64,000 nucleotides of DNA from NCBI RefSeq assembly GCF_000423065.1, contig NZ_AUHG01000011.1, positions 558,001-622,000 on the forward strand. The letters run 5' to 3'. Every line of letters begins with the position of its first letter. Within the stretch, counting starts at the first letter, position 1. The notes under the pieces were generated by a model. It was not told the DNA's origin, searched no databases, and saw only the letters and a list, made by a program, of their open reading frames with translations. Shown in pieces: positions 1 to 64,000 of the stretch. The position numbers and the translations under genes were made by a program. The stretch comes from Christiangramia echinicola DSM 19838 (GTDB lineage Bacteria > Bacteroidota > Bacteroidia > Flavobacteriales > Flavobacteriaceae).

Positions 1-429
1 TAGCCAGTCCTGCTTTTCGGTAATCAACTTATAAATAGTTTTCATAGAAGCTTCAGTACTGGAAGCTTCGTTACCATGTACATTGTAACTCAGCCATACG
101 ATAGCTATTTCAGAATCACTTTGATTTTTGCCAATTCCCGCATTATTTAAATGGGAACCTCTAATATTTTCCAGCTTCGCCATATTTTCTTTTGAAGATA
201 TTACAGCATAAGTAAGAGGTCTGCGTTCATTCGTTTTTCCGTAAGTATGATATTCTGCCATTGGAGAATTCTCAGCGACATGATTAAAATAGTTTACCAC
301 ATCTGCATGTCGTGAAAACTGGGATCCCAATTCATATCCTAGAAATTCTGAAGGGCTTTTAATTTTCTGGGCAGTAACTAAATGGAAGCTTAAAAATAGT
401 AAGCCTATAATTAGGTAATAATTTTTCAT
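1..429 (-). CDS. M14-family zinc carboxypeptidase, N-terminal part (cut by window edge)
   Basis: The frame runs from ATG at 429 off the left edge, so only about 143 residues are visible. It opens with a signal peptide (MKNYYLIIGLLFLSFHLVTA then Q), so the product is exported. A later segment, NVHGNEASSTEA, carries the His-x-x-Glu zinc pair typical of M14 carboxypeptidases. Bacteroidetes members are usually large secreted or periplasmic peptidases of 800 or more residues, so most of the gene lies outside. It is divergent from bshC. Its own upstream region has TATCTTTA, one mismatch from the Bacteroidetes -7 box. The family call rests on the zinc motif and export signal only. Confidence 0.75.
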   Translation of the reverse strand, partial: MKNYYLIIGLLFLSFHLVTAQKIKSPSEFLGYELGSQFSRHADVVNYFNHVAENSPMAEYHTYGKTNERRPLTYAVISSKENMAKLENIRGSHLNNAGIGKNQSDSEIAIVWLSYNVHGNEASSTEASMKTIYKLITEKQDWL

Positions 430-516
430 TAAGTAGTTAGTTTCGAATAAGCCGAGTAAAGATAGCATCTAAGCTCGAATTAACTAAAATTTAGGGAATA
501 AAATGCCTATCTTCGA

Positions 517-524
517 TATCTTTG
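517..524 (+). promoter_or_regulatory. Bacteroidetes-type -7 box for bshC
   Basis: TATCTTTG matches the TAnnTTTG consensus exactly. Transcription should start near 530, leaving a leader of about 13 bases before ATG 543. The alternative TTG start at 522 lies inside this box, which argues for ATG 543. Confidence 0.6.
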
Positions 525-542
525 CAACCACAATTGAAATTT

Positions 543-2156
543 ATGCCAACCGATTGTATTTCGTATCCCGAAACCAATTATTTCACTCCTTTAATTCTTG
601 ATTACCTGACGGAAAAAACCAGTCTGCAGGAATTCTATAATCGTTTTCCTAAAATCGAAAACTTTGATGCTCAGATCAGGGAAAAGAAAGGGAATTATGA
701 TCACAGCATTAGACAAAGTCTTGTTGAGGTATTGAATGATCAATATTCCCAACTTGAGGTTTCTGATAGCACCAGGAAGAATATCGATTCTTTAAGTGCC
801 GAAAACTCCTATACTATTGTAACCGGTCACCAATTAAATCTTTTTACCGGGCCTCTTTATTTTCTTTATAAGATCGTTTCCACGATCAATTTAACCAGAA
901 AACTGAAGGATGAATTTCCGGAGAATGAATATGTTCCTGTCTACTGGATGGCAACGGAAGATCATGATTTCGAGGAGATAAATTTTTTCAATTTAAATGG
1001 TAAAAAATTTAAATGGAACAATGCCGATAAAAGAGCAGGACAAACTGCCGTTGGCGGACTTTCAACTGAAGGTCTTAATGAGGTGTTCGAGCTTTTTTCC
1101 GCGGAAATAGGTGGCGGTGAAGATGCAGATTATTTGAAAGATCTGTTTAAAGAAGGATACCTGAAAAATGACAATCTAACAGATGCTACGCGTTACATTG
1201 CTAATAAACTCTTCGGGAAATATGGATTGGTGATCATTGCTGCGGGAGATGCGAGGTTGAAAAAGCATTTTATTCCACAGGTTAAAAATGAGTTGTTTCA
1301 AAAGCTTTCTCATGAAAATACGACCCGTGCAGTTGAAAAAATAAATTCACAGGGTTATAATGCTCAGGTTACACCCAGGGAAATTAATTTATTCTATCTC
1401 AATGAAGAAATTCGCGAAAGGATCATTGAAAGGGATGGAAAGTTCTTTGTGCATGAAACTGAAATATCCTGGACTAAAGACGAAATTCTTACTGAATTAA
1501 ATGATCATCCGGAAAGATTTAGTCCTAATGTAATGTTGCGACCGCTATATCAGGAAGCGATCCTGCCTAATTTATGCTATATAGGTGGAGGAGGAGAGCT
1601 GGCATACTGGCTGGAACTAAAATCCTACTTCGAGGCTGAAAAAATAACATTTCCTATGTTAATGCTTCGAAATTCGGCACTGTTGCAAACTCGTAAACAG
1701 GATGATAAGCGTGAACGATTAAATATTTCTATACAGGAATTATTTCTAAAGCAACATGAATTGATAAACCGGAAGGTTCGAAAAATTTCAAATATCGATA
1801 TAGATTTTTCTCCGCAGAAAGAGCATTTGGTAGAACAATTTCAGCATATGTACGATCTTGCCGAACAAACTGATGAGACTTTTCTGGGTGCAGTAAAAGC
1901 ACAGGAGGTTAAGCAACTTAAAGGCCTGGATAATCTGGAAAAAAGGTTATTAAAAGCACAGAAGCGTAAATTAAAGGATGAAGTAGAAAGAATAGCCGAG
2001 CTGCAGAATGAGCTTTTTCCTAATCGTAGCCTCCAGGAAAGACAAACTAATTTTTCTCAATTCTATGCGGAATATGGAGAAACTTTGATCGAGAAACTAA
2101 TCGAAGAATTAGATCCGCTTGAGGTTAACTTTAAAATTTTGACTTTTGGAAAATAA
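543..2156 (+). CDS. bshC: Putative cysteine ligase BshC (bacillithiol biosynthesis)
   Basis: BshC is thought to add cysteine to glucosaminyl-malate in the last step of making bacillithiol, the low-molecular-weight thiol that replaces glutathione in many Firmicutes and Bacteroidetes. The 537-residue length and the opening MPTDCISYPETNYF fit the family. So do VTGHQLNLFTGPLYFLYK near residue 95, the PVYWMATEDHDFEE segment near 135, and the C-terminal coiled coil (about 430-510). ATG 543 is chosen because an in-frame TTG at 522 sits in the promoter. The next gene starts 4 bases after the stop, so the two are probably cotranscribed. It fits with the thiol peroxidase cluster at 57-59 kb, although no other bsh gene is visible. 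Confidence 0.9.
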   Translation: MPTDCISYPETNYFTPLILDYLTEKTSLQEFYNRFPKIENFDAQIREKKGNYDHSIRQSLVEVLNDQYSQLEVSDSTRKNIDSLSAENSYTIVTGHQLNLFTGPLYFLYKIVSTINLTRKLKDEFPENEYVPVYWMATEDHDFEEINFFNLNGKKFKWNNADKRAGQTAVGGLSTEGLNEVFELFSAEIGGGEDADYLKDLFKEGYLKNDNLTDATRYIANKLFGKYGLVIIAAGDARLKKHFIPQVKNELFQKLSHENTTRAVEKINSQGYNAQVTPREINLFYLNEEIRERIIERDGKFFVHETEISWTKDEILTELNDHPERFSPNVMLRPLYQEAILPNLCYIGGGGELAYWLELKSYFEAEKITFPMLMLRNSALLQTRKQDDKRERLNISIQELFLKQHELINRKVRKISNIDIDFSPQKEHLVEQFQHMYDLAEQTDETFLGAVKAQEVKQLKGLDNLEKRLLKAQKRKLKDEVERIAELQNELFPNRSLQERQTNFSQFYAEYGETLIEKLIEELDPLEVNFKILTFGK

Positions 2157-2160
2157 TAGA

Positions 2161-3525
2161 ATGCATACCATAGATATGGATCTGGTAGAAATGACTTTAG
2201 ATGTCATGAAATATACTATAGATCGTATCTCTAATGTTACTCCAGAATTGGGTTCTCCCAAAAAGGAAGAAGATCTATTAAGAATTGTGGGAGAAACCAT
2301 TACTCCTGAAGGGATTGGGGGTGAAAATGCTTTTCAGTTATTCAGGGATGTGCTGGTGAAGGCTACCGTGCCTATAGATCATCCACGACATTTAGCTTTT
2401 GTACCTGCTGCGCCTACTAGGGCTGCCATCATGTTCGATCTTGTAACTTCGGCTTCAAGTATTCATGGGGCTTACTGGATGGAAGGTGCCGGAGGGATAT
2501 TTTGTGAAAACCAGGCAATGAAGTGGCTGGTTTCCCTAACTAAACTTCCTGAAGGTGCTTTTGGAGTTTTTACCAGTGGAGGTACCGCCGCAAACCTTTC
2601 AGCATTAGTTACAGCAAGGGAAGAGTGGAGAGAACAAAAGCCAGATCATGCTAAAGAAAGAGCTTTACTATTAACTTCCACCGGGGCTCATAGCTCAATA
2701 AAGTCTATGGCCAAAGTGATGGATGCAGATGTTCATTTAATAGATTCAGATGAAGAGTTTCTTTCTGGAAAAGAATTAAGCAAGGCGATTAAAAACCTCA
2801 ATGATAAGGATAGAAACCGACTGTTTGCGGTAGTTGCAACTGGGGGGACAACTAATGCCGGGATCATAGATGATCTAAAAGGAGTGGCAGATGTTTGTGA
2901 AAAGGAAAATATCTGGTTCCATGTAGATTGTGCGTATGGCGGAGGAGCGCTGGCTGCAAACTCGGTAAGACACTTATTTGATGGGATAGAAAAGGCAGAT
3001 AGTATAACAATAGATCCTCATAAATGGCTGTTTTCGCCTTATGATTGTGGAGCAGTAATTTATAAGGATCTCGAGCTTGCTAAAAAGGCACATTCTCAAA
3101 AAGGAGCTTACCTGGAGATCTTTAAGGATGAAGGTGCGCAAGGCTTTAATCCTGCCGATTATCAAATTCAGTTAACCCGGCGACTTCGAGGAATGCCACT
3201 TTGGTTTTCCCTGGCTATGCACGGCACCAATAAATATAAAGAAGCTATAGAACGCGGAATTGAGCTGGCGAAGATCGCTGCTGAAAAAGTTAAGGAGAAT
3301 GATAATCTTGAGTTAATGAGACCTGCGAGTTTATCTGTTGTCCTTTTTAAAAGAACGGGGTGGACAGCAGAAGATTATCGTGACTGGACCTATAAAAATC
3401 ATAATTCAGGCTTTGCGCTGGTAACGCCATCTATCTGGAAAGGAGAAAGTGTTGTTCGTTTCTGTTTTATAAATCCAGATACCACAGAGGACGATATAGA
3501 CCAGATATTAGAAACCTTGAATTAG
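2161..3525 (+). CDS. PLP-dependent group II decarboxylase (aromatic/acidic amino acid decarboxylase family)
   Basis: This is a fold-type I PLP enzyme of the pyridoxal-dependent decarboxylase family. Visible landmarks are FTSGGTAANLSAL (phosphate-binding region), the stacking His in TGAHSS (about residue 177), Asp in HVDCAYGG (about 256), and the Schiff-base lysine in DPHKW (about 288). The substrate cannot be told from the sequence; aspartate, glutamate, tyrosine, tryptophan or diaminobutyrate are possible, and some homologues act as aldehyde-releasing or aminotransferase-like enzymes. A TTG at 2146 would extend the frame into bshC, but ATG 2161, just after the bshC stop, is more likely. Its 3' flank was probably once directly next to the SIMPL gene (see the islet at 3531-5709). 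Confidence 0.85.
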   Translation: MHTIDMDLVEMTLDVMKYTIDRISNVTPELGSPKKEEDLLRIVGETITPEGIGGENAFQLFRDVLVKATVPIDHPRHLAFVPAAPTRAAIMFDLVTSASSIHGAYWMEGAGGIFCENQAMKWLVSLTKLPEGAFGVFTSGGTAANLSALVTAREEWREQKPDHAKERALLLTSTGAHSSIKSMAKVMDADVHLIDSDEEFLSGKELSKAIKNLNDKDRNRLFAVVATGGTTNAGIIDDLKGVADVCEKENIWFHVDCAYGGGALAANSVRHLFDGIEKADSITIDPHKWLFSPYDCGAVIYKDLELAKKAHSQKGAYLEIFKDEGAQGFNPADYQIQLTRRLRGMPLWFSLAMHGTNKYKEAIERGIELAKIAAEKVKENDNLELMRPASLSVVLFKRTGWTAEDYRDWTYKNHNSGFALVTPSIWKGESVVRFCFINPDTTEDDIDQILETLN

Positions 3526-3530
3526 ATCTC

Positions 3531-3559
3531 TATCAATCAATTTCATATTCCAGCCTCAT
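3531..3559. repeat. 29-bp direct repeat, left copy (candidate att site)
   Basis: The 29 bases from TATCAATCAATTTC to CAGCCTCAT are identical to 5681-5709, 2150 bp away. The bases just outside differ (C before this copy, A before the other). The right copy codes for the C-terminus of the SIMPL protein, while this one lies 5 bases after the stop of the PLP gene and codes for nothing intact. Confidence 0.9.
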
Positions 3560-3586
3560 AAATAATTTATGAGGTTGTATTATTTT
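3551..3586 (+). terminator. Intrinsic terminator after the PLP decarboxylase gene
   Basis: The arms are 3551-3563 (CAGCCTCATAAAT) and 3565-3577 (ATTTATGAGGTTG), pairing over 13 positions with one G-T wobble, followed by TATTATTTT. The left arm is part of the direct repeat and the right arm belongs to the insert. Confidence 0.65.
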
Positions 3587-3796
3587 AGGAGGTAATTGAA
3601 AATCTATTTTTTGGTTTAAAAAAAAGTGAATAAGGTTGAAATTTCACATTATCAATAAAAACGAGCTTATTTTTTTTAGGCCTAAGAGTGGAATGTTAGT
3701 TCAAATTTCTATATTTATAAGCAATCTGCACTGATGAACTCCCTACGATACCTCAGTACCGATCTAAATTTACATTTTAACCAACCTTAGAATTAC

Positions 3797-5641
3797 ATGA
3801 AATTAGATAGCGTATTGGATCGTTTAGGTTCAATTGAGAAAAACTCATTTATAAAGGTCATTGATAATATCATTTCTCATGACCCTAAAAATTCCAAGCA
3901 AGTAGAAAAAATCTTAAGTTCTGCGGATAAAGGTTTAAAATCAGCTGATAGTGAGAATGTCAAAAAGGTTTTTGAACTAATTCAGGATGAGTTTTATAAA
4001 TGCTTGAAATGTGAATTTCAAGAGACTTCTTCACAATTGGATATCTTGATTGATATCATTACTAGGGATGGGAACTGTATTATGAAATTAGATTGGTTTT
4101 CCAGACTATATGAATCGGAAGTTAAGAAGATCAAGAGTAGGGTTAAGGAGATGGAAAGGTCTATTTCTGATCCTAAATCGGAGCTGTCGATAGAAAGAAA
4201 AAGAGATTATCATATTTATAAATCTTGTCTTGAAACAGCTTACATAAATGATATAGAAAATAATAGGGAAGCAAAAATCACCTCAGATGAGTTATCCATT
4301 GTTTTAACCCTTTCAAATGTATTAGACCTTTCTCAAGAGGAGGTAAAGCTTATAAACTACTCCATATTGCCTATTAAGAAATTAGAGATTCTTGATGTAG
4401 TTAATAATCTTAAAAATATTGGTGTTATTTTCTTCTCCAAGAAAGAGAATACTATATACGTTGCAGATGAGATGGTGAGACTATTAAGAAGGTTAAGAGG
4501 TAAAGATGTAGCAGACAAATATTTGAGAAGAACTCTTAGAATAATGAGAGAGCCTGTAATTAATCAAATATGCAGGACCCATAATATTTCGATTAAAGAA
4601 TCTTTTAATAATAAAATTGAATTAATTATTAAAGAAGGTATCTCATTTAAATCACTACTTGCTGAGGACATTCATAAAAAGAATACAACTCTTACTGAAA
4701 AAAAGAAATATTTGAATGAGGTTGTAGAGAAAGGTCTAGAAATAGAAAACCTTAGAGGCAGTATTTTGGAAGATAAGATTGATAGTCTGATTGAACATTT
4801 TGATCATATTGAAAGAGATGAAAAAATACCTATAGCCCTTGATGGTTATGAGAAATTATTGGCTGAACTTAACAATTCCTTACCTAAACTCAACAAACAA
4901 ATCAGGGATCAATTTGAATTGCAGGAGGAATTTGTATTAAAAGGTGATTTTCTCTTAGATTTCAACATTAAGCCTAGAGATATATTAGATCTAATAGAAA
5001 AAGATGATCTAAAATATTTCATTGCAGAGAATGGGATTAAGCAGCGGGGAAATAATATTTTAAATATCCTTGAACATTACAAAGATGCAGATAATCTCTT
5101 CCTTGAAAACTATGAGAGGGTTGCTTATAGAGACCTAAATGGATTAAAAGAAAATGGTATAACTACTAAGGAAAGTGAACTTGGATTGAAATTCGAAGAG
5201 TTAACTGGTAGAATATTTCAAGAGCTTGGTTTTACCGTTGATGATGGGCTTAAGAATGGTTTAAAATCCAATAAAGATATAATGGATATTATTCTTCACC
5301 TTGATAATGGAGATGTAATCATTGTTGAATGTAAGACAAGTAAAGAAAAAGGGTATAATAAATTCAGTACCGTTTCTAGGCAATTAAAAGCTTATAAGAA
5401 TCAAGTGGAGAAAAAGGAAAAGCGTATTGCCAAAATTCTACTTGTATCACCGGAATTCACAGACGATTTTATTACCGATTGTGAGATGAATGTAGAATTG
5501 AATTTATCATTAATCACAGCTTCATCTTTATTAAAAATTTATAAATCATTTAAGGAGTCTGCTTATCACGAGTTCCCTCATGTTTTATTTCGAGATGTAT
5601 TGATAAATGAAGATAGGATAGTAAAGGCCCTGAGTAAATAA
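3797..5641 (+). CDS. Stand-alone restriction-like nuclease with C-terminal PD-(D/E)XK (FokI/Mrr-like) domain
   Basis: This 614-residue cytoplasmic protein has no signal peptide. The C-terminal domain (about 458-585) has the order of a PD-(D/E)XK nuclease: helix with E467/E468, D494 and D497 in KDIMDIIL, E511-C-K513 in VIIVECKTS, then Q529 and a strand AKILLVSPEF that resembles the FokI cleavage domain. Upstream I see a helical region (about 90-190, perhaps TerB-like), a winged-helix-like stretch (about 193-232), and two SAP-like segments (about 253-282 and 403-428). Charged coiled coil lies between the SAP-like segments. No methyltransferase or specificity gene is nearby, so a modification-dependent or triggered nuclease is more plausible than a classical R-M enzyme. 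Function is inferred; domain calls outside the nuclease core are tentative. Confidence 0.7.
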   Translation: MKLDSVLDRLGSIEKNSFIKVIDNIISHDPKNSKQVEKILSSADKGLKSADSENVKKVFELIQDEFYKCLKCEFQETSSQLDILIDIITRDGNCIMKLDWFSRLYESEVKKIKSRVKEMERSISDPKSELSIERKRDYHIYKSCLETAYINDIENNREAKITSDELSIVLTLSNVLDLSQEEVKLINYSILPIKKLEILDVVNNLKNIGVIFFSKKENTIYVADEMVRLLRRLRGKDVADKYLRRTLRIMREPVINQICRTHNISIKESFNNKIELIIKEGISFKSLLAEDIHKKNTTLTEKKKYLNEVVEKGLEIENLRGSILEDKIDSLIEHFDHIERDEKIPIALDGYEKLLAELNNSLPKLNKQIRDQFELQEEFVLKGDFLLDFNIKPRDILDLIEKDDLKYFIAENGIKQRGNNILNILEHYKDADNLFLENYERVAYRDLNGLKENGITTKESELGLKFEELTGRIFQELGFTVDDGLKNGLKSNKDIMDIILHLDNGDVIIVECKTSKEKGYNKFSTVSRQLKAYKNQVEKKEKRIAKILLVSPEFTDDFITDCEMNVELNLSLITASSLLKIYKSFKESAYHEFPHVLFRDVLINEDRIVKALSK

Positions 5642-5680
5642 TATTACTATTTATAATAGAATTAAAAGTAGTAATAGATA

Positions 5681-5709
5681 TATCAATCAATTTCATATTC
5701 CAGCCTCAT
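5681..5709. repeat. 29-bp direct repeat, right copy (3' end of the SIMPL gene)
   Basis: Identical to 3531-3559. On the minus strand it encodes the last residues of the SIMPL protein (MRLEYEID then stop). The target gene is therefore intact on this side, as expected when an element integrates at a gene's 3' end. Confidence 0.9.
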
Positions 5710-6408
5710 TGTAATTGAGGCTGTTTTGTTTTTATCTGCCGTGTTGTACGCTCCACTCCAGCTGTAATCTTCCCCGCTATTCTGTCCCGTGATCTGAAAT
5801 ACTCCCATATTGGCGCTTTTCAGATCTCCAAGATCTTCACCACTATTTGCTGCAATCTTTTCAGCTCTTAAACGAGCATCTTCCGTAGCTTTTGAGATCA
5901 TCTCAATCTTCAAATCTGCAATCTTTGTGTAATAATATCTTGGAGGAGAAGAGTTGAATTGAACGCCTTTGTTTAAAAGCTCGGTGATCTCCCGGGAAAC
6001 ACCTTCGATCAATTCTACCCTGGCCGATTCAATTTTAATTGGCTGTATTAATTCATAGCCCTTAAAGATGCTACCCGTAAAATTTCCATTTTGATATTGA
6101 TTCTCTCTTTGTTCATTTGTTTGTACCGAATTAAAAACAATATTTTCAGATTTAATGCCCTGGTCTATAAGGTATTTTCTAACGATCTCTTTATCGCGAT
6201 TCAATTGATTATACGCTTCTTCTAAGTTCTCATTCATGCGGCTGAATCTACCTTCCCAAACGATAAGATCTGAAACAAAATTTTCACTCCCAGAACCGGT
6301 TACAGCGATAACTCCGTCTGGGTTGGCTCTGGAGACATAAGAGTTACCCAAATAATAGGCGGCAAGAACAATGGCAATAGAAAATATTATAGCACTAAGG
6401 TATTTCAT
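5683..6408 (-). CDS. SIMPL domain (DUF541) exported protein
   Basis: A 241-residue protein with an N-terminal membrane or signal segment (MKYLSAIIFSIAIVLAAYYL). It is followed by a SIMPL/DUF541 domain: GVIAVTGSGSENFVSDLIVW near residue 32, the central KEIVRKYLIDQGIKSENI, and the late DARLRAEKIAANSGEDLG segment. The family is periplasmic or membrane-anchored with a poorly defined role, often linked to stress tolerance (E. coli YggE). It is divergent from guaA, with an 81-bp gap. Its last eight codons and stop form the right-hand repeat of the nuclease islet, and a plus-strand terminator overlaps its 3' end. Confidence 0.85.
   Translation of the reverse strand: MKYLSAIIFSIAIVLAAYYLGNSYVSRANPDGVIAVTGSGSENFVSDLIVWEGRFSRMNENLEEAYNQLNRDKEIVRKYLIDQGIKSENIVFNSVQTNEQRENQYQNGNFTGSIFKGYELIQPIKIESARVELIEGVSREITELLNKGVQFNSSPPRYYYTKIADLKIEMISKATEDARLRAEKIAANSGEDLGDLKSANMGVFQITGQNSGEDYSWSGAYNTADKNKTASITMRLEYEID
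5701..5733 (+). terminator. Intrinsic terminator downstream of the nuclease gene (overlaps the SIMPL 3' end)
   Basis: The stem CAGCCTCA (5701-5708) pairs with TGAGGCTG (5716-5723) around a 7-base loop, followed by TTTTGTTTTT. It reads on the plus strand, so it now ends the nuclease transcript and would have ended the PLP transcript before the insertion. Confidence 0.75.
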
Positions 6409-6478
6409 GTGATGTGATTTAGCTTTTTAAATATAGAAATTTTATCAATTCCTTTGCTTTCATTTTTTCTCGTTTTCC

Positions 6479-6486
6479 TATTTTTG
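6479..6486 (+). promoter_or_regulatory. -7 box for guaA
   Basis: TATTTTTG matches TAnnTTTG exactly, with a TTTG at 6453-6456 as a possible -33 element (22-base spacing). The ATG at 6490 is only 3 bases downstream, so the transcript should be leaderless or nearly so. Confidence 0.6.
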
Positions 6487-6489
6487 CGC

Positions 6490-8019
6490 ATGCAAAACAA
6501 CGTACTCATCCTAGACTTTGGCTCGCAGTACACGCAGCTTATCGCGCGAAGAGTTAGAGAGCTGAATATTTACTGCGAAATCTATCCATATTCTAAAATC
6601 CCAGAAGATCTATCAACTTTTAAAGCAGTCATCCTTTCCGGAAGTCCTTTTTCGGTAAGAGCTGAAGATGCTCCACATCCTGATCTTTCACAAATTCGTG
6701 GTAAATTACCAATGTTGGCGGTTTGTTATGGGGCGCAATACTTCGCTCAATTTTACGGCGGAAAAGTAGAGCCATCTGATACGAGAGAATACGGTAGAGC
6801 AAACCTGACTGTGATCAAAGATGCTGAGCCGTTATTTGACAATATCAAGGAGAATTCACAGGTTTGGATGAGCCATAGTGATTCTATTATTAAACTTCCT
6901 GAAAATGCGGTTAGATTAGCCAGTACTTCAGATGTATTGAACGCGGCTTATAGAATTGACGGGGAAGAAACTTACGGGATACAATTTCACCCTGAAGTTT
7001 ATCACTCTACAGACGGAAAGCAAGTTCTTGAAAATTTCCTTGTGAAAATTGCAGGTACAAAACAATCCTGGACGCCGGGTGCTTTTGTAGATCTTACAGT
7101 TTCAGAATTAAAGGAAAAGATAGGGGACGATAAGGTTGTGCTTGGACTTAGTGGTGGTGTAGACTCTACAGTAGCCGCGGTACTTTTGCATAAAGCGATA
7201 GGTAAAAACCTTTATTGCATTTTCGTAAATAACGGACTATTGAGAAAGAACGAATTTGATAGCGTCCTTGATCAATACAAACATATGGGGCTTAACGTTA
7301 AAGGCGTTGATGCTTCGGCACGTTTCTTGGATGCGCTCAAGGGATTAAGTGATCCTGAAGAAAAGCGTAAGGCTATTGGGAATACCTTTATTGAAGTATT
7401 TGATGATGAAGCTCACGAGATAAAAGACGTGGTTTACCTGGCACAGGGAACTATTTATCCAGATGTTATTGAATCGGTTTCGGTAAACGGACCTTCAGTA
7501 ACGATTAAATCTCATCATAATGTTGGCGGATTGCCAGACTTTATGAAGCTTAAAGTAGTGGAGCCGCTTAGGATGCTTTTCAAGGATGAAGTGAGAAGAG
7601 TTGGAAAAGAACTTGGGATTGATAAGGAATTATTAGGTAGACATCCATTTCCTGGACCTGGACTTGCCATCAGGATCTTAGGAGATATCACTGCTGAAAA
7701 AGTAAGGATCCTTCAGGAGGTAGATCATATATTTATTCAGGGATTAAGAGACTGGATGTTGTATGATAAGGTTTGGCAGGCAGGAGCGATCTTATTGCCA
7801 ATTCAATCTGTAGGGGTGATGGGAGATGAAAGAACTTATGAGCAGGTTGTAGCACTTAGAGCGGTAGAATCTACAGATGGTATGACTGCAGACTGGGTTA
7901 ATTTGCCATATGAATTTTTACAGAAAACATCTAATACAATAATTAACCGGGTAAAAGGCGTTAATAGAGTGGTGTATGATATAAGTTCAAAGCCACCTGC
8001 AACTATTGAATGGGAATAA
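6490..8019 (+). CDS. guaA: GMP synthase (glutamine-hydrolysing)
   Basis: Converts XMP to GMP with ATP and glutamine in purine synthesis. The N-terminal class I amidotransferase domain has the nucleophile C79 in AVCYGAQ and the His/Glu pair in FHPEVYHS. The ATP-pyrophosphatase domain has the P-loop SGGVDST near residue 220, and the C-terminal dimerisation domain ends KPPATIEWE. The 509-residue length is normal. An upstream extension to 6454 would place the leader peptide across the promoter, so ATG 6490 is preferred. It heads a run of four tightly packed genes (LysM protein, OsmC, zincin-like protein). Confidence 0.97.
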
Positions 8020-8051
8020 GTAAATTGTCATTTCAACCTAAATCGATCATA

Positions 8052-10031
8052 ATGAAGTACCTATTTGTAATATGCTTTCTTTTTCAATTTTATTCGACTT
8101 CGGCGAATGCCCAGGCTTATAAATATCATACGGTAAAAAAGGGGGAAACTGTCTTCAGTATTTCTCAATCTTATAATATCGATGAAGAAGATATTTACAA
8201 ATATAACCCCGATGCTAAAGAAGGGATAGGTATCAATGAAAAACTGGTTATTCCGGTTGAAGCAACCAGATCTGAAAATAAGGCTGAAAGTAATACTCAA
8301 TTTACAGAACATACGGTTAAGAAAAAGGAAACTCTTTATAGTCTTTCTAAAGAGTATGATGTAAGTGTAGATGATATTAAGAGATATAACAAGCAGCTTT
8401 ATTCTAAAGAACTGCAATTGGGAGAAACTATCAGGATACCATCTGGTACTACTGTAGCTTCGACTAATAATACTCCGGTTGAAACTCAAACTATCTCAAA
8501 AGGAGCTTCTGTTACAAAACCACAGAGCAACCAGATCACGAAAACCAGAGAACATATTGTGCTTCCTAAGGAAACCAAATATGGGATAGCCAGAAAGTAT
8601 GGGATGACCGTTAAAGAACTGGAATCTATTAATCCTCGTGTTGAAACACTTCAGCCAGGGATGATGATCAGAGTAGGGGTTGATGTTCTGGAGGATGAGC
8701 CGGTGATCATTACCGATGATCGCTTCAGGTTTTATGAAGTAAAGCCGAAGGAAACCATATTCAGTTTAACCAGAAGATTTGGCGTAAGCGTGGATTCCCT
8801 GACTCACCTTAATCCAGCTTTGAAAAATGGCCTGAAATTCGGAATGGTTTTAAAGGTTCCGGAACATCCAGAAGGTAAAGATATTGAGGATGATGAGGTT
8901 TACACCGGGATGGGTGAGGAATCTAACACTAAAATGGATCTAAGTAATTCTATTAGTAATCGCAGCACTAAGGAAATTGTGCTAATGTTACCTTATCACC
9001 TTAATAAGATAGAAGAAGATTCAATAGAGACTTATAGAAATTCTATTCTGAATGAAAGAGTGGTTAGAATTTCCCTTGACTTCCATAGCGGAGTTCTCAT
9101 GGCTGTAGATAAAGCTAAATCAATGGGTATATCTACTAATCTAAGAGTTTATGATACTAAACAAAACTCTTCTGAGGTGGCTAATATCATTAATGCCAAT
9201 AACTTTAATGAAGTAGATGCGGTTATAGGCCCGCTGCTACAGGATCCAACAGAAGCTGTTGCCTCCAGACTTGAAAGTAAGAATATACCAGTGATCAATC
9301 CCCTTTCTAACAGGAGCATGCGTGGTTATAATAACCTTTTCCAGTCTATACCAGGAGAAGAATATATGAAGAATGCCATGCTGGATTTTATTGCAAAGAA
9401 TGCTTCAGGTAAAAATGTGGTAATAGTTGCAGACGGGAGAGCTTTTAAAATTAAAAGTGAAATAAGTAATATTATTCCAGGTATACGATCTGTGAATCCT
9501 ACAAATAACTATGTTTCAGATCAGGAGTTGAAAAATGCATTAACAACAGGTTCTAATATAGTTATTCTGGAGTCTGATAATATTAATTTGGTAAGCAGTG
9601 TGACTTCAGCATTGAACAGGTTGGCCAGGAATCATGATATTACCTTGCTAACTACCAATAAATCGAATGCTTTTGAGAATGATATCGTTTCTAATAATCA
9701 TCTTGGAAACCTCAAACTTCACTATCCTTCTGTAGATAAGGAATATGATACCGATACTACTGAAAGTTTTAACGAGGAATATAAAGAGCGATTCAATATA
9801 GAACCAAACAGGTATGCCATTAGAGGTTATGACCTGACTATGGATGTGCTTTTAAGACTGGCTTCTGCCGGGGATCTATACGAGTCTTTTGAAAAGTATC
9901 CCGGTTACACCGAATATTTCGAAAGTAAATTTCATTATATGCCGGGTACCAATGGAGGTTTTATTAATGATGCGATTTATATCTTAAAATTGAATAAGGA
10001 TCTAACCATAAGCGAAGCTAATGACCTCTAA
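8052..10031 (+). CDS. LysM-repeat protein with periplasmic-binding-protein-like domain
   Basis: A signal peptide (MKYLFVICFLFQFYSTSANA) is followed by four LysM repeats at about residues 23-68, 84-130, 168-210 and 228-275, each with the H/Y-x-V-K-x-x-E-T pattern. They should bind peptidoglycan. Residues from about 310 onward (KEIVLMLPYHLNK, VDAVIGPLLQDPTEAVAS, IPVINPLSNRS) resemble a type I periplasmic ligand-binding fold. The protein is therefore a wall-anchored periplasmic or outer-membrane factor; ligand unknown. The in-frame ATG at 8010 overlaps guaA, and ATG 8052 starts directly at the signal peptide. It overlaps the OsmC gene by 11 bases. Confidence 0.85.
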   Translation: MKYLFVICFLFQFYSTSANAQAYKYHTVKKGETVFSISQSYNIDEEDIYKYNPDAKEGIGINEKLVIPVEATRSENKAESNTQFTEHTVKKKETLYSLSKEYDVSVDDIKRYNKQLYSKELQLGETIRIPSGTTVASTNNTPVETQTISKGASVTKPQSNQITKTREHIVLPKETKYGIARKYGMTVKELESINPRVETLQPGMMIRVGVDVLEDEPVIITDDRFRFYEVKPKETIFSLTRRFGVSVDSLTHLNPALKNGLKFGMVLKVPEHPEGKDIEDDEVYTGMGEESNTKMDLSNSISNRSTKEIVLMLPYHLNKIEEDSIETYRNSILNERVVRISLDFHSGVLMAVDKAKSMGISTNLRVYDTKQNSSEVANIINANNFNEVDAVIGPLLQDPTEAVASRLESKNIPVINPLSNRSMRGYNNLFQSIPGEEYMKNAMLDFIAKNASGKNVVIVADGRAFKIKSEISNIIPGIRSVNPTNNYVSDQELKNALTTGSNIVILESDNINLVSSVTSALNRLARNHDITLLTTNKSNAFENDIVSNNHLGNLKLHYPSVDKEYDTDTTESFNEEYKERFNIEPNRYAIRGYDLTMDVLLRLASAGDLYESFEKYPGYTEYFESKFHYMPGTNGGFINDAIYILKLNKDLTISEANDL

Positions 10032-10422
10032 AGTAAAATATCTTGGTGGTTTAAGAACTGAGTCTGAACATCTGCAGAGCGGCTCGAAGATGATCACTGA
10101 TGCCCCGGTAGATAATCACGGGAAGGGCGAAGCTTTTTCTCCGACAGATACCGTTGCAAATGCGCTTGCAACCTGTATGCTAACCGTAATGGGAATTAAG
10201 GCTGAATCTATAGGAGTAAATATGGATGGAGCTTCTGCCGAGGTTACCAAGACCATGGCTGCAGATCCAAGAAGGATATCAAGAATTGAGGTGAAAATTA
10301 GTTTCCCTGGTTCATATTCTGACAAGGATACCAGCATCCTGGAAAATACCGGTAGAACCTGCCCAGTATTGCAAAGTTTACACCCGGATATTGAAAAGGA
10401 TATTTTCTTTAATTATTCATGA
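10021..10422 (+). CDS. OsmC family protein
   Basis: A 133-residue cytoplasmic protein of the OsmC/Ohr superfamily, which reduces organic or fatty-acid hydroperoxides with paired cysteines. C52 in NALATCMLTVMG and C114 in GRTCPVLQSL are in the expected positions. The YhfA/OsmC subgroup is more likely than true Ohr, but this cannot be settled by eye. The start codon overlaps the end of the LysM gene, and the stop overlaps the next ATG (ATGA), so translation is probably coupled along the operon. Confidence 0.88.
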   Translation: MTSKVKYLGGLRTESEHLQSGSKMITDAPVDNHGKGEAFSPTDTVANALATCMLTVMGIKAESIGVNMDGASAEVTKTMAADPRRISRIEVKISFPGSYSDKDTSILENTGRTCPVLQSLHPDIEKDIFFNYS

Positions 10423-10964
10423 AAAGGTTATTTCACTTAATTTTTTTCTTATTCACTGTTTCTGGATTATTTGCCCAGGAAGCTGAAACAAAGATAAGGT
10501 GGGCTGAAGACAGGCTCTTGTCCTGGGAGGATTTTCAAGCAGAACCTGATACAACTAATTCTTACTCTGCAAATACCAATTCCGGCATCAGTTATGGTTG
10601 GAATTATAGCACAGCAACTGGTGAGCCAGTTTTAGATCATGAGGTTTTCACTAATTTTTATCCTGGAAGATCCTGGGTAAAAGATATTGAAAACGAAGAA
10701 TATTTACTTGCTCACGAACAACTGCATTTTGATATTTCAGAATTACATGCCCGGAAGCTTAGAAAAGCATTGGAAGAATATGAAATAGGCAGAAGTATCC
10801 GCCAGGACCTTAAAAGGCTTTATAATAGAATTGAGGCTGAAAGGGTTTCTATGCAAAATAGATTTGATAAGGAAACCTCACACAGCGAGATCAGGGAAGC
10901 CGAAATGCGATGGCGTAAATTTATTCAGCAGGAATTGAAAAAGCTGGAAAAATACTCCAGCTAG
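10419..10964 (+). CDS. Secreted zincin-like protein (DUF922-like)
   Basis: A 181-residue protein with a signal peptide (MKRLFHLIFFLFTVSGLFAQ). The core reads YLLAHEQLHFDISELHARKLR, a HExxH zinc-type motif followed by Glu, as in DUF922 putative metalloproteases. The RWAEDRLLSWEDFQAEPD opening is also typical of that group in Bacteroidetes. Substrate unknown. It is the last gene of the guaA operon and starts within the OsmC stop (ATGA). Its own stop overlaps the stop of the convergent gene by 4 bp (CTAG), and its final codons contain the terminator of that gene. Confidence 0.7.
   Translation: MKRLFHLIFFLFTVSGLFAQEAETKIRWAEDRLLSWEDFQAEPDTTNSYSANTNSGISYGWNYSTATGEPVLDHEVFTNFYPGRSWVKDIENEEYLLAHEQLHFDISELHARKLRKALEEYEIGRSIRQDLKRLYNRIEAERVSMQNRFDKETSHSEIREAEMRWRKFIQQELKKLEKYSS
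10938..10962 (-). terminator. Intrinsic terminator for the minus-strand nitronate monooxygenase operon
   Basis: On the minus strand the hairpin AGCTGGA / TCCAGCT (10962-10956 with 10948-10942, 7-base loop) is followed by a T tract. It starts within the stop codon of the minus gene and lies entirely in the last codons of the plus-strand zincin gene. Confidence 0.6.
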
Positions 10965-11908
10965 AGACGGGCAACTTCTTGTTTCGCCTGTTCAAATTCT
11001 GAGATCATTTCTTTTACAATTTCAGCTGCAGGTTTAATTTCATGAATGAGTCCTGAAATTTGTCCTATCTCCAGTTCACCCTCTTCCAGGTCACCTTCAA
11101 ACATGCCTTTTTTTGCACGCGCTCTTCCTAACAGATCAATGAGTTCTTCCTTACTTGGAGATTTTAAATATAAACTCTGAACATCATCGTAGAATTTATT
11201 CTTAAGTAAACGTACTGGTGCAAGTTCTTTAAGCGTAAGTACAGTATCGCCTTCCTGAGCATCTACCACCATTTTTTTGAAATTCTTATGAGACGAAGCT
11301 TCAGGAGTGGCCACAAACCTGCTTCCAACCTGTACGGCATCAGCTCCCAGGACCATGGCTGCAAGCATTCCTTTGCCCGTGGCAATTCCGCCGGCAGCAA
11401 TTAATGGAATCGATATTTTTTCCTTTACCATTGGGATGAGGGTGAAAGTAGTGGTCTCATCTCTACCATTATGACCGCCTGCTTCAAATCCTTCAGCTAC
11501 TAGAGCATCTACACCGGCTTCTTCAGATTTCATCGCAAATTTAACACTGCTCACCACATGCACTACTTTTATTCCATTTTCCTGCAAATGCTTGGTCCAG
11601 GTCTTAGGATTACCAGCAGAGGTGAAAACGATCTCGACACCTTCCTTGATGATGATCGCCATGATCTTATCAATTTCAGGATAAAGCATAGGAACATTTA
11701 CTGCGAAAGGCTTATCGGTTGCTTTTTTACATTTTTGAATGTGCTCTTTTAATATTTCGGGATACATGGATCCAGCTCCAATGATACCTAGCCCACCGGC
11801 ATTTGAAACTGCACTGGCTAATTTCCATCCGCTGGCCCAGATCATTCCGGCCTGGATTAGTGGATAATCAATATTGAAAAGTTGGGTGATTCTATTTTTA
11901 GATGCCAT
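10961..11908 (-). CDS. NAD(P)H-dependent flavin oxidoreductase / nitronate monooxygenase family
   Basis: A 315-residue TIM-barrel flavoprotein related to nitronate monooxygenase and FabK (enoyl-ACP reductase II). Landmarks are the opening ITQLFNIDYPLIQAGMIW, the AGGLGIIGAGSM loop near residue 32, AEGFEAGGHNG near 140 with the family His, and IPLIAAGGIATGKGMLAAMVLGADAVQVGSRF near 168-200 for FMN phosphate binding. FabK-like reduction or alkyl-nitronate oxidation cannot be separated by eye. The ATG shares one base with the stop of the upstream subtilase gene (TAATG), so translation is likely coupled. Confidence 0.88.
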   Translation of the reverse strand: MASKNRITQLFNIDYPLIQAGMIWASGWKLASAVSNAGGLGIIGAGSMYPEILKEHIQKCKKATDKPFAVNVPMLYPEIDKIMAIIIKEGVEIVFTSAGNPKTWTKHLQENGIKVVHVVSSVKFAMKSEEAGVDALVAEGFEAGGHNGRDETTTFTLIPMVKEKISIPLIAAGGIATGKGMLAAMVLGADAVQVGSRFVATPEASSHKNFKKMVVDAQEGDTVLTLKELAPVRLLKNKFYDDVQSLYLKSPSKEELIDLLGRARAKKGMFEGDLEEGELEIGQISGLIHEIKPAAEIVKEMISEFEQAKQEVARL

Positions 11909-13521
11909 TATTCTTTGAGGATAAGAAAGGAATTTCTTGAATTATTTTGTTCAAACATAACAATATAAATTCCTCTGGAAAAACCAGTGAGATCTATTTC
12001 GTTTTGAACATTATTTTTTTGCAATAAAACATGACCGAGACTGTCGAATAAAGTGAGGTCAAAATTTTGACCTGAAGGCTTGCTGAATCTTAATGTATTC
12101 TGAACAGGATTAGGAAATAAAGTAAATTCCAGGGTCTCTTCAGATTCTTCATTATCTTCTAGAGTATCATCAAATTCTAGAAAGATCTGCCGGAAATTCG
12201 GTATGCCATAACCTAATTTTGAATTCGGATTTGAATAGGTACTTGCAGATTCTCTAACTATCTGCATTAACTCAAGATTCGTCCATTCAGGGTTTAATTG
12301 CCAGAGGCTAGCAATGGAACCGGCAAGAATAGGGGACGAGAATGAAGTTCCGTTAGCCTGAATCAAGTTATCAAATTGGTCTACCGTGACAATTTGATGG
12401 CCCTGTGCGGCAACATCTGGTTTAATTCTTCCGTCTGCAGATGGTCCGGTAGAACTGAAAAAAGCATATTCTCTATTTGGTGTAACTGCTCCCACGCTTA
12501 AAACATTCGCATCTGCAGGTGCACCAATGATCTTAAAATAATTTTCGTCTCCGCGATTACCGGCAGAGGTTACCACCAGCATGCCTTTTTCAGTAGCGAT
12601 ATTTGCTCCACGCGAAATAAAGGTAGTATTGCCATCCATATCACCTGGCGTGTAACTATAATTTGCATTATCGAAAAGAGTGTAGCCTAAAGAAGTATTA
12701 ATAATATCTACACCCAGACTATCTGCCCTTTCTGCCGCTTCTACCCAATAGGTTTCTTCTACAGGTGTTTCCGTTGCTCCTACCTCGGTTCGAAATAAAT
12801 AATAAGAAGCATCCGGGGCGGTACCTGTAAAACTTTCTTCCTTGAAACCACCCATAGTAGCGAGGACTAAAGTTCCATGATTATTTAGATTGGAATTACC
12901 AAAGTCATTAGATCTACTAGGAAAATCATAGCCACCTAATAATTTATTTTGTGATCTAAGACGCTCGAATGTAGCCATGGAATTTACATTAGGAAATCCA
13001 GCATCCATAACTGCGATGGTAATTCCTTCTCCGGTAAAATCATTTTCATGCAGAAAATCTGTACTCAACATGCTCGTCTGATTTTCTGCGGGGCCGTAAT
13101 TAAAATCAAAATTTGATTCCAGTTTGTTATTTTGCCTGGCAACCTGCGATTGTGAACGGCTGGATAAAGTCTTGTTCGCAAATTCAATTTCAGATACAAA
13201 GTCTAAGGCAGAAAGAGAATTTATATTCTGTATTGAACCAATAACGTGAATACAGTTCATCCACTTTGATTTAGCTTTCACAGAGATCCCATCATAATCT
13301 TTAATGATAGAAATATATTCTTCATTTACAGGAATATCCCTTACATCTATTGGCGTACCGCGCAGAGATTTTCTTGTAATTGCTTTAGGTGAAAGTATAC
13401 TGGAAGGATTTTCTAATGCTTGTTGAACATTCGGTTTATCCTTAAAAAATATCCAGGCATGCTCCTCCTGAGCGTAGGAAGAGAAAGATAAAAGAAATGC
13501 AAAAAATAACAGTTTCTTCAT
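11908..13521 (-). CDS. Secreted subtilisin-like serine protease with T9SS type A sorting domain
   Basis: A 537-residue S8 peptidase. It has a signal peptide (MKKLLFFAFLLSFSSYA), a prodomain to about residue 150, and a catalytic domain with D173 (AVMDAG), H215 (NNHGT), oxyanion N322 (SAGN) and S393 (NGTSFSSP). The last 80 residues form a Por-type sorting domain (TLFPNPVQNTLRFS, then a Gly-rich GFSRGIYIVMF segment). This predicts export by type IX secretion and attachment to or release from the cell surface. It sits between mnmA and the flavin oxidoreductase, 23 bases after mnmA, probably in the same transcript. Confidence 0.92.
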   Translation of the reverse strand: MKKLLFFAFLLSFSSYAQEEHAWIFFKDKPNVQQALENPSSILSPKAITRKSLRGTPIDVRDIPVNEEYISIIKDYDGISVKAKSKWMNCIHVIGSIQNINSLSALDFVSEIEFANKTLSSRSQSQVARQNNKLESNFDFNYGPAENQTSMLSTDFLHENDFTGEGITIAVMDAGFPNVNSMATFERLRSQNKLLGGYDFPSRSNDFGNSNLNNHGTLVLATMGGFKEESFTGTAPDASYYLFRTEVGATETPVEETYWVEAAERADSLGVDIINTSLGYTLFDNANYSYTPGDMDGNTTFISRGANIATEKGMLVVTSAGNRGDENYFKIIGAPADANVLSVGAVTPNREYAFFSSTGPSADGRIKPDVAAQGHQIVTVDQFDNLIQANGTSFSSPILAGSIASLWQLNPEWTNLELMQIVRESASTYSNPNSKLGYGIPNFRQIFLEFDDTLEDNEESEETLEFTLFPNPVQNTLRFSKPSGQNFDLTLFDSLGHVLLQKNNVQNEIDLTGFSRGIYIVMFEQNNSRNSFLILKE

Positions 13522-13544
13522 GAAGTGGAGAATGGTATTTCAAT

Positions 13545-14732
13545 TTACGAAATAACTCCGGATCCCAGTAATTCCTCATTTTTATACCAGGCTACAAACT
13601 GACCCTCGGTAATAGAAGCCTGAGGCTCATCGAAGATCACATACATCCCATTTTCAGTTTGATGTAGTGTAGCATCCTGCAATGGCTGGCGGTATCTAAT
13701 TCTGGCTTTTACCTTTAATTCTTCATTGTTTTGGATAGCCAGATCTTTGCGAACCCAATGTGCCTCATCCTGAGCTATAAAAAGCCCATGTCGATAAATG
13801 CCGGGATGATCCTTTCCCTGACCGGTGTATATCACATTTTCATCCACGTCTGTATCAATGACAAACAATGGTTCTGGAGTACCACCAACAGCAAGTCCCT
13901 TACGTTGACCTTTAGTAAAATAGTGTGCGCCCTGATGTTTTCCCACTACTTTCCCGTCTTTCTGGGAATAATTGAATTTCTTAGAAAGATGTTTCAGTTG
14001 ATCTAATTCCGAATTAAAATTAAAATCTTCTTCATTATAATGATCATTATCTGCAGGTACCTCTACAATAACACCTTCTTTAGGCTTCAATTTTTGCTGA
14101 AGAAAATCTGGAAGTCTCACTTTTCCAATAAAACATAATCCCTGAGAATCTTTTTTATCGGCAGTTATTAAATTTTGTTCTGACGCGATCTTTCTTACTT
14201 CAGATTTCTGTAACTCTCCAATAGGAAAGAGGGTTTTGGAAAGCTGATCCTGGGTTAACTGACATAAAAAATAAGACTGGTCCTTATTATTGTCTTTTCC
14301 AGATAAAAGCTGAAAAACAGTTTCGCCATCCTTTTCAAATTCTGCCTTACGGCAATAATGTCCTGTGGCTACATAGTCAGCGCCTAGAGAAAGCGCGATC
14401 TTCATGAAAACATCGAACTTTATTTCGCGGTTACAAAGAACATCAGGGTTTGGAGTTCTTCCTTTTTCATATTCATTGAACATATAGTCTACGATACGCT
14501 CTTTGTATTGTTCGCTAAGATCTACCGTTTGAAATGGGATTCCAAGTTTATCGGCCACCATCATAGCATCATTGCTGTCGTCCAACCACGGGCATTCGTC
14601 AGAAATAGTAACCGAATCATCATGCCAGTTTTTCATAAAAAGGCCAATGACCTCATAGCCCTGTTCCTTTAAAAGATAGGCTGAAACACTTGAATCTACA
14701 CCTCCAGATAAACCGACAACAACTTTTTTCAT
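13545..14732 (-). CDS. mnmA: tRNA 2-thiouridine(34) synthase
   Basis: MnmA uses ATP to activate wobble uridine 34 and transfers sulfur to give 2-thiouridine in Lys, Glu and Gln tRNAs. The PP-loop [11 protein letters not shown] is at residues 8-18. The two catalytic cysteines are C100 ([13 protein letters not shown]) and C200 (DSQGLCFIG), and the C-terminal barrel ends with EGQFVAWY. The 395-residue length is normal. An exact TAnnTTTG box lies about 55 bases upstream. It is the first gene of the operon with the secreted protease and flavin oxidoreductase. Confidence 0.96.
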
Positions 14733-14786
14733 TCTTTAATATTTAGACGATTAGATTAACCGGTTAAAGAGTCGGTTAAGCGGGCA

Positions 14787-14794
14787 CAAAATTA
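14787..14794 (-). promoter_or_regulatory. -7 box for mnmA
   Basis: On the minus strand this reads TAATTTTG, an exact TAnnTTTG. The predicted leader of about 48 bases contains a perfect 12-bp palindrome TTAACCGGTTAA at 14756-14767. Confidence 0.5.
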
Positions 14795-14800
14795 CGAAAT

Positions 14801-14827
14801 AAAAAAAGGTGGCGAAAGCCACCTTTT
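14801..14827 (-). terminator. Intrinsic terminator downstream of the small lipoprotein gene
   Basis: On the minus strand AAAAGGTGGC pairs with GCCACCTTTT around a 4-base loop and continues into a T tract (A run at 14801-14807). It separates the lipoprotein gene from mnmA. Confidence 0.8.
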
Positions 14828-14848
14828 GTATTGTAAATTACTGATTCT

Positions 14849-15253
14849 TTATTTTACAAAAATTATTTCTACACCTGGAAGTTCGGAACTCGTGAATGTA
14901 AATTGATTATCTCCTTCAAAATTGACATTACCAGTAGTATTACCTAATGAAGGAACTAGGAAGGTATAAGTGTTCCCTCCTTCGAAAGACCAATTTCCTG
15001 GAGATTCACCTTCAGATTCACAATTTGCACCTGATTCTTCAAAAAATTCTGAATTTCCAGATCCATCAGCATTGAATACTATGTAAGAATTTTGATTACA
15101 ACTATTTAGGGTATTTTGGCCCCCTATGGGTTGTAAAGCTTCTAAAAACCATTTTCCAACTATTCTTGTGCCGTCATCAGAACCGGAATCATCATCATCG
15201 CTACAAGACGTGAACATACTAATTGATAATAATAGAATTAAAACCTTTTTCAT
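14849..15253 (-). CDS. Small lipocalin-like surface lipoprotein
   Basis: A 134-residue lipoprotein. The signal MKKVLILLLSISMFTSC gives a lipobox with Cys17, followed by SDDDDSGSDD, the acidic type of lipoprotein export signal that sends Bacteroidetes lipoproteins to the cell surface. The mature part (VGKWFLEALQPIGG, a pair of Cys at NSCNQNS and ANCESEG, GNWSFEGGNTYTF) has the pattern of the lipocalin-like families common in Flavobacteria. Ligand unknown. It has its own promoter (15273-15280) and terminator (14801-14827), so it is a single-gene transcript. Confidence 0.75.
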   Translation of the reverse strand: MKKVLILLLSISMFTSCSDDDDSGSDDGTRIVGKWFLEALQPIGGQNTLNSCNQNSYIVFNADGSGNSEFFEESGANCESEGESPGNWSFEGGNTYTFLVPSLGNTTGNVNFEGDNQFTFTSSELPGVEIIFVK

Positions 15254-15272
15254 AATAGATAATTTAGTTATT

Positions 15273-15280
15273 CAAATATA
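15273..15280 (-). promoter_or_regulatory. -7 box for the small lipoprotein gene
   Basis: On the minus strand TATATTTG is an exact TAnnTTTG, 19 bases before the ATG at 15253. It lies in the short gap after the MORN protein gene. Confidence 0.55.
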
Positions 15281-15287
15281 TTGATTT

Positions 15288-15953
15288 TTAGTAATCTTCT
15301 TCTTTTTCTAATGTACCATCCTGATAATACTTCCAATGGCCAGTTTTACTACCTTCTGTATAATTTCCTTCCATAGTCTTTTCACCTTTTGGGGTATAGT
15401 ATATGGCAGAGCCATGCAGTTTACCATTTTTATAATTTAATTTTTTAGTAACCTGCCCGTTATCAGCGAAGATGAGACTTTCTCCATTCTTTTCTCCATT
15501 TAAATACTTTGTTTTTTCGGCGAGATTTCCATTAGTGAAGAAGGTTTCCTGTAAACCATGTAGTTTGTCGTTCTTATACTGTTCAGTCATCATAATACTG
15601 TCAGATTCCTGATGGAAATAGGTCCACTTTCCTTCCCGTTTTTTATCCAGCATTTTACCTTTACTAATAGGTTTGCCTTTTTGAGTATAATAGGTGACCT
15701 GAACAGAATCTTTACCGTCATTAAAATTCATGATCGCAGCAGGATGATCATAATAGCCTTTTTTGAAGAATTTAAAGACTCCAATTTCCTTTCCATGATC
15801 AAATTCACCTTCAAATTTTGGGTTTGTGGTACCGTCGAAATTGACTTTCCAGGGACCATGTCGGCGATCTTCGGCGTCAAGCTGGTTGTTTTGTGATTTG
15901 CAAATAGCTGGAATACAGAATATTAAAAATAAAAAAAAGCTGTGTTTATTCAT
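15288..15953 (-). CDS. Exported MORN-repeat protein (YwqK-like)
   Basis: A 221-residue protein with a signal peptide (MNKHSFFLFLIFCIPAICKS) and at least six MORN-type repeats of the pattern G-x-W-x-Y/F-x-x-x-G-x-x-x, such as REGKWTYFHQESDS, LHGLQETFFTNGNLAEK and KTGHWKYYQDGTLEKE. Such proteins are often labelled YwqK antitoxin-like, but that name says little about function here. No toxin partner is visible. A TTG at 15962 would add three residues; ATG 15953 is the more natural start. Confidence 0.75.
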   Translation of the reverse strand: MNKHSFFLFLIFCIPAICKSQNNQLDAEDRRHGPWKVNFDGTTNPKFEGEFDHGKEIGVFKFFKKGYYDHPAAIMNFNDGKDSVQVTYYTQKGKPISKGKMLDKKREGKWTYFHQESDSIMMTEQYKNDKLHGLQETFFTNGNLAEKTKYLNGEKNGESLIFADNGQVTKKLNYKNGKLHGSAIYYTPKGEKTMEGNYTEGSKTGHWKYYQDGTLEKEEDY

Positions 15954-16041
15954 ATTTAACAAAGATTAAACAGAATTTTAGGGTTTAAGGTTCTATTTTT
16001 ATGTAAAATCAAAAACAGATCAATAACTTAAACTTAGAATT

Positions 16042-17097
16042 ATGAATTTTATTTTAAAAAATGTAAAGTTAAGTTTTCTCGCCCTTTTTATATGTGTGGG
16101 TTTCACGGCATGTGACGAAGAAGACGATTTTCAATTCGAGGATGATGTCATGACGACACCAGAGCCAGATCCAGATCCGGATCCAGATCCAGACCCAACA
16201 GATGATGGATCTACAGAAACTAATACGATTATAGATTTTGCTGAAGCCAATGGATTTACTTCTCTTGTAGCTGCGGTAGAAACTGCTGGTTTAACTGAAG
16301 AATTAAGTGGAGATACCGAGTATACTGTATTTGCTCCAGACAATGATGCGTTCCAGGCACTTTTAGATTCAAATGATGAATGGAATGCTTTGGAGGATAT
16401 AGATGCTGATCTATTGACTCAGGTTCTTATGAATCATGTACAGGCAGGAAGTATCATGTCTTCAGATCTCGAAACTGGTTATATCTCAAGTTCTGCTGAG
16501 GTGATGATTGGTGAGGATACCGTAAACCCAAGTTTATACATCAACGTAGATGGGGATGTTATGATCAATGGTGTTGCTATGGTGACTAATGCAGACAATG
16601 AAGTTGATAATGGAGTGGTGCATGCTGTTGATGCTGTAATCGGGTTACCAGACATCACCACATTTGCTACTGCAGATCCAAATTTTTCTACCTTAGCTGA
16701 AGCTTTAACATCTGCAGAACTAGTTGAAACCTTGCAAGGTGAAGGTCCTTTTACCGTTTTCGCACCAACAAACGATGCATTCCAGGCACTTCTTGATTCT
16801 AACGACGACTGGTCTGCATTAACTGATATTGATGCTGACCTGTTAAGTTCAGTTTTAACTTACCACGTAGTTTCAGGAAATAATACTTCGGGTGGTTTAA
16901 CAGATGGGATGACCGTAACAACTGTACAGGGACAGGATCTTACCATAAATATTGCTGATGGTGATTATACAATAACAGATGCCTCCGGTGGAACTTCTGA
17001 TATTTTGGAAGAATTCGTTGATGTACAGGCGACTAACGGAGTGATACACGCTATAGATATGGTATTATTACCAGATACTAGTGGGGACGATGATTAA
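16042..17097 (+). CDS. Fasciclin (FAS1) domain surface lipoprotein, two domains
   Basis: A 351-residue lipoprotein. The signal MNFILKNVKLSFLALFICVGFTAC has the lipobox Cys24, followed by DEEDDFQFEDD, an acidic surface-export signal. A Pro-Asp repeat linker (residues about 40-53) leads to two FAS1 domains (about 60-205 and 210-345). FAS1 domains mediate adhesion or carbohydrate binding. The two domains share a nearly identical stretch (DAFQALLDSND, then DIDADLL), which suggests recent internal duplication. It has its own strong terminator (17124-17152). Confidence 0.9.
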   Translation: MNFILKNVKLSFLALFICVGFTACDEEDDFQFEDDVMTTPEPDPDPDPDPDPTDDGSTETNTIIDFAEANGFTSLVAAVETAGLTEELSGDTEYTVFAPDNDAFQALLDSNDEWNALEDIDADLLTQVLMNHVQAGSIMSSDLETGYISSSAEVMIGEDTVNPSLYINVDGDVMINGVAMVTNADNEVDNGVVHAVDAVIGLPDITTFATADPNFSTLAEALTSAELVETLQGEGPFTVFAPTNDAFQALLDSNDDWSALTDIDADLLSSVLTYHVVSGNNTSGGLTDGMTVTTVQGQDLTINIADGDYTITDASGGTSDILEEFVDVQATNGVIHAIDMVLLPDTSGDDD

Positions 17098-17123
17098 TTT
17101 TAAAGTATTAGTTAAAATAATAG

Positions 17124-17152
17124 ACCCTTGCTTCTTAAGCAAGGGTTTTTTT
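17124..17152 (+). terminator. Intrinsic terminator after the fasciclin lipoprotein gene
   Basis: A 10-bp perfect stem ACCCTTGCTT / AAGCAAGGGT with a 3-base loop is followed by seven T. The rest of the gap to 17335 shows no convincing gene, promoter or repeat. Confidence 0.9.
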
Positions 17153-17335
17153 GTGTGAGCTTTAAAAATAAGGTTATCTGAAAAAATAAATTTAATGCTG
17201 AATAGCTTATATTTCACGATGATAATCCTATAATAATTTACTGAAAAAAGGCAGGCATGAATTAAGTTTATTCCATCAATGGGTAAAGACCTTGCAGCGT
17301 TTTTAGTAAATCTATGAACCTTCAAATTAATTCAA

Positions 17336-17367
17336 ATAAAAAGCCCCTGAATATTCTTCAGGGGCTT
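17336..17367 (-). terminator. Intrinsic terminator after yidC
   Basis: On the minus strand an 11-bp perfect stem AAGCCCCTGAA / TTCAGGGGCTT with a 5-base loop is followed by TTTTTATTT. It ends the pyrG-yidC transcript. Confidence 0.9.
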
Positions 17368-17392
17368 AAATCGTACTAATAAGATTTTAAGT

Positions 17393-19249
17393 TTAGCGTT
17401 TCTGGTTTTTCTGTTGCTCTTGCGCTTGTTCCATCATATCCTGAAACTTTTTAGTAAACTTGTTTTGTTTCTTCGGTTTCTTCTTGTTCTCCTGGATCTT
17501 GGCATGGATCTTATCTTCATCAATAATAGCATACTTGATCACCAACATAATACCAATGGTAATAAGGTTAGAGGTGAAATAGTATAATGATAATCCACTA
17601 GCATAATTGTTGAAGAATACCAACATGATAATTGGAGAAAGATACATTAAGAACTTCATATTCGGCATTCCAGGCTGTTGCTGTGCCTGCATATTCTGTC
17701 CCGTTGTCATCATCATATAGATGAATATGGCGATAGAAGCCAGTATTGGGAATAAACTTACGTGGTCACCATAAAATGGAATTGTGAACGGAAGTTCTGC
17801 GATCGTATCGTAACTGGAAAGGTCATCTGCCCACAGGAAGCTTTTCTGTCTTAATTGAAATGCACTAGGGAAGAACTGGAATAGCGCATAGAATACAGGT
17901 ATCTGCATAAGTGCAGGTAAACATCCACTCATAGGGCTGGCTCCCGCCTTACTATAAAGCTTCATGGTTTCCTGTTGCTTTTTCATTGCATTGTCCTTGT
18001 ACTTCTCATTAAGTTCATTGATCTCTGGTCTTAGGATCTTCATTTTCGCCTGAGATAGATAAGACTTATAAGTTACTGGCGATAATACAATTCTTACTAC
18101 GATCGTCATTGCAATAATCGCAAGACCATAACTTGGAAGTACTCCAGCCAGAAATGCAAAAAACGGAATGAACAGATATTTATTTATCCAACCAAAGATT
18201 CCCCATCCTAGAGGAATAATTTCATCAAGGTTACGATCATAATCATTCAGGATTTTATAATCATTAGGACCATAATACCAGTTCATGTCATAATTAAGTT
18301 CACCTGCCTTTAGATCTAAAGGAATTGTAGATGCAAAAGTTTTAGTAAATACGGTATCTACTTCTTCATCGTCTACCAGGTTCTCTACCTCAAATTTAGA
18401 ACTCTGGAAAGGTGTATCTGTAAGTAGTATAGAAGTAAAGAAATGCTGTCTATAAGCAATATAGCTTATATCTTCATCCTCATCATCTCCACTGGATACA
18501 CTATCATCATCTCCACCGTCATATTCATAGATAAGATCTGTATAACGATTTTCGTAAGAGATACTTTTTGCGTGTCTGTATCCTTTTAGTTTCCAGTCAA
18601 GAACCGGGGTTTCAGCAGTATTCAATACTCCGGTAAGACCTTGTGAACGAACACTGAAATCCAGCATATATTCGCCTGGTCTCATAGCATATCGGTATTC
18701 CAGATATTCATTTTCAGAAACTTTAAGTTTCATGGAAAGTATCTGATTTCCGTTGCTTTCAGTTAACTGTGGTTCAAAATATAGATTTTCAGTATTTAAA
18801 GTTCTACCATCGGTAGTACTGAATTTCATATTTAAAGAAGCATTGCCGTCTTTTATGATATGAACCGGAAGTGAATCGTAGGTCTTGAAATTTTTAAGTC
18901 TTGCCTCTTCAATATACCCACCTTTATTCGAGATCTTAAGTTCTAAGACATCATTAGAAATAGTAGTTGTTCCTCCCTGAGCTGATGCCAGTGTTTCTGA
19001 ATATCCAAATGCTCCCAGCCTGCGTTGCGCATCTGCCAGCGAAGTAGAATCACTTTGAACTGGGCTGGAATTATTTTCGGTATTAGAAATTTGAGATCTT
19101 TGATCTCCTTCTTCTACCTGCTCTGTGGTAGTTGTTGGGTTTACTGATTCAGTCTCTTCAGGAGTATTATTATAAAGCATCCATAACAGGATACCTCCAA
19201 TTAGAATAAATCCAATTATGGATTGAATATCTATTTTCTTTTCTTCCAT
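17393..19249 (-). CDS. yidC: Membrane protein insertase YidC
   Basis: Inserts proteins into the inner membrane, alone or with SecYEG. A first membrane segment (IIGFILIGGILLWMLY, about residues 10-25) is followed by a large periplasmic domain to about 350. The conserved five-helix insertase core follows, with GCLPALMQIPVFYALFQF near residue 440. A very basic, Gln-rich C-terminal tail probably contacts ribosomes. The 618-residue length is typical for Bacteroidetes. It lies 46 bases after pyrG, the usual pairing in this phylum, and is followed by a strong terminator. Confidence 0.96.
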   Translation of the reverse strand: MEEKKIDIQSIIGFILIGGILLWMLYNNTPEETESVNPTTTTEQVEEGDQRSQISNTENNSSPVQSDSTSLADAQRRLGAFGYSETLASAQGGTTTISNDVLELKISNKGGYIEEARLKNFKTYDSLPVHIIKDGNASLNMKFSTTDGRTLNTENLYFEPQLTESNGNQILSMKLKVSENEYLEYRYAMRPGEYMLDFSVRSQGLTGVLNTAETPVLDWKLKGYRHAKSISYENRYTDLIYEYDGGDDDSVSSGDDEDEDISYIAYRQHFFTSILLTDTPFQSSKFEVENLVDDEEVDTVFTKTFASTIPLDLKAGELNYDMNWYYGPNDYKILNDYDRNLDEIIPLGWGIFGWINKYLFIPFFAFLAGVLPSYGLAIIAMTIVVRIVLSPVTYKSYLSQAKMKILRPEINELNEKYKDNAMKKQQETMKLYSKAGASPMSGCLPALMQIPVFYALFQFFPSAFQLRQKSFLWADDLSSYDTIAELPFTIPFYGDHVSLFPILASIAIFIYMMMTTGQNMQAQQQPGMPNMKFLMYLSPIIMLVFFNNYASGLSLYYFTSNLITIGIMLVIKYAIIDEDKIHAKIQENKKKPKKQNKFTKKFQDMMEQAQEQQKNQKR

Positions 19250-19295
19250 TATTTAATTTTGCTTAATCTTCCTAGGTCAAAAAAACGACCAATTA

Positions 19296-20960
<1,665 letters not shown>

Positions 20961-21055
20961 TTATTCAGGGCGCTAAATTACAAAGAAGAATAGAAAAAGC
21001 AGACAATTTGGAAAGCTATTATTAAGAGCTTTTTAACTAAAGTTTGGTGAGGTTT

Positions 21056-21289
21056 TTATGGCCGTGGATACCTCTTTCTTATCTGTCTTAAAAGGCCCTC
21101 AAGGCTATTGATCTTTAACTCGAATACCTGCTGCATCTGGTCCCCAAGTTTTCCTGGAGGAAAACCTTTCTGCCGGAACCATACATAATATGGCTCGGGA
21201 ATATCAGAGAGATAATATCCCTTATATTTTCCAAAATGCATCTTGGCATACGCAAGTTCGAGAATTTTATTAGGATCTGGCTGAAGCAA
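21056..21289 (-). CDS. DUF3820 family protein
   Basis: A 77-residue protein matching the small DUF3820 family: MHFGKYKGYYLSDIPEPYYVWFRQKGFPPGKLG is its hallmark. Related modules are found attached to exonuclease proteins, so a nucleic-acid role is possible, but nothing is shown for this one. It starts 2 bases after the response regulator stop and is the last gene of the AhpD / phosphotransfer / regulator operon. The linkage may be incidental. Confidence 0.75.
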   Translation of the reverse strand: MLQPDPNKILELAYAKMHFGKYKGYYLSDIPEPYYVWFRQKGFPPGKLGDQMQQVFELKINSLEGLLRQIRKRYPRP

Positions 21290-21291
21290 TA

Positions 21292-21660
21292 TTATGAAGC
21301 TTTTAAGTAATCTGAAAGTTCAGACAACTTCTGTTTATTCATTGGTTTTACCATGTATTTTACCACGCACGGATATTGCTGGGCTTTTTCCATATCCACT
21401 TTACTCGTGCTGGATGTAAGAATGATGATCCTGTGAAAAATGTCCTGATCTTTCATGGCATCAAGAAAATCCCAGCCACTCATTACCGGCATATTAAGAT
21501 CAAGAAAGATCAAAGCATCATGGTCTTCTGCCACATCCTGAAAAGCTTCTGCGGGATCTGTAAAATCTTTTACCGGACCATCAAATCCTTCCAGTTCCAG
21601 TAATTTTTTTGTGATAAAATTCGAAATAGGCTGATCGTCTATCAGGTAAACCTTTTTCAT
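21292..21660 (-). CDS. Single-domain response regulator
   Basis: A 122-residue receiver domain without an output domain. The acidic pocket is D9/D10, the phospho-acceptor D54 (IFLDLNMPVMSG), the switch residues T82/S83 and the lysine K105 (VKPMNK). The subtype is the one that commonly partners histidine kinases in Bacteroidetes (LIDDQPISNFI opening). Its ATG overlaps the stop of the upstream GAF/DHp protein by 4 bases (ATGA), so the two are almost certainly partners. As a stand-alone receiver it probably acts by protein contact or phosphorelay. Confidence 0.92.
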   Translation of the reverse strand: MKKVYLIDDQPISNFITKKLLELEGFDGPVKDFTDPAEAFQDVAEDHDALIFLDLNMPVMSGWDFLDAMKDQDIFHRIIILTSSTSKVDMEKAQQYPCVVKYMVKPMNKQKLSELSDYLKAS

Positions 21661-22526
21661 ATTTCTGCAGCCTTTAAATCGGTTAATTCTTTCGATGCCA
21701 TTTCTACAACTTCTTTTAATACTCCATCCATTTCTTCTGAACTGGACTTTAATTTCGGGACCAAATCCTTTCTGCAGGTCTCGTCATCGAGGAAATCGAA
21801 AAGTTCTATAATTCCCAGTATCCTTGAAAGTGGTTCCCTAATGTTGTGGGCATTTAAAGCTGAAATATGAAGCAGTTTTTCATTCTTCTGAACAATTTCA
21901 CTGGTTCTTGCCTTAATTATTTCTTTTTGATTGAAAACAATTCGCTGAATTTCCTCGTTCTTCTCTTTAATAGTATTGTAGGCTTCAGAAAGATTCTCAT
22001 TCTGGATGGCAAGTTGCCTTCTTAAATAGATCTCACTGAATTTTGCCTGAACACAATCTACCATTAACTTTAAAATATCCACATCACCAATAGAGAATGA
22101 TTTCTCGTGATCGGCGAGCAAAGATACCACTACTTTTCTTTCAGATTTATTAAAACACCAACCCCATAACACCGGATCTAATAAATTATTCAGATTCAAT
22201 TTACCTTTTACAAGTTTATCAGGAATTTCATTGGTGATAAGAGGTACTCCATTGGATAAAAGTTGCTTTTCATAAGGGAATATCTCATTCTTACCTTTTA
22301 GATCGAACCAGATATTATTCCCAGCTAATTCAAAAGTGAACAGCTTATCACCCTGGAATATGGTCATCCTGATAATGTGGAAATTGATAAGGTATTTTAA
22401 ATGGGTTTTACATACTTCAGAGACTTCATCAAGATTTATGCAACGATTTATTTCATTGGCAAATTTTGAATAAGCCTCATAAGTTATCCTGTAAAGTTGG
22501 GGAGTATTCTGTGCTAAATTATGCAT
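21657..22526 (-). CDS. GAF-type sensor with histidine phosphotransfer (DHp) domain but no ATPase domain
   Basis: A 289-residue cytoplasmic protein. Residues about 15-165 look like a GAF sensor domain and 165-215 form a coiled coil (YLRRQLAIQNENLSEAYNTI). Residues 216-275 are a histidine-kinase dimerisation domain, with H227 in LNAHNIREPLSRILG. The frame ends soon after, with no N, G1, F or G2 boxes of a HATPase domain, and the following DNA is the response regulator. It therefore cannot autophosphorylate alone; it may serve as a phosphotransfer or phosphatase module, or as a partner of a complete kinase. It is translationally coupled to the regulator. Confidence 0.8.
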   Translation of the reverse strand: MHNLAQNTPQLYRITYEAYSKFANEINRCINLDEVSEVCKTHLKYLINFHIIRMTIFQGDKLFTFELAGNNIWFDLKGKNEIFPYEKQLLSNGVPLITNEIPDKLVKGKLNLNNLLDPVLWGWCFNKSERKVVVSLLADHEKSFSIGDVDILKLMVDCVQAKFSEIYLRRQLAIQNENLSEAYNTIKEKNEEIQRIVFNQKEIIKARTSEIVQKNEKLLHISALNAHNIREPLSRILGIIELFDFLDDETCRKDLVPKLKSSSEEMDGVLKEVVEMASKELTDLKAAEI

Positions 22527-22544
22527 TTAAAAATGTGATCTTAC

Positions 22545-23132
22545 CTATTCCGGGGTTTCTAGCAATTCGTTATCGATCTTTATACCAGAAACATCAGCAA
22601 TAGTATTAAGCATATTTACCAGATCTGCCTGTGCCATTAATTCCTGTATTTCTTTTAAAGTAAAACCTGCTTTCTCTAATTCATTAAAATCTTCGTCAGA
22701 AATTTGAGAGTGATTTAAAGCTGCTTTGGTTACAATTTGTACCGCAATCTTATAACTAACAGGCATTGAAGGAGAGTTTAAACTTTGAGTAGCTCGAAAT
22801 CCTTTTTCTTCAGAGATCATAGAACTCATGCTGTCTGCAAAAATACCATGCGCATGAGAACAATAATTACAGCCTCTTTCTTTAGAAACGTTATAGATGA
22901 TCAATTGCTTGAGTACGTTGGGAACCTGACCTTCCATTAAGGTATTCTTCAATTTACTCCAGTTTCCTTTTAAAAGTAATGCATTGTCACCCTGACATTT
23001 AAACCAGTTTAGAACAAAGGGTAATTGAAGTGTTTTTTTTGTGTCGTCATAAATTTCCTTTACTTCATCTGAAGCCATATCATAGGAAATCATGTTATAA
23101 CGAGATTGTGTCTGAGTTAGAGAGTTATCCAT
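22545..23132 (-). CDS. AhpD-like / carboxymuconolactone decarboxylase family protein
   Basis: A 195-residue all-helical protein of the alkylhydroperoxidase D superfamily. The active-site pattern is E85 then C88-N-Y-C91 and H95 (GCNYCSHAHG), matching the Glu / Cys-x-x-Cys / His relay of AhpD. This predicts a thiol-based peroxidase or disulfide reductase acting in the cytoplasm. It is the first gene of an operon with the GAF/DHp protein (18-base gap) and response regulator, which could mean that the signalling pair senses oxidative conditions. That link is inference. Confidence 0.85.
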   Translation of the reverse strand: MDNSLTQTQSRYNMISYDMASDEVKEIYDDTKKTLQLPFVLNWFKCQGDNALLLKGNWSKLKNTLMEGQVPNVLKQLIIYNVSKERGCNYCSHAHGIFADSMSSMISEEKGFRATQSLNSPSMPVSYKIAVQIVTKAALNHSQISDEDFNELEKAGFTLKEIQELMAQADLVNMLNTIADVSGIKIDNELLETPE

Positions 23133-23198
23133 AAAGATTTTTGTAGGGTAAAGTTGTAATTTAGATTTTTGAGGTGGTAAATATCACCGTTTTTATTG

Positions 23199-23215
23199 AG
23201 TATTATAGTAATACT
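23199..23215. promoter_or_regulatory. Perfect palindrome in the AhpD-GH3 intergenic region
   Basis: AGTATTA-TAG-TAATACT is a perfect 7-bp inverted repeat. It lies in the 236-base divergent gap, 67 bases before the AhpD start. A weaker hairpin (GGTGGTA/TATCACC then GTTTTTATT) lies just before it at 23173-23196. Three copies of CTTACT follow between 23240 and 23330. An operator is plausible but unproven. Confidence 0.3.
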
Positions 23216-23368
23216 ACGGGAATTAACGAATAATAAGTAAATTCTTACTTTCTTAAGATCTTATGTAGGTGTTTTATTACATTTAATCGAAGTTAAACTT
23301 TTAATAATCCTTACTGAATCTTACTGAGGTATTTTTAGATTTAGCCTTTTCAAATTTATCTACATAAA

Positions 23369-24907
23369 ATGGCAATATTCGGATCTATTATCAAAAGTAT
23401 TATTGATCTTAAAGAGACACTTACCCCAGAAGGAGAAGCAGTAAAAGATCAGGAAGAGGTACTTGTTGGTCTGCTTAAAAAGGCTAAAGACACCGCATTC
23501 GGTAAGAAATATAACTTTCAGAAAATTTTAGATTCAGAGAATGTTAGAAAAACCTTTTCTGATAATGTTCCATATTTCGACTATAATAAATTAGATAAAG
23601 AATGGTGGCATAAGTATCATGATGGCGAAGAAAATGTAACCTGGCCGGGTAAACCTCCTTATTTTGCGTTAAGTTCAGGAACAACTGGGAAATCAAGTAA
23701 AAGGATCCCGGTGACTGAAGAGATGGTGGAAGCTATACGTAAAGCAGGAATCAAGCAGGTAAGTGCCCTTAGTAATTTTGATCTTCCGCCAGACTTTTTT
23801 GAAAAGGAGATCATGATGCTGGGAAGTTCTACAGATCTGCAAAAGGCTGGAGACCATGAAGAGGGAGAAATTAGCGGTATTAGCGCCAGTAATATTCCAT
23901 TCTGGTTTCGTGGTTATTATAAACCCGGAGAAGAAATCGCCAAGATAGATGAGTGGGATGACAGAGTGCAGAAAATAGCCGAAAATGCCGAGCAATGGGA
24001 TATTGGTGCATTAAGCGGAATTCCGTCATGGATGGAGCTAATGCTTAAAAAGGTTATTGAACACCATAACCTGAAAAATATTCATGAAATATGGCCAAAC
24101 CTTCAGGTATACGCATCTGGAGGGGTAGCATTTGAGCCTTATGAGAAAAGTTTTAATGCCTTACTGGGGAAACCTATACAGGTAATAGACACCTATCTCG
24201 CTTCTGAAGGATTTCTGGCAGTGCAGGAAAGACCAGATACCAATGCCATGCGCTTAATAACAGATAATGGTATTTATTTCGAATTTGTTCCTTTTAAACC
24301 AGATTATATTAATCAGGATGGTTCTTTAACCGAAGATGCACCTGTAGTTGCCCTGGAGGAAGTAAAGGAGGAAACAGATTATGTATTGTTAATCTCTACG
24401 GTTAGCGGGGCATGGAGATATTTAATTGGGGATACCATCAAGTTTACAGATGTTGCTAAAAAGGAGATCAGGATCACCGGAAGAACCAAATTCTTCCTTA
24501 ATGTTGTTGGTTCTCAGCTTTCAGTGAATAAAATGAACGATGCAGTACAGGAACTGGAAAATGAATTTGATATTAGAATTCCGGAATTTGTGGTTGCAGC
24601 TAAGAGAGGCGAAGATGGAGAATATTATCACAACTGGTATTTAGGTTGTGAGGATAAAGTGGAAGACGATGCTAAACTGGCAGAAGCCCTTGATAATGCA
24701 CTGAAGAATGCCAATAAAAATTATAAGGTGGCTAGAGGAAAGGCTCTTAAAGGTGTTAAGGTAACTACTATAGATCCTAATATGTTCCACGAGTGGAATG
24801 CTTTCAACAAAAAGAAAGGCGGACAGGTTAAAATGGAAAAAGTCATGAACGAAGAAAAGTTCACTAAATGGGAAAAGTTTCTTAATGACCAGAATACCAA
24901 CAGTTAA
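23369..24907 (+). CDS. GH3 family acyl-adenylate/amido synthetase
   Basis: A 512-residue protein of the GH3 superfamily, ATP-dependent enzymes that adenylate a carboxylic acid and join it to an amino acid (known best from plant auxin and jasmonate conjugation). Landmarks are the phosphate-binding LSSGTTGKSSKRIPVT near residue 103, YASGGVAFEPYE near 247, WRYLIGDTIKFTD near 350, and the C-terminal KKKGGQVKMEKVM near 487. Bacterial members are common in Bacteroidetes, but substrates are unknown. It ends by sharing a TTAA with the stop of the convergent zincin gene. Confidence 0.88.
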   Translation: MAIFGSIIKSIIDLKETLTPEGEAVKDQEEVLVGLLKKAKDTAFGKKYNFQKILDSENVRKTFSDNVPYFDYNKLDKEWWHKYHDGEENVTWPGKPPYFALSSGTTGKSSKRIPVTEEMVEAIRKAGIKQVSALSNFDLPPDFFEKEIMMLGSSTDLQKAGDHEEGEISGISASNIPFWFRGYYKPGEEIAKIDEWDDRVQKIAENAEQWDIGALSGIPSWMELMLKKVIEHHNLKNIHEIWPNLQVYASGGVAFEPYEKSFNALLGKPIQVIDTYLASEGFLAVQERPDTNAMRLITDNGIYFEFVPFKPDYINQDGSLTEDAPVVALEEVKEETDYVLLISTVSGAWRYLIGDTIKFTDVAKKEIRITGRTKFFLNVVGSQLSVNKMNDAVQELENEFDIRIPEFVVAAKRGEDGEYYHNWYLGCEDKVEDDAKLAEALDNALKNANKNYKVARGKALKGVKVTTIDPNMFHEWNAFNKKKGGQVKMEKVMNEEKFTKWEKFLNDQNTNS

Positions 24908-25566
24908 TCATCAAATGTCTCCTCAAAAGATTCGTTGATCAAGACCATGATCTCTTCGGGTGATAAATATAGATCCTCAATTCTGCTTTTATAACTGTCA
25001 GATAATTTTGAGTGATTTATAATGAAGTTTTTGGTGGCAATGATATTCTCACCTAACCCATGATTAACGGCATATGTATCTGCGGCTCTTTCGGCTTCCC
25101 TGATGTAGTTTTTTGAAGTAACGTATTTAACTCCAAACCAAATTAGGTTAACAGCACTTCTATCTCTATAGTCCATGATATGTCCTAATTCGTGTCCTAT
25201 CCAACCTATAAGAACTTCAGATGGGACAGAAGTAATATCAAAAACTTCATCTTCAATCGTGAATTTCTCATTTATGAAGATGAGATAGCTTCGATTCTTC
25301 CGATTTTTAAACAGACCACCAACTTTTGGCTGGGCTTGCATAAAAGATTTTTTAATGTTTTTCTTGAATCTAAATTCAATTGGAGTATCCTTTAATTCAG
25401 GATAATGGGACAAAGCCACATAAGCTTCTCTCCAGATTGTATCTGGTACTATCTTATTGCTAAACTTTAAACTGTCTTTTTGCTGCATGGTTGATTGCTG
25501 GGCATAACAAGCGGGTAAGAGTAATAGAAATAATAAATAAGTGTACTTTTTCAATATGCTTGTCAT
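24904..25566 (-). CDS. Secreted or lipoprotein zinc metalloprotease-like protein
   Basis: A 220-residue exported protein. The N-terminus KYTYLLFLLLLPACYAQQ could be a lipobox (Cys20) or a plain signal peptide. The core IGWIGHELGHIMDYRDR has HExxH and is followed by REAERAADTYAVNHG, the third-ligand pattern of M48-like zincins. No transmembrane helices follow, so this would be a soluble periplasmic or membrane-anchored peptidase. Substrate unknown. It is transcribed towards GH3, with a 4-bp stop overlap, and stands alone. Confidence 0.7.
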   Translation of the reverse strand: MTSILKKYTYLLFLLLLPACYAQQSTMQQKDSLKFSNKIVPDTIWREAYVALSHYPELKDTPIEFRFKKNIKKSFMQAQPKVGGLFKNRKNRSYLIFINEKFTIEDEVFDITSVPSEVLIGWIGHELGHIMDYRDRSAVNLIWFGVKYVTSKNYIREAERAADTYAVNHGLGENIIATKNFIINHSKLSDSYKSRIEDLYLSPEEIMVLINESFEETFDD

Positions 25567-25667
25567 ATAATTTTATTGTTTCTCAAATTACAACAAAATT
25601 GATGCCTACGGGATTTTCATGTTTTAAAATAGACTTAAAATATGCTGGAATTCTATTAAGATTAAAA

Positions 25668-25696
25668 CAAAAAAAAGCAGGCGAGTAGCCTGCTTT
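25668..25696 (-). terminator. Intrinsic terminator after the DUF4168 gene
   Basis: On the minus strand the 9-bp perfect stem AAAGCAGGC / GCCTGCTTT has a 5-base loop and continues into a T run. It lies 23 bases after the stop of the DUF4168 gene. Confidence 0.9.
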
Positions 25697-25718
25697 AATT
25701 TTTGATCTTTGTTTAGAT

Positions 25719-26189
25719 CTAGCTCTTCATGATCGCCTGTAGCCTTTGTTGAAGCTCAGCATCTGTTCTTAGAGCCGAAGCTAATTGTTGGTATCTCTCC
25801 ATACTAAGATCGCTTTCAGAAATTACATTCTGCATCTTTTTCTGGTATTTTGGCTGAATTTCTTCAATTTCAGCAACCACTGCTTCATATTTCTTATCTT
25901 CCTCTTTGGTAGTTTCTACCTCTTTTTTAGGATTCAAATTTGCCTGATGAATTTCATTGAATCTCTGTAGTTCAAAATCACCTTCTTCAACTACAGTCAT
26001 CATTTCTTTTTGAACTTCCTGGTTCATAACTCTCATTTTCTGAAAAACTTCAGCAAATTGAGTTAGTTCAGCATCGCTAACCTCTATTTTTTCCTGTTGT
26101 TGAGGCATTGTAGTAGATTGTGCCGTTACTGAGGCGGTTCCTACTGCGAATACAAATAACAGACTACTAAAAAACTTCTTCATTTTCAT
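25719..26189 (-). CDS. DUF4168-type exported protein
   Basis: A 156-residue protein with a signal peptide (MKMKKFFSSLLFVFAVGTASVTAQ). A helical, charged mature part follows with two related segments (MTVVEEGDFELQRFNEIHQA and NVISESDLSMERYQQLASAL), as in DUF4168, a family of small secreted helical proteins of unknown function. A second ATG two codons in is an equal candidate start. It is a single-gene transcript with a strong terminator. The 136-base gap upstream holds nothing recognisable. Confidence 0.75.
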   Translation of the reverse strand: MKMKKFFSSLLFVFAVGTASVTAQSTTMPQQQEKIEVSDAELTQFAEVFQKMRVMNQEVQKEMMTVVEEGDFELQRFNEIHQANLNPKKEVETTKEEDKKYEAVVAEIEEIQPKYQKKMQNVISESDLSMERYQQLASALRTDAELQQRLQAIMKS

Positions 26190-26325
26190 TATTTTATGAT
26201 TTCACTATAATGGGGCGAAAACTATGCCTATAACTGGCAAATTCCAAAGCTTTAAGAAAATGTGGTCCAATCTTAAGGAAGCTTTAACAGCTGAAGCATA
26301 ACTGTGTTAATGTCGAAGGAAAAAA

Positions 26326-26928
26326 TCAGGCAAGAATTCTAATAATTTCACCATTCAATTTCCCAAGGATAGATTTTTTATATCCGTATGCCACCTTGGC
26401 CATAGGAACTGGAGTGTGGCCGGGGAAATAATCTTCATACTTATCTTTAGCGTCTTCCACAAGATCTGCGGAAACTGCGTTTATCCTCAATCCATTCTCA
26501 AGTTCTAGAGCTGCGGCCTTCACAAAACTGTGGATTCCACCATTTACCATGGCCGCGCTGGTAGTTTTGTCTACAGGATGATCTGCAAGGATTCCAGTAG
26601 TAAGGGTAAATGAACCATTTGGATTAAGATATTTTCTACCGATCCTCACCAGGTTTACCTGCCCCATTAGCTTACTCTTTATACCTACATAAAAGTCCTC
26701 TTCAGAAAGGTTATCAAATTTATCCCATTTCGCATCTCCGGCAATACACACTATAGCATCTACTTTTCCTGAATTTTCAAACATTTTTTCTATAGAGGTT
26801 GGATCTGAAATATCGACCTGTAGATCTCCTGAAGTTTTTCCAACTTTGATGATCTCATGCTTTGCCTCTAAAGATCTTGTTACTGCCTTTCCAATGGTGC
26901 CATTTGCACCAATAATCAATATCTTCAT
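26326..26928 (-). CDS. Short-chain dehydrogenase/reductase
   Basis: A 200-residue, rather short SDR. The Rossmann motif is IGANGTIGKAVTRSL at residues 6-20. The expected catalytic pair is weak: TTGILAD occupies the Ser region and no Tyr-x-x-x-Lys is visible, MVNGGIHSFVKAA being the corresponding helix. A missing Tyr suggests an atypical member or a loss of classical activity. It starts 1 base after the stop of the DUF1801 gene, so they form a two-gene transcript. Confidence 0.78.
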   Translation of the reverse strand: MKILIIGANGTIGKAVTRSLEAKHEIIKVGKTSGDLQVDISDPTSIEKMFENSGKVDAIVCIAGDAKWDKFDNLSEEDFYVGIKSKLMGQVNLVRIGRKYLNPNGSFTLTTGILADHPVDKTTSAAMVNGGIHSFVKAAALELENGLRINAVSADLVEDAKDKYEDYFPGHTPVPMAKVAYGYKKSILGKLNGEIIRILA

Positions 26929-26929
26929 T

Positions 26930-27388
26930 TTATCTATTTTTTACATTATTCTCATAGGTGGCGATCCATTCATCTGGAGTTATTTTAGATGAAAGTTCAC
27001 CGATCAATTCATACGGGATCTTATCAAGATTTTTGAGTCTAATACAACTCTTTCCCATATCAGGTTTCTTGCCAACCTGGTTCTTATATTCATCCATAAA
27101 CCATTCATGCATTTTTTTATTGGTATAAACACCAGAATGATAAACCGCAATATAATTCTTCTGGGAAGCCAGATTCATAAATGGCAGGGGGAGTGAAGGG
27201 TCGCAGTGATATCCATCTGGATATTTAGAATGTGGAACCACGTAACCTATTATTCCGTAGCTCATGGTTTCTTCAAAACCTGCAGGTATATTTTGAAGTA
27301 TAACCGAACGGAGCTTTTGCATCGCCTCTTTTCTTTCCTGCGGAACTTTTTCTATATATTCTTCTGGTGAATTGGCTTCTATCTTCAT
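26930..27388 (-). CDS. DUF1801 family protein
   Basis: A 152-residue cytoplasmic protein of the DUF1801 (YdhG-like) family. It is recognisable by SPEEYIEKVPQERKEAMQKLRSVI at the N-terminus, the EETMSYGIIGYVVP segment, and the C-terminal MGKSCIRLKNLDKIPYELI. Function is unknown; the fold resembles small ligand- or frataxin-like domains. An exact -7 box lies 26 bases upstream. It is cotranscribed with the short-chain dehydrogenase gene. Confidence 0.85.
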   Translation of the reverse strand: MKIEANSPEEYIEKVPQERKEAMQKLRSVILQNIPAGFEETMSYGIIGYVVPHSKYPDGYHCDPSLPLPFMNLASQKNYIAVYHSGVYTNKKMHEWFMDEYKNQVGKKPDMGKSCIRLKNLDKIPYELIGELSSKITPDEWIATYENNVKNR

Positions 27389-27413
27389 ACTGACAAATTT
27401 TTACGGTTCCACT

Positions 27414-27421
27414 CAAAATTA
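27414..27421 (-). promoter_or_regulatory. -7 box for the DUF1801-SDR pair
   Basis: On the minus strand TAATTTTG is an exact TAnnTTTG, giving a predicted leader of about 19 bases. Confidence 0.5.
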
Positions 27422-27527
27422 ACAATTATTCTATTCAATAATTTCAAATTCTGAAAGAGATCTGGAACCAAATTTTCATTCCAATGATAAAAAACCTTAG
27501 TTTCTTATCTTTAGAAAAAAGATCAAA

Positions 27528-28262
27528 ATGTGTTATCAGAAATCTTTGAATCAGTCAAAGGATAATTTAACCAGGTATATGGATAAACCACCGATAGAGG
27601 AGGGGATTTTCGAACCCTATTTTTTGAATGATGGTTTCACTCATGAGAAGGTTTATGTGATCCCCCTGGATGAACCTAAACACTGGTATCCTGCCAGCTG
27701 GGGTTTGGTGCCATCTTACACTGATCCGGAACAATTTTATAAGAACAGGAAGTACAATACGCTAAATGCAAGGGATGATAAAGTTTTTGATTCCAGGATC
27801 TATTCCAAACCTATTCGGGAAGGTCGTTGCTTGATCTTTGCAGATGGATTTTTTGAACCGCATCATTCCGGAAAAGCAAGTCAGCCATATTTCTGTTATC
27901 TCGAAGAGAGTGAAAACTTTGAGCAAAGATCTATTTTTACCTTTGCAGGGATCTATAATGTTGATAAAGAGGGCAATTATTCAGCTTCCTTAATTACTGT
28001 AGATGCTAATCCTTTATTTGAAAAGGTTCATAACAAGGCTAAGCGAATGCCTTTAGTCCTGGATCGCAAGTATGAAGCAGATTGGATCGAGCAGGGACAA
28101 TCTGAAACTGTGATCAAAGATATTATGAATGAAGGTTTCACTTCGAAGTCTTTTACCGCACATCCGGTGATTAATTATCGTCTTAAAAAGAATTGGGATA
28201 TCAAAAATTCGGCTGAAGTTATACAGCCGGCTGAAGCATTGGATAAGGAGCTATCCCTTTAA
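27528..28262 (+). CDS. SOS response-associated peptidase (SRAP, YedK/HMCES family)
   Basis: SRAP proteins crosslink through Cys2 to abasic sites in single-stranded DNA and protect them. Here Met-Cys-Tyr begins the protein, so Cys2 is exposed after Met removal. The NTLNARDDKVF segment (conserved Asn and Arg), RCLIFADGFFEPH (catalytic Glu region) and the KVHNKAKRMPLVL segment with the conserved His are all present. The 244-residue length is normal. Upstream there is TATCTTTA, one mismatch from the -7 box. It overlaps the convergent MFS gene by 12 bp at the 3' ends. Confidence 0.92.
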   Translation: MCYQKSLNQSKDNLTRYMDKPPIEEGIFEPYFLNDGFTHEKVYVIPLDEPKHWYPASWGLVPSYTDPEQFYKNRKYNTLNARDDKVFDSRIYSKPIREGRCLIFADGFFEPHHSGKASQPYFCYLEESENFEQRSIFTFAGIYNVDKEGNYSASLITVDANPLFEKVHNKAKRMPLVLDRKYEADWIEQGQSETVIKDIMNEGFTSKSFTAHPVINYRLKKNWDIKNSAEVIQPAEALDKELSL

Positions 28263-29435
28263 TGTTGGTTTTCGAAAAAGCGCGATCAAACCAAAAATTG
28301 GACCTATGCTCAAAATGACAAATATCAAGGCCGGGCTTAGTATTCCATTGAAATAGTTAAGCATTTGAATACTTATTATCGTAATGCTGAAACCTATGCA
28401 GTTTACAATTGTTAGTGCAGTTCCCCGAGATTCTGCTTCGGTATTTTTAGCAACGAGAGTAGAAAATAATGGTGAATCTGCTACAACTACCAAACCCCAG
28501 AAGATGAGGAAAGCAATAAGTAGAATTTCAGAATTCATATGAAAGACCAAAGGCGATATGAGGCAACATACTCCCGATAATAATAGGGATAGACCTGCAG
28601 TCTTTTTAACTCCAACTTTTTCTGAAATATATCCACCTAAGACACAGGCAACACCGCCAAAACCTATAACCAGAAAGGAGATAAATGCAATGCTGAAATT
28701 GGCTTCAGGATGGAAATTCTTATAAAAAGCCAGGATCACTGGAACAAATGCCCAGAATGCATAGAGCTCCCACATATGTCCGAAATATCCAAAAGCCCCT
28801 GAACGGAAATCATTATTCTTAAAAACCCTGAAAATGAGACTCAGGTCAGGTTTTTGTCGTTTAGAACGATATGGGCCATCTGGAACAAATGCGAGGATTA
28901 GTACGCCTCCAATCGCAGCAAGTGCAGAGGTGAAATAAATTACCGATCTCCATTCTAATTTAATTATACCAGAGATTTCTTTTAATAAATGCGGGAAAGC
29001 AGTCCCTATAACCAAAGCTCCAACGAGATAACCTAGTGATCTGCCAAGGCCTTTATCAAAATAATCTGATGCGATCTTCATTCCAACCGGGTATATACCT
29101 GCCAGGGAAAAGCCAGTAAGAAATCTGAATATTATCAGGCTGTAAAGATCATTGCCTTCCAGTAATATTCCCAGGTTTATAAATCCACCGAAAAGAGCGC
29201 AAATAAAGAAAACTTTTGAAGGTGAAAATCTATCAGAAATAGTGAAGAATGCGAAGGCTAGAGTACCCGCAATAAAACCAAACTGAACTGCAGAAGTTAA
29301 ATGTCCAAGAGCATTAGAACTTAAACCAAACTCGTCAAAGAGGTTTGGCATAACTGCGTTTCCTGCAAACCATAGGGAGGTGCAACAAAATTGTGCAAAA
29401 ACAATAACAGGCAATATCCGGAAAGGTACTTTCAA
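28251..29435 (-). CDS. MFS transporter
   Basis: A 394-residue inner-membrane protein with about twelve hydrophobic segments and a central charged loop (DGPYRSKRQKPD near residue 190), as in the major facilitator superfamily. The first cytoplasmic loop has FFTISDRFSPSKVF in the position of the usual GxxxDRxGR motif, in altered form. Substrate unknown. It is not in an operon and overlaps SRAP tail-to-tail by 12 bp. Confidence 0.88.
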   Translation of the reverse strand: MKVPFRILPVIVFAQFCCTSLWFAGNAVMPNLFDEFGLSSNALGHLTSAVQFGFIAGTLAFAFFTISDRFSPSKVFFICALFGGFINLGILLEGNDLYSLIIFRFLTGFSLAGIYPVGMKIASDYFDKGLGRSLGYLVGALVIGTAFPHLLKEISGIIKLEWRSVIYFTSALAAIGGVLILAFVPDGPYRSKRQKPDLSLIFRVFKNNDFRSGAFGYFGHMWELYAFWAFVPVILAFYKNFHPEANFSIAFISFLVIGFGGVACVLGGYISEKVGVKKTAGLSLLLSGVCCLISPLVFHMNSEILLIAFLIFWGLVVVADSPLFSTLVAKNTEAESRGTALTIVNCIGFSITIISIQMLNYFNGILSPALIFVILSIGPIFGLIALFRKPTLKG

Positions 29436-29498
29436 AAAATCGAAATATGGTTCTTGCTGGATATTACCTGTTTCATTAGCTCTAGCTATATCGCTAAA

Positions 29499-31403
29499 TT
29501 AATCTTTTAATGTTTTTTCAGGTAAACTTACGTCTTCATCTCGCAAATACTTATCAAGAAAAGTTAGGATCTGCCCATAACCCTTGATCTCGTTTTCCTT
29601 TTTTACAAAACCATGACCTTCATCAGGAAAAACCACATAATTCACAGGAACATCGTTTGCCTGTACTGCTTCTACGATCTCGTCAGATTCTACCTGAAGC
29701 ACACGAGGATCATTCGCTCCCTGTAAAACCATTATGGGATTCTTTACATTTTCAGCATGGAATAGAGGAGAGATCTTTCTCAATCTAATTGAATCCTGTG
29801 TATTTGGGTCGCCCAGTTCTTCATATAAAGCATTCTTGAAAGATTCCCAGTAAGGAGGAATAGATCTAAGCGTTCTAAGCCAATTGGTCACGCCAAAAAT
29901 GTTTACTCCAACTTCAAATTCATCCGGCTCAAAGGTCATCGCAGCCATGGTCATATAACCGCCATAACTACCTCCAATGATCCCGATTTGATCCTTGTTT
30001 ATGTAATCCTGAGATTCCAGCCATTTCTTCCCGTAGATCACATCCTGAAGATCCTTTTCTCCATGATTTTTATCGTCCATTTTATAAAAGCTGGCACCAT
30101 AACCACTACTTCCGCGATTATTTACAGCCAGAATTGCATATCCATGATTTACCAAATACTGAATTAGAGAAAAATAACCAACCCTTGATTGTCCGCCAGG
30201 ACCACCATGAACCCATACCAGTGCTGGTTTTTTATTGTCTGCAGTTGCGTTTAGAGGCTTATAATAAATCGCTGGAATTTCAAGACCGTCAAAAGATTTG
30301 TAACGTACAACTTCTGCAGAAACCAGATCGTCAGGATCTATGTCAGGATTTAGAGTGTTGGTAAGCTTTTTTAGTTTTTTAGACTTCAAATTATATACAT
30401 AAATATTATTCGGAGTCCTGGAAGTCCCAATGGTTAGCCTTAGCAGATTTTCACTATCTGAAAAATTCGCCGCTACGATATTTCCATCTGGAATTTCTGG
30501 AAGTTCCATCTTCTTTTTTGTACTGGTATTGCGCATAACGAGTTTGTTTGCTCCATCTTCATTTATGGCAATCACCCTGTAAGTATCATTTTTACTCAGG
30601 CTGCTATACATAACATCCCAATTTGTTTCATAAAGAACTTCAGATTCCTGGGTATTCAGGTCGAAAGTCATTAATCTACTAAATTCTCCACCATGGTTGG
30701 TTGTATAGTAAAACTCAGTTTCCTCTTTGTTGAAACCTGTTGGGCTATAACTGAATCCCGGTTTGGAAATTTCTGTCATTTCACCGGACTCTCTGTCTAA
30801 AAGAAATAACTTATTCTCGCTGGTGGTAATCGGCTGCGAAAGCGCAAGATATTTTCCGGAATCAGAAATACCTGAGATGGAATATCCTTCTTTGTTCTCA
30901 TATAAAAGTTCAGGTTCCCAGGTCCCAACTTTCATTCTATACAGATCAAAAAACTGCGGATCTCTTTTATTTGAAGTGTAATACATGTAATTATTATCCC
31001 CGCTCCATCCTGCGAAATTTACCTTTTCCTGTTCACCGGGAGTTAGATCTTTTGAAGTACCGTCGGGTTTAAGGAGATAAATGTGACTTATTTCATTTCC
31101 ACCTTTGTCTGCGGAGTATAAGATGTCGTCTGAATTTGGAACATAATCTACGGCGAAGAAAGATTCGTTTTCAGAATTGGTAATTGCCGTTCTGGATCCG
31201 TCAGCCAGGTTTATTTCATAAACATTGAAAATACCTGACTCATCAGAGCTGATAAGTAATTTACTTTCATCGTTAGAAAACTGTCCACCTCCAACACGAG
31301 TGTTTTCATAAAATTGTTCAATGCTGTACTCTTTGGGGTCTTTCTGATCCTGAGCGAAGACGCCCGCTACGATTAGAAAGATCAGGAAATTAATTCTTTT
31401 CAT
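29499..31403 (-). CDS. S9 family serine peptidase (prolyl oligopeptidase / acylaminoacyl peptidase type)
   Basis: A 634-residue exported peptidase. It has a signal peptide (MKRINFLIFLIVAGVFAQ), a beta-propeller of WD40-like repeats to about residue 370, and an alpha/beta-hydrolase domain. The nucleophile Ser is in GGSYGGYMT (about 480), the Asp in QGANDPRV (about 567) and the His in DEGHGF (about 599). It is likely periplasmic and cuts short peptides. A second, differently built S9 peptidase lies at 32975-35014 on the other strand. Upstream has TATTTTTC, one mismatch from the -7 box. Confidence 0.92.
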   Translation of the reverse strand: MKRINFLIFLIVAGVFAQDQKDPKEYSIEQFYENTRVGGGQFSNDESKLLISSDESGIFNVYEINLADGSRTAITNSENESFFAVDYVPNSDDILYSADKGGNEISHIYLLKPDGTSKDLTPGEQEKVNFAGWSGDNNYMYYTSNKRDPQFFDLYRMKVGTWEPELLYENKEGYSISGISDSGKYLALSQPITTSENKLFLLDRESGEMTEISKPGFSYSPTGFNKEETEFYYTTNHGGEFSRLMTFDLNTQESEVLYETNWDVMYSSLSKNDTYRVIAINEDGANKLVMRNTSTKKKMELPEIPDGNIVAANFSDSENLLRLTIGTSRTPNNIYVYNLKSKKLKKLTNTLNPDIDPDDLVSAEVVRYKSFDGLEIPAIYYKPLNATADNKKPALVWVHGGPGGQSRVGYFSLIQYLVNHGYAILAVNNRGSSGYGASFYKMDDKNHGEKDLQDVIYGKKWLESQDYINKDQIGIIGGSYGGYMTMAAMTFEPDEFEVGVNIFGVTNWLRTLRSIPPYWESFKNALYEELGDPNTQDSIRLRKISPLFHAENVKNPIMVLQGANDPRVLQVESDEIVEAVQANDVPVNYVVFPDEGHGFVKKENEIKGYGQILTFLDKYLRDEDVSLPEKTLKD

Positions 31404-31511
31404 TATTTGTAATTTTTGGTTAGAAAAATAGCTTTCTGGTTTGAAAGCCAGTTAAATATACAAAAAATGAGCGCCTGAGTGCAGATTTTACCTTAGCGAC
31501 GGAAACCTGCT

Positions 31512-31871
31512 TTATATATGTTCCTGATTATTATTGGTGAATTCATGTTCCTCTTTACCTGTATGTTCAGTAGATGCAGGTTCAAATAGCATCACATGAA
31601 CTTCCTCTTCTGCTATTGGCTTATGTTCGACACCACGGGGTACTATAAAAAATTCATTTTCATTTAGTTCAATCATTTTATCGCGGAACTCGATTTTCAG
31701 CATTCCTTTAATGATGTAGAACATTTCATCTTCATTTTCATGGGCATGCCAGATGAACTCTCCCTTTAGTTTGGCAAATTTCACCTGTTGGCCATTAAGC
31801 TCCCCAACTATTCTGGGATTCCAGTGATCGGTGAACATTTTGAATTTTTCGGCAACATTAACCTTTTCCAT
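31512..31871 (-). CDS. Cupin domain protein
   Basis: A 119-residue single-domain cupin. Motif 1 is WHAHENEDEMFYIIKGMLKIEF (His, His, Glu metal ligands) and motif 2 is PRGVEHKPIAEEEVHVMLFEP (His). Such small cupins bind a metal and act as enzymes or sensors; the substrate is unknown. There is no operon partner. The 165-base region upstream contains two short inverted repeats (see 31921-31992). Confidence 0.88.
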   Translation of the reverse strand: MEKVNVAEKFKMFTDHWNPRIVGELNGQQVKFAKLKGEFIWHAHENEDEMFYIIKGMLKIEFRDKMIELNENEFFIVPRGVEHKPIAEEEVHVMLFEPASTEHTGKEEHEFTNNNQEHI

Positions 31872-31920
31872 AATTGTTGAATATGTAATTACGTTTTTAA
31901 TCTAAAATTTTTTCCGTTGC

Positions 31921-31992
31921 CCTAAATTATATTTAGGATCTCATTATAGTTTTAAATCCTATTAAAACTGGATTCTGAATCAAGTTCAGAAT
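31921..31992. repeat. Pair of short inverted repeats, REP-like intergenic element
   Basis: CCTAAATTATATTTAGG (31921-31937) is followed by GATCTCAT. ATTCTGAA-TCAAG-TTCAGAAT (31972-31992) is followed by GACGTCAT. Both have the look of dispersed intergenic palindromes I associate with Flavobacteriia (stem, then GATCTCAT or GACG). Only this copy is visible here, so repetition in the genome is an expectation, not something seen. Confidence 0.5.
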
Positions 31993-32037
31993 GACGTCAT
32001 TTTAATATTTAAGGATTCTTAAGGATAGTTTTTTTTA

Positions 32038-32853
32038 CTAACTTTTAGATTTATCCATTAACCAAAGATAAGTTTCGGTGAAATTCTCACTCCACATCGC
32101 TTCATTATGCTGGCCGTCCTCCACAAATTTCACTTTTAAATGTTCAGGATCAATGTTCTGTTTATGTAATACCTCGATCATTTTCTTCAAATCGGGAACC
32201 ATTTCTTCAGATTCTGAGGTGCCAACCAGAAAGTAAAATCTGGTGTTTTTATTCAGATTTTCGGAGCTAGCTAGGTTATAGATCTCTCTATTAAACCAGA
32301 AGGAAGGAGAATAAGAACCAATCATTCCAAATGTTTCAGGATATTTTATCGCGGCGTAAAAGGAAGCCAGTCCTCCTAAAGAAGACCCAAAAATACCTGT
32401 ATGCTCATAATCTGATGAACTTCTATAAGTACTATCGATATGAGGTTTTAGATCATTTACCAGGAAATCAAGATAAGAATCGGCTTTCCCTCCACCATAT
32501 TTCTCATGAGGTAGGGGAGTAAGTTCATCAATTCTTTTATTACCGCCATGTTCGATGCCTACGATAATAGCTTCAGGAGTTTTAAGACTATCCAAAGCTT
32601 CGTCTACTTTCCATTCTCCCGCGTATGAAGTTTTCTTATCAAAAAGATTTTGAGCATCATGCATATAGATCACAGGATATGTTCTATTGGAAGTCTTATA
32701 AGATTCCGGAAGGTAAACCCAGATCTTTTTAATGGTATCTAATTGAGGAGCTGCAATGCTGAAAGTTTCGACATTTTTTGAAGCAGTGCTTTGCGAATTT
32801 GAAGTAAATGCAATTAAAGCAATGCAGGCAAACAGATAAAATTTGATTTTCAT
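32038..32853 (-). CDS. Secreted alpha/beta hydrolase, esterase D type
   Basis: A 271-residue exported protein with a signal peptide (MKIKFYLFACIALIAFTSNS). The fold is that of the putative esterase family (Fes/esterase D): VYLPESYKTSNRTYPVIYMHDAQ near residue 47, the nucleophile Ser in IFGSSLGGLAS near 160, and the late His in EDGQHNEAMW. Related proteins hydrolyse enterobactin, acyl esters or feruloyl esters. It has an exact -7 box 27 bases upstream and stands divergent from the S9 peptidase gene. Confidence 0.88.
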   Translation of the reverse strand: MKIKFYLFACIALIAFTSNSQSTASKNVETFSIAAPQLDTIKKIWVYLPESYKTSNRTYPVIYMHDAQNLFDKKTSYAGEWKVDEALDSLKTPEAIIVGIEHGGNKRIDELTPLPHEKYGGGKADSYLDFLVNDLKPHIDSTYRSSSDYEHTGIFGSSLGGLASFYAAIKYPETFGMIGSYSPSFWFNREIYNLASSENLNKNTRFYFLVGTSESEEMVPDLKKMIEVLHKQNIDPEHLKVKFVEDGQHNEAMWSENFTETYLWLMDKSKS

Positions 32854-32879
32854 AAATTTATTTCCTTTAAGAAACTCTT

Positions 32880-32887
32880 CAAAAATA
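32880..32887 (-). promoter_or_regulatory. -7 box for the esterase gene
   Basis: On the minus strand TATTTTTG is an exact TAnnTTTG, giving a predicted leader of about 20 bases. Confidence 0.5.
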
Positions 32888-32974
32888 GTATTTAGATTTT
32901 TTCAAATATTAATTGAAGCACATTTCTTAATATAGTACGAACCATTAATGATAAAAATAATCTCTCCTGAACTT

Positions 32975-35014
32975 ATGTATAGATCTTTATGTTGCTTATT
33001 CCTGATATTGCTGGTTACTAATCTCGAAGCGCAGGTTTCTAAAAATTTTGAATATCTGGATGTATTTCAGTTAGAATATGCCAACAATCCCCAAATTTCT
33101 CCAGATGGTGAATATGTAGTTTATCAAAGAAGCGGTTTTGATATTATGGAAGACAAATCCAAATCCAGCCTATGGATCCTGAATGTTGAAAATCCTAAGA
33201 CCCATCATAAATTAAGTAACCGAGAGGTGAACGAAAGTAGTCCTAGCTGGTCACCAGATGGCGACAGGATCGCCTTTGTAAGTAGCACAGATGAAGGTAG
33301 CGAGATCTATTTGTATTGGACAGATACAGGAGCCCTGGCTCGATTAACGCAATTAGAGAACAGCCCGTCTTCCTTAGAATGGTCGCCAGATGGAAATTCT
33401 CTTGCCTTTACCATGAAAGTGAATGCCAAGGCACCGGTAATTGCAAAAATGCCCGAGAAGCCTGAAAATGCTAAATGGGCAAAGTCTCCAAGAATTACAG
33501 ACCGTTTAAAGCATGAAGCCGATGGTAGCGGATATTTAAAACCCGGTTTCGATCACATTTTCATAGTACCTGCTGAAGGTGGAACAGCGAGGCAAATAAC
33601 TGAAGGTGATTTTAATCATTCCGGTAAACTTTCATGGACTCCAGATGGCGAAAGAATTTTCTTTTCAGCCAATAGAAACGAAGATTGGGAATACGATTTT
33701 AGAAATAGTGAGGTCTATTCTGTAAATGTGAAGAGCGGATCTATTAAGCAACTAACGGAAAGAAGCGGACCAGACGAGTTGGCCATAGTTTCTCCTGACG
33801 GTAAGCATATAGCATATCTGGGTTTTGAAGATAAGGTTCAAACCTATCAGGTAAGCCAGTTGAATATAATGGATCTGGATGGAAATAATAAGAAGCTGGT
33901 TTCAAAAGAACTCGATAGGAGCATAGATAATATAGTTTGGGCTGAAAATAGTAAGGAACTTTTCTTTATGTACAATGACCTTGGATTGACTAAGATCGCT
34001 ACGATCAATCTCAAAGGAAATGTAAAGGATATAACTGCAAATGTTGGAGGAACCACATTAGGAAGACCATATGCCAGTGGAAGTTATAGTGTCTCGAAGG
34101 ATGGAAAGATTGCTTATACAGTAAGTAGACCAGACAGACCTGCTGATATTGGAATAATCGAAGAAGGCGATAACAAGGCGAAAATTGTAACAGGATTAAA
34201 TGAAGACCTGCTTTATTTTCGAAATTTAGGAAAAGTGGAAGAGATCTGGTATGAATCTTCGGTAGATCAGAGAGAAATACAGGGATGGATCGTTTATCCC
34301 CCAAATTTTAAAGAAGGCGAGAAGTATCCATTAATAGTTGAAAATCATGGAGGCCCAATACTTAATTACGGTCCGCATTTTTCTGCTGAAATTCAGCTAT
34401 ACGCGGCCCAGGGCTATGTGGTGTTTTATCCTAATCCCAGGGGAAGTACCAGTTATGGAGAGGAATTCGGTAATTTGTTATTCAATAATTATCCCGGCGA
34501 AGATTATAATGATGTGATGGATGGGGTAGATGCCGTTATTGAAAAAGGATCTATCAATACAGAAGAATTATTTGTAACTGGTGGTAGTGCAGGTGGAATT
34601 ATGACGGCCTGGATCATAGGAAAAACGAATAGATTCAAAGCTTCGGTGGTTGCCAAACCTGTGGTGAACTGGATAAGTAAAACCCTGGTTGCAGATAATT
34701 ATTATGGTTACGCAAACTCCAGGTATCCGGGACAGCCATGGGAAAATTTTGAAGGTTACTGGAAGTTTAGTCCGCTCTCTTTGGTTGGGAATGTGGAAAC
34801 TCCAACCATGGTTATGGTAGGGATGGATGATCTTAGAACTCCGCCAAGCGAGGCAAAGCAATTATATCATGCCTTAAAACTGAGAAAGATCGAAACCGTG
34901 CTGGTGGAGATTCCTGAAGCTTCGCATGGAATTGCGGCCAGACCTAGCAATCTCATTACCAAGATTGCTCATACCATCGCGTGGTTTGAGAAATTTCGAG
35001 ACTCTAAAAATTAA
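32975..35014 (+). CDS. S9 family peptidase with N-terminal TolB-like propeller
   Basis: A 679-residue exported peptidase with a signal peptide from Met at 32975 (MYRSLCCLFLILLVTNLEAQ). The ATG at 32948 would put ten extra residues before it, so the later start is preferred. Propeller repeats such as SPSWSPDGDRIAFVSS and SLEWSPDGNSLAFTM precede the hydrolase domain. There the nucleophile Ser is in TGGSAGGIMT (about 537), Asp in VGMDDLRTP (about 617) and His in EASHGIAARP (about 650). It shares a 4-bp stop overlap with the convergent kinase-like gene. Confidence 0.9.
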   Translation: MYRSLCCLFLILLVTNLEAQVSKNFEYLDVFQLEYANNPQISPDGEYVVYQRSGFDIMEDKSKSSLWILNVENPKTHHKLSNREVNESSPSWSPDGDRIAFVSSTDEGSEIYLYWTDTGALARLTQLENSPSSLEWSPDGNSLAFTMKVNAKAPVIAKMPEKPENAKWAKSPRITDRLKHEADGSGYLKPGFDHIFIVPAEGGTARQITEGDFNHSGKLSWTPDGERIFFSANRNEDWEYDFRNSEVYSVNVKSGSIKQLTERSGPDELAIVSPDGKHIAYLGFEDKVQTYQVSQLNIMDLDGNNKKLVSKELDRSIDNIVWAENSKELFFMYNDLGLTKIATINLKGNVKDITANVGGTTLGRPYASGSYSVSKDGKIAYTVSRPDRPADIGIIEEGDNKAKIVTGLNEDLLYFRNLGKVEEIWYESSVDQREIQGWIVYPPNFKEGEKYPLIVENHGGPILNYGPHFSAEIQLYAAQGYVVFYPNPRGSTSYGEEFGNLLFNNYPGEDYNDVMDGVDAVIEKGSINTEELFVTGGSAGGIMTAWIIGKTNRFKASVVAKPVVNWISKTLVADNYYGYANSRYPGQPWENFEGYWKFSPLSLVGNVETPTMVMVGMDDLRTPPSEAKQLYHALKLRKIETVLVEIPEASHGIAARPSNLITKIAHTIAWFEKFRDSKN

Positions 35015-36285
35015 TTTTTACACTCAAAGCAAGAAATGAGAGCATCGGAAAGTTTGAGGTCTTCAGAACCTTTTAAAGGTTCTGAAAGCTTTCCTTGTTC
35101 CTGTATGACCTCATGAAAACTTTGGGCATATTCAATTAGTTTATTTCTTCTGCTTTTTATCTTTTCGGTAATTCCAGACTGGTCCAGTTTTGAGATTTCA
35201 GCCGGCCATACGCCAAAGGCATTTTCAATGGCGGAATCGCTAAGGATTTTTTGAAGTTCTTTTGCCTGCTGAACATATACTTCCTTTGGTGTATCCACTA
35301 AGAAATATCGATCGAAAGGATAAACCAGTCCGGGCATATGATCTATTTCTTTTTCAAAAGGTCTAACGAGGGGTTCAATATTTTCATTCGTTAAAATTGA
35401 GGGAATTACTCCGCTGAGGTTAAAGAAGGCATTGTCACGATCACCGGCTATCGGACTTGCAATGATTGAATCTTTATTCTGTACTAAAGCCCAGCCCCAT
35501 TGTTCTGCATGGCGATCCCAGTCGCCAATTAACAGGTCGAAAAGACGTGTTTTGATTAACAATGATTTATCAATGTTAAGTTTATTACCGTGTTTTTGTT
35601 TTAGTTTTTGAAGGTCATCGGTTTCAACAATCTCCGATACATTTTCTGAAGAAGTCCAGTTCTGCTCACTTTCGGTTTCAAACTCCAGGAGGTAAAGGCG
35701 GTTACCATATTTTTCATTGTATTCACCTAATCTCTCTTGTTTCGGAATAAAATACATCACCGGATTGGTATGCTGAAGCCTGGCGATTTCAGAAAGTTCA
35801 GCAGCAAGAATAGCTCCGTATGGATGCTGTGCAGAAATACCGTCTACGATAATATTTTCAAGTCCGAGGTTTTTAGCCGCATCAGGTATTAATTTCTCAG
35901 GATCCTTGGTTACACTTCTTAGGGTGTAAATAATATCATTTTCACTTTTCAGTTTTAAAGAATGTGTTTGCTTTCCTCCACCTTCACGAATAACTTTTAA
36001 ACCACCTTTCAGCGTATCTAAAAATGCTATTGGCACCCTTACGGCGGTTGACCAGGATTTTCTGTAATTCTCACCCTGCATGAATTCCTTTAAAAGATTT
36101 CCTTCGTAAAGTGTATTAGGAGCTACCAATACAGAGTCATGTGCTTTAAAATTGATACTAGCCAGATCTTCAAACTCCTTGATCTCGCAGGTTCGAAAAG
36201 CCTCATCGGTGCTGGAAACAGACCAGTATAAGAATGCAAAAAACAGGATAAAAAGAATTGCAACAGCGGCAAATATTTTTTTCAT
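35011..36285 (-). CDS. Membrane-anchored kinase-fold protein (FAM20C/HipA-like motifs), probably periplasmic
   Basis: A 424-residue protein with one N-terminal membrane segment (IFAAVAILFILFFAFLYW) and the rest outside the cytoplasm. Central motifs resemble FAM20C-type secretory kinases and the kinase-like region found in some Bacteroidetes BamA-fusion proteins. They are a Gly-rich stretch REGGGKQTHSLKL (residues 100-112), D255-W-D257-R-H259 (catalytic-loop position), and D282-R-D284-N-A-F (DFG-like metal position). The substrate and even activity are unknown, since ATP is scarce in the periplasm. It could be a pseudokinase or binding domain. It stands alone, convergent with the S9 peptidase. 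Confidence 0.6.
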   Translation of the reverse strand: MKKIFAAVAILFILFFAFLYWSVSSTDEAFRTCEIKEFEDLASINFKAHDSVLVAPNTLYEGNLLKEFMQGENYRKSWSTAVRVPIAFLDTLKGGLKVIREGGGKQTHSLKLKSENDIIYTLRSVTKDPEKLIPDAAKNLGLENIIVDGISAQHPYGAILAAELSEIARLQHTNPVMYFIPKQERLGEYNEKYGNRLYLLEFETESEQNWTSSENVSEIVETDDLQKLKQKHGNKLNIDKSLLIKTRLFDLLIGDWDRHAEQWGWALVQNKDSIIASPIAGDRDNAFFNLSGVIPSILTNENIEPLVRPFEKEIDHMPGLVYPFDRYFLVDTPKEVYVQQAKELQKILSDSAIENAFGVWPAEISKLDQSGITEKIKSRRNKLIEYAQSFHEVIQEQGKLSEPLKGSEDLKLSDALISCFECKN

Positions 36286-36398
36286 TTAAGATCTAATTAT
36301 AGAATTTCGATGGTATAAAACTAGGATATTAGACCTGTTTTAAGCTGATCGAAAAGTTATAATATTCAAAAATTATAGACCAAAATTAAGTCTATTCA

Positions 36399-36899
36399 TC
36401 AGTCCATTTGTAGATCACTTTGTTTGTTTCTAAGATCAGGTCCATCCTGTATGATAGATTTTAAATTAAGCATATAAAAAGTCCACCCTGTCTTACATCC
36501 AACATGAAAATTTAATTTCGATTTTTCATCTGTAGGTATGTTTTCCTGAATTAACCTAAGTACGGGATGATCGTTTTCCTCAAAGAGCTTAACTGAAACT
36601 GTACCAGCCTTTCCGAAAATAAACCTCAGGAATTCTCCTTCTTTAGGTTTCAGGATCTCTCCATGTTCTTCAACGCTATCTGGCCAGCCATGCCAACGCC
36701 ATCTATAAGTGTCCCCAGGATGAAATCTTTCTTCTCTTTTTCTTATTTCACCATTCGGAGTTTTGAATTCAGCAAGTTTTAAAAACCAGTTTTCCAGTTG
36801 GTCCTGGCACATCCATGAATCAATGATAGAGTCTTTAGGTTTATCGATAGGGAGATTTACCGTAAACGAACTCCAATCGGGACTTTGTGTATCTTCCAT
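36399..36899 (-). CDS. SRPBCC (AHSA1/START-like) domain protein
   Basis: A 166-residue cytoplasmic protein of the AHSA1-type SRPBCC family. The order is FTVNLPIDKPKDSIIDSWMCQDQLENWFL, then DTYRWRWHGWPDSVEEHGEI, and a late VGCKTGWTFYMLNLKSII helix. The fold makes a hydrophobic pocket for small ligands, but no specific role can be read. It is divergent from the VOC gene with a 62-base gap; no exact -7 box is visible there. Confidence 0.85.
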   Translation of the reverse strand: MEDTQSPDWSSFTVNLPIDKPKDSIIDSWMCQDQLENWFLKLAEFKTPNGEIRKREERFHPGDTYRWRWHGWPDSVEEHGEILKPKEGEFLRFIFGKAGTVSVKLFEENDHPVLRLIQENIPTDEKSKLNFHVGCKTGWTFYMLNLKSIIQDGPDLRNKQSDLQMD

Positions 36900-36961
36900 G
36901 ATGTTTGTTTTTTAATAGAATCAGGATCGATGAATCTTACTTAAATTTAAAGAAAAATAGT

Positions 36962-37450
36962 ATGTCTGAAAAGTATATAGTTCCTGAAAAAACCAGAATA
37001 GGTCACGTCCACCTTAAAGTTTCAAATATTGAAAAAGCTCTGGGATTTTATAAGGATATACTCGGTTTTAAAATAACCGAAAGGATCGGTGATCAAGCAG
37101 TTTTTCTTTCCGCTGGAGGATATCATCACCATATTGCATTAAATACATGGCATAGCGAAGGGGCGGCGAATGCTTCAAAATCTGGAGTTGGTTTGTTTCA
37201 TGCTGCGATTTTATATTCAGAAAGAAAGGAGCTTGCAAAGATCACAAAAAGACTGCTCGATGAATCATATCCTATTACAGGCGCAGCAGATCACGGCGTT
37301 TCAGAAGCTATTTACCTAGATGATCCTGATGGAAATGGAATTGAACTTTATTGGGATAAACCTAGAAGCGAATGGCCCGTGAAAGCGGATGGCAGCATTA
37401 GAATGTATACCCATCAACTAAATTTAGAAGAGCTGATGGGCATCATTTAA
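36962..37450 (+). CDS. VOC (glyoxalase/dioxygenase) family protein
   Basis: A 162-residue protein with two VOC half-domains. RIGHVHLKVSNIEKALGFYKDILGF carries the first metal His, and DPDGNGIELYW the late Glu. The segment AGGYHHHIALNTWHSEGA resembles catechol-2,3-dioxygenase-like (CatE) proteins. ATG 36962 (MSEKY) is chosen over an upstream frame extension. It converges on the arsenic operon with a 2-base gap; VOC proteins can be organoarsenical lyases (ArsI), but this one lacks the Cys-rich metal site I would expect, so the link may be accidental. Confidence 0.82.
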   Translation: MSEKYIVPEKTRIGHVHLKVSNIEKALGFYKDILGFKITERIGDQAVFLSAGGYHHHIALNTWHSEGAANASKSGVGLFHAAILYSERKELAKITKRLLDESYPITGAADHGVSEAIYLDDPDGNGIELYWDKPRSEWPVKADGSIRMYTHQLNLEELMGII

Positions 37451-37452
37451 TT

Positions 37453-38496
37453 TTAATTATAAGCCGGCTTATAGTATTTCTTTTTCAGCCAGAATGAGAC
37501 CCTAACCAGTAATATCAGGGCAGGAACTTCAACTAAAGGACCAATAACTCCGGCAAATGCCTGTCCGCTATTTAATCCAAAAACCGCAATGGCAACAGCA
37601 ATAGCCAGTTCAAAATTATTTCCTGCGGCGGTAAATGAAATAGAAGCATTCTTTTCGTAAGAAGCTCCCATGGCCTTACTTACAAAGAAACTAATAAGGA
37701 ACATCAGGCTGAAATAGATCAATAAAGGAATGGCGATTCTAACTACGTCCATTGGGATCTCAACGATCAATTCACCTTTTAAGGAGAACATTAATATGAT
37801 CGTAAATAAAAGTGCGATCAGGGTTAGAGGAGATACAGCTGGGATGAATTTATTTTCATACCAGGATTCACCTTTAATTTTGACTAATATCAGTCTGCTC
37901 AGAATTCCCAGTACAAACGGAATTCCCAGGTAGATGGCAACGCTTTCGGCAATTGTCGCAATAGAAATATCTACAATAGCACCCTCAAATCCGAAGAAAG
38001 GTGGGAGGTAAGTTATAAATAGCCAGGCGTAAAAGCTATAAGCAAAAACCTGGAAAATACTGTTTAATGCCACTAATCCTGCACCATATTCGCTGCTTCC
38101 TTCAGCAAGGTCATTCCAGACCAGAACCATGGCGATACATCTCGCTAAACCAATTAAGATAAGGCCAACCATGTATTCGGGATGATCCTGTAGAAATATA
38201 AATGCAAGAAAGAACATTAATAAAGGGCCAACGACCCAGTTCATAACCAGGGAGATAGTAAGGATCTTTACGTTCTTAAATACTTTTGGTAGTAGCCTGT
38301 ATTTCACCTTTGCTAAAGGCGGGTACATCATAAGTATAAGACCAATAGCGATTGGAATATTTGTTGTGCCGCTACTGTAGGAATTAATATTTTCAGGGAT
38401 CGATGGGATAAAATATCCTAAACCAACGCCAATTCCCATGGCTAAAAAGATCCAGAGAGTAAGATTCTTATCGAGGTAACTTAATTTTTTAGCCAT
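37453..38496 (-). CDS. ACR3-family arsenite efflux transporter
   Basis: A 347-residue inner-membrane protein with about ten hydrophobic helices, of the ACR3/ArsB3 (bile-acid symporter superfamily) type that extrudes arsenite. Conserved ACR3 features include [22 protein letters not shown] near residue 55, [35 protein letters not shown] near 115-150 with the functional Cys, and [18 protein letters not shown] near 290. It is the last gene of the ars operon, 1 base after the arsenate reductase gene. Confidence 0.95.
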
Positions 38497-38497
38497 A

Positions 38498-39115
38498 CTA
38501 TTTTATATTTTCAAATATGTAGATCATTTCTGAAGCGATCTGATCACTGCGTTCATCATATTTTTCCCGGGTGAGGGGAGTGTCATCATATTTCTTAGGA
38601 TCTGAATAATCTAAAGCGATCCTGGCCTTTGATCCTGGAATAAAAGGGCAATTCTCATCTGCATGTGAACAGGTCATGACGGCAGCAAAATTTTTAGAAG
38701 GATTTTCTTCAGCATCGTACACTTTGGAATAACATTCCATGGCAGATTTATCTTCTGAATATTGCACCTGAACCTGTGGATTTTCACCTGAAGCAGATTC
38801 AATTTTAAAACCTGCACGATTTAATGCGTCAATAGCGTTCTGATTAAAGGCAGTTTCCTCAGTTCCTCCGGAATAACAATTTGTCTCAATCCCATAAAAG
38901 TCTGAAATTGCCTGTGCCCAAACCTGTCCAAACTGGCTACGCCTGGAATTATGGGTACAAATGAAATTCAGCTGGATAGAATTTCCCTCATTTTTTTCTT
39001 TTTGAATAAATTCGATCAGAGGTTTAAGAACTTCCTTTCTTTCAAGAGAAACCTTTAAACTTTTAAGGTCTTCCAGTTTTTCGATTAGGGACGGGTAAAG
39101 ATTTGTTTTAGACAT
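38498..39115 (-). CDS. arsC: Arsenate reductase, low-molecular-weight phosphatase (ArsC, LMW-PTP) type
   Basis: A 205-residue LMW-PTP-fold protein. The phosphate loop C53-THNSR-R59-S in [11 protein letters not shown] binds arsenate. Further cysteines ([15 protein letters not shown] and [10 protein letters not shown]) may serve in the redox relay that returns arsenite. An N-terminal extension of about 48 residues is longer than in the classic Staphylococcus enzyme but is usual in Bacteroidetes homologues. Arsenite made here would be exported by the ACR3 pump encoded next. Confidence 0.92.
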
Positions 39116-39124
39116 ATTTTTGAT

Positions 39125-39589
39125 TTAGCAACAGCCCGATTCAGGAGTGCAGGATGAATTTTGAAGTTCAGATAATTTTACTTTTGGCTTTTGTTCAGGA
39201 ACGCCACATTTTTCTTTAGCCAGACATGCTGTTTGGGTATTCACCAGCAGGAAATTTTTCCCATCAAAATCAAGTTCGAATTTGTTGATGCTTTCGCCCT
39301 GGTATTCTACTTCAATTTCTACATCTGGAAGTCCAAGCTTGTTTTTGGCTAACTCTATTATATTTATCAGTTTATCCGGATGTAAACGGTGGTTATAATC
39401 GTTCTCTTCCCAAAGTTGAAAAGACACTTTTTCTTCATTTCTCAATGTACCCCCGCAATCGATAAAATGTTTGTTAATTTTTCCAACTTCTGTAACATGA
39501 AAATGCTCCGGAACTAATTGTCCGTTTGGAAGTTCAAAAGCGATTTCGCTTAATCCGGATAACTGATTAGTAAATTCTGATAGTTTCAT
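39125..39589 (-). CDS. Small Cys-tailed ars-operon protein (probably DUF6428)
   Basis: A 154-residue cytoplasmic protein that I believe belongs to the DUF6428 family, which is recurrently encoded between arsR and arsC in Bacteroidetes. It has GQLVPEHFHVTEVG (metal-like His pair), HFIDCGGTLR, CLAKEKCGVPE and ends SSCTPESGCC. The six cysteines, three of them in the tail, suggest arsenite or metal binding, for example as a chaperone; this is inference. A palindrome (39605-39620) lies 15 bases before its start, and the next gene follows after 9 bases. Confidence 0.75.
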   Translation of the reverse strand: MKLSEFTNQLSGLSEIAFELPNGQLVPEHFHVTEVGKINKHFIDCGGTLRNEEKVSFQLWEENDYNHRLHPDKLINIIELAKNKLGLPDVEIEVEYQGESINKFELDFDGKNFLLVNTQTACLAKEKCGVPEQKPKVKLSELQNSSCTPESGCC

Positions 39590-39604
39590 AATTGATTTCT
39601 TTTC

Positions 39605-39620
39605 ATCGTATTATTACGAT
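39605..39620. promoter_or_regulatory. Candidate ArsR operator between arsR and the DUF6428 gene
   Basis: ATCGTA-TTAT-TACGAT is a perfect 6-bp inverted repeat. Its half TTCATCGTA also occurs in the arsR leader on the minus strand (about 39997-40005). It may control a second, internal promoter of the ars operon. Confidence 0.45.
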
Positions 39621-39639
39621 AATTAATTATAAATTTTTT

Positions 39640-39975
39640 TTAGCAGCATTCGTCAGGACCACAATTTTGGATCTTATCGAACATGCCATTAAAAAGCTTT
39701 TGAATGGAACTCCATTTTTCAGGATTGATACAATAGCTCATAGAAACACCTTCAATACTTCCCTGAATAAGACCAACATTTTTAAGCTCTCTTAAATGCT
39801 GACTGATCGTTGCCTGGGCCAGACCTAATTCATTTACCAGATCTCCATTGATGCATTTATTAGACTCGAGCAAATACTGAAGAATTGCTATACGAGCCGG
39901 ATGAGCCAATGACTTGGCCAGAACGGCGAGCTCATTTTGTTCTTTGGTAAATAGATCTGTTTTTGTTACACCCAT
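39640..39975 (-). CDS. arsR: ArsR-family transcriptional repressor
   Basis: A 111-residue winged-helix regulator. LAKSLAHPARIAILQYLLES (residues about 19-38) and ELGLAQATISQHLRELKNVGLIQG (helix-turn-helix, about 50-73) are typical of ArsR/SmtB proteins. The usual ELCVC arsenite site in helix 3 is replaced by CINGDLVNEL, with a lone Cys. The C-terminus NCGPDECC offers three more cysteines, so arsenite may be sensed at a different site. It is first in the ars operon and is probably autoregulated through the nearby palindromes. Confidence 0.92.
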   Translation of the reverse strand: MGVTKTDLFTKEQNELAVLAKSLAHPARIAILQYLLESNKCINGDLVNELGLAQATISQHLRELKNVGLIQGSIEGVSMSYCINPEKWSSIQKLFNGMFDKIQNCGPDECC

Positions 39976-39985
39976 GATAAATACT

Positions 39986-40005
39986 ATATTGCAATATTAC
40001 GATGA
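39986..40005. promoter_or_regulatory. Candidate ArsR operator in the arsR leader
   Basis: ATATTGCAATAT (39986-39997) is a perfect 12-bp palindrome, directly followed by TACGATGAA, the reverse complement of TTCATCGTA found in the other ars palindrome. It lies between the predicted transcription start (about 40012) and the ATG, a typical repressor position. Confidence 0.45.
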
Positions 40006-40018
40006 ATAGAATTTATGG

Positions 40019-40026
40019 CAAAATTA
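40019..40026 (-). promoter_or_regulatory. -7 box for the ars operon
   Basis: On the minus strand TAATTTTG is an exact TAnnTTTG, 14 bases after the stop of the preceding Gfo/Idh gene and 43 bases before the arsR ATG. Confidence 0.5.
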
Positions 40027-40039
40027 TCTGGAAGAAAAT

Positions 40040-41119
40040 TTATATAAGGACGCGTGAATTGTTTGCAGCAGCCTGATTGATCTTCTCGACGATGTGAATA
40101 TCCTTCATTCCTTCTTCACCAGGTACTAAGACTGGTCTATCATTAAGAATAGCCAGGGAATCATCATCCATTTGTACAGCCTGCTGATTTTTCCCCATTG
40201 GGCTCAGGATCTTTCCGTCGCTGGTCTTTCCTCGCACTCCCGAGTACGATTGCATTGGCCTTAAATAATACCATCCATCTTCTGCTGTGACTTCCAGGTT
40301 GTTCAGGCTTTCACCAAAACTGGTTTTTCCATCGACTATTATTCCGCCGGGAAATTCCATTTTAAAGCTTGTGGTTTCATCTACTTCTGTAAAGATCTCA
40401 GGTCTTCGCGTAGATTGTTTTGCTGTAACTGCTATAGGCTCCAAACCGGTAGAATACCTTGCTGCGTTTATAGAGTAGACTCCCATATCATAGATGGCAC
40501 CACCGCCCATTTCTTTTTTAAGTTTCCACGGATTTATTGTTCCTCCGTTATAACCTGCTTCAGAAATGATATTTCTAATTTTTCCATAAGCTTTAGTTTC
40601 AGCCCATTTAATAATGGTTTGTGTATTCTTTTCATGTTGCATTCTGTACCCGATAGAAAGCTTCACTTTATTCTTGTTGCAAGCATCTATGATCTGTTGA
40701 CATTCTTCCGCAGTTCTAGCCATTGGCTTTTCACACCAAACATGTTTGCCGGTATTGGCTGCCTTGATGGCATATTCAGCATGAAGACCAGTGGGTAGTA
40801 CTATATAGATCACATCGATATCATCATTGCTGGCGATCTCGTCCATATTTTCATAATTATAGACATTAGAATCCTTTATCCCGTATCTCTTCTGCCAGAC
40901 CGGGATCTTTTCCGGACTCCCAGTAACGATGCCGCGAAGTTCACAATGTTCTGTTTGCTGAAGAGCAGGAGCTAATAAATCTCTACTGTAATAACCCAGG
41001 CCTACAAGGGCAACACCTAATTTTTTCCGAGAACCTGAAGCTAAACAACCAGGGAAGGAGAAAAAAGCTGCACTTAGAATTAGTCCTGATTTTATTATAA
41101 AGGTCTTTCTGTTTTCCAT
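40040..41119 (-). CDS. Gfo/Idh/MocA family oxidoreductase, exported
   Basis: A 359-residue NAD(P)-dependent sugar-type dehydrogenase. The N-terminus MENRKTFIIKSGLILSAAFFSFPGC contains a hydrophobic stretch ending in Cys25, a possible lipobox, so it may be a periplasmic lipoprotein like other Bacteroidetes glucose-fructose oxidoreductase relatives. The Rossmann motif is VALVGLGYYSRDL near residue 37, the signature EKP is in HVWCEKPMAR near 130, and EMGGGAIYDMGVYSINAARY near 205 lines the active site. Substrate unknown. The 213-base gap upstream has no exact promoter box. Confidence 0.88.
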   Translation of the reverse strand: MENRKTFIIKSGLILSAAFFSFPGCLASGSRKKLGVALVGLGYYSRDLLAPALQQTEHCELRGIVTGSPEKIPVWQKRYGIKDSNVYNYENMDEIASNDDIDVIYIVLPTGLHAEYAIKAANTGKHVWCEKPMARTAEECQQIIDACNKNKVKLSIGYRMQHEKNTQTIIKWAETKAYGKIRNIISEAGYNGGTINPWKLKKEMGGGAIYDMGVYSINAARYSTGLEPIAVTAKQSTRRPEIFTEVDETTSFKMEFPGGIIVDGKTSFGESLNNLEVTAEDGWYYLRPMQSYSGVRGKTSDGKILSPMGKNQQAVQMDDDSLAILNDRPVLVPGEEGMKDIHIVEKINQAAANNSRVLI

Positions 41120-41333
41120 CTTGAATAGTTGCTTCTTTAAAATTAATGGAAATTATTGAAAATCAATTCCAATACAAATGACTAAATCTTAAGATAATTT
41201 TTGATAAATACTGGTGATTTGCTTCTTAAAAATGGTTAATTATCATAAAGCCAACATATGCTTAACGCATTATTAGCAGGCTACCAGCCATTCTGTACGT
41301 AATTTCACACTACAAACAAAAACTACTATTAAG

Positions 41334-42272
41334 ATGATACGCTTAAATGCATTTAGAAAAATTTCTTTATTAGTTATAAGTAGTGTCCTTTTCTTCGCTT
41401 GTAATTCTAATACGCAGGTTGTAGAACCTTCTGTAGAACAATCGCAGAAATTAAGTATGAGAAATCCGGTTGTAAAGAAGGAAGCGAAAACCTTTAGAAA
41501 AAATATTAGCTATACTGTAGATTCCTTAAAGACAAGAGAAGCTATTGAAAGCTTAATAAGTACTTATTCTAACGATCAATTAAATACTATCCTGGCCTTG
41601 AATCGTGTTGAGAAGAACAGTTTGAGACCTGAAAGACCTATTGTAATTCCAGAATGCGTATCAGAAGATTTTAATGCCTACAGTCCATTCCCGGAAGAAG
41701 TAAATATGTTACAATGTATTCCAAAGACAGTTTTAATAAATAAAAGAGTTCAGGCATTTGCATTATATGAGAACGGTGAATTAGTAAAATGGGGACCTGT
41801 AAGTACAGGAAAGAATTCTACGAAAACTCCAAGCGGACTGAATTACGGTAATTATAAAGCTAAGCGTAAGATTAGTACGGTTGATGAATCGTGGGTATTG
41901 CCCTACTATTTCAACTTTATGAATTTTGAAGGGGTAGGAGTACACCAGTATGCCTTACCTGGATATCCTGCCAGCCATGGTTGTGTAAGATTGTATATGG
42001 ATGATGCTAAATATATTTTTGATTGGGCAGATATGTGGGATGTAGAAGGTTCTAAAGTAGCAAGGAATGGTACACCTTTCATGGTTTTTGGAGAATATGA
42101 TTATGCAGCAGATAAACCATGGATCAACCTTTCTCAAAATATGAAAGCAAATGATCTTACTCAGGAAGAGATAAACACATTAGAGGGATATCTTCAGGAA
42201 TATCAATCAGATCCTAAGAATTTCCACAATATAGCTTCGAAAAATGCTGAAGCTGAATTAGCCAAAGCTTAA
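41334..42272 (+). CDS. L,D-transpeptidase (YkuD) lipoprotein
   Basis: A 312-residue envelope protein. SLLVISSVLFFAC gives a lipobox with Cys23. The catalytic YkuD domain (about 130-250) has VSTGKNSTKTPSG and H204, and the signature PASH215-G-C217-VRLY with the nucleophilic Cys. Such enzymes make 3-3 crosslinks or attach proteins to peptidoglycan. Residues 60-110 may be a substrate-recognition module. The following gene starts 43 bases downstream, inside the terminator hairpin of this one. Confidence 0.92.
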   Translation: MIRLNAFRKISLLVISSVLFFACNSNTQVVEPSVEQSQKLSMRNPVVKKEAKTFRKNISYTVDSLKTREAIESLISTYSNDQLNTILALNRVEKNSLRPERPIVIPECVSEDFNAYSPFPEEVNMLQCIPKTVLINKRVQAFALYENGELVKWGPVSTGKNSTKTPSGLNYGNYKAKRKISTVDESWVLPYYFNFMNFEGVGVHQYALPGYPASHGCVRLYMDDAKYIFDWADMWDVEGSKVARNGTPFMVFGEYDYAADKPWINLSQNMKANDLTQEEINTLEGYLQEYQSDPKNFHNIASKNAEAELAKA

Positions 42273-42295
42273 TTAAATTAGATTTTAATTAAATT

Positions 42296-42347
42296 AGCCG
42301 GTAAACATTAATACTATGAAAAGGATTAATTTTTACCGGCTTTTTTT
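42296..42347 (+). terminator. Intrinsic terminator whose loop contains the start codon of the next gene
   Basis: AGCCGGTAAA (42296-42305) pairs with TTTACCGGCT (42332-42341). After one C-T mismatch, ATTAAT (42307-42312) pairs with ATTAAT (42325-42330). The 12-base loop ACTATGAAAAGG holds ATG 42316. Six further T follow the stem. The geometry is that of a strong rho-independent terminator for the L,D-transpeptidase gene or an attenuator for the gene that begins in it. Confidence 0.8.
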
Positions 42348-43080
42348 ATATCTGATATTTTCACTCTTTATGCTACCACTATCTGCCCAGGAAACTAATG
42401 TGATGGTTAGGGCAAAAGCGAAAGATGCAAAGTTTATTGGTACTTCTATTGGAGGTGCCAAGATCCTGATTAAAAATGCGCTTACCGGAAAAATTCTGGC
42501 GAACGGAATGACTTCTGGGAGTACCGGGAATACAGATAAAATCATGAAGCAGGATTGGAAGCGATCAGAAAATCTTTCTGAAGATGACACTGCCGGCTTT
42601 AATGCCACCCTGGATATTGATGAACCAACTTTTGTGACCATCGAAGCCTATGGACCCATAAACAAAAAGCAGGCTGAGGTGATGAGTAGTACTCAACTAT
42701 GGATAATCCCGGGTAAGCATATCACGGGAGACGGCGTAGTATTGGAGGTCCCAGGATTTGTGGTAGATATTCTGAGCCCTCAAACCCATGAAAGAATTGA
42801 TTCCAAAGAAACCATCGAATTAAAAGCTAATATCGTCCTGATGTGCGGTTGCCCAATTACCAAAGATGGTATCTGGGATGCCAATCAATATGAAGTAAAG
42901 GCTATAGTTAAAGATTCTGAAGGAGGTATTAAGGAAATTGCGTTAGAGCAAAAAGATAAGCCAAGTACCTTCCAGACAGAACTTAATTTAGAAAAAGGTC
43001 TTTACGAAGTGATGATCTATGCCTATGATCCGGTCACCGGGAATACTGGATTGGATAAAACCAATATTATCGTAAACTAA
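42316..43080 (+). CDS. Unknown secreted protein downstream of the L,D-transpeptidase
   Basis: A 254-residue exported protein with a signal peptide (INFYRLFLYLIFSLFMLPLSAQ) that I do not recognise. The mature part looks all-beta. KFIGTSIGGAKILIKNALTGKILANG suggests a bacterial Ig- or carboxypeptidase-regulatory-like fold. PGFVVDILSPQTHERIDSKETIELKANI opens a second Ig-like domain that ends KTNIIVN. ANIVLMCGCPI contains a Cys-Gly-Cys pair of unknown role. Its first eleven codons form the 3' arm of a terminator hairpin, so its expression may need read-through. Confidence 0.7.
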   Translation: MKRINFYRLFLYLIFSLFMLPLSAQETNVMVRAKAKDAKFIGTSIGGAKILIKNALTGKILANGMTSGSTGNTDKIMKQDWKRSENLSEDDTAGFNATLDIDEPTFVTIEAYGPINKKQAEVMSSTQLWIIPGKHITGDGVVLEVPGFVVDILSPQTHERIDSKETIELKANIVLMCGCPITKDGIWDANQYEVKAIVKDSEGGIKEIALEQKDKPSTFQTELNLEKGLYEVMIYAYDPVTGNTGLDKTNIIVN

Positions 43081-43871
43081 ACTTTTAATAAGCCAAGAGA
43101 TTCTATAGTTCTTAAGACTCCATTATCGTTATTATCGTGAGTAGTAACAAAGTTACTGGCCTGGATAATTTCAGGATGGGCATTCTTCATGGCGTAACTA
43201 TGTTTAGCCACTCTCATCATCTCAAGATCATTAAGGTAATCGCCAAAAACAAGAGTTTCTTCCGGTGTGATATTTAATTCTTTTTGAATGTCGGCAATGG
43301 CATTTCCCTTATTCGCATTTAGTGCCGTAATATCTATAAACACTTTGGCTGCAATAGCGACCTTGAATCTGTCTGTATAATTCACAAAATGAGGGAAAGT
43401 ATTGTCTTCTACCCCATTAAAATTACAAAGAGTGACCTTTAAATAAGTGTCTTCTACCTGGGTTAGATCATCAACTACCTTCAGGCGTTCGTAGAATTTA
43501 TTTATTTCTTTTCTGAAATCTTCATCTTTAGTTTCAATATATGCTGAATCTTTTCCGCATAGAACAAGATGAGTATGCTCTAAATTTCTACCAAGCTGAA
43601 TAAACTCGATAGCAGCCGTTTTTTCGATTGGATTCACATATAACTCCTTTCCTTTATGAGAAACATAAGTTCCATTTTCAGCAAAAAACATGGTGCGATC
43701 CTTTATCTTCTCAAACCTCGATTCCAGATTATAGAATTGACGGCCACTGGCTATGGAGAATAAAATTCCATTTTTAGTTAGTTGCTCCTCAATTTTCCAG
43801 AAGTCTGGATGTAACTCGTGATTATCATTCAGCAAAGTCCCATCTACATCTGTTACAATAAGTTTGATCAT
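43077..43871 (-). CDS. Cof-type HAD phosphatase
   Basis: A 264-residue HAD-superfamily hydrolase of the Cof subfamily, which dephosphorylates sugar phosphates, nucleotides or flavins. Motif I is VTDVDGTLLND (D8, D10), motif II is SIASGR near residue 38, and the late motifs are NKGNAIADIQKEL and VFGDYLNDLEMM near 215. The ATG at 43871 (MIKLIVTDVDG) is chosen; the longer frame from 43943 would add an unlikely hydrophobic leader to a cytoplasmic enzyme. It shares a 4-bp overlap of stops with the convergent secreted-protein gene. Confidence 0.9.
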   Translation of the reverse strand: MIKLIVTDVDGTLLNDNHELHPDFWKIEEQLTKNGILFSIASGRQFYNLESRFEKIKDRTMFFAENGTYVSHKGKELYVNPIEKTAAIEFIQLGRNLEHTHLVLCGKDSAYIETKDEDFRKEINKFYERLKVVDDLTQVEDTYLKVTLCNFNGVEDNTFPHFVNYTDRFKVAIAAKVFIDITALNANKGNAIADIQKELNITPEETLVFGDYLNDLEMMRVAKHSYAMKNAHPEIIQASNFVTTHDNNDNGVLRTIESLGLLKV

Positions 43872-44010
43872 AAATTCAAAATTAGAAACGTCAAAAGTAA
43901 TTGATATCAATATCAATAGAATTAAATACATATTAAATTTCACGTTTCTGCTATAGTCAATCTTTATTCCTGAAATTTTAAATCTTTGAAAAACAATTAA
44001 ATAAAAATTT

Positions 44011-44033
44011 TATTTAAAATTAATCTAAATAAG
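44011..44033. promoter_or_regulatory. Inverted-repeat operator 1 upstream of the TonB receptor
   Basis: TTATTTA and TAAATAA are separated by nine bases ending in TC. It lies just upstream of the -7 box, covering the -33 region. The same architecture recurs at 44072-44094, which suggests a common repressor, most likely an iron regulator (Fur or DtxR type). Confidence 0.5.
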
Positions 44034-44058
44034 CTTTTTATTTTCGTTTCTAGATTAT

Positions 44059-44066
44059 AGATTTGC
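44059..44066 (+). promoter_or_regulatory. -7 box for the TonB receptor gene
   Basis: TAGATTTG is an exact TAnnTTTG. It sits between the two inverted repeats, with a predicted start near 44073, inside the second repeat. Confidence 0.55.
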
Positions 44067-44071
44067 CATTC

Positions 44072-44094
44072 TATTTATAATAAGTCTAAATAAA
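44072..44094. promoter_or_regulatory. Inverted-repeat operator 2 upstream of the TonB receptor
   Basis: CTATTTA and TAAATAA are separated by nine bases ending in TC, the same layout as at 44011-44033. It covers the predicted transcription start and ends 8 bases before the ATG. Confidence 0.5.
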
Positions 44095-44102
44095 ATTAAA
44101 GA

Positions 44103-46541
44103 ATGGATAATAAATTACTACTACTATTAATATTGTTCGCATATACCGGTTTTGCTCAGAATTCTGGTAATTTGAAAGGGAGAGTCACGAACAATCAAGA
44201 AGAAGCAATAGCAGATGTTAACTTGAATATTCAAGGAACTGAAATTGGGACCAGGACCCTTACTGATGGTTCCTTTTCAATCAATAATATTCCGGAGGGA
44301 AATTATTTGCTAAGAGCATCTTATGTAGGTTTTAAAACAAATGAAATAGCCATTTCTATTATTGCGGGAAAAACTACTCAATTACCAAATATCATTTTGA
44401 ATCCTGGTGAAGAAAGACTTGGGGAGATCGTAATAAATGGTAATGGGCATATTAATAATTTTAGCCGGGAGAAGAGTGATTATGTTTCTAAATTACCATT
44501 AAAGGATATTGAAAATCCTCAGGTGTATGATAATATTACCTCTGAATTACTGAATGAGCAGATAATTACAAATTTTGATGATGCTCTAAAGAATAGTTCT
44601 GGAATTACCAAATTATGGGAGTCTACAGGTAGAGGAGGAGATGGAGCAGGTTATTATTCCCTGAGAGGTTTTCCGGTTCAACCAACCCTGGTTAACGGAC
44701 TTCCAGCGGTTACTAATGGTAGTCCAGATCCCGCTAATATTGAGAATATTGAAGTTATTAAAGGTCCTTCTGGAACTCTTTATGGAAGCAGTCTTATTTC
44801 TTATGGAGGATTAATCAATATTACCACGAAACGTCCTTATGATTTCTTCGGCGGTAATATTTCTTATACCCTGGGGAGTTTTGGTCTAAACAGGGTAGCT
44901 GCAGATATCAATACTCCACTAGATAAAGATGGTGATGTTGCCTTGAGGTTGAATACAGCTTATCAAACACAGAATTCCTTTCAGGATGCGGGGTTTTCAA
45001 AATCATTATTTATTGCTCCTTCCCTAAAATACAAAGTGAATGAAAAGCTTTCATTTCTTGTGAATACCGAATTCTATGACGGAGAGTCTACCAATCCTAC
45101 AATGCTTTTTGTAGATAGAGGAGCTCCATTAACCGTCACCAATATAGAAGAGTTGAATTATGATACCAATAGGTCTTTTACCAGTAACGATCTAACCCTG
45201 GAAAATCCTACTTATAGTCTTCAGGGGCAGATGAATTATGAGTTGAATGAAAACTGGACCTCACAAACAGCAATTTCCCGAGGTAGTGCAAAATCTAAAG
45301 GATACTATTCATATTTATATGAATCTACAAGGTTTTTCGAAGGTCTGGATGAAGGCATTGTACTTCGCAGATATATGAATAATCAGAATTCGACTACGCT
45401 TACCACCGATCTACAGCAAAATTTCATTGGAGATTTTGAGATCTTCGGAATGCGAAACAGAATGGTGGCCGGTCTTGATTATTTTCAGAGAGAGACAATA
45501 GATAATGGAACGGGGTATGTAAGCAATGGAGATATTTATATAGGAAATGCAGGTTTACACAATGTAAATGAGGTTGTCTTTGGAATAACCGATGAAGCTA
45601 GCTATATCACAGATGGAGATAGTGGAATACTTTCTACTGCTGCGGTAGACGCATTATTAGAAAATACAGATAGAAACAACACAACTACGAAAGAAGATAT
45701 TTATAGCGCCTATGTTTCCAATGTTCTTAATATTACGCCAGCCTTATCTGCCATGGCGAGTTTAAGAATAGATCAGTTTGAAAACGAAAGTAATAGCCAA
45801 ACTGCTTTATCTCCGAAATTCGGAGTTGTGTATCAACCAATCATTGATAAGGTTTCAGTATTTGCAAATTACATGGATGGGTTTAGTAATGTAGCGCCTT
45901 CAGAAACTATAAACCAGGAAACGGGCGAGACTAGAAGGATCACTTTTGATCCAGAGCATGCCTCTCAATTCGAATTCGGAACTAAACTTAATTTCTTCAA
46001 CGACAAGCTTTTTGCAACTTTGAGCTATTATGATATCCAGGTTGAAAATATTGTTCTTGGTAGCGGTTTTGAAGTTACACAGGATGGGACACAATACAGT
46101 CGTGGGTTTGAAGCACGAATCACAGCTAGTCCTTTGGAAGGATTAAATCTTGTAGCAGGATTCAGTCACAATAATAGTAAAGTAACCGAGGCAACTGAAA
46201 ATGATGATTTCCTGGGTAGAAGGCCAGAATCTGCAGGACCAGAAGACCTTGCCAATCTTTGGGCGAGCTATAGATTTAATGATGGCCTGGCAGAAGGATT
46301 CGGAATTGGCTTTGGAGGGAATTACGCCAGTGAGAATATGATCTTTAATCGTAACACGGCAGGGGTATTTACGCTTCCATCGTACACAGTATTAAATGCA
46401 GCTGTTTTCTATGATGTAGATAAGTTCTCGATCAACTTAAAGTTGAATAACCTAACCAACGAAGATTATTTCAATGGTTGGTCTACCATAAATCCCCAGG
46501 CACCAAGAAACTTTGCTGCTGCCTTAACTTATAAATTGTAG
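44103..46541 (+). CDS. TonB-dependent outer-membrane siderophore receptor
   Basis: An 812-residue outer-membrane receptor. A signal peptide (MDNKLLLLLILFAYTGFAQ) is followed by a carboxypeptidase-regulatory-like domain (about 22-110, NLKGRVTNNQEEAIADVNLN) and a plug domain (about 140-245, SGITKLWESTGRGGDGAGYYSLRGFP then IEVIKGPSGTLYGSS). A beta-barrel follows, ending in KLNNLTNEDYFNGW and the terminal LTYKL. The plug signature is that of ferric-siderophore receptors (FhuA/FpvA group). Two matching operator-like repeats in the promoter and the PepSY gene after it support iron regulation. Confidence 0.93.
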   Translation: MDNKLLLLLILFAYTGFAQNSGNLKGRVTNNQEEAIADVNLNIQGTEIGTRTLTDGSFSINNIPEGNYLLRASYVGFKTNEIAISIIAGKTTQLPNIILNPGEERLGEIVINGNGHINNFSREKSDYVSKLPLKDIENPQVYDNITSELLNEQIITNFDDALKNSSGITKLWESTGRGGDGAGYYSLRGFPVQPTLVNGLPAVTNGSPDPANIENIEVIKGPSGTLYGSSLISYGGLINITTKRPYDFFGGNISYTLGSFGLNRVAADINTPLDKDGDVALRLNTAYQTQNSFQDAGFSKSLFIAPSLKYKVNEKLSFLVNTEFYDGESTNPTMLFVDRGAPLTVTNIEELNYDTNRSFTSNDLTLENPTYSLQGQMNYELNENWTSQTAISRGSAKSKGYYSYLYESTRFFEGLDEGIVLRRYMNNQNSTTLTTDLQQNFIGDFEIFGMRNRMVAGLDYFQRETIDNGTGYVSNGDIYIGNAGLHNVNEVVFGITDEASYITDGDSGILSTAAVDALLENTDRNNTTTKEDIYSAYVSNVLNITPALSAMASLRIDQFENESNSQTALSPKFGVVYQPIIDKVSVFANYMDGFSNVAPSETINQETGETRRITFDPEHASQFEFGTKLNFFNDKLFATLSYYDIQVENIVLGSGFEVTQDGTQYSRGFEARITASPLEGLNLVAGFSHNNSKVTEATENDDFLGRRPESAGPEDLANLWASYRFNDGLAEGFGIGFGGNYASENMIFNRNTAGVFTLPSYTVLNAAVFYDVDKFSINLKLNNLTNEDYFNGWSTINPQAPRNFAAALTYKL

Positions 46542-46554
46542 AACTCAATTAGCC

Positions 46555-46580
46555 GGAGATTGTCCTGATGGGCAGTCTCC
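46555..46580 (+). other. Hairpin between the TonB receptor and PepSY genes
   Basis: GGAGATTG pairs with CAGTCTCC (one G-T pair) around a 10-base loop, 10 bases before the PepSY ATG. No T run follows, so it is not a terminator. It could limit translation or protect the upstream mRNA. Confidence 0.35.
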
Positions 46581-46589
46581 ATTTCTATT

Positions 46590-47711
46590 ATGAAGAAAAA
46601 GAAAAAAAATAATACTCTTAAAAAATGGGCTGGTCGTCTGCACTTGTGGCTAGGTCTTCTTACAGGAGTTATAGTATTTATAGTAGCAGTAACAGGGTGT
46701 ATCTATGTTTTTCATGATGAGATCAAAGATGCGATTTATGACTACCGTTTTGTTGAGGAAAAGACTACTGAATATCTGCCTCCTTCTAAGATTAAAGAGA
46801 ATGTACAGCAACTATATCCCGGGACTACTGATGATTTCGTGATATATACCGGTAAGAACAGGCCCGTGGCTGTCTACGGTTTGTATAAGGAAAAGCCTTA
46901 CTATTTTTATTTGAATCCTTATTCGGGAGAGTTTCTTTATGCTCAGGATTTCACCAAAGATTTCTTTGAGATCGTTAAGTCCTTACACATGTATCTTTTG
47001 TTACCTGAAGAGATTGGCAGGCAGGTAGTTGGTATTTCTACCTTAATATTCATTCTCATGTTAATAACCGGAGTCATTCTCTGGTGGCCCAAAAAACTGA
47101 AAAACTTAAAGAAAAGCCTGAAAGTAAAATGGAATGCCCGCTGGAGAAGACTTAATTACGATCTACATAATATTAGCGGATTCTATCTTCATATACTGGC
47201 GATAATTGTGGCCATTACCGGGTTATATTTTTCTTATGACTGGGTGAGTGATGGTATCTATTACCTCGGAAATTTTGGAGAGGATGTGGCAAGTGATCAT
47301 CATGTAGAAGATATAGAGCAAAAGCCTGAAATTTCTGGTAATCCAGTGGATATCGCCTTTTATGAGACTTTAGAGCTGGAGCCAGATTACGATATGTATT
47401 TTGTCTGGACCGAAGGTGATCACCACCCGGTGGTAACTGGAGCTTACCCGGAATCTCTGAATTTCGACCATCAATCAAATTTCTATTTTCATCCGCAGTC
47501 TGCAGAACTTCTTCAAAAACAGTTTTATTCAGATAAAAGTACTGGGATGAAATTACAGGAAATGAGTTATGGAATTCATACCGGTCAGTTTTTTGGAATG
47601 CCCGGTAAGATCATTGCGTTTATACTGAGCATTTTTGTTGCCTCCTTACCTGTGACTGGTTTTATTGTATGGTGGGGAAGAAAAAACCGGATGAAACATC
47701 TCACCCGGTGA
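46590..47711 (+). CDS. PepSY-associated membrane protein (siderophore uptake partner, PiuB-like)
   Basis: A 373-residue inner-membrane protein of the PepSY-associated TM helix family. It has the opening WAGRLHLWLGLLTGVIVFIVAVTGCIYVFHDEI, a second helix pair near residue 150 (STLIFILMLITGVILWWPK), NYDLHNISGFYLHILAIIVAITGLYFSY near 190, and a last helix with TGFIVWWGRK. Conserved His residues in the helices (LHLW, DLHN, SLHM) suggest haem or electron transfer. Homologues are thought to reduce ferric-siderophores on the periplasmic side. It lies 48 bases after the receptor gene, in the same transcript. Confidence 0.9.
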   Translation: MKKKKKNNTLKKWAGRLHLWLGLLTGVIVFIVAVTGCIYVFHDEIKDAIYDYRFVEEKTTEYLPPSKIKENVQQLYPGTTDDFVIYTGKNRPVAVYGLYKEKPYYFYLNPYSGEFLYAQDFTKDFFEIVKSLHMYLLLPEEIGRQVVGISTLIFILMLITGVILWWPKKLKNLKKSLKVKWNARWRRLNYDLHNISGFYLHILAIIVAITGLYFSYDWVSDGIYYLGNFGEDVASDHHVEDIEQKPEISGNPVDIAFYETLELEPDYDMYFVWTEGDHHPVVTGAYPESLNFDHQSNFYFHPQSAELLQKQFYSDKSTGMKLQEMSYGIHTGQFFGMPGKIIAFILSIFVASLPVTGFIVWWGRKNRMKHLTR

Positions 47712-47720
47712 TCTAAATTT

Positions 47721-48077
47721 TTAAAATAAAATAGCATCCACTATTCCTCCAATTATCGCAATTAGAATTGCAAGCCAGAGTGATGGCCAGAATCCATCAG
47801 TTTTAAAATCATCGGTAAGCTTATCTGCTATTTCAATTACTATAGCATAAGCAATGACTCGTGTAATAAAACCAAGTCCCAGGAAATAGAAAATACCAAG
47901 AGTGGCAATATTGAGTATTGCGGTTAGCAACCAACTTAATAGGAAGCTTAAAACACCTATTATTAATGCAACAATTAAAGCAGTTTTAAATCCCTTTAAA
48001 TGTACTGTACTAAGGAATTTGGCGGCAACAAGAAGTACCACAGCGTCAATTAGAATATGAATTAACCACTGGATCAT
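47721..48077 (-). CDS. Small four-helix membrane protein (phage holin-like family IV / YvlD-like)
   Basis: A 118-residue protein with four hydrophobic helices (about 4-22, 31-54, 57-80 and 96-117). It matches the family labelled Mycobacterial 4 TMS phage holin (superfamily IV), which in most genomes is a housekeeping membrane protein of unknown function and not a phage gene. No phage genes are nearby. It converges on the PepSY gene with a 9-base gap. Confidence 0.8.
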   Translation of the reverse strand: MIQWLIHILIDAVVLLVAAKFLSTVHLKGFKTALIVALIIGVLSFLLSWLLTAILNIATLGIFYFLGLGFITRVIAYAIVIEIADKLTDDFKTDGFWPSLWLAILIAIIGGIVDAILF

Positions 48078-48133
48078 AAATTTTGGTTTTAGAAGTTAGT
48101 AATCTAATATAACCAAATATTAATTATAAAAGA

Positions 48134-48772
48134 CTAGGTGCTGCTAACCCGTTCTTCCAGGGTTCTAGGTTTTTTTTTGAGTAATACTTCCCAGATGGCC
48201 TTAAGATTCGCTAGTTTTTCTCTTTGTTTTAGACGATACTCTGTTTGATAGGCTCTTTGATCGGCAGGAAAACCTATATAATTCAGATCGAGGTTAGAAG
48301 CTATAAAAAGGGCTCTGGGTAAATGAAATTCCTGCGTAACCACAATTGCATCATTGATCCCGAAAATCTTTCCAGCACGATACATACTGTCATAGGTGTC
48401 GAGACCAGCATGATCTGAAATTATAAGGCTTTTATCTATCCCGTTTTCTACCAGGTAACTTACCATGGCAGCAACTTCATTGTAATCATCTGTTCTGTGA
48501 TCTCCAGAAACCAGGAATTTTTCAACTTTGTTAGCCTTGAATAATTTGATCGCAGTATCTACGCGGTCCTTTAGAATAGGTGATAAATTGCCATTTGCAT
48601 GAACGCTAGCCCCAAGGATAATAACGGTTTTAGCTTCTGGCATTGTAGACATGTCTCTGTAAATAAGGTCGGTCGTATGTCTTTTAAATATCGCTTCAAT
48701 TCCTAAAATGGTGAAGATGATCAATACCAGACCAATAACCGAAAACAGGATGAATTTTTTGAGTCGCCGCAT
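48134..48772 (-). CDS. YdcF/ElyC/SanA family envelope protein
   Basis: A 212-residue protein with one N-terminal membrane anchor (FILFSVIGLVLIIFTILGIEAIF) and a DUF218 domain. VIILGASVHANGNLSPILKDRVDTAIKLF near residue 50, FLVSGDHRTDDYNEVAAM near 87, and VVTQEFHLPRALFIASNL near 143 are its hallmarks. SanA/ElyC proteins act at the envelope, possibly in peptidoglycan precursor metabolism or drug exclusion. It stands close to and divergent from the nitroreductase gene. Confidence 0.88.
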   Translation of the reverse strand: MRRLKKFILFSVIGLVLIIFTILGIEAIFKRHTTDLIYRDMSTMPEAKTVIILGASVHANGNLSPILKDRVDTAIKLFKANKVEKFLVSGDHRTDDYNEVAAMVSYLVENGIDKSLIISDHAGLDTYDSMYRAGKIFGINDAIVVTQEFHLPRALFIASNLDLNYIGFPADQRAYQTEYRLKQREKLANLKAIWEVLLKKKPRTLEERVSST

Positions 48773-48867
48773 TACAGAAGGATGAATGTCTTATCGAAGA
48801 TAGCCATAATAATTGGATGTATCAGATTAATTTATGCGCTAACGCCAGTGTTGCCTTATACATTGTG

Positions 48868-48875
48868 TACATTTG
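48868..48875 (+). promoter_or_regulatory. -7 box for the nitroreductase gene
   Basis: TACATTTG is an exact TAnnTTTG, predicting a leader of about 17 bases before ATG 48899. This excludes the longer frame from 48782 as the real start. Confidence 0.55.
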
Positions 48876-48898
48876 TAAAATATTATTTAAACCAAGTT

Positions 48899-49531
48899 AT
48901 GAGTAATATAAAAGCCTTGAACTGGCGTTATGCGACCAAAAAATTTGATGAATCCAGAGTACTTCCTAAGGAGAAAATTGAAGTTTTAAAGCATGCCTTT
49001 AATCTAACTGCCACATCTTATGGTTTACAGCCGTTAAAGATGCTGGTAATTTCTAATAAGGAACTTCAGAAGAAACTACGAAATTTTTCCTTTGATCAAC
49101 CACAGGTCGATTCAGCTTCTCATGTACTAGTGGTCTGTATTGAAGATAAGGTTGACGAACAATTTATCACAGATTATTTTAAGAGAGTGAAGCATGTAAG
49201 GGAAACGCCAGAAGAGATCCTGAAGCCTTTTCATGAATTCCTGGTGAACGATTTTAAAACCAAGGAGGTTGAAGAGATCGAAGCCTGGGCTATTAATCAG
49301 GCATATCTTGCTTTAGGTACATTGCTTACCGTTTGTGCTGCCGAAGAAATAGATGCCTGCCCCATGGAAGGTTTTGAACCGCAGAAATATGATGAGTTTC
49401 TCGATCTTCACGATAAGAATCTGAGATCGGTATTAGTTCTACCAGTTGGGTATAGATCTCAGGATGATATGTTCTCTAAATTCAAAAAAGTAAGAAGACC
49501 TCTGGACGAGGTTATTATTAATATCGATTAA
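48899..49531 (+). CDS. NAD(P)H-dependent nitroreductase family oxidoreductase
   Basis: A 210-residue FMN enzyme of the NfsB group. The opening NWRYATKKFDESRVLP holds the Arg/Lys FMN contacts, NLTATSYGLQPLKMLVI the second contact, and the late segment EEIDACPMEGFEPQKYDEFL is typical of NfsB-like nitroreductases and dihydropteridine reductases. It uses NAD(P)H to reduce quinones or nitro compounds. The start is fixed by the promoter at 48868. It shares a 4-bp TTAA stop overlap with ribB. Confidence 0.9.
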   Translation: MSNIKALNWRYATKKFDESRVLPKEKIEVLKHAFNLTATSYGLQPLKMLVISNKELQKKLRNFSFDQPQVDSASHVLVVCIEDKVDEQFITDYFKRVKHVRETPEEILKPFHEFLVNDFKTKEVEEIEAWAINQAYLALGTLLTVCAAEEIDACPMEGFEPQKYDEFLDLHDKNLRSVLVLPVGYRSQDDMFSKFKKVRRPLDEVIINID

Positions 49532-50676
49532 TAAGTTACATATTCTGTGATCTCAAGACCATAACCAATCATTCCCACACGTTTGGTTTGCTGAGTATTA
49601 GAAAGTAGTCTGATCTTGTGGATCTCGAGATCGTGAAGGATCTGGGCACCAATTCCAAAATCTTTATTATCCATTTTTACTGGTGGCGCTTTAATTTCTC
49701 CCTTTTTCTGACTTTCCTTTAATTCGGTTAGTCTGCTTAGCAGGTTAGGGGATTGGTTGGCAGGATTAATAAATACGATAGCGCCACGGCCTTCATCATT
49801 TATTGCCTGGAACATTCCATCAAGTTTTTTATCTACATTATTAGTAAGCGTTCCAAGAATATCATTATTTACCATTGTAGAATTTACTCTAACCATAATT
49901 TCCTCATTTGGCTTCCAGCTTCCTTTGGTGAGTGCGATATGTACCTGCGAATTTGTAGTTTGCTTGTACGCTCTTAATCTGAATTTTCCAAATCTTGTAT
50001 CCAGGTCAAAATCTTCTTTTTTCTCAATAAGAGAATCGTGTTGCATTCTATAAGCAACCAGGTCTTCGATTGATACTATCTTAAGATCGAATTTTTTGGC
50101 AACTTCCATAAGCTGAGGTAAGCGAGCCATGGTTCCGTCTTCATTCATGATCTCTACGATTACTCCCGCAGGTTCAAATCCTGCCAGCCTGGCAAAATCT
50201 ATCGCAGCTTCAGTGTGTCCTGTACGTCTAAGTACTCCACCTTCTTTGGCTTTAAGGGGAAATATATGCCCCGGCCTGTTAAGATCATGAGGTTTAGTTT
50301 CTGGATCTATTAGAGACTGTATGGTTTTCGCACGATCTGATGCTGAAATCCCTGTAGTAACTCCTTTGCCTCGAAGGTCTACAGAAATAGTAAAGGCTGT
50401 CTCCATCGGGTCGGTGTTATTACCAACCATCATCTCTAGCTTTAACTCATTACATCTGGGCTCGGTAAGTGGTGCGCAAATTAACCCGCGGCCGTGAGTG
50501 GCCATGAAATTTATCATTTCCGGGGTTACTTTTTCCGCAGCAGCGAGAAAATCTCCTTCATTTTCACGATCAATATCATCTACCACGATGATCACCTTTC
50601 CGGCACGAATATCATCGATAGCTTCCTGAATATTATCCAGTTTTACTGAGTATTGATTGTTCTCCACCTGAGCCAT
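49528..50676 (-). CDS. ribB: 3,4-dihydroxy-2-butanone-4-phosphate synthase with degenerate GTP cyclohydrolase II domain
   Basis: The N-terminal half (about 1-205) is an intact RibB domain making the four-carbon precursor of riboflavin. Its landmarks are VVDDIDRENEGDFL, GRGLICAPLT, GVTTGISASDRAKTI, and RPGHIFPLKAKEGGVLRRTGHTEA. The C-terminal half (about 220-382) has the GCHII fold, but the zinc-binding, catalytic GDxxxSLRCDCG segment is replaced by VNNDILGTLTNNVDKKLDGM, with no cysteine. GTP cyclohydrolase activity is therefore unlikely, and a separate RibA is expected. It is last in the ftsK-lolA-lptF block, 29 bases after lptF. Confidence 0.88.
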   Translation of the reverse strand: MAQVENNQYSVKLDNIQEAIDDIRAGKVIIVVDDIDRENEGDFLAAAEKVTPEMINFMATHGRGLICAPLTEPRCNELKLEMMVGNNTDPMETAFTISVDLRGKGVTTGISASDRAKTIQSLIDPETKPHDLNRPGHIFPLKAKEGGVLRRTGHTEAAIDFARLAGFEPAGVIVEIMNEDGTMARLPQLMEVAKKFDLKIVSIEDLVAYRMQHDSLIEKKEDFDLDTRFGKFRLRAYKQTTNSQVHIALTKGSWKPNEEIMVRVNSTMVNNDILGTLTNNVDKKLDGMFQAINDEGRGAIVFINPANQSPNLLSRLTELKESQKKGEIKAPPVKMDNKDFGIGAQILHDLEIHKIRLLSNTQQTKRVGMIGYGLEITEYVTY

Positions 50677-50705
50677 AAAATCTAGTTTTGTGGCTGCAAA
50701 GATAT

Positions 50706-52154
50706 TTATTCTGTTTTACTTTTGTCCTTGAAAAGGCCAGCTTTTTTGAAGAGTTTCCTTATTGGGGCTATAAAATTATCAAATACGAATAAGCCTTGAT
50801 CTGTTGTTGCTCTATAGGTTAAATAAACCCCTAACGGTAACATGATCCATGTAGAAAGCCATGTGGCGATAAATGGTGCGATCGTACCATTTTCGGCAGA
50901 ATTCTTTGCGAAAATTCCAATAAAATGATAAGTAAGAAATAATAGAATTGCTACAACAATAGGTAAGCCCATTCCACCTTTTCTAATGATAGCACCCAAC
51001 GGTGCCCCAACAAAAAACAAGACTATACAGGCTATAGATAAGGCGAATTTTTCATGCAGGGCGATCTCAAACTTATTAAGTTGCACGATACTAACTTTAA
51101 ATTCCTGCTTTTTCATTCCCAGATGGGCCAGGGCAGAATTAACGGTTCCAAGAGCTAAATTTGAGATCTGGCTGCCATCATAAGTATTAAAATAATTTAA
51201 TAGCTCCTGCTCATTATCAAAAACAGTATCCTTTGGCTTATAATTTAATGTTAGATTAGAAAAGCCAGATCTATTGTACATGGTTTGACGAAACTCTGCC
51301 ATTCTTTCATTAAAGGAAACTGAAAAAGAATCTATACTTTCTTCAAGCTCAGAGACCTTGAGCATCCCGTGAGCAGAGTTATAAGTTTCGTCTTCAAGAT
51401 CTACATTATTAAAATCTGACAGATCTATATTGATCACATATTCGTCAAAATAACTTTTTACAAATGGCTTGTTCTTTCTTTTTTTGAAATCCCGTGGAGG
51501 AGTATCATCGTAATAGTTTCCTTCCTTCAGGATCAGGGAAAGCACATCAGAATCTGTGCTTCCAACTAGCTCTCCTTCCTTGGCCTTTATTACCGTGTTA
51601 TTTCCACCATTGCTATTCTTTTGATGAATAATGACATTATTAAGATATTGGTCATTTTCACCGGTTTTTTCGTCAACCTTTATATTGAAAGTTCCAATAT
51701 CATTGAAAATACCTTCAGAAATTGCCATCGCTGGTTTTAACTGGGCAATATTTTTCCGGAGATTAATAGATTTAAATTCTGCTGCCGGAATCACATTATT
51801 AGCGAAAAAGAAAGCGATCACACTAATAAAAACGATGAAGTAAGTTAGACTTCGCATAGCCCGCCCCAAGGAAATGCCTGAGGACTTCATGGCAGCAAAT
51901 TCATAGTTTTCAGCAAAAGCGCCGAAGGTCATTATTGAAGTAAGCAGAATGGTGAGCGGTAATACTAGTGGTACCAGCTTTGGAGAGAAATACAATAAGA
52001 ACTTTAAAATGATTTCTGCATCCAGGTCTTTACCAGCAAGTTCACCTATGTACAACCAGATCGTCTGGAGTACAAAGATGAACATGAGTATTATAAAAAC
52101 CGAAAAAAATGTTTTTAAAAAACTGGTTAGTATGTACCGGTCGAGTATTTTCAA
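50706..52154 (-). CDS. LptF/LptG family LPS export permease
   Basis: A 482-residue inner-membrane permease of the LPS transport ABC system (LptB2FG). Three N-terminal helices (ILDRYILTSFLKTFFSVFIILMFIFVLQTI, then LVPLVLPLTILLTSIMTFGAF near residue 60 and a third near 110) precede a large periplasmic beta-jellyroll. Three C-terminal helices follow (near 365, 390 and 420). The MKSSGISLGRAMRSL coupling helix region is present. It starts 1 base after the lolA stop, linking lipoprotein and LPS export. Confidence 0.93.
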   Translation of the reverse strand: MKILDRYILTSFLKTFFSVFIILMFIFVLQTIWLYIGELAGKDLDAEIILKFLLYFSPKLVPLVLPLTILLTSIMTFGAFAENYEFAAMKSSGISLGRAMRSLTYFIVFISVIAFFFANNVIPAAEFKSINLRKNIAQLKPAMAISEGIFNDIGTFNIKVDEKTGENDQYLNNVIIHQKNSNGGNNTVIKAKEGELVGSTDSDVLSLILKEGNYYDDTPPRDFKKRKNKPFVKSYFDEYVINIDLSDFNNVDLEDETYNSAHGMLKVSELEESIDSFSVSFNERMAEFRQTMYNRSGFSNLTLNYKPKDTVFDNEQELLNYFNTYDGSQISNLALGTVNSALAHLGMKKQEFKVSIVQLNKFEIALHEKFALSIACIVLFFVGAPLGAIIRKGGMGLPIVVAILLFLTYHFIGIFAKNSAENGTIAPFIATWLSTWIMLPLGVYLTYRATTDQGLFVFDNFIAPIRKLFKKAGLFKDKSKTE

Positions 52155-52155
52155 T

Positions 52156-52797
52156 TTAGTCTAATCTGTTGATGTAAAAATCGCTGTAGCGTTCTTCATT
52201 AAAGGTAAACAGATTTTTCGCCAGTGGTTGATCTGTCTTAAAGCTTTTTACAGTAATCGTTACCTTAGTTCCATTTTCCTGAGTCTGGATCAGGTTATAA
52301 ATATGTTTGGTCTGGCTGTCTATCCCAAGTAAAATATTCTTGATCTCAGCATTGCTATCTTTCGGCGTAAGTTTTACGTATTGGATCTCACGACCTTTTA
52401 CATTTTGCGCAATATCCATTTCATAATTATATCCATCTTCATAAAAGCTAAACATTTTGGAAGGGGTGATACTGTTATTGTCTTCTTCTACGTAATTTGA
52501 AATATTTATCTCTTCGTCTTCAGGGATAATAGTATAAATCTTTTTACCATCAAACATTTGTGTAGTACCCATAAGGTTTAAAACATACTTTTCATCTTCG
52601 ATACTAACATCTCCTCTTGTTTCCTGACTTACATTTTCAGCCTGATTCTCCAACGCATATTTAAACTCTATCACCATATTGTCGTAATTCTTCACTTTAG
52701 AAGAAACTTCATTAAGTAATTTTTCTGCTTTTTGAGAATTTTGAGCCTGAACACTAATAGAAAGTACTGCTGCCAGGATAAATACTAATTTTTTCAT
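52156..52797 (-). CDS. lolA: LolA-like outer-membrane lipoprotein carrier
   Basis: A 213-residue periplasmic protein with a signal peptide (MKKLVFILAAVLSISVQAQ). The LolA fold is recognisable from LLNEVSSKVKNYDNMVIEFKYAL near residue 27, SQETRGDVSIEDEKYVLNLMGTTQMFDGKKIYTIIPEDEEI near 60-100, and the closing FTFNEERYSDFYINRLD. It should carry lipoproteins through the periplasm to the outer membrane. It lies 9 bases after ftsK and 1 base before lptF, in one transcript. Confidence 0.92.
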   Translation of the reverse strand: MKKLVFILAAVLSISVQAQNSQKAEKLLNEVSSKVKNYDNMVIEFKYALENQAENVSQETRGDVSIEDEKYVLNLMGTTQMFDGKKIYTIIPEDEEINISNYVEEDNNSITPSKMFSFYEDGYNYEMDIAQNVKGREIQYVKLTPKDSNAEIKNILLGIDSQTKHIYNLIQTQENGTKVTITVKSFKTDQPLAKNLFTFNEERYSDFYINRLD

Positions 52798-52806
52798 TTT
52801 AAATTT

Positions 52807-55179
52807 TTAATTGTCTGGTTCATTTAATAGCTGATCTAATGCTGCGAGATCTGTTATTAAAACCTGTCTTGCCTTGCTTCCTTCAAAAGGACCAACAATG
52901 CCTGCGGCTTCAAGTTGATCTATGATTCTACCTGCACGGTTATAACCAAGTTTTAATTTTCTCTGAAGTAATGATGCCGAACCTTGCTGGGCTGTTACGA
53001 TCACTTCTGCAGCTTCACGGAATAGCTTGTCCCGCTCGCTCACATCTATATCAAGTCCTGTGCCACTTTCCTCACTTTCATAAGCCGGTAATTGATGCGC
53101 ATCTGGATATGCTTTTTGTGAGCCTATGAACTCGGTGATCTTATCAACTTCTGGCGTATCTACAAAAGCACATTGTAGTCTCTTTAGTTCGTTCCCCTGG
53201 GTGAAAAGCATATCACCGCGACCAATAAGCTGATCTGCTCCCTGGTTATCCAGAATAGTCCTGGAATCTATCTTGGAAGTCACCCTGAATGCCACCCTGG
53301 CCGGGAAGTTGGCTTTAATGATACCGGTAATTACGTTCACCGATGGTCTTTGTGTAGCGATAATCAAATGGATACCAATGGCACGAGCCAGCTGGGCCAG
53401 ACGGGCGATTGGTGTTTCAACTTCTTTACCTGCGGTCATGATAAGGTCTGCAAATTCATCTACAACCAGAACGATATAAGGTAAGAACTTATGCCCATCG
53501 TTAGGATTAAGTTTTCTAGCCTTGAATTTTGTATTGTATTCTTTAATGTTACGGCACATTGCATTTTTAAGCAGGTCGTAACGATCATCCATTTCTATAC
53601 AAAGTGAATTTAAAGTATTTATCACTTTGGTGTTGTCTGTTATAATAGCATCTCCAGAATCTGGAAGCTTTGCCAGGTAATGACGTTCTATTTTGTTGAA
53701 TAAAGTAAGTTCCACCTTTTTAGGATCAACCAGCACGAATTTCACTTCTGCCGGATGCTTAGAGTAGAGTAGGGATGTTAGAATAGCATTTAATCCAACA
53801 GATTTACCCTGGCCGGTTGCACCTGCCATCAACATATGCGGCATTTTTGCAAGGTCTACTACAAAAGTTTCGTTAGAAATAGTCTTTCCAAGGGCTAGGG
53901 GCAGTTCCATTTCAGCATTCTGGAATTTAGCTGAAGCTATTACTGAACGCATAGAAACGATACTGGCGTTTTTGTTAGGTACTTCAATACCAATTGTTCC
54001 TCTTCCTGGAATTGGTGCAATAATACGAATTCCTAATGCCGACAGGGAAAGGGCGATATCATCTTCAAGGTTTTTGATCTTGGAAATTCTTATACCTGCT
54101 TCCGGTACAATTTCATAAAGAGTAACTGTAGGGCCAACTGTAGCTTTGATCTGTGCGATCTCAATTTTATAGTTTTTGAGAGTCTCTACAATTCGGTTCT
54201 TATTTTCTTCAAGTTCTTGCTGATCTATGGTAATAGAACCACCATAATCCTTTAAAAGTTCTATGGTAGGGAACTTATAATTTTTTAATTCTAATGTAGG
54301 ATCAAATTCACCAAAGTCCTTAACCAGTTTTGTACTTAAGTTGTCCTCTTCCTCTTCTTCTGGTGCCGCTTCTACTTCCATGGCCACTTCATCTTCAGCC
54401 GGAGTGTTAACTTCCATTTTTGGTGAAGCTTCAGGTTCTTTCTTAGGTTCCGGTTTTTCTTCGGAAAGATCTATACTTTGAGGTTTCTCTTCTTCTTTCT
54501 TCGGAATAGTTACCGTTTCTTTCCAATCCTTTTCTTCATCGGTTTCAGAAATATCAGACTGATGTTTGTGCATGGCATCCTGAAGTTCTTTCTTCCCAGA
54601 TTTAAAATATCCACCTATCATCTCTGGAGTAACTTTTAAACGAATGGCCAGATAGGTGATAAGTAGGAAGGTTAGTAAAAGAACTGTCCCGAAAAATCCC
54701 AGATAATCCTGAATAAAATCGTTAGTTTCATACCCGATTCTACCTCCCAGTAAGGCATTACTTTCAGCAAAAAATCCAAAGAATACAGATAGCCAGATCA
54801 TGACTAATATGCCCCAGAACCAGAATTTCTTAAGGTTTGAACTATTAAATCCAAAGAAAAGATAGATCCCACTTAATAATACGAGAAAAGAAATAGAGAA
54901 AGAGGCAAGTCCGAAGCCCTGATATATGAAAAAGTCACTTATAGTTGCTCCAAATTTGCTTAACCAGTTCTTCGCTTCAATTTCGCGATTTGCAAATTCG
55001 TTTAGAATACTTTGATCTGCCTGCCAGTTAAAAAGGAACGAGATAAAAGCCACGATGAGGGCCAGGCCAAAAAGCATCAGGAAACTACCTAGAACCACCT
55101 TCTGCTGTCTGTTCAGCTTCAGTGAGAAATTACGTGATTTTTTGGCAGTTTTCTTGGTCTTAGCTTTCTTTTTAGCCAT
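52807..55179 (-). CDS. ftsK: DNA translocase FtsK
   Basis: A 790-residue septal DNA pump that moves chromosome ends during division. A basic N-terminus (MAKKKAKTKKTAKKSR) precedes four transmembrane helices to about residue 190 and an acidic, Lys-rich linker (about 215-290). The alpha/beta motor has the Walker A loop AGATGQGKSVGL near 450 and Walker B VLVVDEFADL. The C-terminal winged-helix gamma domain (about 725-790) should recognise polar DNA motifs. ATG 55179 is used; the frame extension to 55203 overlaps the -7 box. It is first of four genes with lolA, lptF and ribB. Confidence 0.96.
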   Translation of the reverse strand: MAKKKAKTKKTAKKSRNFSLKLNRQQKVVLGSFLMLFGLALIVAFISFLFNWQADQSILNEFANREIEAKNWLSKFGATISDFFIYQGFGLASFSISFLVLLSGIYLFFGFNSSNLKKFWFWGILVMIWLSVFFGFFAESNALLGGRIGYETNDFIQDYLGFFGTVLLLTFLLITYLAIRLKVTPEMIGGYFKSGKKELQDAMHKHQSDISETDEEKDWKETVTIPKKEEEKPQSIDLSEEKPEPKKEPEASPKMEVNTPAEDEVAMEVEAAPEEEEEDNLSTKLVKDFGEFDPTLELKNYKFPTIELLKDYGGSITIDQQELEENKNRIVETLKNYKIEIAQIKATVGPTVTLYEIVPEAGIRISKIKNLEDDIALSLSALGIRIIAPIPGRGTIGIEVPNKNASIVSMRSVIASAKFQNAEMELPLALGKTISNETFVVDLAKMPHMLMAGATGQGKSVGLNAILTSLLYSKHPAEVKFVLVDPKKVELTLFNKIERHYLAKLPDSGDAIITDNTKVINTLNSLCIEMDDRYDLLKNAMCRNIKEYNTKFKARKLNPNDGHKFLPYIVLVVDEFADLIMTAGKEVETPIARLAQLARAIGIHLIIATQRPSVNVITGIIKANFPARVAFRVTSKIDSRTILDNQGADQLIGRGDMLFTQGNELKRLQCAFVDTPEVDKITEFIGSQKAYPDAHQLPAYESEESGTGLDIDVSERDKLFREAAEVIVTAQQGSASLLQRKLKLGYNRAGRIIDQLEAAGIVGPFEGSKARQVLITDLAALDQLLNEPDN

Positions 55180-55200
55180 AAGTAGGTTCAAGGATTTGAG

Positions 55201-55208
55201 CAAAAATA
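55201..55208 (-). promoter_or_regulatory. -7 box for the ftsK-lolA-lptF-ribB operon
   Basis: On the minus strand TATTTTTG is an exact TAnnTTTG, giving a leader of about 15 bases before ATG 55179. Confidence 0.6.
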
Positions 55209-55278
55209 CAAATAAGCGACTTTTAAAATAAATAAATGCATTTAGAAACGAAAAATTGTGTGGAGTGGCTTGTATTTA

Positions 55279-57198
55279 TTAACTCCTAATCAGAGAAAAA
55301 TGTCCGGTTGCTATTTGACCATCAGGGTATTCAATACTAAACCAATAATCGTCAGAGGGCATAGGTTTACCATTATAATTGCCGTCCCAGCCTTGTTTTC
55401 CACTTAGAATTTGAGCAAGTAATTTTCCATACCTGTCATAGATAAGAACATCGAGAAATCTGCCATCTTCTGTAGCAACTATTTCCCACTCATCGTTTAT
55501 CCCATCACTATTTGGAGTGAAGTATTCCTGGTAGCCCTGGATGGTTATTTGAGTGTTGGCCGTTGCGCAACCGCTACGGTCCCGGACATATAGATCATAG
55601 ATTCCCGGTGATACATTGAAATAATTAGAGCTCTGGAAGTTTATACCATCTATAGAATATTCATAATCCCCGGAAACTTCGGTTTCGATAGACAGCTTCA
55701 TGTCACTCTCTATTCCGGTGACATTATGAGATATAGAACCAATATCATCTGTACGGTCTACCGTAAAAAATATGGTTTTCTGGCAGGTGTTTCCAGCGTT
55801 AGATTTAGTTACCGTTAATCCATAATCACCAGGTTCGGTAATATTTATGGTCCTTTCAACGCCGATGGTATCGTAGTTTACGTCGAGCCATTCCCAGGTT
55901 TCAAAATCACCTCCGTCTATATTAAGACTTTCGTTTTCGGCACAAATTTGATAGGAATCTGCCAAATCTGGTTGAGGTAATTCTGAAACCTCAATATGCA
56001 AATTTACGATACTTGAGCAGCCTGCAGATAACGGGGAAAGTTGAGCGTATAAAATTGTAGAACCAACGCCACATTCATAATTCTCTTTATTGATCTCATT
56101 CAAATTATTGTGAGCATCACCTTCAGAATGAAAATAGGTCACTTTATACTCCGTTGAACTTTGCCCATTCATAATCTCAGCATCTTTTTCAGCAAGATTG
56201 AAAGAATATGTTCCCCTTTCCTCAGTATCACATATTAATATAGGATCCGGTTCTTTTGCCTGCACACCATTTTGTTTATCCAAAATAAAACTACCGGTTT
56301 CAAAACATCCCTGAAAAGAGCTGCTTTCAACCCTAAAGAAAACGGTCTTAGGAAAATTATTACTATTTACCTGAGTAAAGTCGCCCATTCTATTCTGAGC
56401 ATCATTTTGAGAATTATAATAATGAATATTAAAATAATCGGCATCTGCACCATCTAATATGTCATCATCCTTTTCATTTAAATCAAAAATAAATGAGGGA
56501 GAATCTTCTGCGAGGCAAAAAGTTTCGTTATTTGCTTCAGGGTTTTCAATTGTACGGGAAACCATCAAAAAGAACCATTTAACTCGATAACAGGGGTATT
56601 CGTCATTTCGCTGTACTCTTACATAGATCTTTTGAAAATCTGGTACTATATTGGTCCATTGATCCCTGTCCAGTGGATTTACCTGGTTTTCCGCGTCATC
56701 TTCGGTAAGATAATAAGATACAGTATGAATTGCCGGATCCTGACTGTTATTAGGATCCTGGAAGTTTAGCATCCTATCGTCCAGATCACCTAATTTAAAT
56801 TGAGTAAAACCTTCGGAATTTCCACAAAATTCCTTTTCATCGCTCATCACCTCGGTTCTAATTATTTTAAGGTCAAATGAATCTATTTCAAATAAGGAAG
56901 AGTTGCTGTTGTCTTCAAGTCTATAGAAAATCGTTTTATCATTCTGGTATTGAACCTCTATACTTTGAGTAATCTCATTCGATTTAGCCTCGGCATCAGA
57001 TCTAGAGTAATGATAAGAGATTGAAAAATCTGAAACACTTCGGCCATTAAGTATTTCATCATTCTGTTCACTTAGGTCGAAGAACATACTGTAGCCATTG
57101 TTATGATCCTGACACAAGACGAAGTCGGAAACCTGATTCTGGGCGTTTGTACTGAAGTAAAAAAGCAGGCTTAAGCCGATAATTAAAATTCTTTTCAA
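55279..57198 (-). CDS. Large surface protein with four tandem repeats and T9SS type B sorting domain
   Basis: A 639-residue protein with a signal peptide (MKRILIIGLSLLFYFSTNAQ). Four related repeats of about 85-95 residues follow, at about 25-115, 120-210, 220-310 and 315-410. Each has a core like F-D-L-x-E-x-D-x-x-I-L/M-N/D-G and Y-Y/H-x-S-x-x-D-A. Ig-like regions come next, and the C-terminus TPNSDGINDEWEI to GHFSLIRS is a gliding-motility-type (CHU_C) type B sorting domain. It should be exported by the type IX system and held at the surface, perhaps in adhesion or gliding; the exact role is unknown. Confidence 0.88.
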   Translation of the reverse strand: MKRILIIGLSLLFYFSTNAQNQVSDFVLCQDHNNGYSMFFDLSEQNDEILNGRSVSDFSISYHYSRSDAEAKSNEITQSIEVQYQNDKTIFYRLEDNSNSSLFEIDSFDLKIIRTEVMSDEKEFCGNSEGFTQFKLGDLDDRMLNFQDPNNSQDPAIHTVSYYLTEDDAENQVNPLDRDQWTNIVPDFQKIYVRVQRNDEYPCYRVKWFFLMVSRTIENPEANNETFCLAEDSPSFIFDLNEKDDDILDGADADYFNIHYYNSQNDAQNRMGDFTQVNSNNFPKTVFFRVESSSFQGCFETGSFILDKQNGVQAKEPDPILICDTEERGTYSFNLAEKDAEIMNGQSSTEYKVTYFHSEGDAHNNLNEINKENYECGVGSTILYAQLSPLSAGCSSIVNLHIEVSELPQPDLADSYQICAENESLNIDGGDFETWEWLDVNYDTIGVERTINITEPGDYGLTVTKSNAGNTCQKTIFFTVDRTDDIGSISHNVTGIESDMKLSIETEVSGDYEYSIDGINFQSSNYFNVSPGIYDLYVRDRSGCATANTQITIQGYQEYFTPNSDGINDEWEIVATEDGRFLDVLIYDRYGKLLAQILSGKQGWDGNYNGKPMPSDDYWFSIEYPDGQIATGHFSLIRS

Positions 57199-57301
57199 GA
57201 AAATTACTTATAGTAAGTTTGTGCCTGCCAAAATATAAAAAAATGTTAAAACTATAACTGTTTGCCCTATTAAATACAGGGTATAAATTTTTGAAAATTT
57301 C

Positions 57302-57664
57302 TCAAAATATATAGGGAAAGTAAATAAAGCAGGCGATAATAACCGCTATTAGCGCTGCGATAAAAACTGCACCTGCTGCCACATCTTTAATATGACCAAT
57401 CTTACTATGAAAATCCGAATGTACAAAATCTGCCATGGCTTCCATAGCAGTATTTAAACCTTCAGAGGCCATCACCAGACCTATAGCAAAAAACTGAAAC
57501 ATCCATTCGGTTCTGGTAATTTCAAAATACCATCCGGCAATACAAACAAGAATAGAAATTACAAATTGAACCTGAATGCTGGGTTCGTGTTTGAGTAGGA
57601 GCCAGGCTCCTTTAATTGCATATCCTCCTCCTCTGATTCTTTTTCCGAGGAAACTGTTCTTCAT
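57302..57664 (-). CDS. dgkA: Diacylglycerol/undecaprenol kinase family protein
   Basis: A 120-residue inner-membrane protein with three transmembrane helices (about 38-52, 57-72 and 98-117), like the small DgkA lipid kinases. FVISILVCIAGWYFEITRTEWMFQFFAIGLVMASEGLNTAMEAMADFV contains the catalytic Glu (ASEGLNTAMEAMAD, from about residue 66). It recycles diacylglycerol or phosphorylates undecaprenol. Its ATG shares one base with the tpx stop (TAATG), so it is cotranslated with the thiol peroxidase. Confidence 0.9.
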   Translation of the reverse strand: MKNSFLGKRIRGGGYAIKGAWLLLKHEPSIQVQFVISILVCIAGWYFEITRTEWMFQFFAIGLVMASEGLNTAMEAMADFVHSDFHSKIGHIKDVAAGAVFIAALIAVIIACFIYFPYIF

Positions 57665-58164
57665 TATAATAACGTTTTCAATGCGGCAAGATAATCGGGT
57701 TCGTCATTTATACTTGGCACCTGTTGAGAGTGAATCACATGTCCACTTTCGTCTAACACTAAGACAGCTCTGGATAACAGGCCCTCAAATGCACCATCTA
57801 TCATTTCTACTCCGTAATCTTTACCAAAGTTTCTATCTCTGAAATCTGACAGGTTGGTCACTTTGTCCAATCCTTCATCGCTAACAAATCTTGCCTGGGC
57901 GAAGGGTAGATCTCTTGAGATGCACAAAACTACAGTATTTTTCATTTCTGTAGCCTTTTTATTAAAATTACGTACAGAAGTTGCACATACGCGCGTATCA
58001 ATACTTGGAAAAATATTCATGATCACTCGTTTGCCTTTGAAATCTTCTAAAGTGCCTATTGTAAGATCAGATTTAACGAGCTCAAAATGTGGTGCTTTTT
58101 CATTTAACGCGGGAAGATTGCCATAAGTAGTTACAATTTCATCACCAAGTTCAACCTTTGCCAT
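57664..58164 (-). CDS. tpx: Thiol peroxidase, lacking the usual resolving cysteine
   Basis: A 166-residue Tpx-type peroxiredoxin that reduces hydroperoxides. The peroxidatic Cys is C60 in FPSIDTRVCATSVRNF. E. coli Tpx has a resolving Cys at position 95 (RFCGAEGL); here the aligned text is RFVSDEGLD, so that Cys is missing. C81 (VVLCISRDLPFAQ) is the non-essential third Cys of the family. It may therefore work as a 1-Cys enzyme resolved by thioredoxin or bacillithiol. It is upstream of and overlaps dgkA. An alternating TA tract (58164-58172) lies just before the start. Confidence 0.92.
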   Translation of the reverse strand: MAKVELGDEIVTTYGNLPALNEKAPHFELVKSDLTIGTLEDFKGKRVIMNIFPSIDTRVCATSVRNFNKKATEMKNTVVLCISRDLPFAQARFVSDEGLDKVTNLSDFRDRNFGKDYGVEMIDGAFEGLLSRAVLVLDESGHVIHSQQVPSINDEPDYLAALKTLL

Positions 58165-58237
58165 ATATATATAAAATTAGATTTTATAAATTTAGAAGAT
58201 TGTCTTTCGGTTATTACTAAAATTATCATAAAACAAC

Positions 58238-58267
58238 AAGGGCTGTTTCCTAATGAAAACAGCCCTT
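58238..58267 (-). terminator. Terminator-like hairpin between the DUF6952 gene and tpx
   Basis: AAGGGCTGTTT (58238-58248) pairs with AAACAGCCCTT (58257-58267) over 11 bp. On the minus strand it is followed by TGTTGTTTTA, a weak T tract. It should end the peroxiredoxin-thioredoxin transcript. Confidence 0.7.
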
Positions 58268-58289
58268 ATGGAATGATTTGTAAGAAAGT

Positions 58290-58538
58290 TTATTTGTCTA
58301 TAGAACCTAATACTTTCTTTACAAAATTATTTGCGGCATCCTTCTCAGGAACACCATCTTGTATCATTTTATGAACTTCTACAGCTCCACAAAGATTGGT
58401 GATCAACTCTCCAACAACGTCCATTTGGTCTTCTGTTACCGAACGATGTTCAGTAAAGCTTTCCAGAACTTCAATTGTATGCTGAAGTTTGATTTCCTCA
58501 TTGTTTCTCTGTAAATGTTTAATTACTGGTAACTTCAT
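58290..58538 (-). CDS. Small protein after thioredoxin (probably DUF6952)
   Basis: An 82-residue helical protein that I believe belongs to DUF6952, a small family found next to thioredoxin in Flavobacteriia. It has VIKHLQRNNEEIKLQHTIEVLESF and VVGELITNLCGAVEVHKMIQDG, with one Cys. The ATG at 58538 lies 20 bases inside the thioredoxin gene, so translation is coupled. Function unknown; the position suggests a role with thioredoxin and peroxiredoxin. Confidence 0.72.
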   Translation of the reverse strand: MKLPVIKHLQRNNEEIKLQHTIEVLESFTEHRSVTEDQMDVVGELITNLCGAVEVHKMIQDGVPEKDAANNFVKKVLGSIDK

Positions 58539-58833
58539 CAACTAAGTTTTTTAATTGGTCAAACTTGTTCGTTTGAACCTGGTTCTTAAAACTTCCATTT
58601 TTGAATGTTGCAAAGGTTGGCAGATTGTCAACTTTCGCCAGTTTTCTAGATTCTGGAAACTTTTCAGCATCTACAAATAAAAACTGTGCGTTTTCATTTT
58701 CTTCAGCCAGCTTTTTAAATTTTGGCTTCATCAATCTACAGTTACCACACCATCCGGCCATATATTGAACCACAACGGTATCGTTACTTCCAACAACTTC
58801 ACTTAAGTTATCCTGATCTAATTCCTTTATCAT
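58519..58833 (-). CDS. Thioredoxin-fold protein with WCGNC active site
   Basis: A 104-residue cytoplasmic thioredoxin-like protein. The redox site is W28-C29-G-N-C32, differing from the standard CGPC by Asn for Pro, which should shift the redox potential. The cis-Pro segment LPTFATFKNG is present. It sits 40 bases after the peroxiredoxin gene and is probably its electron donor. Its 3' end overlaps the DUF6952 gene by 20 bases. Confidence 0.92.
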   Translation of the reverse strand: MIKELDQDNLSEVVGSNDTVVVQYMAGWCGNCRLMKPKFKKLAEENENAQFLFVDAEKFPESRKLAKVDNLPTFATFKNGSFKNQVQTNKFDQLKNLVDEVTSN

Positions 58834-58873
58834 AGCAATTTTTTTAGATTCTTAATTTAAGCTAACCTTATTT

Positions 58874-59512
58874 TTAGTTAAGGCTTAGATAAGATGCAAC
58901 ACCGTCACGATCTGCATTCATTGCTTCTTTACCTTCTTCCCAGTTTGCTGGACAAACTTCTCCTTTTTCCTGAACGTGCGTATAAGCATCGATCAATCTC
59001 AAGAATTCATTTACATTTCTTCCTAGTGGCATATGGTTAATACCTTCATGGAAGACAGTTCCTTCCTCATCGATTAGGTATGTAGCTCTGTAAGTTACAT
59101 TATCACCTTCTAGAGTGATTGCTCCTGTTTCATCATCATAAGTTTCACTCATGATATCAAGGATATCAAGTCTTGAACTTAAGTTACGATTAGAGTCAGC
59201 AAGGATAGGATATTTCACACCTTCTATACCACCATTATCTTTAGGAGTATTTAACCATGCAAAGTGAACTTCTGGAGTATCACAAGATGCTCCTATCACC
59301 ATTACATTTCTCTTTTCAAATTCTTCCATAGCGTTTTGAAATGCATGAAGTTCTGTAGGGCAAACAAAAGTGAAATCTTTTGGATACCAGAAAAGCAATA
59401 CTTTTTTATTATTTTTCTGAGCTTCTTCCAACACGTTTAATTTGAAAGTGTCTCCCATTTCGTTCATAGCATCTACGCTAAGGTTTGGAAATTTTTTTCC
59501 TACTAAAGCCAT
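58874..59512 (-). CDS. Typical 2-Cys peroxiredoxin (AhpC/Prx1 type)
   Basis: A 212-residue peroxidase that reduces hydrogen peroxide and organic peroxides. The peroxidatic Cys is C51 in DFTFVCPTE and the resolving Cys is C187 in KGEVCPANW. Both the GGxx-like loop region (DNGGIEGVKYP) and the C-terminal extension are present, as in typical 2-Cys enzymes. It is followed at once by thioredoxin and the DUF6952 gene. An exact -7 box 45 bases upstream makes it the first gene of that operon. Confidence 0.94.
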   Translation of the reverse strand: MALVGKKFPNLSVDAMNEMGDTFKLNVLEEAQKNNKKVLLFWYPKDFTFVCPTELHAFQNAMEEFEKRNVMVIGASCDTPEVHFAWLNTPKDNGGIEGVKYPILADSNRNLSSRLDILDIMSETYDDETGAITLEGDNVTYRATYLIDEEGTVFHEGINHMPLGRNVNEFLRLIDAYTHVQEKGEVCPANWEEGKEAMNADRDGVASYLSLN

Positions 59513-59556
59513 ATTATATCTTGTTTTTAATTAAACTTTTTCTTTTTTCTACGGTG

Positions 59557-59564
59557 CAAATTTA
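59557..59564 (-). promoter_or_regulatory. -7 box for the peroxiredoxin-thioredoxin operon
   Basis: On the minus strand TAAATTTG is an exact TAnnTTTG, giving a leader of about 38 bases. The remaining gap to 59714 shows nothing I recognise. Confidence 0.55.
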
Positions 59565-59714
59565 GCATCTAAGCACGCATTATAAAGCCTGAAAAATTTT
59601 TAAATTTTATTGTTTAATAGGGTTTATCTATTACTAAAGATAATCGCAATAGCTAACCTCTATAATTGTCAAATTATCAGGATTTTAACTTCAGCACGAT
59701 GCAATTAGCAAGGA

Positions 59715-61187
59715 TTATTTTTCGGAAAGCATTTTAATTTTTATTCCTACTGCTGCGAATAACAATGTCATAAACGGACTCAGGTAATTAAAGAAGGCAT
59801 AACCGGCATAAGATAATACCGGAACTCCTAAGACACCGCTGTGATAAGCACCACAGGTGTTCCAGGGTACAAGTACGGAAGTAACCGTTCCTGAATCCTC
59901 TAAACTCCTACTTAAGTTTTCTGGAGCCAGACCTTTGTCCTTATAGGCTTTGGCGAACATTTTTCCTGGAACCACGATCGCTAAATACTGGTCTGATGCA
60001 GTTACATTTAAAGCTAAACAGCTAAATACAGTACTGGCAAATAACCCGAAGGTAGTATGGAACATATTTAGTAAAGCCTTACTAATTCTGGCAAGTGCTC
60101 CAATAGCTTCCATAATTCCTCCGAATACCATCGCACAAATTATAAGCCAGATAGTTCCCAGCATTCCAGCCATTCCACTGGAGGCAAAAAGGTCGTTCAG
60201 TGCTTCAGAATTAGTTTCTACTGCTGTGTCTACTGTAATCGCATTCATAATGCCTTTATAACCGCTAATGAAGTTCAGTTTTTCCATTCCGCTTACGGCA
60301 AGTACAACATCTGGTTGAGCGATAAGTGCTGCCACTGCACCCATTAAAGTTCCAATTAATAATGCGATAAGAGGAGAAGTCTTTTTGATAATAAGAACGA
60401 TCACTAATACCGGTACAAGGAATAGCCACGGACTAATATTAAAAGAGGCATTAATAGAATTTAGAATTGATGTTGTATCTGTAGATCCGCTTGTATCCAG
60501 ATTCAGGCCTATTATAATAAAAGCTATCAGGGTAATGGTAATAGTTGGTACGGTGGTGAGAGCCATGTACCTAATGTGAGTAAAAAGATCTGTTCCAGCC
60601 ATAGCAGGGGCCAGGTTTGTTGTATCACTTAAAGGAGACATTTTATCCCCGAAATAGGCACCGGAAAGAATTGCTCCGGCGGTCATTCCTAATGAAATTC
60701 CCAAGGCATCTGCAATACCAATCAAGGCAATACCAACCGTTGCCGATGTGGTCCAGCTACTGCCAGTAGCTAGAGAAATCACTGAACAAATGATCACACA
60801 GGCAGCCAGAAAAATTGTGGGATTCAAGATTTGAAGTCCGTAATAGATCATCGTAGGTATGATCCCGCTAATAAGCCAGGTTCCTGCCAGTGCGCCAACC
60901 ATTAATAATATAAGAATTGCTCCGGCAGTACTTTGAATATTGCTGGCCACTTCATCAATCATTGTGTCAAATTTGATCTTATTGAAATACCCAACGATAG
61001 CGGCTACTGCACCTCCCAGTAATAAAATGAACTGATTTGTTCCGCTTAGAGCATCATCACCAAACACGAAAACATTAAACGCCAGCATAGCGATAAGTGC
61101 AAATACTGGAATTAGGGCTTCCCAGATATTTAATTCTCTATTTTGAATTACAGGTTCATTTTTAGGGTTCGCAGTAGAGTTTTCCAT
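59715..61187 (-). CDS. NhaC-family Na+/H+ antiporter
   Basis: A 490-residue inner-membrane protein with about eleven to twelve hydrophobic helices, of the NhaC family of sodium/proton antiporters. Conserved stretches are GTWLISGIIPTMIYYGLQIL near residue 105, ISLATGSSWTTSATVGIALIGIADALG near 145, GAYFGDKMSPLSDTTNLAPAMAGTDLFTHI near 185, and SGTVTSVLVPWNTCGAYHSGVLGV near 440. It helps salt and pH balance, fitting a marine bacterium. ATG 61187 is chosen because the longer frame to 61214 crosses the -7 box. Confidence 0.93.
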   Translation of the reverse strand: MENSTANPKNEPVIQNRELNIWEALIPVFALIAMLAFNVFVFGDDALSGTNQFILLLGGAVAAIVGYFNKIKFDTMIDEVASNIQSTAGAILILLMVGALAGTWLISGIIPTMIYYGLQILNPTIFLAACVIICSVISLATGSSWTTSATVGIALIGIADALGISLGMTAGAILSGAYFGDKMSPLSDTTNLAPAMAGTDLFTHIRYMALTTVPTITITLIAFIIIGLNLDTSGSTDTTSILNSINASFNISPWLFLVPVLVIVLIIKKTSPLIALLIGTLMGAVAALIAQPDVVLAVSGMEKLNFISGYKGIMNAITVDTAVETNSEALNDLFASSGMAGMLGTIWLIICAMVFGGIMEAIGALARISKALLNMFHTTFGLFASTVFSCLALNVTASDQYLAIVVPGKMFAKAYKDKGLAPENLSRSLEDSGTVTSVLVPWNTCGAYHSGVLGVPVLSYAGYAFFNYLSPFMTLLFAAVGIKIKMLSEK

Positions 61188-61211
61188 TAAGGTAAAGTGC
61201 TTTATATAGGG

Positions 61212-61219
61212 CAAAAATA
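61212..61219 (-). promoter_or_regulatory. -7 box for the NhaC gene, in the tail of a terminator
   Basis: On the minus strand TATTTTTG is an exact TAnnTTTG. The same T run serves as the U tract of the terminator at 61219-61266. The predicted leader is about 18 bases. Confidence 0.5.
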
Positions 61220-61266
61220 AAGCCTCACGGTATTACTGAAATTCTTCAGTTTTACCGTGAGGCTTT
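61219..61266 (-). terminator. Intrinsic terminator after the trans-sulfuration enzyme gene
   Basis: A 13-bp perfect stem (AAAGCCTCACGGT with ACCGTGAGGCTTT) has a second inner stem ACTGAA/TTCAGT in its loop. On the minus strand it is followed by ATTTTTG. Confidence 0.85.
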
Positions 61267-61346
61267 CAATTTTAAAACCGGTCGTTAATATTGATCATTT
61301 TTTTCTGATCGTAATTTTACGACTTTCGGCTTAATCCTGCAAAATT

Positions 61347-62561
61347 TTAGACCATTTCAGTATCTAAAACCCCAACTTTAATCATACATTCTTTCATCAT
61401 TTCATAAGTTCTTGCAATATCATTATCCAAACCTATTGAGAAACGTATCAATCCATCACTTAATCCCATTTCATTTTGTTCTTCCATGGGGATTTCTGAA
61501 GATGTAGAAGTACCCGGTGCGCTGAAAAGTGTTTTATAGAACCCTAAACTCACTGCCAGGTAACCGAGATTCTTTTCCTGCATTAATTCCATAAGTTCAT
61601 TTGCTTTATCCAGAGAACCTACATCTATAGTCAGCATTCCGCCGAAACCATAAGACTCATTCATCATTTTCCTGAAGGTTTCATGTCCCGGGTGAGAATC
61701 CAGTCCAGGATATACAGTTTTAAACCCGTCTTCCTGGAATTTATGTGCCAGGTACATAGCATTATGACTGTGTTGCTTCATTCTAATATGCAGAGTTCTC
61801 AGGTTCTTTAATATCGAAGCCGATCTAAAACTGTCCATAGTTGGACCCAGTAACATAGCTGCACCGTCATTAACATTTCTTAGATCATTTATGAATTCTT
61901 TGGTTCCGCAAACCACTCCACCAACGGTATCACTGCTCCCATTAATGAATTTAGTAAGGCTGTGGATCACCACATCTGCTCCCAGTTTTTGTGGAGTAAT
62001 AGACAATGGAGAAAAAGTGTTATCTACAACCAGTTTAAGATTATGAACTTTACAAATTCTAGCTAAAACCGGAAGATCAGCAACCTCTAGTAAAGGATTG
62101 CTTACAGATTCGCAGTAGATAATTTTTGTGTTCTTTTGAACGGCAGCATCTACCATATCCGGTTTAGTAATATCTACAAAGGTGGTCTCTATCCCAAATT
62201 TAGGAGCGAAATTCTTTAAAAAAGCATAGGTTCCGCCGTATACAGTTCTGCTGCAAACTATATGATCTCCGGCATTACAAAGTTGCATTAATGTTGAGGT
62301 GATCGCGCCCATTCCTGAAGCCGAAACATTAGCGGTTTCGGTTTCTTCCATTGCGGCCAAAGCTTCACCTAGATATAAATTAGAAGGGGAGGAGTGGCGT
62401 GAATATAGGTAGCAACCTTCTGCATTTCCTTCAAAAGTATCGAACATGGTCTTTGCTGATAGGAAAGTATAAGTTGAAGAATCAGAGATTGAAGGGTTAA
62501 CTCCTCCAAATTCTCCAAAATATTGTAGATCCTGAATGTGATCTGCTGGTTTGTATTTCAT
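61347..62561 (-). CDS. Cys/Met metabolism PLP enzyme (cystathionine gamma-synthase / methionine gamma-lyase family)
   Basis: A 404-residue PLP enzyme of the trans-sulfuration family. The phosphate-contact YSRHSSPSN is near residue 53, SASGMGAITSTLM near 80, DNTFSPL near 180, and the PLP lysine K204 in VIHSLTKFINGSSDTVGG. The loop residue that is Cys in classic methionine gamma-lyases (after TVYG) is Gly here, so the reaction (lyase or synthase) is open. It is divergent from an Lrp-type regulator, which probably controls it, and has a strong terminator. Confidence 0.9.
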   Translation of the reverse strand: MKYKPADHIQDLQYFGEFGGVNPSISDSSTYTFLSAKTMFDTFEGNAEGCYLYSRHSSPSNLYLGEALAAMEETETANVSASGMGAITSTLMQLCNAGDHIVCSRTVYGGTYAFLKNFAPKFGIETTFVDITKPDMVDAAVQKNTKIIYCESVSNPLLEVADLPVLARICKVHNLKLVVDNTFSPLSITPQKLGADVVIHSLTKFINGSSDTVGGVVCGTKEFINDLRNVNDGAAMLLGPTMDSFRSASILKNLRTLHIRMKQHSHNAMYLAHKFQEDGFKTVYPGLDSHPGHETFRKMMNESYGFGGMLTIDVGSLDKANELMELMQEKNLGYLAVSLGFYKTLFSAPGTSTSSEIPMEEQNEMGLSDGLIRFSIGLDNDIARTYEMMKECMIKVGVLDTEMV

Positions 62562-62658
62562 AATAATAGCTTTAGAATATCAAAGTTGGACGATTTTAGT
62601 TTTAAAAACAATGATATATATCAGGTGCTGTAAATAAATCTTATAATAAACTTAATCT

Positions 62659-62673
62659 TAGATTTTAAATCTA
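62659..62673. promoter_or_regulatory. Palindromic operator candidate for the Lrp-type regulator
   Basis: TAGATTT-T-AAATCTA is a perfect 15-bp palindrome. Its last two bases overlap the -7 box of the lrp gene, and it lies in the 155-base divergent region shared with the trans-sulfuration gene. It has the A/T-rich symmetric form typical of Lrp/AsnC sites. Confidence 0.5.
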
Positions 62674-62679
62674 TATTTG
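62672..62679 (+). promoter_or_regulatory. -7 box for the Lrp-type regulator gene
   Basis: TATATTTG is an exact TAnnTTTG, with a predicted leader of about 30 bases before the TTG start at 62717. Confidence 0.5.
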
Positions 62680-62716
62680 AATTAAACATCAATGTTTTGA
62701 TGAAAAAAAATAAGTT

Positions 62717-63175
62717 TTGAAAATAGACGCGTTAGATAAAAGGATCCTGAATCATCTTCAGCAGGATAGTAAAAAGACGAACAAAGAGATTTCAAACGAC
62801 CTGGGACTTTCAGTAACTGCAGTTTACGAGAGGATCAGGAAAATGGAAAGGGCAGGAGTGATAAGGGGTCATGTGGCCTTGCTAAATCCGGAAATGGTAG
62901 AAAAGGGTTTTATGGTTCTTTGCCAGATAAAACTCACTCAGCATAAAAAGGATTTTCTGACTAAATTTGAAAAAGAAGTGACCAGTCTTCCAGAGGTAAT
63001 AGAATGTCTTCATGTAAGTGGGGATTTTGACTATATCCTTAAAGTTTTGGTAAAAGATATGGACGCCTATCGTGAATTCCTGGTTACAAAACTTACCACC
63101 CTGGATCATATTGGAAGTACAAAAAGTATTTTTACCATAAGCAAAGTCAAGCAAACTACTGAAATCATTCTATGA
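62717..63175 (+). CDS. Lrp/AsnC-family transcriptional regulator
   Basis: A 152-residue regulator. The N-terminal helix-turn-helix (DKRILNHLQQDSKKTNKEISNDLGLSVTAVYERIRKMERAGVI, about 5-50) and the C-terminal RAM ligand domain (SGDFDYILKVLVKDMDAYREFL near 105) are clear. The start must be TTG at 62717: the frame is closed by TAA 62711-62713, and both upstream ATGs are in other frames that stop at once. It is divergent from the Cys/Met enzyme gene, a usual pairing, with a palindrome between them. Confidence 0.93.
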   Translation: MKIDALDKRILNHLQQDSKKTNKEISNDLGLSVTAVYERIRKMERAGVIRGHVALLNPEMVEKGFMVLCQIKLTQHKKDFLTKFEKEVTSLPEVIECLHVSGDFDYILKVLVKDMDAYREFLVTKLTTLDHIGSTKSIFTISKVKQTTEIIL

Positions 63176-63221
63176 CCAAATTAATTAGTATAAATAGCTC
63201 TTTCTTATTAAATTATATAAG

Positions 63222-63722
63222 ATGAATCGAAAACAATTTGTATTAAAATCTGGAGCCATTTTAGTAGCTCCAACCTTGCTTTCCTTTAGCAATGAAAGTG
63301 CTCAGGAAAAAGGAAAATTAGATGCTAAACTTGTTCAGGAGTTTGTGGGAAAATCACATAGTGATCCGGACCGGGCGAAAGATTTGCTGAAAGAAACCCC
63401 AACTTTATTAAATGCAGCTCACGATTGGGGAAATGGTGATTTTGAAACAGGTTTAGGGGCAGCGAGTCATGTGGGTAATAAAGAACTGGTAAACTATTTT
63501 ATTGAAAAAGGAGCCCAGGCGAATGTCTTTACCGCAGCGCTATTCGGAGAGATGGATATCATCAAAGCCATGCTTCAATTTTCTCCGGAAATCTTACACG
63601 CCAAAGGCCCGCATGGATTTACATTATTGCATCATGCAGAAAGAGGAGGGGAAGAAGCCAGGGCAGTAAAAGAATATTTGATATCCTTAGGAGCTAAAGA
63701 GACCAAAATTCCATTGTATTAA
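63222..63722 (+). CDS. Exported ankyrin-repeat protein
   Basis: A 166-residue protein. MNRKQFVLKSGAILVAPTLLSFS looks like a signal region without a twin arginine. The rest holds about three ankyrin-type repeats, for example TGLGAASHVGNKELVNYFIEKGAQ, TAALFGEMDIIKAMLQFSPEIL and GFTLLHHAERGGEEARAVKEYLISLGAK. Ankyrin repeats bind proteins; the partner is unknown. It follows the regulator gene by 46 bases, but I see no functional link. Confidence 0.82.
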   Translation: MNRKQFVLKSGAILVAPTLLSFSNESAQEKGKLDAKLVQEFVGKSHSDPDRAKDLLKETPTLLNAAHDWGNGDFETGLGAASHVGNKELVNYFIEKGAQANVFTAALFGEMDIIKAMLQFSPEILHAKGPHGFTLLHHAERGGEEARAVKEYLISLGAKETKIPLY

Positions 63723-63826
63723 TAAGCTCTGTTCTCAAAATCTTAAAATTTTACTATGTCTATAGCTCTGCATTGGTCATTGTAGAGAATAGTCGTACTT
63801 TTACGGTCAATTTGTTAAAAAAATAA

Positions 63827-64000
<174 letters not shown>

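Follow-up and report, generated by a model that had tools for sequence, protein, structure and literature searches.

A solitary predicted nuclease gene between two copies of a SIMPL gene tail in Christiangramia echinicola

The islet and its flanking repeat

The window, by which we mean the whole stretch of 64,000 nucleotides of Christiangramia echinicola DSM 19838 that was analysed, contains an intact gene for a PLP-dependent decarboxylase (2158-3525, plus strand; Pfam PF00282, E 2.3e-63) and an intact SIMPL (DUF541) gene (5683-6408, minus strand; Pfam PF04402, E 9.5e-25), and between them a small islet bounded by a direct repeat. As an earlier note on this DNA had described, bases 3531-3559 and 5681-5709 are identical at 29 of 29 positions, lie 2150 bp apart and diverge directly outside the match. 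The SIMPL gene natively ends in the right copy, its stop codon occupying 5683-5685 on the minus strand, and the left copy, which begins 5 bases past the decarboxylase stop (ending at 3525), is by repeat match and junction comparison a second, stranded SIMPL gene tail, consisting of the last codons and the stop on the minus strand. The two copies enclose a leader of 237 bp (3560-3796, plus strand), a gene for a predicted nuclease of 614 amino acids with a C-terminal PD-(D/E)XK (Mrr-like) domain (3797-5641, plus strand) and a right-hand spacer of 39 bp (5642-5680). The nuclease is the only ORF of at least 60 aa, in keeping with the note's description of a single-gene islet, and neither a recombinase ORF nor a methyltransferase is present. 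The GC content is 30% in the nuclease and 27% in the leader, against 42% in the decarboxylase gene and 38% in the SIMPL gene, and a genus-wide search with the leader gave other matches in 9 genomes of 24 (own included), the longest covering 42 query bases.

At up to 3 mismatches the 29-mer occurs just twice in its own genome, at the two positions given, with no third copy, and the reading of it as a dispersed repeat was rejected on this count. Local alignment of the upstream and downstream flanks of the islet scored 63, compared with a maximum of 28 in 60 shuffles. We further scanned 860,000 bases of the contig (927,778 in all) for maximal exact direct repeats of at least 20 bp spaced 300-8000 bp apart and found 17, three of which are at least 29 bp long; of the other two, one (62 bp) lies inside a repeat-rich ORF and one (30 bp), in a 339-bp periodic set, looks alike. 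When the ~26 bases that follow the left copy were compared with 16 SIMPL tails, four of these (L004, L005, L006 and L013) gave shuffle fractions of 0.012-0.025, while the other 12 gave at least 0.158 and the window's own tail 0.434, values which are only suggestive of a repeat that may be ~55 bp long with a diverged second half.

Each copy is accompanied by a terminator-like hairpin. A native 8-bp hairpin with a T tract (5701-5723, plus strand) lies at the SIMPL end, where several congeners have a comparable one (one of -11 kcal/mol or stronger at 10 of the 15 congener loci). The other, a 12-bp hairpin followed by a T-rich tail (3551-3577, plus strand), lies across the boundary of left copy and insert. 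Its stability was equalled in 3 of 5000 trials when random pieces of the islet were placed at the edge and in 1 of 5000 when the real edge was shuffled. Because a stable hairpin straddles its edge, the left copy is not simply 29 bp joined to random sequence; a diverged SIMPL tail would have arrived with the incoming DNA, or else selection would have preserved a terminator at the left edge.

The decarboxylase-SIMPL junction in the genus

We compared 24 genomes of the genus (own included), 16 of which have a SIMPL match, and obtained a usable junction from 15 relatives, in all of which the decarboxylase gene adjoins the SIMPL gene. The junction is empty, with 2-7 bp between the genes, in seven of them (G001, G003, G005, G011, G013, G017 and G022), and in these the SIMPL tail is single-copy; it is occupied, with 106-1069 bp, in the remaining eight (G002, G006, G007, G008, G010, G016, G018 and G023). 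The SIMPL gene of G006 (L016) is interrupted and was matched just in part, so that its junction distance is rough. In the window the outer spacing, from the decarboxylase stop to the SIMPL stop of the left copy, is 7 bp, a distance shared by the empty junction of G001; together with the hairpin at each copy, this agrees with the suggestion that collapsing the repeat would leave a convergent pair sharing one terminator. The nuclease itself is present in one of the 24 genomes, two of which are less than 75% complete, contrary to an arrangement in which all relatives would carry it here. Judged from these comparisons, the islet was genuinely acquired, at a junction that varies among relatives.

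The earlier note had further expected that related strains would show empty sites, or other cargo between the same repeats. Empty sites and differing content were both found, whereas a SIMPL-tail repeat around other content was not: in the eight other inserts a copy of the SIMPL tail never scored above shuffles, and a copy of the decarboxylase tail did so once, at 25 against a maximum of 23 (L012). Among these inserts, G007 (L013), G008 (L004), G010 (L003) and G018 (L005) carry related junction ORFs (114-150 aa) whose N terminus is signal-like and which by eye are SnoaL/DUF4440-like, and G010 (L003) and G016 (L002) have in common a minus-strand junction peptide of 44-47 aa with a hydrophobic end.

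The nuclease and its other loci

The Mrr_cat profile scored 20.8 bits on the nuclease, against a cut-off of 21. Alignment of 16 nucleases gave a mean column identity of 78%, with E467, D497, E511-x-K513 and Q529-x3-Y533 invariant, residues which we take to be the PD-(D/E)XK and QxxxY motifs. In its C-terminal nuclease domain the islet protein is like the single-gene PD-(D/E)XK nucleases (Mrr-type, Shedu SduA); unlike them it has no system assignment, and its N-terminal ~430 residues are poorly modelled and without family assignment (mean pLDDT of the fold model 61.5, weak outside residues ~430-614). A fold search returned weak matches, R.BspD6I2 and SduA among them, none at E ≤0.001, and a sequence search of solved structures returned a single match, to a ribosomal protein, at E 0.86. 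The best PADLOC match had an E value of 1.5e-3 over a short stretch only, and neither PADLOC nor NCBIfam assigned the protein to a system. The phage protein family phrog_34709, of unknown function, matches the nuclease (3797-5641) over its full length at E 7e-113, and its members may come from prophages; carriage by a phage was rejected, as tblastn against 50,697 phage records and a scan of viral contigs gave no relative.

Nuclease matches at E ≤0.001 were found in 27 of 397 genomes of the family (24 near full length, own included), and scanning genome contigs yielded 18 loci, of which 17 are near full length. We assembled the window, 23 loci from the family genomes and 17 from the contig scan into a set of 41 loci whose nuclease DNA is distinct throughout. 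The closest homologue among those listed, at 74%, is from Salinimicrobium, a near genus. In aligned upstream regions from 29 of the 41 loci no clear common block was seen that would correspond to a conserved leader. In two Mesonia and one Salegentibacter (L046, L047 and L049) the nuclease lies between a SIR2-type gene and the gene preceding adenylosuccinate lyase, and a flank repeat is absent. A survey of proteins of 100-700 aa within 2.5 kb, at most four per locus, yielded 139 neighbours from 39 loci; 22 PADLOC models matched at 1e-10, each in one or two of the 139 proteins and two of them exonuclease-type DEDDh, and the Pfam families were mostly housekeeping (25 of 101 listed). We therefore treat a role of the nuclease as a solitary defence gene as putative.

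By comparing flanks inside each locus, we found copies of other genes' tails at three further loci, L068, L069 and L080, of about 60+148, 228 and 404 bp. At L068 (G216) the order is a full AraC gene, three genes, a ~60-bp copy of a TraB-like tail, a 148-bp copy of the AraC tail, the nuclease and the full TraB-like gene, with the two tail copies abutting within about 2 bp. In a relative, G384, the AraC and TraB-like genes converge across ~350 bp that hold a small ORF. The AraC copy differs from the full gene at 5/2/3 sites by codon position, mainly at the start of the copy and with no third-position bias, and the three substitutions of the TraB copy, which also has gaps, all fall at third positions. 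At L080 (G329) a 404-bp copy of the upstream gene's tail, 82.5% identical, lies between a 472-aa gene and the nuclease, with coding differences of 8/4/19 by codon position (17 codons synonymous, 11 otherwise; p = 0.0013 against one third); in its relative G131 a different gene follows that upstream gene. The L080 copy would therefore have evolved as coding sequence, as if taken from a donor's working gene, which does not appear to hold for the L068 AraC copy.

L069 (G395, L093-L094, about 3.577-3.601 Mb) is unlike a plain flanking pair, being a local six-copy array in which the nuclease is one unit and six tail-copy matches are spread over 23 kb. By eye, the array lies downstream of an mnmE-like gene and consists of one- or two-gene units parted by integrase-like 3' ends; it looks like a cassette array, with no full-length integrase beside the nuclease. 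L053 has a 54-bp repeat (96%) 4.7 kb upstream of the nuclease, and L045, L057, L071, L073, L082 and L084 likewise have repeats near the nuclease. Three loci were not taken as bearing scars, the excess over shuffles being too small (L049, 37 against 31; L079, 33 against 32; L074, a tie).

By one fixed test, a flank repeat was present in 6 of the 41 nuclease loci (the window, L057, L068, L069, L071 and L080) and not found in the other 35, compared with 9 of 242 when other genes of the window's own contig were tested (Fisher p = 0.012) and 20 of 131 when genes from the nuclease loci were, many of these lying in the same arrays; the test was picked after the cases had been seen, and the excess is modest. 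Six of the nine own-contig matches, in four places, proved to be paralogues or repeats between genes, with no tail copy next to a lone cargo gene among them. The homologues occupy differing sites, and a shared att-like repeat was not found across the 41 loci, in which repeats differ in gene and length or were not found.

Possible routes of acquisition

Having found an insertion with empty counterparts in relatives, a tail copy with a hairpin over its edge, and copies of neighbours' tails beside three homologues, we propose, at about an even chance, that illegitimate or short-homology recombination joined two versions of the same gene junction. A resident empty decarboxylase-SIMPL junction would have recombined with incoming DNA in which the nuclease stood beside a SIMPL tail. 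One end would have joined inside the resident SIMPL tail, through a short homology or an illegitimate joint, and the other would have been restored by ordinary recombination in the SIMPL gene or beyond, leaving the resident tail stranded on the left and giving rise to the 29-bp repeat. The incoming molecule, its route of uptake (transformation or other) and the order of the joins are all inferred. The chimeric tails of L068, the third-position divergence of L080 and the varied lengths of the copies would fit such joining of junctions and sit poorly with a cassette that has one fixed att site.

In the congener G008 the first 27 SIMPL-side bases are identical to the window, so a donor's tail could match, though a donor junction, with the nuclease next to a SIMPL tail, was not found. 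The nearest relatives of the window are G016 and G023 for the two genes left of the islet and mainly G008 and G018 for the three on its right, with near ties between relatives further out. The right-half tree places the window's genome with G008 and G018 (89/87) and rejects its grouping with G016 and G023 (p 0.027); the left-half tree places it with G016 and G023 (62/81) and does not reject G008 and G018 (p 0.108), so that any left/right discordance would be weak. Speaking against fusion are the lack of third-position bias in the L068 AraC copy, the similarity past 29 bp, which is not significant against the window's own tail, the flank repeats seen at other genes of the nuclease loci as well, and the 35 of 41 loci in which no such repeat was found. 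Transformation is a possible route of uptake: ComEC and DprA family genes are present in the genome, and natural competence is reported, in the portions available of the published accounts, for Riemerella (Flavobacteriaceae), together with its absence from Flavobacterium johnsoniae under the same conditions.

Among known patterns, the islet matches best one described for restriction-modification genes in Helicobacter pylori (Nobusato et al. 2000) under the name "insertion with long target duplication", with target duplications termed "long and variable" in the available parts of the sources (PMC1643837, PMC3031569, PMC4978471). As in those insertions, insofar as these sources describe them, a nuclease-type gene sits in the chromosome, flanked by a direct repeat of the target and with no transposase; relatives with an empty site are found here as well, whereas restriction-modification cargo is not. 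The islet differs in its phylum, in its cargo, a solitary predicted nuclease without a methyltransferase, and in its doubled target, a gene tail with a terminator. Applied to the window, the SIMPL tail would have suffered a staggered break, for which the nuclease itself may have been responsible, and filling-in around a captured nuclease fragment would have doubled 29 bp. This would explain the perfect 29/29 identity with differing flanks, the single-copy SIMPL tail at the seven empty junctions and a cargo that is itself a predicted nuclease, but the DNA following the left copy is not random (1-3 of 5000 for the hairpin over the copy edge) and tail copies elsewhere are longer, chimeric or diverged, and we consider this course of events possible though unlikely.

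The earlier note had offered site-specific insertion of a cargo moved in trans, or a decayed remnant, as explanations; for a site-specific element moved in trans we found no support: the 29-mer is a neighbouring gene's tail, the eight other inserts at the junction show no copy of it above shuffles, and homologues elsewhere are bordered by other genes' tails of other lengths or by no repeat. In its fuller form, a circle with a SIMPL-tail att site would have been integrated by a recombinase acting in trans and kept SIMPL intact, as with elements that use gene 3' ends. The intact gene with its end doubled, the terminator regained at the edge, nine phage-integrase-family matches elsewhere in the genome and the integrase-tail array around one homologue (L069) would all suit it; we nonetheless regard it as decidedly improbable, given an islet without recombinase, the absence of a common att-like repeat from the 41 loci and of the window's repeat from all eight other inserts, and a nearest same-contig integrase match ~131 kb away. 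Least probable of all is an ancestral arrangement, with the nuclease lost from relatives, or a local rearrangement, with the repeat arising by later duplication, which would need no transfer and would accord with the nearest listed homologue (74%) lying in a near genus, but which the empty sites, the left spacing equal to that of an empty site and the lack of the nuclease in the other 23 genus genomes (two below 75% completeness) make very doubtful.

The fusion of junction versions has partial counterparts in published work. Homology-facilitated illegitimate recombination is the proposed origin of the strings of stranded 3' regions at Vibrio T6SS and Rhs loci (PMC5361080), which, as far as the available part of that source goes, share with our proposal one homologous anchor, one illegitimate joint and older gene ends left stranded; those are effector/immunity modules, whereas in the islet the cargo gene is unrelated to the flanking genes whose tails accompany it, and anchor and joint are inferred. 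Integrase-free hotspots, attributed to recombination in the core genes around them (PMC5635113), and minimal mobile elements (PMC1538595), as these sources present them in part, likewise hold varied genes between the same conserved neighbours with no integrase, but double homologous recombination alone leaves no doubled tail. A description of such fused gene-tail copies was not found in a literature search of partial coverage. To these systems L068 and L080 add chimeric tails and one tail that seems to have evolved as coding sequence, both of which bear on the mechanism.

The window together with L068, L069 and L080 offers concrete junctions, empty sites and tail copies by which the competing mechanisms for the entry of single defence-like genes into chromosomes without an integrase may be told apart. 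We would venture, with little confidence, that the solitary nuclease genes of the Flavobacteriaceae build up as alternative versions of the same gene junction are fused head to tail, with neighbouring genes' tails and terminators acting as seams and the stranded tails recording successive captures made without any mobile-element enzyme. A stray copy of a neighbour's gene tail is a simple signature to seek in other genomes.
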